Below are positions 1 to 20,405 of a DNA stretch of 20,405 bases, in pieces. Each line of letters opens with the position of its first letter. Positions within the stretch are counted from its first letter, which is position 1. The notes under the pieces are model-generated. The model worked only from the letters and a program-made list of their open reading frames with translations, was not told the origin of the DNA and searched no databases. A program made the translations under genes and the position numbers. Source of the DNA: a bacterium (GTDB taxonomy: Bacteria > Arandabacterota > Arandabacteria > Arandabacterales > Arandabacteraceae); assembly GCA_029933125.1 (NCBI GenBank), contig JAOZOU010000020.1, positions 1 to 20,405 on the forward strand, read 5' to 3'.

Positions 1-721
1 CCGGGGGATTGTCCTAAAGCTGTCTTTCGAATCGGGTAGAGTCACAAGGACCGGATCTCAATCCGGTTGGATATTGCGTAAAGAGACCAATTTGTGACCC
101 CATCTCCTTGCGAATCGTTTGATTTTCAACGAGCAGAAGTGCCCGGTTGGTAGATCAGCTTTTTCCGTTTGGATACGGATACCATGACTGCCGAGTTCAA
201 CATCAAGATCGCCAGCACGGAGTGGGTAAAGGCGATGCAAGAGAAGTGATGCTAGTTTCTTTCGACTACTTCCTCAACCTTGGCGGGCGTTTATTGATAG
301 ATGATATTGCGTTGGATAACTACGCAAGTCAGCAAACTCCCTCCGTTTTGGCTTCGAATAGGAGCGAGGCGTGAGAGATGCCTTCCGCCTTGGGCTTGCG
401 CTAGAGCAGTTCATTGCTCTCTATGGGACTCGCGGCAGGAGACGGTAGCATAGGGGTCCCTGCGCTTTAGGCTGAGGCATGCTTCGTTCGCACCGCACCT
501 ATCTGGTCACAGTCTGGTCACGGTCTGGCTCAGTAGGAATCCTCCTCAGATTCTACGGTAGCAGTGGTTTCTGGTTTCAACTCATGAGCTTAAGCACTGC
601 CCTGGCTGTCTCAGCTATCTTCATTTTATCCTCCAGCCCTCGTCGTCCCAACAGCCAATGTTTACCACTCCAGGTGGGTCACCATGTCCCCACCCATTCC
701 CTAAATAGCTCTCCTTAAAGG
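1..721. other. Gene-poor stretch with no recognised gene
   Basis: No reading frame here has a recognisable domain, a good ribosome-binding site and a plausible protein composition together. The longest open stretches on either strand are under 80 codons and look random, with many Cys, His and Trp residues scattered without pattern. A plus-strand frame running to the TGA at 372-374 contains the string SFDYFLNLGGRLLIDDIAL, which faintly resembles the last strands of a jelly-roll or carbohydrate-binding fold. It could be a gene remnant, but I cannot support that further. A 7-bp inverted repeat with a 4-nt loop (50-67) has no T-tract. The stretch ends at the putative ssrA promoter. Confidence 0.4.
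502..533. repeat. Three imperfect 11-nt tandem units
   Basis: Two near-identical 11-nt copies of TCTGGTCACRG (502-512 and 513-523) are followed by a degenerate third (TCTGGCTCAG, 524-533). The array is short and lies in non-coding DNA. It may be slippage noise; no function is inferred. Confidence 0.4.
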
Positions 722-750
722 TTGAAACTTTTCTGATTAGAGATTAGTAT
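722..750 (+). promoter_or_regulatory. Putative sigma-70-type promoter of ssrA
   Basis: TTGAAA at 722-727 is followed after 17 nt by TAGTAT at 745-750, a 4/6 match to the -10 consensus. Overlapping alternatives (TATTAT 748-753, TATAAG 751-756) also lie just upstream of the tmRNA. Transcription would start about 25 nt before the mature 5' end at 785, which fits a short 5' leader removed by RNase P. The call rests on sequence match and position only. Confidence 0.5.
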
Positions 751-784
751 TATAAGTGGATGCTAGACTGCCGAAACATTCTAT

Positions 785-1136
785 GGGGGCGAATTGGATT
801 CGACGGGGATGGATGAGGCAGGGATGGCGTGCCGAGGTTCCGCTGGCTCGTAAAACAAGCGGAGCAAATCAAATGCCAACACTACATTGGCAATGGCGGC
901 TTAAATGCCGACCCGTCCTCACTGACCTTGCCTGCGTGGTTGGATGAGGGCGTCGCTAGAGCAGGCTGGCTTGGGATGTTCGCCCTGACATCCTAAGCGA
1001 GAGCTTTCGGGGCTGGCACCAAAGGCATCCTGCCTGTCGGAGGGTTTTGGTGCGAGATCCAATAGACAGGCTACGCACGTAGAAGTCCCTGAGGAAGCAT
1101 CTCCGGACGCGGGTTCGATTCCCGCCGCCTCCACCA
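785..1136 (+). ncRNA. ssrA: tmRNA (transfer-messenger RNA), one-piece form
   Basis: tmRNA rescues stalled ribosomes and tags the unfinished protein for proteolysis, working with SmpB. The 5' end GGGGGCG (785-791) pairs with CGCCTCC (1126-1132, one G-U pair) to form the acceptor stem, followed by discriminator A and an encoded CCA (1134-1136). The T arm is GCGGG-TTCGATT-CCCGC (1109-1125). The 5' tRNA-like part has the characteristic GGATTCGACGGGG. The tag frame starts at GCC 875 and stops at TAA 902-904, giving ANTTLAMAA. The tag is short (9 residues) and ends in AMAA rather than the more common ALAA. About 230 nt of pseudoknot-region sequence separate the tag stop from the 3' tRNA-like part. 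The length of 352 nt is normal. The tag start is inferred from the Ala codon and frame. Confidence 0.96.
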
Positions 1137-1240
1137 TAACTTAGGAAAATGTGGTGAACGCTGGTAGGTCATGAGCACAAAGAGCACCATGAACGGTTTC
1201 TCTATGACAAAGGGTTCCGCTCACGCACCTTGCAGCCCAT

Positions 1241-1253
1241 TTCGATGATCGAA
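1241..1253. repeat. Perfect palindrome TTCGAT-G-ATCGAA
   Basis: Six-base arms flank a single central G. The symmetry and tight spacing resemble a binding site for a dimeric helix-turn-helix regulator. It lies one base upstream of a second, longer inverted repeat and about 130 nt upstream of the start at 1383. Confidence 0.7.
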
Positions 1254-1254
1254 A

Positions 1255-1275
1255 GGTATTCATCTCCTGAATACC
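1255..1275. repeat. Perfect 8-bp inverted repeat GGTATTCA-N5-TGAATACC
   Basis: The arms at 1255-1262 and 1268-1275 are perfectly complementary, with loop TCTCC. As RNA this would be a stable hairpin, but what follows is GTCATGGCGGG, not a T-tract, so it is not a standard terminator. It could be an operator, an RNA-processing hairpin or the end of a lost element. Confidence 0.75.
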
Positions 1276-1382
1276 GTCATGGCGGGAGAGTATTGCGCTG
1301 AGGCTGGGAAACCTTATGCTCCAAAATAGAATTTGCAATCCCGATGGCTGACGTGCATATTTGGCGTTAGAAGGGGGATAGC

Positions 1383-1997
1383 GTGGCCGGTCTTGGAACT
1401 GCAACAAGGACCTGCCTGGTCTGCGTAGGAGTATCCTTGGTATGTCTTGGTGTCTCTTACTCCGAAAGTCCCCTCACGCCCCATGGTTTTCCTAGCGATG
1501 GGGGTTCAATCACCTTCAGCAGGCAGAGCCCTGATGATCTCCTTCGGTTCTTCATAATGGCTCACGAGCTTAGGGATATCGAAATGTACAAACAAGCGCT
1601 GCACAAGAGCTACAGATATTGGGTAGCTCCAGATGTACAACCCCGGCTCGAGGGATTACTCGGGAATCCCTGGTTAACCCGGGAGCGGGATATCGAAATG
1701 ACAGATATCTTATTTAGCGATCCTATGATCGAAGGGATTCACTTGCGTTTGATTCCTATCACGGGCTGGAAAGTGTGCCAGGTGACAGTGAGGACCGATT
1801 CGGCAAGTGCCAAGCGAATCCAGGGTTTCGAAATCACTGTTGATCCATTGATACAACTTGAGCTCCTGACAGACGAAGGAGGTACGTGCTCCTTAGAGGT
1901 GAACAGGACGTGGATGCGGATAGTCGTTGTCCCTGACCCTGAAGTGGCCGGCTCCTGGGTGATTTTCGCCATTTGGGAAGAGCCCGAGGCTGACTAG
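1383..1997 (+). CDS. Secreted hypothetical protein, possibly NTF2-like
   Basis: The 204-residue protein starts at GTG 1383, chosen because a purine-rich AGAAGGGGG lies just upstream. Residues 1-27 form a hydrophobic stretch after an Arg, ending in a Ser-Tyr-Ser region, consistent with a signal peptide; the Cys residues in it do not make a clear lipobox. The segment around residues 48-75 (SPDDLLRFFIMAHELRDIEM) resembles the first helix of NTF2-like or SnoaL-like proteins, where a helix is followed by a short loop and a second helix carrying aromatic residues. The C-terminal half is rich in beta-strand patterns and ends in WVIFAIWEE, typical of the last strand of that fold. No catalytic residues can be assigned. 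The gene stands alone, with non-coding DNA on both sides. The coding call is fairly firm from length and composition; the fold is inference. Confidence 0.7.
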   Translation: MAGLGTATRTCLVCVGVSLVCLGVSYSESPLTPHGFPSDGGSITFSRQSPDDLLRFFIMAHELRDIEMYKQALHKSYRYWVAPDVQPRLEGLLGNPWLTRERDIEMTDILFSDPMIEGIHLRLIPITGWKVCQVTVRTDSASAKRIQGFEITVDPLIQLELLTDEGGTCSLEVNRTWMRIVVVPDPEVAGSWVIFAIWEEPEAD

Positions 1998-2038
1998 AAG
2001 ATGTGCGACGATGGGTTACCAGTTGCTAGCTGAAGCTG

Positions 2039-2047
2039 TGTTATAAT
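2039..2047 (+). promoter_or_regulatory. Extended -10 promoter element TGTTATAAT
   Basis: A perfect TATAAT (2042-2047) is preceded by TGT at the extended -10 position. No good -35 hexamer lies 16-18 nt upstream, which extended -10 promoters can do without. It would transcribe towards the broken peptidase gene. A separate perfect TTGACA (2089-2094) downstream has its nearest -10-like TATAGT 20 nt away, which is too far to be convincing. Confidence 0.45.
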
Positions 2048-2208
2048 GTTGCAACCCCGCTTTCGCAACTCACCGCTCACGCTCGGGGTTGACAGCCGCA
2101 AGGCTATCCCTCGGTATAGTTCGCAAAGGAGACCATCTTCGGTCCCGATGATGGTATCGTTCGTTTCGGTAACTGCTCTCGTGTCATCCAGTAAGTCATC
2201 GTGCAGAT

Positions 2209-2234
2209 AAACAACAACATGCTGTTTGTTGTTT
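2209..2234. repeat. 11-bp inverted repeat with one bulge
   Basis: AAACAACAACA (2209-2219) pairs with TGTTTGTTGTTT (2223-2234) apart from one bulged base, closing a TGC loop. There is no U-tract on either strand. It lies at the 5' edge of the degraded peptidase gene. Confidence 0.55.
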
Positions 2235-3098
2235 GGGTTTGTGATTGAGGTCATAAGTCTAGGAAAAAGATTGACACATTCAGGAATGGACCTTGCTACT
2301 ACGCCCTCAACATAGGCAAGCGCATAATAATCAATTCTCGAGCAATTGAGCTCGTTGATACCTCGTTCACAGTTCTAGAAGGCCAGCGAGCAAAAGCTTC
2401 GGACGGAATGATAGTCCTCAGGATTGATGAAGCACAAGAAAGCGGCGTTTTGGGTACACATCTATCAGACACGAACCTGCGAATTGGTGCCGAGATGATA
2501 CGGAATTTCAACACAGAGCCATATCGGCTGAGCCGTCAGAACGAATGCTGGAAGCTATTCCACGATGCGAGGATCTTCGTCTCTTCACCATGACACCTGA
2601 CCACCTTGGAGTCTTATCGCTTTCCTCTTGACCTCGATGGCTGTACCTGGTCAAGAAAATCGAACCACTTGACGAGGTACTCCGGACTCTATCCATGGGG
2701 AGAGACCACGCATGTTGGGATTGACATCGATGCTTCAATTGGATCCCCCGGTGTTTTGCTGCTATCCAGGCACCGTTGGTTTCATAGGTCCATATAAGCA
2801 GGATGACGAGGACGGTTCCGGTGGGCTTGGTGTTCTCGTTATCGGGAACGACAATCTTGTCTACGGCGACTGGCACCTATCGGCAACTGAGGCTGTGCCG
2901 GGAAAGCGCCTCAGGGCTGGTGAGCTTTTGGGCTGGAGTGGGAACAGCGGGTTTGAGAGGCATTCTGGCTGGTTGCCTCACCTGGATTTTGAGATGCGGC
3001 TCCTGACAAATGGTATCGAAAGGTTCAGGATTGTAGAAGGGCGCGATTATGATGATCATTTGAGGTACCTGTCGGTGCCCGAGGGGGTATATGTATGA
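2219..3098 (+). pseudogene. Broken M23-family (LytM-type) metallopeptidase gene
   Basis: M23 enzymes are zinc endopeptidases that cut peptidoglycan cross-links. Frame 2 is open from ATG 2219 to a TGA at 2591-2593, and reopens to SYRFPLDLDGCTW and THVGIDIDASIGSP, which carries the HxGxD zinc motif. Just after this, at a run of five C (2745-2749), the family pattern GTPV continues only in the next frame (PVFCCYPGTVGF). Dropping one C joins the frames. The second frame then gives VLVIGNDN, YGDWHLS, LGWSGNSGF and LPHLDFEMR, matching the family's closing strands, and stops at TGA 3098. Two differences from consensus stand out: the HxH zinc pair reads HLD, and the usual YxHL is YGDWHL. The part before 2591 shows no domain I know and may be the N-terminal region of the same gene. 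Disruption at both the TGA and the C5 tract favours a pseudogene; a sequencing error at the homopolymer is possible for the second. Confidence 0.6.
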
Positions 3099-3298
3099 AT
3101 CCTTTCCCATATCTCCGTGAGTGGTATGACAATGATTACGATCGTCAAGCAAAGGCGTATGACAGCCACTGAAAGTACAGGCCAGATCGCTCTGACCATC
3201 TCGGTGTGGCGGTCATGGAAAATCAGGAAGAACTCTGTGGGAATGCAGGAGCTCACCCTGAGGACGGCTAGCGGCACCAATACCTGAGACGATGGCCA
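3099..3298. other. Non-coding gap between converging genes
   Basis: A 25-codon frame (ATG 3095 to TGA 3172) overlaps the stop of the broken peptidase by ATGA and reads MNPFPYLREWYDNDYD at its start; it may be a tail of that gene. Nothing else is recognisable, and no hairpin followed by T residues separates the converging transcripts. Confidence 0.35.
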
Positions 3299-3931
3299 CT
3301 ATACCCGTCGCCAGTCTTGCCTCGGAAGGAGCACATAACCTGCTGTTGCGGCTGCCAGTACCTTAGCGAGATCACCCGGAACAAACGGCAGCACACCAAG
3401 ATTGAGGAGTTTCCCTATCGAAGGCACAGCTCCGCGTGACACCTTGAACCAGAGACCAAGGTGAAGAAGCCCGACAGCATGAATCAGACCGAAGTTGGCA
3501 AGCAACATGATTCCGAGGATGGGTAGGAAGTTCCTCGCAGCGACATATCGGTCAGTGACGCTGCCTATGAGCAATGCGGCAAGGATGAAGCCAACGAGAT
3601 AGCCGCCTGTTGGACCAGCAATTGCACCAATACCACACTGCTGACCCGCGAACCATGGCACACCAGCTATTCCCAGACCGACATAGATTGCCTGGCTTAC
3701 CCCGCCCCATCTCTTTCCAAGGAAGATGCCTGCCAGCAGAACAGCAAAGGTCTGTCCGGTGATGGGAACCGGTGTCCAGGGTAAAACGATCCGGAGTTGA
3801 GCCAGACATCCAGTTAAACTTGCCATGCTCAGGGCAAGTATCACCTTGCCGGTGAGCGAGAGACTGTGGCGCCTTCTGAAGACTGAATACCTCAGCATCT
3901 CATACCTTCTCAGCAGACTTGCTCCTGTCAT
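3299..3931 (-). CDS. bioY: Biotin transporter S component BioY
   Basis: BioY is the integral-membrane, biotin-binding subunit of ECF-type vitamin transporters; some BioY proteins work alone, others with the EcfAAT energising module. The 210-residue protein has about six hydrophobic segments and the family signatures PVPITGQTFAVLLAG, GPTGGYLVGFILA and LPFVPGDLAKVLAA. The start at ATG 3931 is chosen because AAGGAGG (3937-3943, minus strand) lies 5 nt upstream; the reading frame extends to a TTG at 3973 without a ribosome-binding site, and ATG 3934 is the other option. The gene is divergent from tdk across a 230-nt gap and converges on the broken peptidase. No EcfA or EcfT gene and no biotin-synthesis gene is in the window, so biotin is probably imported with an energising module encoded elsewhere. 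I saw no clear BirA-type operator. Confidence 0.93.
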   Translation of the reverse strand: MTGASLLRRYEMLRYSVFRRRHSLSLTGKVILALSMASLTGCLAQLRIVLPWTPVPITGQTFAVLLAGIFLGKRWGGVSQAIYVGLGIAGVPWFAGQQCGIGAIAGPTGGYLVGFILAALLIGSVTDRYVAARNFLPILGIMLLANFGLIHAVGLLHLGLWFKVSRGAVPSIGKLLNLGVLPFVPGDLAKVLAAATAGYVLLPRQDWRRV

Positions 3932-3936
3932 CATGC

Positions 3937-3943
3937 CCTCCTT
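3937..3943 (-). promoter_or_regulatory. Ribosome-binding site deciding the bioY start
   Basis: AAGGAGG on the minus strand sits 5 nt before ATG 3931 and only 2 nt before ATG 3934. It lies inside the longer open frame beginning at TTG 3973, which argues against that upstream start. Confidence 0.7.
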
Positions 3944-4161
3944 GAGGTCTTCCTGAAAGGTTGATTGGCTCAACTCGGGTGATTAGCATAACCAACATTG
4001 ATGAGCTACACCAGAGTTTTCTTGCCCCAAATTTCTGGCTTCTACCACTTGACTTGGACGGGTGGGTTTAATAGACTTTGGATTGCCAATCTTGATTCTC
4101 GAGATTGAGCCATTTCCGCTTAGACCCACTCCAAGGTAAAAAGAGGTCAGGAGTAGTTGTC

Positions 4162-4719
4162 ATGGCTGATGGTACAGGATGGATTGAAGTCATATGTGGA
4201 AGTATGTTCAGTGGCAAGAGCGAGGAGCTCATCAGGAGACTTCGGCGAGCCATAATCGCTAGGCAGAAAGTTCAAGCTTTCAAACCTGAGATTGACAATC
4301 GCTACAGCCCGGATGACATAGTTTCGCATGATAATCGTAAGATTGAGTGCAGGAAGGTGAAGAAGGCCTCTGAGATTCTCGATCTTATCGAGCCAGATAC
4401 CAAGGTTGTTGGAATTGACGAAGCACAATTCCTGGGCGAGGAGCTCATCGATGTCTGCGAGAAACTGGCTGAAGGTGGCAAGCGGGTCATAGTTGCTGGT
4501 CTTGATCAGGACTACAGAGGCAAGCCTTTCGAGCCTATCCCGCAGCTGCTGGCTCTTGCTGAGAGCATTACAAAGACAATGGCTGTATGTATGGTCTGCG
4601 GTGCACCCGCAAATAAGACCCAGCGCCTCATCGATAGTGATGAACGTATAGTGGTTGGTGCCAGTGAAGCTTATGAGCCACGCTGCCGAAAGTGCTTTCG
4701 ACCACCGAAGTCAAAGTAG
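4162..4719 (+). CDS. tdk: Thymidine kinase, type II (TK1-like)
   Basis: The enzyme phosphorylates thymidine to dTMP with ATP in the salvage pathway. The 185-residue cytoplasmic protein has the P-loop GSMFSGKS (13-20), the Walker-B-like VVGIDEAQF (82-90) with the catalytic Glu at 87, [11 protein letters not shown] (113-123), and four Cys in two CxxC pairs (143/146 and 175/178) that bind structural zinc and frame the lasso loop. The length is typical. The frame is open from 4105, but ATG 4162 is preferred because the P-loop lies about 12 residues in, as in the family, and AGGAG lies 8 nt upstream. It is the first gene of the dense plus-strand cluster. The next gene starts about 20 nt after its stop. 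Confidence 0.95.
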
Positions 4720-4741
4720 GTCTGTGACGGGTCGCCGAGTG

Positions 4742-5449
4742 ATGAGTATGAGAAAAGAGACGTCAACCATAAGTGAAAATGTAGAAGTGTTGCGCCAGAC
4801 GATAGCAGCTGCATGCACTCGGGTAGGAAGAAATCCTGATGAGATAACACTCGTTGCTGTCACCAAAACTGTTCCGCCGGAAAGGATCCAGGAGGCAATC
4901 GACGCTGGGATAAGAATTCTTGGAGAGAATCGCGTTCAGGAAGCTGCTTCAAAGATAGACAGAATATCTGCTGATGTCTCGTGGCACATGGTTGGTCATC
5001 TTCAGAAAAACAAGGTCAAAAAAGCTGTAGCTATGTTTGACATGATCCAGTCTGTTGACTCCTTTGGATTGGCAGTTGAGATTGACAAAAGGTGTTCCCA
5101 GATCGACCGAGTTATGGATGTGCTTGTTGAGGTAAATACCTCTGGTGAGGAGACAAAATTCGGAGTATCTCCCCAAGAGGTGCTTGACCTTGTTGCGAGA
5201 ATCTCTCAACTTAACAATATTAGAGTGAAAGGGCTCATGACCATCGGCGCTTTTTCCGAAAATGAAAGTGTAGTCAGAAGATGCTTTGCAACCCTGCGTG
5301 AGTTATCGAATGAAGTCAAAGCCCATATCAGTGGGGTTGAAATGCAGTTCCTTTCTATGGGCATGAGTTCAGACTATGTTTGGGCTATAGAGGAAGGCTC
5401 GAACATGTTGAGGATTGGTACTGCGATTTTCGGTCCTAGACAGACCTAA
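4742..5449 (+). CDS. YggS/PROSC-type PLP-binding protein
   Basis: Proteins of this family bind pyridoxal 5'-phosphate in the cytoplasm and help keep PLP and amino-acid pools balanced; no enzymatic reaction is firmly assigned. The 235-residue product has ITLVAVTKTV (35-44), where Lys42 should carry the PLP Schiff base, LGENRVQEA, the family hallmark WHMVGHLQKNK, FGVSPQE, GLMTIGA, SMGMSSDYVWAIEEGSNMLRIGTAIFG with the phosphate-binding SMGMS and RIGTAIFG motifs. The start is uncertain: ATG 4742 and ATG 4748 are both in frame, GTG 4724 is preceded by AGTAGG, and the frame is open back to 4655 inside tdk. In many bacteria yggS lies next to division and cell-wall genes, as here, where a divIVA-type gene begins 6 nt after its stop. 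Confidence 0.93.
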   Translation: MSMRKETSTISENVEVLRQTIAAACTRVGRNPDEITLVAVTKTVPPERIQEAIDAGIRILGENRVQEAASKIDRISADVSWHMVGHLQKNKVKKAVAMFDMIQSVDSFGLAVEIDKRCSQIDRVMDVLVEVNTSGEETKFGVSPQEVLDLVARISQLNNIRVKGLMTIGAFSENESVVRRCFATLRELSNEVKAHISGVEMQFLSMGMSSDYVWAIEEGSNMLRIGTAIFGPRQT

Positions 5450-5455
5450 GCGCCG

Positions 5456-5992
5456 ATGAGCGCTCGGAAGGGGGCACAGAAATTGAATATCAGCCCACTC
5501 GATGTACGAAATCAGATTTTCAAGAAATGCTTTCGAGGTTATGATCCTGAGGAGGTCAGATACTTTCTCGAATCCCTTGCTGATTCGATTGAAATCCTTC
5601 TCAAGGAGAAGGATGAGCTCGAAAAGGAAGTTGTTGCCCTTCGAGAGAAAATAGAGACCTTTACGAGCATGGAAACGGCCCTCAGGGATGCCATGCTCAC
5701 CGCTCAGAGGGTTCATGATGAGATCAAGGCGAATGCTGAGCAGGAGGCTCAGAATCTTATCCGAAGGGCTGAGCTCGAGGCTGAACAGCATCTTTCTGAG
5801 GCAAGAAGATCTCTCCAGGCAATTGAAGCAGCTCGAAACGAAGCAATCAGCCGGACGCTGGCTTTGCTTGCTCAACTTCGGAGTCTTTTTGAAAGCCAAC
5901 TCACTTTTCTGGGTAGTCTCGAAGATGAAGTCAGGAAGGAAAGCGCTGTGGAAGGGAGGGGGGTAAGGGTATGTGAGGGATCACAATCTTAG
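5456..5992 (+). CDS. DivIVA-domain coiled-coil protein
   Basis: DivIVA-type proteins bind curved membrane at poles and septa and recruit division or wall-growth factors. The N-terminal segment LNISPLDVRNQIFKKCFRGYDPEEVRYFLESLAD (about residues 10-43) carries the family pattern, with the hydrophobic/basic membrane-contact part followed by RGYDPEEV and the start of a long coiled coil. Residues 45-150 are charged heptad-like helix rich in Glu, Lys, Ala and Leu. The 178-residue length fits short DivIVA or GpsB-like homologs. No Shine-Dalgarno site is evident before ATG 5456; the 6-nt gap from the previous gene suggests translational coupling. The last 20 residues are Gly/Arg/Ser-rich and not conserved. 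The neighbouring yggS gene is the usual partner in many genomes. Confidence 0.9.
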   Translation: MSARKGAQKLNISPLDVRNQIFKKCFRGYDPEEVRYFLESLADSIEILLKEKDELEKEVVALREKIETFTSMETALRDAMLTAQRVHDEIKANAEQEAQNLIRRAELEAEQHLSEARRSLQAIEAARNEAISRTLALLAQLRSLFESQLTFLGSLEDEVRKESAVEGRGVRVCEGSQS

Positions 5993-6072
5993 ATTAGTCA
6001 CCGAGTTTACTCTTCTCTTGATTCCATCTGTAGTATAGGCTTTAGGGCGATTAACGGAGGTTTGTTGGAGCT

Positions 6073-6375
6073 ATGGCCGAATCCAATAATGTTTCGGAGG
6101 CTCACGAGAAATCGGCTTCGATAAGGGTTAGAGTTTCACCCAAAGCACACAAGGGTGGTGTCGTTGGCTGGATGGATGACGGCACTCTCAAGGTACGTGT
6201 GCTGGCAGCTCCAGAGGGTGGAAGAGCCAATATAGAGCTACTGAGGGTGGTTGCTGAGGAACTCAGAATCCCTGTCAGAAACATCAGTATCGAAAGGGGA
6301 AGCACCTCGCAGGATAAGATTCTCAGAATCGTCGGGCTCAACGATGAGGAAGTGAGAAGGAGGCTCTCAAAATGA
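6073..6375 (+). CDS. DUF167 (YggU-type) protein
   Basis: This is a small cytoplasmic protein of unknown biochemical function, widely found beside yggS and division genes. The 100-residue sequence matches the family: SIRVRVSPKAHKGGVVGW, LKVRVLAAPEGGRANIELLRVVAEEL and ISIERGSTSQDKILRIVG. The central PEGGRAN motif and ERGSTSQDKIL are its signatures. The start ATG 6073 has GGAG 2 nt upstream and a second GGAGG further up. The gene follows an 80-nt gap after the divIVA-type gene, one of the larger gaps in the cluster, but no convincing promoter is seen there. It overlaps the next gene by ATGA at 6372-6375, implying coupled translation. Confidence 0.92.
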   Translation: MAESNNVSEAHEKSASIRVRVSPKAHKGGVVGWMDDGTLKVRVLAAPEGGRANIELLRVVAEELRIPVRNISIERGSTSQDKILRIVGLNDEEVRRRLSK

Positions 6376-7193
6376 TGGATCTCAAGAAGCGCATCCTTGA
6401 AGCAAGAAGCTATGTGAGGTCAAGAACCTCTCTTAAACCAGATGTTGCAATCATCCTCGGCACAGGTCTTGGTGGATTGGCTAAGCAAATCACCCGAGCT
6501 GTTCGCATCCCCTATTCTGAGATTCCTCACTTTCCTGTCTCAACTGTCCTCGGGCATTCGGGGCAACTTGTGCTGGGTAGACTCTCGGGCAAGAAGGTCG
6601 TGGCAATGGATGGTCGTTCACACTACTACGAAGGCTATTCAATGCAACAGGTTACTTTTCCTTTGAGAGTCATGAAGTATCTTGGTGCTAAGACCCTCAT
6701 CGTATCAAATGCTGTGGGTGGCATGAACCCGTTTTACAGGCGAGGAGACATCGTACTTATAGCTGATCACATCAATCTCATGGGTGACAATCCCCTGATA
6801 GGTCCTAATGATGATACGATTGGAACAAGATTTCCAGACATGTCTGAACCGTATAGCCGAAAGCTCCTTGACCTTGCTGAAAGGACTGCTATCGATCTCA
6901 AAATCAAGGTTCATCGTGGGGTCTTCGTTGCAGTAGCAGGTCCCAATCTCGAAACAAGAGCTGAATATCGATTTCTGCGTGGAATTGGAGCTGACACAGT
7001 TGGTATGTCAACAGTGCCTGAGGTAATCGTTGCTCGGCACATGAACATGCAAGTGCTAGGACTTTCGGTTGTGACGGATATGTGCCTGCCTGATGCTCTG
7101 GAGCCAGCTGATCACATCGAGATAATGAAGGCTGCCCAGAAAGCGGAGCCAAACCTGACAAAACTAGTTAAAGAGGTACTGAGAAGGCTATGA
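6372..7193 (+). CDS. Purine nucleoside phosphorylase, trimeric NP-I type
   Basis: The enzyme splits purine ribonucleosides with phosphate into base and ribose 1-phosphate for salvage. The 273 residues show the phosphate loops ILGTGLGGLA (28-37) and VLGHSGQLV (59-67), MDGRSHYYEGYS (79-90), SNAVGGMNP (112-120), the base-binding Glu in GPNLETRAEYR (Glu194) and GMSTVPEVIVARH (211-223). The position equal to human Asn243, which reads 6-oxopurines, is Asp236 (VVTDMCLPD). Asp there is found in some bacterial homologs and in methylthioadenosine phosphorylases, so substrate preference cannot be assumed. Start ATG 6372 or 6375; the first overlaps the stop of DUF167, and the gene's own TGA overlaps ileS by ATGA (7190-7193). 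It forms a salvage pair with tdk in the same cluster. Confidence 0.93.
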   Translation: MMDLKKRILEARSYVRSRTSLKPDVAIILGTGLGGLAKQITRAVRIPYSEIPHFPVSTVLGHSGQLVLGRLSGKKVVAMDGRSHYYEGYSMQQVTFPLRVMKYLGAKTLIVSNAVGGMNPFYRRGDIVLIADHINLMGDNPLIGPNDDTIGTRFPDMSEPYSRKLLDLAERTAIDLKIKVHRGVFVAVAGPNLETRAEYRFLRGIGADTVGMSTVPEVIVARHMNMQVLGLSVVTDMCLPDALEPADHIEIMKAAQKAEPNLTKLVKEVLRRL

Positions 7194-10100
7194 AGCAGAG
7201 GAAGCCCGTCTTCGAAAGGATGCCATCGAAGGTTGTTGCTCCTGAGATTGAGGAGCGAATTCTGGAGTTCTGGGAGCAAAACAACATCTTTGAGAAGAGC
7301 ATTTCCCAGAGGTCACCCTCGAAGCGATTTGTCTTCTACGAGGGTCCACCAACTGCTAATGGTGAGCCAGGTGTTCACCATGTTATTGCAAGAGTTGTCA
7401 AGGATCTGGTATGCCGCTACAAGACAATGAAGGGATACCAGGTGCTGCGCAAGGCTGGGTGGGATACCCATGGACTTCCTGTTGAGATTGAGGTCGAGAA
7501 GGAACTCAAGATTCGTAACAAGGAAGAGATAGAAAAATACGGCATCGAGAATTTTAACAGGAAATGCAAGGAGAGTGTCTTTCGCTACGAGCGTGAGTGG
7601 GTTCGTCTTACCAAACGAATCGCCTTCTGGTTGGACCTCGATCATCCTTATGTAACCTGTACCAATGAGTACATTGAGTCGATCTGGCACATCCTGAGGA
7701 AGATGTGGGATGCAGGCCTCATCTACAAAGGGCACAAGGTCTTGCCGTATTGCGCAAGATGTGGCACACCCCTGTCAAGCCATGAGGTTTCACAGGGCTA
7801 CGATGAGAAGGAGGACCCTTCAATCTATGTCAGATTTAGGCTGACCGACGATCCTTCCACCTCACTTCTCATCTGGACAACAACACCATGGACTCTTATA
7901 TCGAACATTGCTGTTGCAGTTCACCCTGATCTTGCCTATCTCAAGGTGCACTACAAAGATGAGAAGCTAATTATAGCTGAAGAGCGTGCCAGGGATGTCC
8001 TTGGTGAAGATTTCGAAGTCATCGAGCGCTACAAGGGCAGCGACCTTGTCGGGCTCAAATATGAACCTCCATTCTCTTTTGTAAAGCCTCAGGGGCGTGC
8101 GTATGTTGTTGTCGCTGCTGACTTCGTAAGTGCCGAAGATGGGACAGGCCTTGTCCATACGGCCCCAGCCTTTGGTGAGGATGACTACAACCTTGGAAGA
8201 AGTGAGAATCTTGCCTTTGTAAATCCTGTCAAGGATGATGGCTGTTTCAGCGATGAGGTCGAACCATGGAAGGGGCGCTTCGTTATCGATGCTAACGATG
8301 AAATCATTAAGGATCTTGAGGCCAAAGGGCTTCTCTTTGCGGCCGGGAAGGTTGTTCACACCTATCCATTCTGTTGGCGCTGCGATTCGCCATTGATCTA
8401 TTATGCTCATCCTTCATGGTATGTTAAGACAACTGCTTTTAAGGATGAGATGATCGAACTCAACAAGACAATAAACTGGTACCCCAAAGAATATGGATAC
8501 AACAGATTTGGTCAATGGCTTGAGAACAATGTCGATTGGGCTTTGAGCCGAGAGCGCTACTGGGGAACACCGCTTAACATCTGGATTTGCAATTCCTGCG
8601 AAGAGGCCCGATCCATCGGAAGCATAGAGGAGCTTAAGCAGGCGGCACTCGAGGTCCCGCATGACCTTGATCTTCACCGTCCCTGGATCGATGCGGTCAA
8701 AATAAAGTGCAAGTGTGGTGGAGTGATGGAGCGCACCCCTGAAGTGATTGATTGCTGGTTTGACACAGGGGGCATGCCCTATGCCCAATATCACTATCCT
8801 TTTGAGAATGTGGAGCTTTTCCAAAGTCAGTTCCCTGCCGACTTCATCTGTGAAGCAGTTGATCAGACACGAGGCTGGTTCTATTCCTTGCTGGCAATAT
8901 CCACATTCATGTCCCACGAGCCGAGCTTCAAAAATGTCATGGTTGCTGAGCTCATCCTTGACGAGACTGGTCAGAAGATGAGCAAGTCGCGTGGCAACGT
9001 CATTGCACCCTGGGATGTAATATCGAAGACGGGCGCTGATCCTCTCAGATGGTATCTCTATGCATCATCGCCCATCTGGCTACCCAAGCGTTTCAGCATT
9101 GAGCATGTTGTCGAGGTTGCTCGCAAGATGCTTGGAACGCTGAGAAACGTTGCAGCCTTCTTCTCACTCTATGCCAATATAGATGCCTTTGACCCTCGTA
9201 TTGATTATGTGCCTGTTGGTGAGCGTTCGCTAATGGATAGATGGCTTATATCAAAACTCAACTCGCTTGTCACCTATGTTGATACGGAGCTTGAAAACTA
9301 TGAGGCGACAAGAGCCGCGAGGGCTATTCAGGAATTCGTTATTGATGATCTTTCCAATTGGTATGTGCGAAGGTCGCGCCGACGCTATTGGCGACACGAG
9401 ATGAATCATGATAAGGTTGCGGCATATTCCACTCTTTATGAAACACTTGTGACCCTTGCAAAGCTCATAGCTCCATTTCTCCCGTTTGTTGCCGAGGAGA
9501 TATACAGGCATCTTGTGGTTCCTGTGGATGAGAATGCTCCAGAAAGTGTTCATCTCACAGACTATCCGGTTGCTGATGAGAAACTCATAGACAAAAGGCT
9601 CGAAACCGCGATGAACGCAGTCATTCGAAGCACGAGCCTTGTGAGGGCAGCGAGAAATAGGGCAAAAATAAAGGTCAAGCAGCCACTTTCGCAAGCCAAA
9701 CTCATCATCAGGGAGAAAATTGAAGAAAATTATCTTCACGAATTACTTTCGCACCTTAAGGAGGAAGTCAACATAAAAGAGGTGAGCCTCGATAATGATC
9801 TTTCGGAATATGTTACCTACGAGGTCTCACCTAAATATGATGTCCTGGGACCTAGACTTGGCGAGAAGGTCAAACATCTTAAGACAAAACTTGCTGAGCT
9901 CGATCCCGGCACCATCACTCGGCTTGATAGTGGGGAATCAATTGAAGTTGAGCTCGACGGGGATAAGATTGAGATAAAGCCTGATGATGTTGTCATAAGG
10001 AGGGTGGAAACAGAAGGCTATGTATACGAAAGCGATGGCACAAATGCTGTTGTTCTTGACACGAGGATAACGCCTGAATTGCTTGTAGAGGGCTTTGCTC

Positions 10101-10348
10101 GCGAGCTCGTAAGCGCCATACAGAACCTTCGCAAGAGCTCAGGCTTTGACGTTACCGATACCATCGCAATTCACCTCAAAGGTGGCGATCTTACAGCAAA
10201 GGCAATTGAAAATTTCGCCGACCACATAAGGGGAGAGACACTTGCGGTTTCCATCGATAGTGAGATACCCGATGGCAGTGAGCCCGCAACACTCAAAATA
10301 GGTGGAGAGACTCTTAAGGTTGTTCTCGTGAGACTCAAGGGAGGCTAA
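7190..10348 (+). CDS. ileS: Isoleucyl-tRNA synthetase, type 2
   Basis: It charges tRNA-Ile and edits misactivated valine. The 1,052-residue length and sequence fit the long IleRS type. N-terminal catalytic strings include FYEGPPTANGEPGVHHVIAR, AGWDTHGLPVEIEVEK and, later, DETGQKMSKSRGN with KMSKS at 596-600. The first signature normally reads HxGH; here it is GVHH (61-64). The CP1 editing domain is intact, with LIWTTTPWTL and DGTGLVHTAPAFGEDDY. Zinc-type Cys pairs occur at CARCG and CNSCEE/CKCG. PDCWFDTG-like and SRERYWGTPLNIW segments and the anticodon-binding domain (LSNWYVRRSRRRYW) follow, with a C-terminal domain ending in LVRLKGG. Type 2 enzymes of this kind are associated with natural mupirocin tolerance. 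Translation is coupled to the preceding gene by ATGA, and the next gene starts 1 nt after the stop. Confidence 0.97.
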   Translation: MKQRKPVFERMPSKVVAPEIEERILEFWEQNNIFEKSISQRSPSKRFVFYEGPPTANGEPGVHHVIARVVKDLVCRYKTMKGYQVLRKAGWDTHGLPVEIEVEKELKIRNKEEIEKYGIENFNRKCKESVFRYEREWVRLTKRIAFWLDLDHPYVTCTNEYIESIWHILRKMWDAGLIYKGHKVLPYCARCGTPLSSHEVSQGYDEKEDPSIYVRFRLTDDPSTSLLIWTTTPWTLISNIAVAVHPDLAYLKVHYKDEKLIIAEERARDVLGEDFEVIERYKGSDLVGLKYEPPFSFVKPQGRAYVVVAADFVSAEDGTGLVHTAPAFGEDDYNLGRSENLAFVNPVKDDGCFSDEVEPWKGRFVIDANDEIIKDLEAKGLLFAAGKVVHTYPFCWRCDSPLIYYAHPSWYVKTTAFKDEMIELNKTINWYPKEYGYNRFGQWLENNVDWALSRERYWGTPLNIWICNSCEEARSIGSIEELKQAALEVPHDLDLHRPWIDAVKIKCKCGGVMERTPEVIDCWFDTGGMPYAQYHYPFENVELFQSQFPADFICEAVDQTRGWFYSLLAISTFMSHEPSFKNVMVAELILDETGQKMSKSRGNVIAPWDVISKTGADPLRWYLYASSPIWLPKRFSIEHVVEVARKMLGTLRNVAAFFSLYANIDAFDPRIDYVPVGERSLMDRWLISKLNSLVTYVDTELENYEATRAARAIQEFVIDDLSNWYVRRSRRRYWRHEMNHDKVAAYSTLYETLVTLAKLIAPFLPFVAEEIYRHLVVPVDENAPESVHLTDYPVADEKLIDKRLETAMNAVIRSTSLVRAARNRAKIKVKQPLSQAKLIIREKIEENYLHELLSHLKEEVNIKEVSLDNDLSEYVTYEVSPKYDVLGPRLGEKVKHLKTKLAELDPGTITRLDSGESIEVELDGDKIEIKPDDVVIRRVETEGYVYESDGTNAVVLDTRITPELLVEGFARELVSAIQNLRKSSGFDVTDTIAIHLKGGDLTAKAIENFADHIRGETLAVSIDSEIPDGSEPATLKIGGETLKVVLVRLKGG

Positions 10349-10349
10349 T

Positions 10350-10730
10350 GTGAACAAGAGCGATTTTGATCATTTTAGGAAGCTTCTGCTCAAGGAGCGC
10401 AAACGTTTGCTGGAGGAGCTTGGCTGGGTTGAAGCCAACTACATTGGCAAAAGCGGGAGAGATACATCAGGGGAGATCTCCAGCTTCCCAGTCCATCCAG
10501 CTGATGTCGGTACGGATTCTATGGAGATGGAGAAAGCTTACCTGATTGGCTCTGCCAGCAGCGAAACACTTGAAGACATAGATGAGGCACTTCAGAGAAT
10601 TGAGACAGGCGACTATGGCAAGTGTGTCGAGTGTGGTCAGGAGATCTCAAGGGAACGACTTGAAGCTGTGCCCTATGCTAAGCTGTGTCTCCATTGCAAG
10701 GCTAAAGCTGAAGAGAATCTTGGAGCATAG
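10350..10730 (+). CDS. DksA/TraR-family zinc-finger protein
   Basis: Family members bind RNA polymerase through its secondary channel and tune transcription, sometimes with ppGpp; many small homologs have no tested role. The 126-residue product has an N-terminal helix (FDHFRKLLLKERKRLLEEL), the family string HPADVGTDSMEMEK (49-62), a second helix and GDYGKCVECGQEI...YAKLCLHCK, a four-Cys zinc finger with Cys 92, 95, 113 and 116. It starts at GTG 10350, one base after the ileS stop, and ends 5 nt before lspA. The ileS - traR-like - lspA order is common in bacteria that carry a small DksA-like gene before lspA. Whether the acidic tip is functional cannot be judged from sequence alone. Confidence 0.93.
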   Translation: MNKSDFDHFRKLLLKERKRLLEELGWVEANYIGKSGRDTSGEISSFPVHPADVGTDSMEMEKAYLIGSASSETLEDIDEALQRIETGDYGKCVECGQEISRERLEAVPYAKLCLHCKAKAEENLGA

Positions 10731-10735
10731 AACTT

Positions 10736-11200
10736 GTGCAGTCTTTGATTGTAGCCATAATTGTTGTTGCACTTGATCAGCTAACCAAGTTTGCTGTTGT
10801 CAAAAGCATACCGATTCTAAGCCGTCAGCAAGTCATCGGTAACGCCCTTCGTTTTACCCACATAAGGAACTCGGGCGCGGTCTTTGGAATTATGCGAGGC
10901 GCAGGAACCTACTTTACATTTTTCTCAATTGTAGCTGCTGCCATTCTTGTCGTTGTCCTGTTTTTCGCCAAGAGATCATCAAGCCTTGTGAGGATCTCGC
11001 TCGGCCTGGTTCTTGGAGGAGCAATAGGCAACCTCATCGATCGCCTTCGCTTCGGAGCTGTGGTAGATTTCATTGATGTTGGCGTCGGTGAGACACTGAG
11101 GTGGCCTTGCTTCAATGCAGCAGATGCTGCAATAACCATCGGGGTTATCCTCCTGCTTCTCAATTCTCTCAGAGTCTCGGGAAGAATAACATCCCAATGA
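10736..11200 (+). CDS. lspA: Lipoprotein signal peptidase (signal peptidase II)
   Basis: This membrane aspartyl protease cleaves prolipoproteins after Lgt has added diacylglycerol to the lipobox Cys. The 154-residue protein has four predicted membrane segments, a conserved early Asp in VALDQLTKFAV, the FTHIRNSGAVFGI block, GGAIGNLIDRLRFGAVVDFIDV and FNAADAAITIG. The conserved aspartates at 102, 111 and 130 are present, covering the catalytic dyad. The GTG start at 10736 gives a minimal N-terminus just before the first helix. The stop overlaps rluD by ATGA. Together with mltG downstream it links this cluster to envelope biogenesis. Confidence 0.96.
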   Translation: MQSLIVAIIVVALDQLTKFAVVKSIPILSRQQVIGNALRFTHIRNSGAVFGIMRGAGTYFTFFSIVAAAILVVVLFFAKRSSSLVRISLGLVLGGAIGNLIDRLRFGAVVDFIDVGVGETLRWPCFNAADAAITIGVILLLLNSLRVSGRITSQ

Positions 11201-12150
11201 GGAAATTTCATCTCGTAGCTAAATCGGGAGGCAAGAGGCTTGATAGGTATCTGAGTGAGGAGGAGAAGGTTCTGACAAGATCTCAGATTCAGCGCTTGAT
11301 AAAATCCGGTTCAATCCTCGTTGATGGTAAACCACGCAAGCCAAGTTACAAGCTTAAGGGTGGTGAGACCTTAGTCATAAACATTCCGGATCCCGAGCCA
11401 ACCCATCTTTTGCCTGAGAGGATCCCTCTAGATGTGGTGTATGAAGATGAATTCCTTGTCGTTGTGAACAAGCCACCTGGTATGGTTGTCCATCCTGGAA
11501 GCGGTGTCCACAGCGGAACCCTCGTCAATGCACTGCTTGCCTATTGCAAGGATCTAAGTGGAATCGGCGGTTATCTTCGCCCAGGCATCGTCCACAGACT
11601 TGATAAGGGAACATCCGGACTTATCATTGTTGCCAAGAACGATGTAGCCCATGTCAGGCTTTGTGACGCTCTCAAGCGGCGTGAAATAGAAAGAGAGTAT
11701 GAAGCCGTTGTTTGGGGAAAGCCACCTCGCCAGGGTAAAGTCGAGACCCTTCTTGGTAGAAGCCTTACCGATCGCAAGCGGATGGCTGTGAGGAAGAGGG
11801 ATGGACGCCTGGCAGTAACCTATTTTGAGGTCGTCGAGGAGTTTGCCTTTGCCAGTAGACTCCATGTTAGGCTTGCAACGGGACGCACTCATCAGATAAG
11901 GGTACATCTTGCCCATATCGGTCATCCTGTCTTCGGTGATCCAACCTATGGTGGAAGACGTCGTAAGTATGGAAATCTGAAGCCCGAGGTGATGCGCAAA
12001 GCAAGGGAGTGTCTGAGTCTAATCGATCGCCAGGCACTCCATGCTCGAAAACTTATCTTTACTCATCCCATGACACGGTCTAAAATAAGTCTGGAAGTGA
12101 CAGTGCCACAAGATATGAAGGCATTGATTGAAGCTCTGAGGCGGGTTTAA
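11197..12150 (+). CDS. rluD: RluA/RluD-family 23S rRNA pseudouridine synthase
   Basis: The enzyme isomerises uridines to pseudouridine in 23S rRNA; RluD modifies helix 69. The 317 residues hold an N-terminal S4 RNA-binding domain (about 13-60, RLDRYLSEEEKVLTRSQIQ and SGSILVDGKPRKPSYKLKGG), then the catalytic domain with VVNKPPGMVVHPG and GIVHRLDKGTSGL, where Asp136 is the nucleophile. RLATGRTHQIRVHLAHIGHPVFGD and RQALHARKLIFTHP are the other family motifs. The start ATG 11197 overlaps the lspA stop by ATGA; the frame is open further upstream inside lspA but that is shadow sequence. The assignment to RluD rather than another RluA-family member is by overall resemblance and by the common lspA-rluD order. 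Confidence 0.93.
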   Translation: MRKFHLVAKSGGKRLDRYLSEEEKVLTRSQIQRLIKSGSILVDGKPRKPSYKLKGGETLVINIPDPEPTHLLPERIPLDVVYEDEFLVVVNKPPGMVVHPGSGVHSGTLVNALLAYCKDLSGIGGYLRPGIVHRLDKGTSGLIIVAKNDVAHVRLCDALKRREIEREYEAVVWGKPPRQGKVETLLGRSLTDRKRMAVRKRDGRLAVTYFEVVEEFAFASRLHVRLATGRTHQIRVHLAHIGHPVFGDPTYGGRRRKYGNLKPEVMRKARECLSLIDRQALHARKLIFTHPMTRSKISLEVTVPQDMKALIEALRRV

Positions 12151-12152
12151 GC

Positions 12153-12160
12153 AAAGGAGG
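12153..12160 (+). promoter_or_regulatory. Strong ribosome-binding site AAAGGAGG
   Basis: An exact anti-16S match lies 6 nt before GTG 12167. It is the best site in the cluster, suggesting that the STAS protein is made at a higher level than its neighbours. Confidence 0.75.
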
Positions 12161-12166
12161 CAAGAG

Positions 12167-12514
12167 GTGAAGATCAAGATCAGAAAGACGGATTCTGTGG
12201 CTATTATCGATCTTTCCGGAAAACTTATGGGTGGTCCCGATGCTGATGTTTTTAAGGAAACCATCAAGAAGCTTATAGCCGAGGGCTACAAGAACGTTCT
12301 TGTGAATATGGCGCACGTCCCTTGGGTCAATAGTACAGGCTTGGGAATTCTAATTGCAGGCTACACCACACTCAAGCGTGAAGGTGGCACTCTCAAGCTA
12401 ACGCACGTTACCGATCGCATTGAGAGCATATTGATGATAACCAAGCTGGGAACCATCTTTGAGACCTACAGTGACGAAGAAGAGGCTCTCAAAAGCTTCG
12501 AATCCAAAAAGTAG
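12167..12514 (+). CDS. STAS-domain anti-sigma factor antagonist
   Basis: Proteins of the SpoIIAA/RsbV type bind an anti-sigma kinase when unphosphorylated, freeing the target. The 115 residues form one STAS domain: VAIIDLSGKLMGGPDADVF (11-29), KNVLVNMAHVPWVNSTGLGI (42-61) and a C-terminal helix with LGTIFETYSDEEEAL. Ser56 in VNSTGLG is the predicted phosphorylation site. The next gene, 18 nt downstream, begins with the matching HATPase anti-sigma kinase domain, so the two likely form a partner-switching pair. No sigma factor or phosphatase (PP2C/RsbU type) is in the window. Confidence 0.93.
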   Translation: MKIKIRKTDSVAIIDLSGKLMGGPDADVFKETIKKLIAEGYKNVLVNMAHVPWVNSTGLGILIAGYTTLKREGGTLKLTHVTDRIESILMITKLGTIFETYSDEEEALKSFESKK

Positions 12515-12532
12515 AAGAGGCTTGGACAACAA

Positions 12533-13360
12533 ATGCTTGAAGTAAGCCTTCCGAGCAGCATTGAATACCTCCCCCTTGTCGATACGGTCTGCCAGGCTTT
12601 TTGTTCGTGGGCTGGCTTGTCGAGCGAGGTTTCAAACGATATTTGCATGGCTGTAATTGAGGCTGCTACGAATGCTATCGTTCACGGAAATAAGTCAATC
12701 AGATCGAAGAAGATGCGGGCTGTCTTCAACAAAAGACAGAATGAGATAGTTGTCAAAGTGATTGACGAGGGTGAGGGATTCGATCCTGAGAAGGTACCTA
12801 GCCCTCTCGATGAGGATAACATCCTTAAGGAGAGCGGTCGTGGCATATACATTATGAGACAGGTCATGGATGAAGTGGAATTCGAATCCATCCCTGGCAA
12901 GGGAACCACCGTAACTCTGCTTAAGGCACTGGATACGACACCTAAGCGAATCCTTTGCATAGACTATGGTTCCAGGCGACTCGGGCTCGCTCTGAGCGAT
13001 GAGCTTGGTATCACAGCTCAGCCCTTCGGGAAGATAGAATCGCGTAATGCGGACGATGCGATTGAGGAGATTAGCAGGATTGTCAGCGAGAATGGGGTCG
13101 GCGAGATTGTGATTGGACTTCCTCTCACACTCAAAGGTGCAGCGGCGGAGGCAGCCTCCGGAGTTTTGGCTTTTGCAAGACAGCTTGGCAAGAGACTCGG
13201 CAAACCAGTTGTGACCTGGGATGAGAGGCTTTCCACCAAGCAGGGTGAGGAGGTACTCAAACGAGCTGGGTTGAGACGCAAGCGGCGCCGGCAGGTTGTT
13301 GATTCGGTTGCTGCAGCCATTGTGCTCCAGAGCTATCTTGATGCGAGAAGCACCAAGTGA
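12533..13360 (+). CDS. Anti-sigma kinase (RsbW-like HATPase) fused to RuvX/YqgF nuclease
   Basis: Two domains normally encoded by separate genes share one frame of 275 residues. Residues 1-132 are a HATPase_c_2 domain of the SpoIIAB/RsbW type: N-box EAATNAIVHGN (Glu43, Asn47), G1 DEGEGFDP (78-85), G2 ESGRGIYIMRQVMD (100-113) and closing strand GTTVTLLKAL. Residues 138-275 are a full RuvX/YqgF domain, a putative Holliday junction resolvase also tied to 16S rRNA maturation: ILCIDYGSRRLGLALSD with Asp144, IVIGLPLTLKG, TWDERLST with Glu231 and VVDSVAAAIVLQSYLD with Asp257. The linker DTTPK is about five residues, and no in-frame ATG, GTG or TTG falls between the domains; a CTG at 12929 is the only near-start. 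Both domains keep their active residues. The stop overlaps mltG by GTGA. The fusion could be real or could come from one lost stop/start; a sequencing error is possible. Confidence 0.88.
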   Translation: MLEVSLPSSIEYLPLVDTVCQAFCSWAGLSSEVSNDICMAVIEAATNAIVHGNKSIRSKKMRAVFNKRQNEIVVKVIDEGEGFDPEKVPSPLDEDNILKESGRGIYIMRQVMDEVEFESIPGKGTTVTLLKALDTTPKRILCIDYGSRRLGLALSDELGITAQPFGKIESRNADDAIEEISRIVSENGVGEIVIGLPLTLKGAAAEAASGVLAFARQLGKRLGKPVVTWDERLSTKQGEEVLKRAGLRRKRRRQVVDSVAAAIVLQSYLDARSTK

Positions 13361-14460
13361 GGCACACCCCGATGAGGCATCTTCTCAAAGATTCCATCAT
13401 CGTACTGGCGCTTTCCCTTCTCTGCATGCTTCTTATAGAGATTGTTTGTCAGGCACGCTATTTCCCATCTGATTATGTATTCGTAGTTGTAGAGCCAGGC
13501 ATGTCGTTTAACGAGATCGCAGAGCGCTTCTCATCGCATGGGCTTGTGAGCAACAAACCTCTCTTTATGCTACTTTCGAAGATCCTGGGGATCGAGAAGA
13601 AGGCAAGATCAGGACGCTACCGCTTCGAAGCCACAAGTGACATGATAGACATCCTACGTGCGCTTTACCATGGGGCAACATTTCGCGAGAAGATTGTGAT
13701 ATTGCCGGGTAAGACGATTGAGGATGTTGCACACATATTCAGTGAGAGGGCAGGTGTTGACTCGGTTGCTCTTGTCACGCTTGCCTATGACTCTTCCTTT
13801 GTTGCAAGTCTGGGGGTTCCATCGAGGTCGGCAGAGGGCTACCTCTTTCCTGATACCTACGAAGTCGAATGGAAGGAGAGACCAGAGACTATCATCTCGC
13901 AGATGGTCAAAGCTTTCTTCGATGCCTTTGATGATTCATTGAGGGCTAAGGCGAAACACATGGGCATGGGTCTCAACGAGATAGTAACCCTTGCATCCAT
14001 CATCGAGAAGGAAGCCATGCTAGACAGTGAGCGCCCTAAGATCTCAGCTGTATTTCACAACAGACTCAAGAGGAATATGAAGCTTCAGGCTGACCCAACA
14101 GTGCGCTATGCGCTTCGCAAATGGAGGGGTAGGCTTCTCTATGATGATCTCAAAGTTGACTCACCCTACAATACCTATTGTGTGAAGGGCTTACCTCCGA
14201 CTCCTATCTGCAGCCCCAGCCTTGCCTCCCTCGTTGCAGCTCTTTATCCCATGCCGGGTTCAGACGATCTCTACTTTGTTGCTCAAGGTGATGGCAGTCA
14301 TTACTTCTCAAAGACTGCACGAGAGCACTATCGTGCCAAGCAGCGCTACAAGCGCTATCTTCGCAAGCTCAAGGCTCAGATGGCTGCCGAGGCCAAGGCT
14401 CAAGAAAGCAATGTCAATAGTGAAAAAGGAGCTCAGGGTGGCACTCAAGTCAATCAATGA
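13357..14460 (+). CDS. mltG: Endolytic murein transglycosylase MltG
   Basis: MltG cuts nascent glycan strands at the inner membrane and sets their length. The 367-residue product has one N-terminal membrane helix (about 13-32), a LysM-like segment (VFVVVEPGMSFNEIAERF) and the YceG-type catalytic domain: VILPGKTIEDVAHIF, EGYLFPDTYEV, VTLASIIEKEA with the catalytic Glu217, VFHNRLKRNMKLQADPTVRYAL, SPYNTYCVKGLPPTPICSPS and YFVAQGDGSHYFSKT. GTG 13357 overlaps the stop of the ruvX fusion; ATG 13372 is an alternative five codons in. The last 40 residues are Lys/Ala/Gln-rich and look disordered. The ruvX-mltG neighbourhood is common in bacteria. The larE start lies inside its 3' end. Confidence 0.95.
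   Translation: MRHTPMRHLLKDSIIVLALSLLCMLLIEIVCQARYFPSDYVFVVVEPGMSFNEIAERFSSHGLVSNKPLFMLLSKILGIEKKARSGRYRFEATSDMIDILRALYHGATFREKIVILPGKTIEDVAHIFSERAGVDSVALVTLAYDSSFVASLGVPSRSAEGYLFPDTYEVEWKERPETIISQMVKAFFDAFDDSLRAKAKHMGMGLNEIVTLASIIEKEAMLDSERPKISAVFHNRLKRNMKLQADPTVRYALRKWRGRLLYDDLKVDSPYNTYCVKGLPPTPICSPSLASLVAALYPMPGSDDLYFVAQGDGSHYFSKTAREHYRAKQRYKRYLRKLKAQMAAEAKAQESNVNSEKGAQGGTQVNQ
14426..14431 (+). promoter_or_regulatory. Ribosome-binding site deciding the larE start
   Basis: AAGGAG ends 6 nt before GTG 14438. It favours that start over ATG 14411 and GTG 14420, which lie in the same frame but have no comparable site. Confidence 0.65.
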
Positions 14461-15286
14461 AATATGCGAGCCAAATCTGAGAGATCTTCTGAGTCGCATT
14501 AGAGCAATTCTCGAACCTATGGCGGGTGTCCTTGTTGCCTTCTCAGGTGGTGTTGATTCGAGTCTCCTGCTAGCCCTTGCAGCCCAGATTTGTAAAGGAC
14601 GTGTGGTTGGCGTGACAGCTTCATCTCAAACATATCCTCGCAGGGAGCTTGACCGAGCAAGGGAAATTGCCAGGCTTATAGGTTGTGAGCATCTCGTCGT
14701 GAGGACAAGTGAGCTAGAAGATGAAAGATTCACCTCAAATCCCCTCAATCGCTGTTACTATTGCAAGCATGAGCTTTATGTGAGACTTAAAGCCTTGGCT
14801 ACTGAGATGGGTATAGAGAAAATCATAGAAGGTTCGACCGTTGACGATCTTGGGGACTACCGCCCGGGTGAGCAAGCCCTGCGTGAGCTCGGGATCACGA
14901 GCCCCCTGCGTCAGGCAAACTTCACCAAGAAAGATGTGAGGGAGATTGCTCAAAGGCTGGGACTACCCAATTGGTCAAAGCCAGCAGGCGCCTGTCTGGC
15001 GTCACGCTTTGCCTACGGCATTCGCATCACGCCTGAGGATCTTGCGCGTATCGAAAAGCTTGAAGAGGTGCTTCATGAGATGGGCTTCGAGCAGATACGC
15101 GCTCGCTTCCATGGCGACTTAATACGTATTGAAGTTGATCCTCAAAGGATTGGTGATTTGGCTCAGGATCAAATGAGAGATAGAATTGTTCAAGCTGCAA
15201 GGCGCCTTGGGTTTCGCTACATCACCCTTGACTTACAGGGTTACCGCATGGGAAGTTTCAATCCAGATGGAACATTTCCACCTTGA
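14438..15286 (+). CDS. larE: LarE-type ATP-dependent sulfur transferase
   Basis: LarE adenylates and sulfurates a pyridinium dicarboxylate mononucleotide made by LarB; LarC then inserts nickel to give the NPN cofactor used by lactate racemase and relatives. The 282 residues have the PP-loop AFSGGVDSSLL (34-44), NPLNRCYYCKHEL (101-113), EGSTVDDLGDYRPG and KPAGACLASRFAYG (181-194). Three Cys, at 106, 109 and 186, match the arrangement seen in LarE proteins that bind a [4Fe-4S] cluster to deliver sulfur catalytically, rather than the single sacrificial Cys form. No larA, larB or larC is in the window. The gene overlaps the end of mltG by 23 nt and is the last member of the dense cluster. Confidence 0.9.
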   Translation: MALKSINEICEPNLRDLLSRIRAILEPMAGVLVAFSGGVDSSLLLALAAQICKGRVVGVTASSQTYPRRELDRAREIARLIGCEHLVVRTSELEDERFTSNPLNRCYYCKHELYVRLKALATEMGIEKIIEGSTVDDLGDYRPGEQALRELGITSPLRQANFTKKDVREIAQRLGLPNWSKPAGACLASRFAYGIRITPEDLARIEKLEEVLHEMGFEQIRARFHGDLIRIEVDPQRIGDLAQDQMRDRIVQAARRLGFRYITLDLQGYRMGSFNPDGTFPP

Positions 15287-15340
15287 TTTTGTATTGTAAT
15301 CTGAGTGGGGAAAGGCTAAATTCTCTGGTAGGTGTGATCA

Positions 15341-15583
15341 ATGGCAACTAAGAAATCAAAAAAGGCACGTGCCCGTAGAAACTTGGTGGTTTTCGGAGAA
15401 CGCAATGTTCTGCTCCTCATGGCTGGCTTGATAGTGATCTTGATTGGTTATTTACTTCTTGGCAGGGGGAGCATTACAGCTGCTCCGATCTTGCTTGTGC
15501 TTGGCTATTGCGTGATGGTTCCCCTCTCAATAATTCTCTGGACGAAACAGTCCAAGGACAAAGAGCCAAGGTCGGGCGAATAG
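15341..15583 (+). CDS. Small two-helix membrane protein (DUF3098-like)
   Basis: An 80-residue protein with a very basic N-terminus (MATKKSKKARARRN), then two hydrophobic helices (about 25-40 and 47-66, VLLLMAGLIVILIGYLLL and APILLVLGYCVMVPLSIIL) and a charged tail. The pattern resembles DUF3098 family proteins, which are of unknown function. The N-terminal charge predicts a cytosolic N-terminus and a hairpin in the membrane. The stop TAG is at 15581-15583, inside tRNA-Val, so the last two codons (Gly, Glu) and the stop are also the tRNA acceptor stem and position 8-10 region. AGGTG lies about 7 nt before ATG 15341. Confidence 0.75.
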   Translation: MATKKSKKARARRNLVVFGERNVLLLMAGLIVILIGYLLLGRGSITAAPILLVLGYCVMVPLSIILWTKQSKDKEPRSGE

Positions 15584-15649
15584 CTCAGGGGTTAGAGCAC
15601 CTGCCTTACAAGCAGGGGGTCAGAGGTTCAAATCCTCTTTCGCCCACCA
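15574..15649 (+). tRNA. tRNA-Val (anticodon UAC)
   Basis: The cloverleaf is complete: acceptor GGGCGAA/TTCGCCC, D arm GCTC-AGGGGTTA-GAGC, anticodon stem CCTGC/GCAGG with loop CTTACAA (anticodon TAC at 15607-15609), T arm AGAGG-TTCAAAT-CCTCT, discriminator A and encoded CCA (15647-15649). Its first 10 bases overlap the upstream coding sequence. It probably sits within a longer transcript, since the foldase gene begins 28 nt later. Confidence 0.98.
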
Positions 15650-15665
15650 GATTCTTTTCAGCAGC

Positions 15666-15672
15666 GAGGTGG
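15666..15672 (+). promoter_or_regulatory. Ribosome-binding site deciding the foldase start
   Basis: GAGGTGG lies 5 nt before ATG 15678. It overlaps the two upstream in-frame GTG codons, which therefore lack room for their own site. Confidence 0.6.
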
Positions 15673-15677
15673 TGGTA

Positions 15678-17360
15678 ATGAGATATTTCGTCGCAGTGCT
15701 CCTGGTATTGATTGTCTCCTCGATGTGTTTGGCAGGCGAGAATGTCGATCCCAATGCGAAGCTTGCAGAGTGGAAGGGTGGGGGCATCACTGTCGGAGAA
15801 TACATGAAGTGGTGGCAAAGAATGAAGCCCGAAGGGCGTCCCGAGCTCAGGACTCTCGAGCAGAAGAAGCAATTTCTGGAGAGGATGATTGACGCCTACC
15901 TCATGCTGGCTGCAGCTGAGAGTCTTGGGATTGACAAGTTTCCTAACGTTGAGGAGTGGATTAGACGCCGTAGAGTTGGGGAACTAGAGAATGCCCTGAA
16001 TGCCAGAGCAACAAAAGGAAGGGTGCATGTAGATTCCAGTGAAGTCGAGCAGCTCTACAAGAAGAGGCTTACCCAGATCACAGCCCGCCACATAGTTGTG
16101 GGAACCTATGAACTTGCTGAAGCATTGCTTGATTCAATAAAAGCTGGGGTCCCATTTGAGGATCTCGCAACTCGCTATTCAAAGGACCCTTCTGCTGCAA
16201 GGGGCGGCTATGTGGGTACAGTAAGGTGGGGAGATTTTTCTGATCGGTGGTGTGAGCATGCCTTTGCGCTCGAGCCAAAGGAAGTTTCGGAACCCTTCAT
16301 GGTTGAAGGAGGCTATGCAATAATAAAGGTTGAGGCTAAGAACACAATGGAACCGGAGAATCCCGAGGCCGAGAGGAAGAGAATCTATAATTACCTATAC
16401 AAGCAGAAGTACTTCTCAGAGCTCCAGGCATTCCGCGACTCATTGAGGCTTGCTTATCAGGTTGACCTTGATGAGCATGCCGTGATTGATCTTGCTGCGC
16501 GCTTTGCGAAGAAGATGCAAGAGATGGGTCTCACAAGCACTGTGATCGATGCTGACGTCGTGCCTGATCTGTCTGAAGCAAAGCGCAAGACACCTATCGT
16601 CACTTTCAGGGGGGGCTCCATGACCTATGGTGAAGTGGTGGATCTCATCCTGGCTCAACCTTTTCCGGTTAGACCACATCTTGATAATCCCGATGAACTT
16701 ATGACATTCATTTCTCGCAATCTTGTTGACACCCTTTCAGTCATGGAGGCTGTGAAACTCGGGCTTGACAAGATTCCAGAGGTGAGCACTCCCATTGAGA
16801 AGGTCAAGCAGAAGCGCATGATCCAGGCTTTCTATCGCTACATTACCAAGGATGTTGATGTGCCTGAAGACAGCCTCCGCGCCTATTTCCAAGCCCATGT
16901 TAACGATTACATAACCGAACCTGGATATGTGGCTTCGAAGATAGTTGTTGGAACTAAAGAGGCTGCAGATTCCGTTATGATGCGACTAGAGGCAGGGGAA
17001 GCATTTGAAGATATTGCCCGTGAACGCTCACGTGACCCATTTACTGCTCCCTACGGAGGCGATATGGGCTTCACCCCTCTTGGTAAGGATACTGAGTTTG
17101 ATGGTTTCGTTGCACAAATGAGTCCCGGGGATAAGCGCATTTTCAGAAGCCTGGAAGGCTACGTTGTTCTCTGGCTGAGGGAGAAGCGGGAAAGCCATAT
17201 CCCAACATTCGAGGAAGCCAAGCACAGGGTGCGGACAGATCTTCTGCCTTCCTATAAGGATCAGGTACTTGCCTCATGGATAGCAAAGCGGCGACAGGAG
17301 GTTGGAGTTAGGATCGACGAGGACTTGCTCTCGCGTCTCGAGGTTACTTCTTCTCGGTGA
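15678..17360 (+). CDS. Secreted double-parvulin peptidyl-prolyl isomerase (SurA/PpiC-like)
   Basis: Such proteins assist folding of exported proteins in the periplasm or envelope. The 560 residues begin with a signal peptide (MRYFVAVLLVLIVSSMCLAG, likely cut after Ala19). A SurA-N-like helical region with RTLEQKKQFLERMIDAYLML comes next. Two parvulin domains follow: about 134-220 (ITARHIVVGTYE, FEDLATRYSKDPSAARGG, EVSEPFMVEGGYAIIKVE) and about 417-503 (YVASKIVVGTKE, FEDIARERSRDPFTAPYGGD, SLEGYVVLWLREK). A second helical segment lies between them. Start ATG 15678 is preferred over GTG 15669 and 15672 because GAGGTGG (15666-15672) is 5 nt upstream. It overlaps the 3' end of the opposing sulfatase-fold gene by 17 bp. 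In this kind of genome its clients may be outer-membrane or secreted proteins like the last gene of the window; that is inference. Confidence 0.92.
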   Translation: MRYFVAVLLVLIVSSMCLAGENVDPNAKLAEWKGGGITVGEYMKWWQRMKPEGRPELRTLEQKKQFLERMIDAYLMLAAAESLGIDKFPNVEEWIRRRRVGELENALNARATKGRVHVDSSEVEQLYKKRLTQITARHIVVGTYELAEALLDSIKAGVPFEDLATRYSKDPSAARGGYVGTVRWGDFSDRWCEHAFALEPKEVSEPFMVEGGYAIIKVEAKNTMEPENPEAERKRIYNYLYKQKYFSELQAFRDSLRLAYQVDLDEHAVIDLAARFAKKMQEMGLTSTVIDADVVPDLSEAKRKTPIVTFRGGSMTYGEVVDLILAQPFPVRPHLDNPDELMTFISRNLVDTLSVMEAVKLGLDKIPEVSTPIEKVKQKRMIQAFYRYITKDVDVPEDSLRAYFQAHVNDYITEPGYVASKIVVGTKEAADSVMMRLEAGEAFEDIARERSRDPFTAPYGGDMGFTPLGKDTEFDGFVAQMSPGDKRIFRSLEGYVVLWLREKRESHIPTFEEAKHRVRTDLLPSYKDQVLASWIAKRRQEVGVRIDEDLLSRLEVTSSR

Positions 17361-19554
17361 GCCTTGAGAGGGCGTTTTTTGCCGGGGTGAAGTCGGGTTT
17401 TATTTTGAGGACTTTCTTGAGCAACTGGATGGATTCCTGGGTGTTGCCTTCCTGAGCTCTGATTGCGGCTAATCCGAAGAGTGCCATGTAGTTGTTGGGA
17501 TCTATCTGGAGTGCACTTTGGAATGCTTCAGCAGCCTGGCTGCTCATACCCTTTTGGCGATAGGCATTTCCCAGATTCTCTAGGATTTTGGGATCATCAG
17601 GAGCAACAGCTCTGGCCTTCTCCAGATAAGCCAGTGTGCTATCAGGATTTCCCATTTTGATATATATGGTGGCGATGTTTACGAGGGCTTTGAGATGCCC
17701 GGGATCCACTTTGAGGGTTTTGTGGAACCAGGTGAGAGCACTATCGACTCTATCCTGGGATAGGTAGAGAAGGCCGATGTTGAAGTGGGCTTTTGGGTCT
17801 TCAGGATCTACTTCGAGGGCTTTGTTGAAAAACAGCATGGCGCTATCGCTTTTACCCTTCTCAAAGAGGATGCTACCAATGTTGGAAAGCACTCCTGGTG
17901 TCTCAGGAAATAGATGCGCAGCAATGCGAAAGAACATGAGCGACTTGTCAAGGTCGTTCATCTCTCTGTAGATGACACCGAGCCTAAAGAAGCCCTGGGA
18001 GTAAGTTGAATCGATCTCTGTAGCCTTAAGAAATTGTTGGGCAGCACCTTCAAGATCGCCCATCTCCATAAGGGTTCTCCCCAGAAACATACGAGCCTGG
18101 ATGTTGTCTGGATCTATTTCAACCATCTGCGCGAAATCCTCACGAGCTTCTTCAAGTCTATGATGCACAAATGCGTCCATGCCACCACCAAAGTACTTCT
18201 CGACCGCAGCAATCATGTGTTTGGGATCTTTACCATGCGGCTCTATATCGGTAGGAATCTCAGCACGGGAAGCACTCACATATCCAAGTGCCCTGAGTTT
18301 GCGCTCCTCCTCAGGTGAAAGTTGGGCTCTCGAAATTGCAGCACGGTTTTCCTTGCTCACCACCAGTTTGAGGTTTTCCTTAAGCGCCCTGGCACGATCC
18401 TCTTCAGCAAGGTACAGGTTAGTTGTCTCATGGGGGTCTTCGGCGAGATTATACAGTTCAGGCTCGGGGGCAAGAATAAATTTCCATTTGTTGAATCTTA
18501 TTCCTCTTAAGGGACTCCACTTATAAGCCAGATAAGCGTAAAAGGTTTCCAGATAGTAGAACCTTGGCGGAAGCTTCTCCCCCTCAAGCAATGGGACAAG
18601 ACTCCTTCCGTCGAGATCATCGGGGGGGTTGACTCCAAGTAGATCGAGAAGGGTAGGAGTAACATCAACAAGACCAACTGTCTGTTCAATTGCAAGATGC
18701 TCAGGTATGCTGCCTCTTAAAGGGTGACTCCTGGGTAGATCGAGGAGAAAGGCAACCTTCATTGTGGATTCATACATTAGAATTCCGTGGGCACTCTCAT
18801 TATGCTCTCCAAGCCCCTCACCATGATCGGATACGATAACTATCATTGTGTGATCTTTGAGATTTCGTCTGGAAATCTCATCCAGCACTTTTCCAAATTC
18901 ATAGTCTGCATAGGCAATTTCGCCATCATAGGGGCTGGCTGTGTAGATGCTATCAAAAGGAGGTGGGGGTTCATAGGGAGTGTGGGGATCGTAATAATGT
19001 AAGAAACAGAAGAAAGGTTCCTTCACCTCGGTGAGCCACTTGACAGCTGCCTCGGTTATCTCCTTTCCTGGTCGTTGAGGGATCTCGAATGTCCAGAGAT
19101 CCTCCTTCCCCTTCACGTCATCGTTGTAAAGATCAAAGCCCTGATCCAATCCAAAACGAGAATCCAAAACAAAGGCAGAAACGAAGGCTGCAGTTGAATA
19201 ACCCTCTGCTTTAAGGATCTCTGCCAATGTAGTTATCTCATCGCCGAGGACGAAAGTGCTATTGTCTCTCACGCCGTGCCTGGTAGGATAAAGTCCGGTA
19301 AGAATGGTCGAGTGGGATGGAGCAGTGAGAGGCACACTGGTTACTGCATCCCTGAAGATTATACCCTCAGAGGCAATCCTATCGATATTGGGTGTATCAA
19401 TGTTGGGGTAGCCATAGCAGCCGAGGTGATCGGGTCGAGTTGTATCGAAGCTTACAAGGAGGAGATTGAAAGGCTTCTCCCTGTGACCCACGAGGATAAC
19501 CACGATGGCAACGATTGCTACACTGAAGAGTATCGTCAGTCGTAGAGCCTTCAT
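17344..19554 (-). CDS. Membrane-anchored sulfatase-fold hydrolase with C-terminal TPR array
   Basis: The 736-residue protein has an N-terminal membrane helix (5-23) and an alkaline-phosphatase-superfamily sulfatase domain (about 29-420): LLLVSFDTTRPDHLGCYGY with the metal-binding Asp37, PLTAPSHSTILTGLYPTRHGV, IVIVSDHGEGLGEHN and LVDVTPTLLDLLGV, with the closing block PELYNLAEDPHETTNL. The nucleophile position, Cys or Ser in C/SxPxR sulfatases, is Thr77 in TAPSH, so formylglycine formation is not possible. Thr is used by phosphoethanolamine and lipoteichoic-acid synthase relatives, so a phospho- or sulfo-transfer or hydrolysis on an envelope substrate is possible. Residues about 445-730 hold some seven or eight TPR repeats (e.g. 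AHFNIGLLYLSQDRVDSALT). ATG 19554 is preferred over GTG 19557. The gene is monocistronic here and its 3' end overlaps the foldase gene. Confidence 0.88.
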   Translation of the reverse strand: MKALRLTILFSVAIVAIVVILVGHREKPFNLLLVSFDTTRPDHLGCYGYPNIDTPNIDRIASEGIIFRDAVTSVPLTAPSHSTILTGLYPTRHGVRDNSTFVLGDEITTLAEILKAEGYSTAAFVSAFVLDSRFGLDQGFDLYNDDVKGKEDLWTFEIPQRPGKEITEAAVKWLTEVKEPFFCFLHYYDPHTPYEPPPPFDSIYTASPYDGEIAYADYEFGKVLDEISRRNLKDHTMIVIVSDHGEGLGEHNESAHGILMYESTMKVAFLLDLPRSHPLRGSIPEHLAIEQTVGLVDVTPTLLDLLGVNPPDDLDGRSLVPLLEGEKLPPRFYYLETFYAYLAYKWSPLRGIRFNKWKFILAPEPELYNLAEDPHETTNLYLAEEDRARALKENLKLVVSKENRAAISRAQLSPEEERKLRALGYVSASRAEIPTDIEPHGKDPKHMIAAVEKYFGGGMDAFVHHRLEEAREDFAQMVEIDPDNIQARMFLGRTLMEMGDLEGAAQQFLKATEIDSTYSQGFFRLGVIYREMNDLDKSLMFFRIAAHLFPETPGVLSNIGSILFEKGKSDSAMLFFNKALEVDPEDPKAHFNIGLLYLSQDRVDSALTWFHKTLKVDPGHLKALVNIATIYIKMGNPDSTLAYLEKARAVAPDDPKILENLGNAYRQKGMSSQAAEAFQSALQIDPNNYMALFGLAAIRAQEGNTQESIQLLKKVLKIKPDFTPAKNALSRLTEKK

Positions 19555-19607
19555 CACGCTTTCATGATATCGCCTCAGATAGCCTTAGTCAAATGGTCAA
19601 AAAAAAC

Positions 19608-19636
19608 TTGACGTGTCCTAGCTATGTTGATAAAGT
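19608..19636 (+). promoter_or_regulatory. Promoter of the Cys-rich secreted protein
   Basis: TTGACG (19608-19613, 5/6) and TAAAGT (19631-19636, 4/6) are separated by exactly 17 nt. Transcription would begin near 19643, giving a leader of about 70 nt. It points away from the sulfatase-fold gene. Confidence 0.65.
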
Positions 19637-19698
19637 CCAAGTGCGTTAGGAAATTTGGGTGAGGAATTGACTTGCTTGAGGTATTTTAGGAGCTATTG

Positions 19699-19706
19699 AA
19701 AGGAGG
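19699..19706 (+). promoter_or_regulatory. Strong ribosome-binding site AAAGGAGG
   Basis: The site lies 7 nt before ATG 19714 and rules out the upstream in-frame TTG at 19696 as the true start. With the good promoter and terminator it suggests high expression. Confidence 0.75.
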
Positions 19707-19713
19707 AGTTAAG

Positions 19714-20313
19714 ATGAGAACCTTAGCTATCGCTGCAATTCTGGTTATTATGATGGCTTCCCTCTTATATGCCGGTGCCAATGAGAATGTCAAGGTCACT
19801 GTCCATGTTTTACCTCACGCCAGTAGGAGCTGTTCAAAGAACTTCCCCACTATAAACGGATGCGAGGACATTATCACTTCAACTGATGATGTGAACGTGG
19901 ATTTCTTTCCTGTCTTCTTCGATATAACTACTGATGGTGCGACGACTGGTTGGCAAGGATGTGAATATGGTGTGATGTGGGAAGGTACAACCTGCATGTT
20001 CACAAGCTGCAGCGACTTCAACATTGGTGATATTGTGAATCCGGGAGATGGTATTTCCCATGCCTGGACAGAGTGTCATTATTCATCTGTTGCAATTCCA
20101 GGATTCGGTTGGGTTTACTCCTACGACTTGATCTGCATAGTGCCCCATCCTGAAGCTGGTTATGTAAAAATCGGTGATTGTGAGGCTGTTGAAGATACTC
20201 TACCCCCGATAAGCAGGGGCTGCGCAGGTACCAATGGCAATACTGGGGATGACCCATGTGCTCTGAGCGTCAAGGCTACGACGTGGGGACAAATCAAGAG
20301 CATGTTTAAGTAG
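19714..20313 (+). CDS. Secreted Cys-rich protein of unknown function
   Basis: The 199-residue protein starts with a clear signal peptide (MRTLAIAAILVIMMASLLYA, probable cleavage before Gly21 or Ala22). The mature part has ten Cys, an even number allowing five disulfides, spaced through motifs such as GWQGCEYGVMWEG, TSCSDFNIGDIVNPGDGISH, WTECHY and LICIVPHPEAGYVKIGDCEA, and it ends with CAGTNGNTGDDPCAL. I recognise this as the kind of secreted family common in some uncultivated bacterial phyla, but I cannot name a domain or a function. The composition (many Gly, Asp, Thr, aromatic residues) fits a beta-rich extracellular domain. It has its own promoter, a strong ribosome-binding site and an intrinsic terminator, so it is a self-contained, probably well-expressed unit. 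Disulfide formation implies export to an oxidising compartment. Confidence 0.85.
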   Translation: MRTLAIAAILVIMMASLLYAGANENVKVTVHVLPHASRSCSKNFPTINGCEDIITSTDDVNVDFFPVFFDITTDGATTGWQGCEYGVMWEGTTCMFTSCSDFNIGDIVNPGDGISHAWTECHYSSVAIPGFGWVYSYDLICIVPHPEAGYVKIGDCEAVEDTLPPISRGCAGTNGNTGDDPCALSVKATTWGQIKSMFK

Positions 20314-20336
20314 TTTGAGGAATCTTCTGCACAGGG

Positions 20337-20362
20337 GGGCAGCCGTGGGCTGCCCTTTTTTT
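20337..20362 (+). terminator. Intrinsic terminator
   Basis: GGGCAGCC (20337-20344) and GGCTGCCC (20348-20355) form a perfect 8-bp GC-rich stem with a GTG loop, followed by seven T (20356-20362). It starts 24 nt after the stop of the Cys-rich protein and is the only textbook terminator in the window. Confidence 0.95.
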
Positions 20363-20405
20363 GGCCCTCACCGAGGGATCCAGTGAGATATATAGCAGTA
20401 GTTTT

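Follow-up and report, generated by a model that had tools for sequence, protein, structure and literature searches.

In the window (the whole stretch of DNA analysed, 20,405 nucleotides), a gene joining an RsbW/SpoIIAB-type HATPase to RuvX lies between the genes for a STAS protein and for MltG. The features of this locus are the following:

11101 to 12150, + strand: RluD-type pseudouridine synthase gene, true start uncertain (Pfam S4 and PseudoU_synth_2, synteny)
12167 to 12514, + strand: STAS protein, 115 aa, GTG start (Pfam STAS, E 7e-15; RsbV/SpoIIAA alignment)
12533 to 13360, + strand: fused gene HATPase::RuvX, 275 aa, a single open frame with ATG start and TGA stop
12533 to 12928, + strand: HATPase_c_2 domain, residues 1-132 (Pfam; alignment with RsbW 6m36 and SpoIIAB 1til; Foldseek)
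12929 to 12946, + strand: linker, residues 133-138, free of ATG, GTG and TTG (alignment of the five fusions)
12947 to 13357, + strand: RuvX/YqgF domain, residues 139-275, carrying Asp144, Glu231 and Asp257 (Pfam, TIGR00250)
13357 to 14460, + strand: mltG (YceG) (Pfam YceG, E 2.5e-84; junction comparison)

Translation of the ORF at 12533-13360 gives, in one frame, an RsbW/SpoIIAB-type HATPase and a complete RuvX. Residues 7-130 match HATPase_c_2 (PF13581, E 7e-27, 94.5 bits against a gathering threshold of 27.4) and residues 139-270 match RuvX (PF03652, E 5e-40, 137.5 against 29.2), both matches being nearly full length, and the RuvX half also passes the corresponding equivalog cut-off (TIGR00250, 106.1 bits against 43.25). 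The N-box residues Glu43 and Asn47, together with the G1 (DEGEGFD) and G2 (GRGI) boxes, align with Bacillus subtilis RsbW, while Asp144, Glu231 and Asp257 are invariant across the five fused proteins known in the family and the RuvX proteins of Clostridia, the positions of these catalytic carboxylates matching the description of YqgF (PMC9601230). The domains are separated by about six residues, and the last in-frame ATG, GTG or TTG upstream of the RuvX half is codon 115, within the HATPase. Thus, the initial annotation, which had read two complete domains with their key residues in one frame, a start-free linker of about five residues and a STAS gene directly upstream, describes the locus correctly.

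The predicted structure of the fusion (pLDDT 79, pTM 0.51) finds its best Foldseek matches in SpoIIAB/RsbW (1til, 1l0o, 6m37) for the HATPase half and in 7ess and 1vhx for the RuvX half. Each fold of this two-domain model is credible, its domain arrangement not being confident at that pTM. A structure search against viral proteins gave single-domain RuvC-like and HATPase-like matches only.

The TGA stop of the fusion overlaps the GTG start of mltG (GTGA) in all five fused genomes, and a scan for promoters and terminators found sites no more numerous than in shuffled sequences. Elsewhere in the window there are a tmRNA gene (785-1136; tag peptide ANTTLAMAA), an ORF for a small membrane protein (15341-15583), the last bases of which overlap the 5' end of a tRNA-Val (TAC) gene at 15574-15649, and, on the minus strand beside the operon, a sulfatase with C-terminal TPR repeats (17344-19557), which is present in G004 as two tandem copies (L038 4447-8894).

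The STAS protein is more conserved than the fusion itself, since full-length copies in the genomes with the fused locus are 84-95% identical to that of the window. The codon of its Ser56 (12332-12334) lies inside an invariant NSTGLGIL motif, that is, a phosphorylatable serine in a constant N-S-T-G-L-G context. Because this motif is RsbV-like and the boxes of the HATPase are intact, the two proteins are likely a kinase-substrate pair, the pairing being deduced from gene order. The third component of a partner-switching module, a SpoIIE-type phosphatase, is missing from the window's operon, and four SpoIIE matches are found elsewhere in the same genome (G000).

The name "anti-sigma kinase", given to the HATPase at first, is not supported, and the suggested tie of a stress signal to the nuclease is hypothetical. 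The domain falls far below the equivalog cut-offs of spIIAB (65.5 bits against 135) and RsbW (58.2 against 145), a third score in this comparison being 51.3 against 155. Moreover, none of eight genomes of the clade has a SigB/F/G-type sigma factor over the TIGR02980 cut-off of 234.35, the best score in G000 being 137.7 bits; others, such as one on G000:C120, match TIGR02980 below the cut-off, and a sigma factor of another type could be the target. As a separate observation, a single STAS gene lies about 2.4 kb upstream of this genome's best sub-threshold SigB/F/G match (G000:C120:287996-291379), and the same STAS and sigma factor pair occurs in G001, G003 and G005. G000 also has a second partner-switching locus (G000:C176; L045 4411-5226), with a 272-aa frame containing STAS and HATPase_c_2 and overlapped by a separate STAS gene (L045 5199-5546); similar frames exist in G003 and G004 with a SpoIIE gene adjoining.

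The same two-domain architecture had been proposed as something to be sought in related genomes, and it was found there. All five genomes of the family that carry the locus (G000-G004, belonging to four genera) have the same uninterrupted fusion, the other four proteins being full length, stop-free and 61-73% identical to that of the window, whose own genome is 96.7% complete. A search of genome contigs returned one fused relative, L001, which is the record of G001. Between fused genomes, the HATPase halves are 60-75% and the RuvX halves 57-74% identical, the linker varying from 12 to 62% identity and by one residue in length. Since dN is 0.17-0.37 in both halves and dS is saturated or above 1 wherever computable, both the HATPase and the RuvX are under purifying selection, the saturation of dS meaning that dN/dS supports strong purifying selection only. 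The fused gene is the sole RuvX of each fused genome, including that of the window. A sixth genome of the family (G005, 73% complete) gave zero RuvX matches and so tells nothing about the fusion, and in G006, the nearest outgroup within the order, the contig stops inside the HATPase, so that the fusion cannot be dated from it.

For the spread of the fusion, 386 genomes taken outward from the window and 80 of the phylum of G032 were surveyed (about 464 in total). No full-length stop-free fusion appeared outside the window's family among the matches listed from these genomes, a survey that could overlook a fusion whose halves have diverged strongly and that leaves room for independent fusions in unsampled lineages. 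The fusion is a real and conserved domain architecture specific to this small family of uncultured bacteria. In the open-access literature, no report was found joining RuvX/YqgF with an RsbW-type kinase, nor RuvX with an anti-sigma factor fusion, which agrees with the earlier statement that no RsbW-RuvX fusion is known to be established. Both halves belong to well-known families; what seems new is their fusion and the wider, unreported synteny in which it is embedded.

This synteny is shared by several lineages, with the order ileS-dksA-lspA-rluD-STAS-HATPase-SpoIIE phosphatase-ruvX-mltG followed by a small membrane protein, and on either side of the interval between HATPase and ruvX it is constant across loci except for small local losses. 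Two genes divided by a stop and a start had been named as the finding that would speak against the fusion. Such an arrangement exists in G007 and in the lineage of G032, and is absent within the family. In G007, which belongs to another family of the same class, the HATPase ends with TAG, ruvX begins with GTG about 16 bases further on in a different frame, and STAS is lacking at this position. In family f28 of the G032 phylum, the HATPase is immediately upstream of ruvX in at least 30 of 38 genomes, and in six of them the two genes share a frame, with one TGA or TAA between them and an ATG or GTG within a few codons. In other families of this phylum, as well as in G106, G244 and G372, 2.5-4 kb separate the HATPase from ruvX, and this interval contained a SpoIIE-type phosphatase at each of the nine loci looked at, which come from several families; as far as their sequences extend, STAS precedes the HATPase and mltG follows ruvX. 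GAF domains are present in two of these intervals, which were scanned in full. The STAS-HATPase-SpoIIE module occupies the place between rluD and ruvX-mltG at L137, L138, L139, L141, L142, L146, L080, L081 and L082.

The separate genes outside the family are read as the ancestral state and do not refute the fusion. From these arrangements, the ORF of the window would be a derived fusion of neighbouring operon genes, the phosphatase probably having been lost first and the stop codon afterwards, with the direction of change (the phosphatase gene being lost here and not gained elsewhere) read from its spread among lineages and not from a rooted species tree. In the HATPase tree the deep forks are unresolved, and it is too weak to place the fused HATPases together with those encoded separately at this locus; because of this weak support, the orthology of both forms rests on gene order, and the tree was left out of the evidence.

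Taking all this together, we consider it probable that the gene is a lineage-specific fusion of old operon neighbours, the product of which, a single protein of about 30 kDa, most likely does two jobs. The ancestral layout would have been rluD-STAS-HATPase-SpoIIE phosphatase-ruvX-mltG, with a complete partner-switching module. Loss of the phosphatase gene from the operon would have brought the HATPase and ruvX to within a few bases of each other and, in the window's family, the stop codon and the start of ruvX would then have been lost, resulting in the single protein. Its N-terminal HATPase would bind the STAS protein encoded upstream and phosphorylate it at Ser56, and resetting of the STAS protein would depend on a SpoIIE-type phosphatase acting in trans from another locus. 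The C-terminal domain would act as the cell's only RuvX/YqgF, performing its usual work on rRNA precursors or branched nucleic acids; the activity reported for YqgF differs between species, having been described as pre-16S rRNA processing, RNase or junction resolution (PMC9601230). All eight genomes checked for RuvC have it, so that the fusion does not have to be the main resolvase. As direct effects, the joining of the two domains would bring their fixed 1:1 production and, possibly, dimer formation via the HATPase.

A further proposal, which we regard as rather unlikely, is that the fusion is a regulatory device, in which binding of the STAS protein or the ATP/ADP state of the HATPase switches RuvX, for instance through dimer formation. 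SpoIIAB and RsbW are dimers. According to titles cited in PMC9601230, the RuvX of Mycobacterium tuberculosis becomes a resolvase by dimerisation and its cleavage is stimulated by ATP; by analogy with these proteins, the fusion could force RuvX to form a dimer or, hypothetically, place it under the control of STAS. A linker of only about six residues keeps the domains close, the fusion has become fixed in the family and retains its two active sites intact, and STAS-HATPase stays beside ruvX in several higher taxa. However, the other neighbours in the operon (ileS, lspA, rluD, mltG and larE) perform unrelated housekeeping tasks, and long-lived adjacency by itself therefore says little about function. 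Furthermore, the sequence of the linker is poorly conserved, the structural model lacks a confident arrangement of its domains, and in other lineages HATPase and RuvX are separate proteins. It seems doubtful that the STAS/kinase pair directly controls RuvX within a single protein chain and in this way links rRNA maturation or the processing of junctions to a signal in the cell. If it did, the widespread gene order STAS-HATPase-(SpoIIE)-ruvX would be the mark of a RuvX-directed signalling pathway in many uncultured bacteria.

The frame could also be open and nevertheless yield separate proteins, if translation also began inside it (at Met108, Met112 or a non-standard start codon) or if the linker were cleaved. 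The codons of Met108 and Met112 are present in all five fused genomes, and the linker codons of G003 (L039) contain GGAGGTGGAGGA, possibly a relic of the ribosome-binding site of a once-separate ruvX. Nevertheless, both methionines sit in the G2 helix of the HATPase and neither is preceded by a strong Shine-Dalgarno sequence in the window, a RuvX initiated at either of them would keep about 30 HATPase residues, and the linker is devoid of ATG, GTG and TTG in the window, G002 and G004. In the window, no good candidate for a separate RuvX start was identified inside the frame, and we judge this explanation very improbable. As for an assembly or sequencing artefact that deleted a stop codon, all the genomes involved are fragmented draft assemblies, but the junction is open in five genomes with different nucleotides and linker lengths, so that the agreement of the four other family genomes with the window rules out such an indel, leaving the idea with practically no likelihood.

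The preferred reading, a two-job fusion of operon neighbours, bears on a protein about whose regulation, to our knowledge, little is known. RuvX/YqgF is essential in many bacteria, including Escherichia coli and M. tuberculosis (PMC9601230). A STAS-kinase(-phosphatase) module that is conserved beside ruvX in several lineages, and has led to a fused protein in one of them, makes an effect of the STAS state on RuvX activity a testable matter.

When compared with known systems, the window's HATPase resembles the RsbW/SpoIIAB kinases in its fold, in the Glu/Asn of the N-box, in the G1 and G2 boxes and in its association with an RsbV/SpoIIAA-like STAS gene. It differs from them in being fused to a nuclease, in scoring below their equivalog cut-offs, in belonging to an operon without a phosphatase gene, and in that its clade has no sigma factor over the SigB/F/G cut-off. 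The other half shares with RuvX/YqgF (TIGR00250, PF03652) the full-length domain, the Asp/Glu/Asp residues, the single copy and the adjoining mltG, whereas the 132-residue N-terminal HATPase was unseen elsewhere in the surveyed genomes. An analogous case is SypE of Vibrio fischeri, a serine kinase-REC-PP2C protein paired with the STAS protein SypA (PMC10120452). As here, an RsbW-like kinase is part of a multidomain protein with a single-domain STAS partner and a role outside canonical anti-sigma control (PMC10120452); the additional domains of SypE, in contrast, are REC and PP2C, and not a nuclease. Finally, the STAS-HATPase(-SpoIIE)-ruvX clusters of other lineages have the same order from ileS/dksA to mltG, but consist of separate genes, and this series of loci shows readably how the neighbours of an operon turn into one protein.
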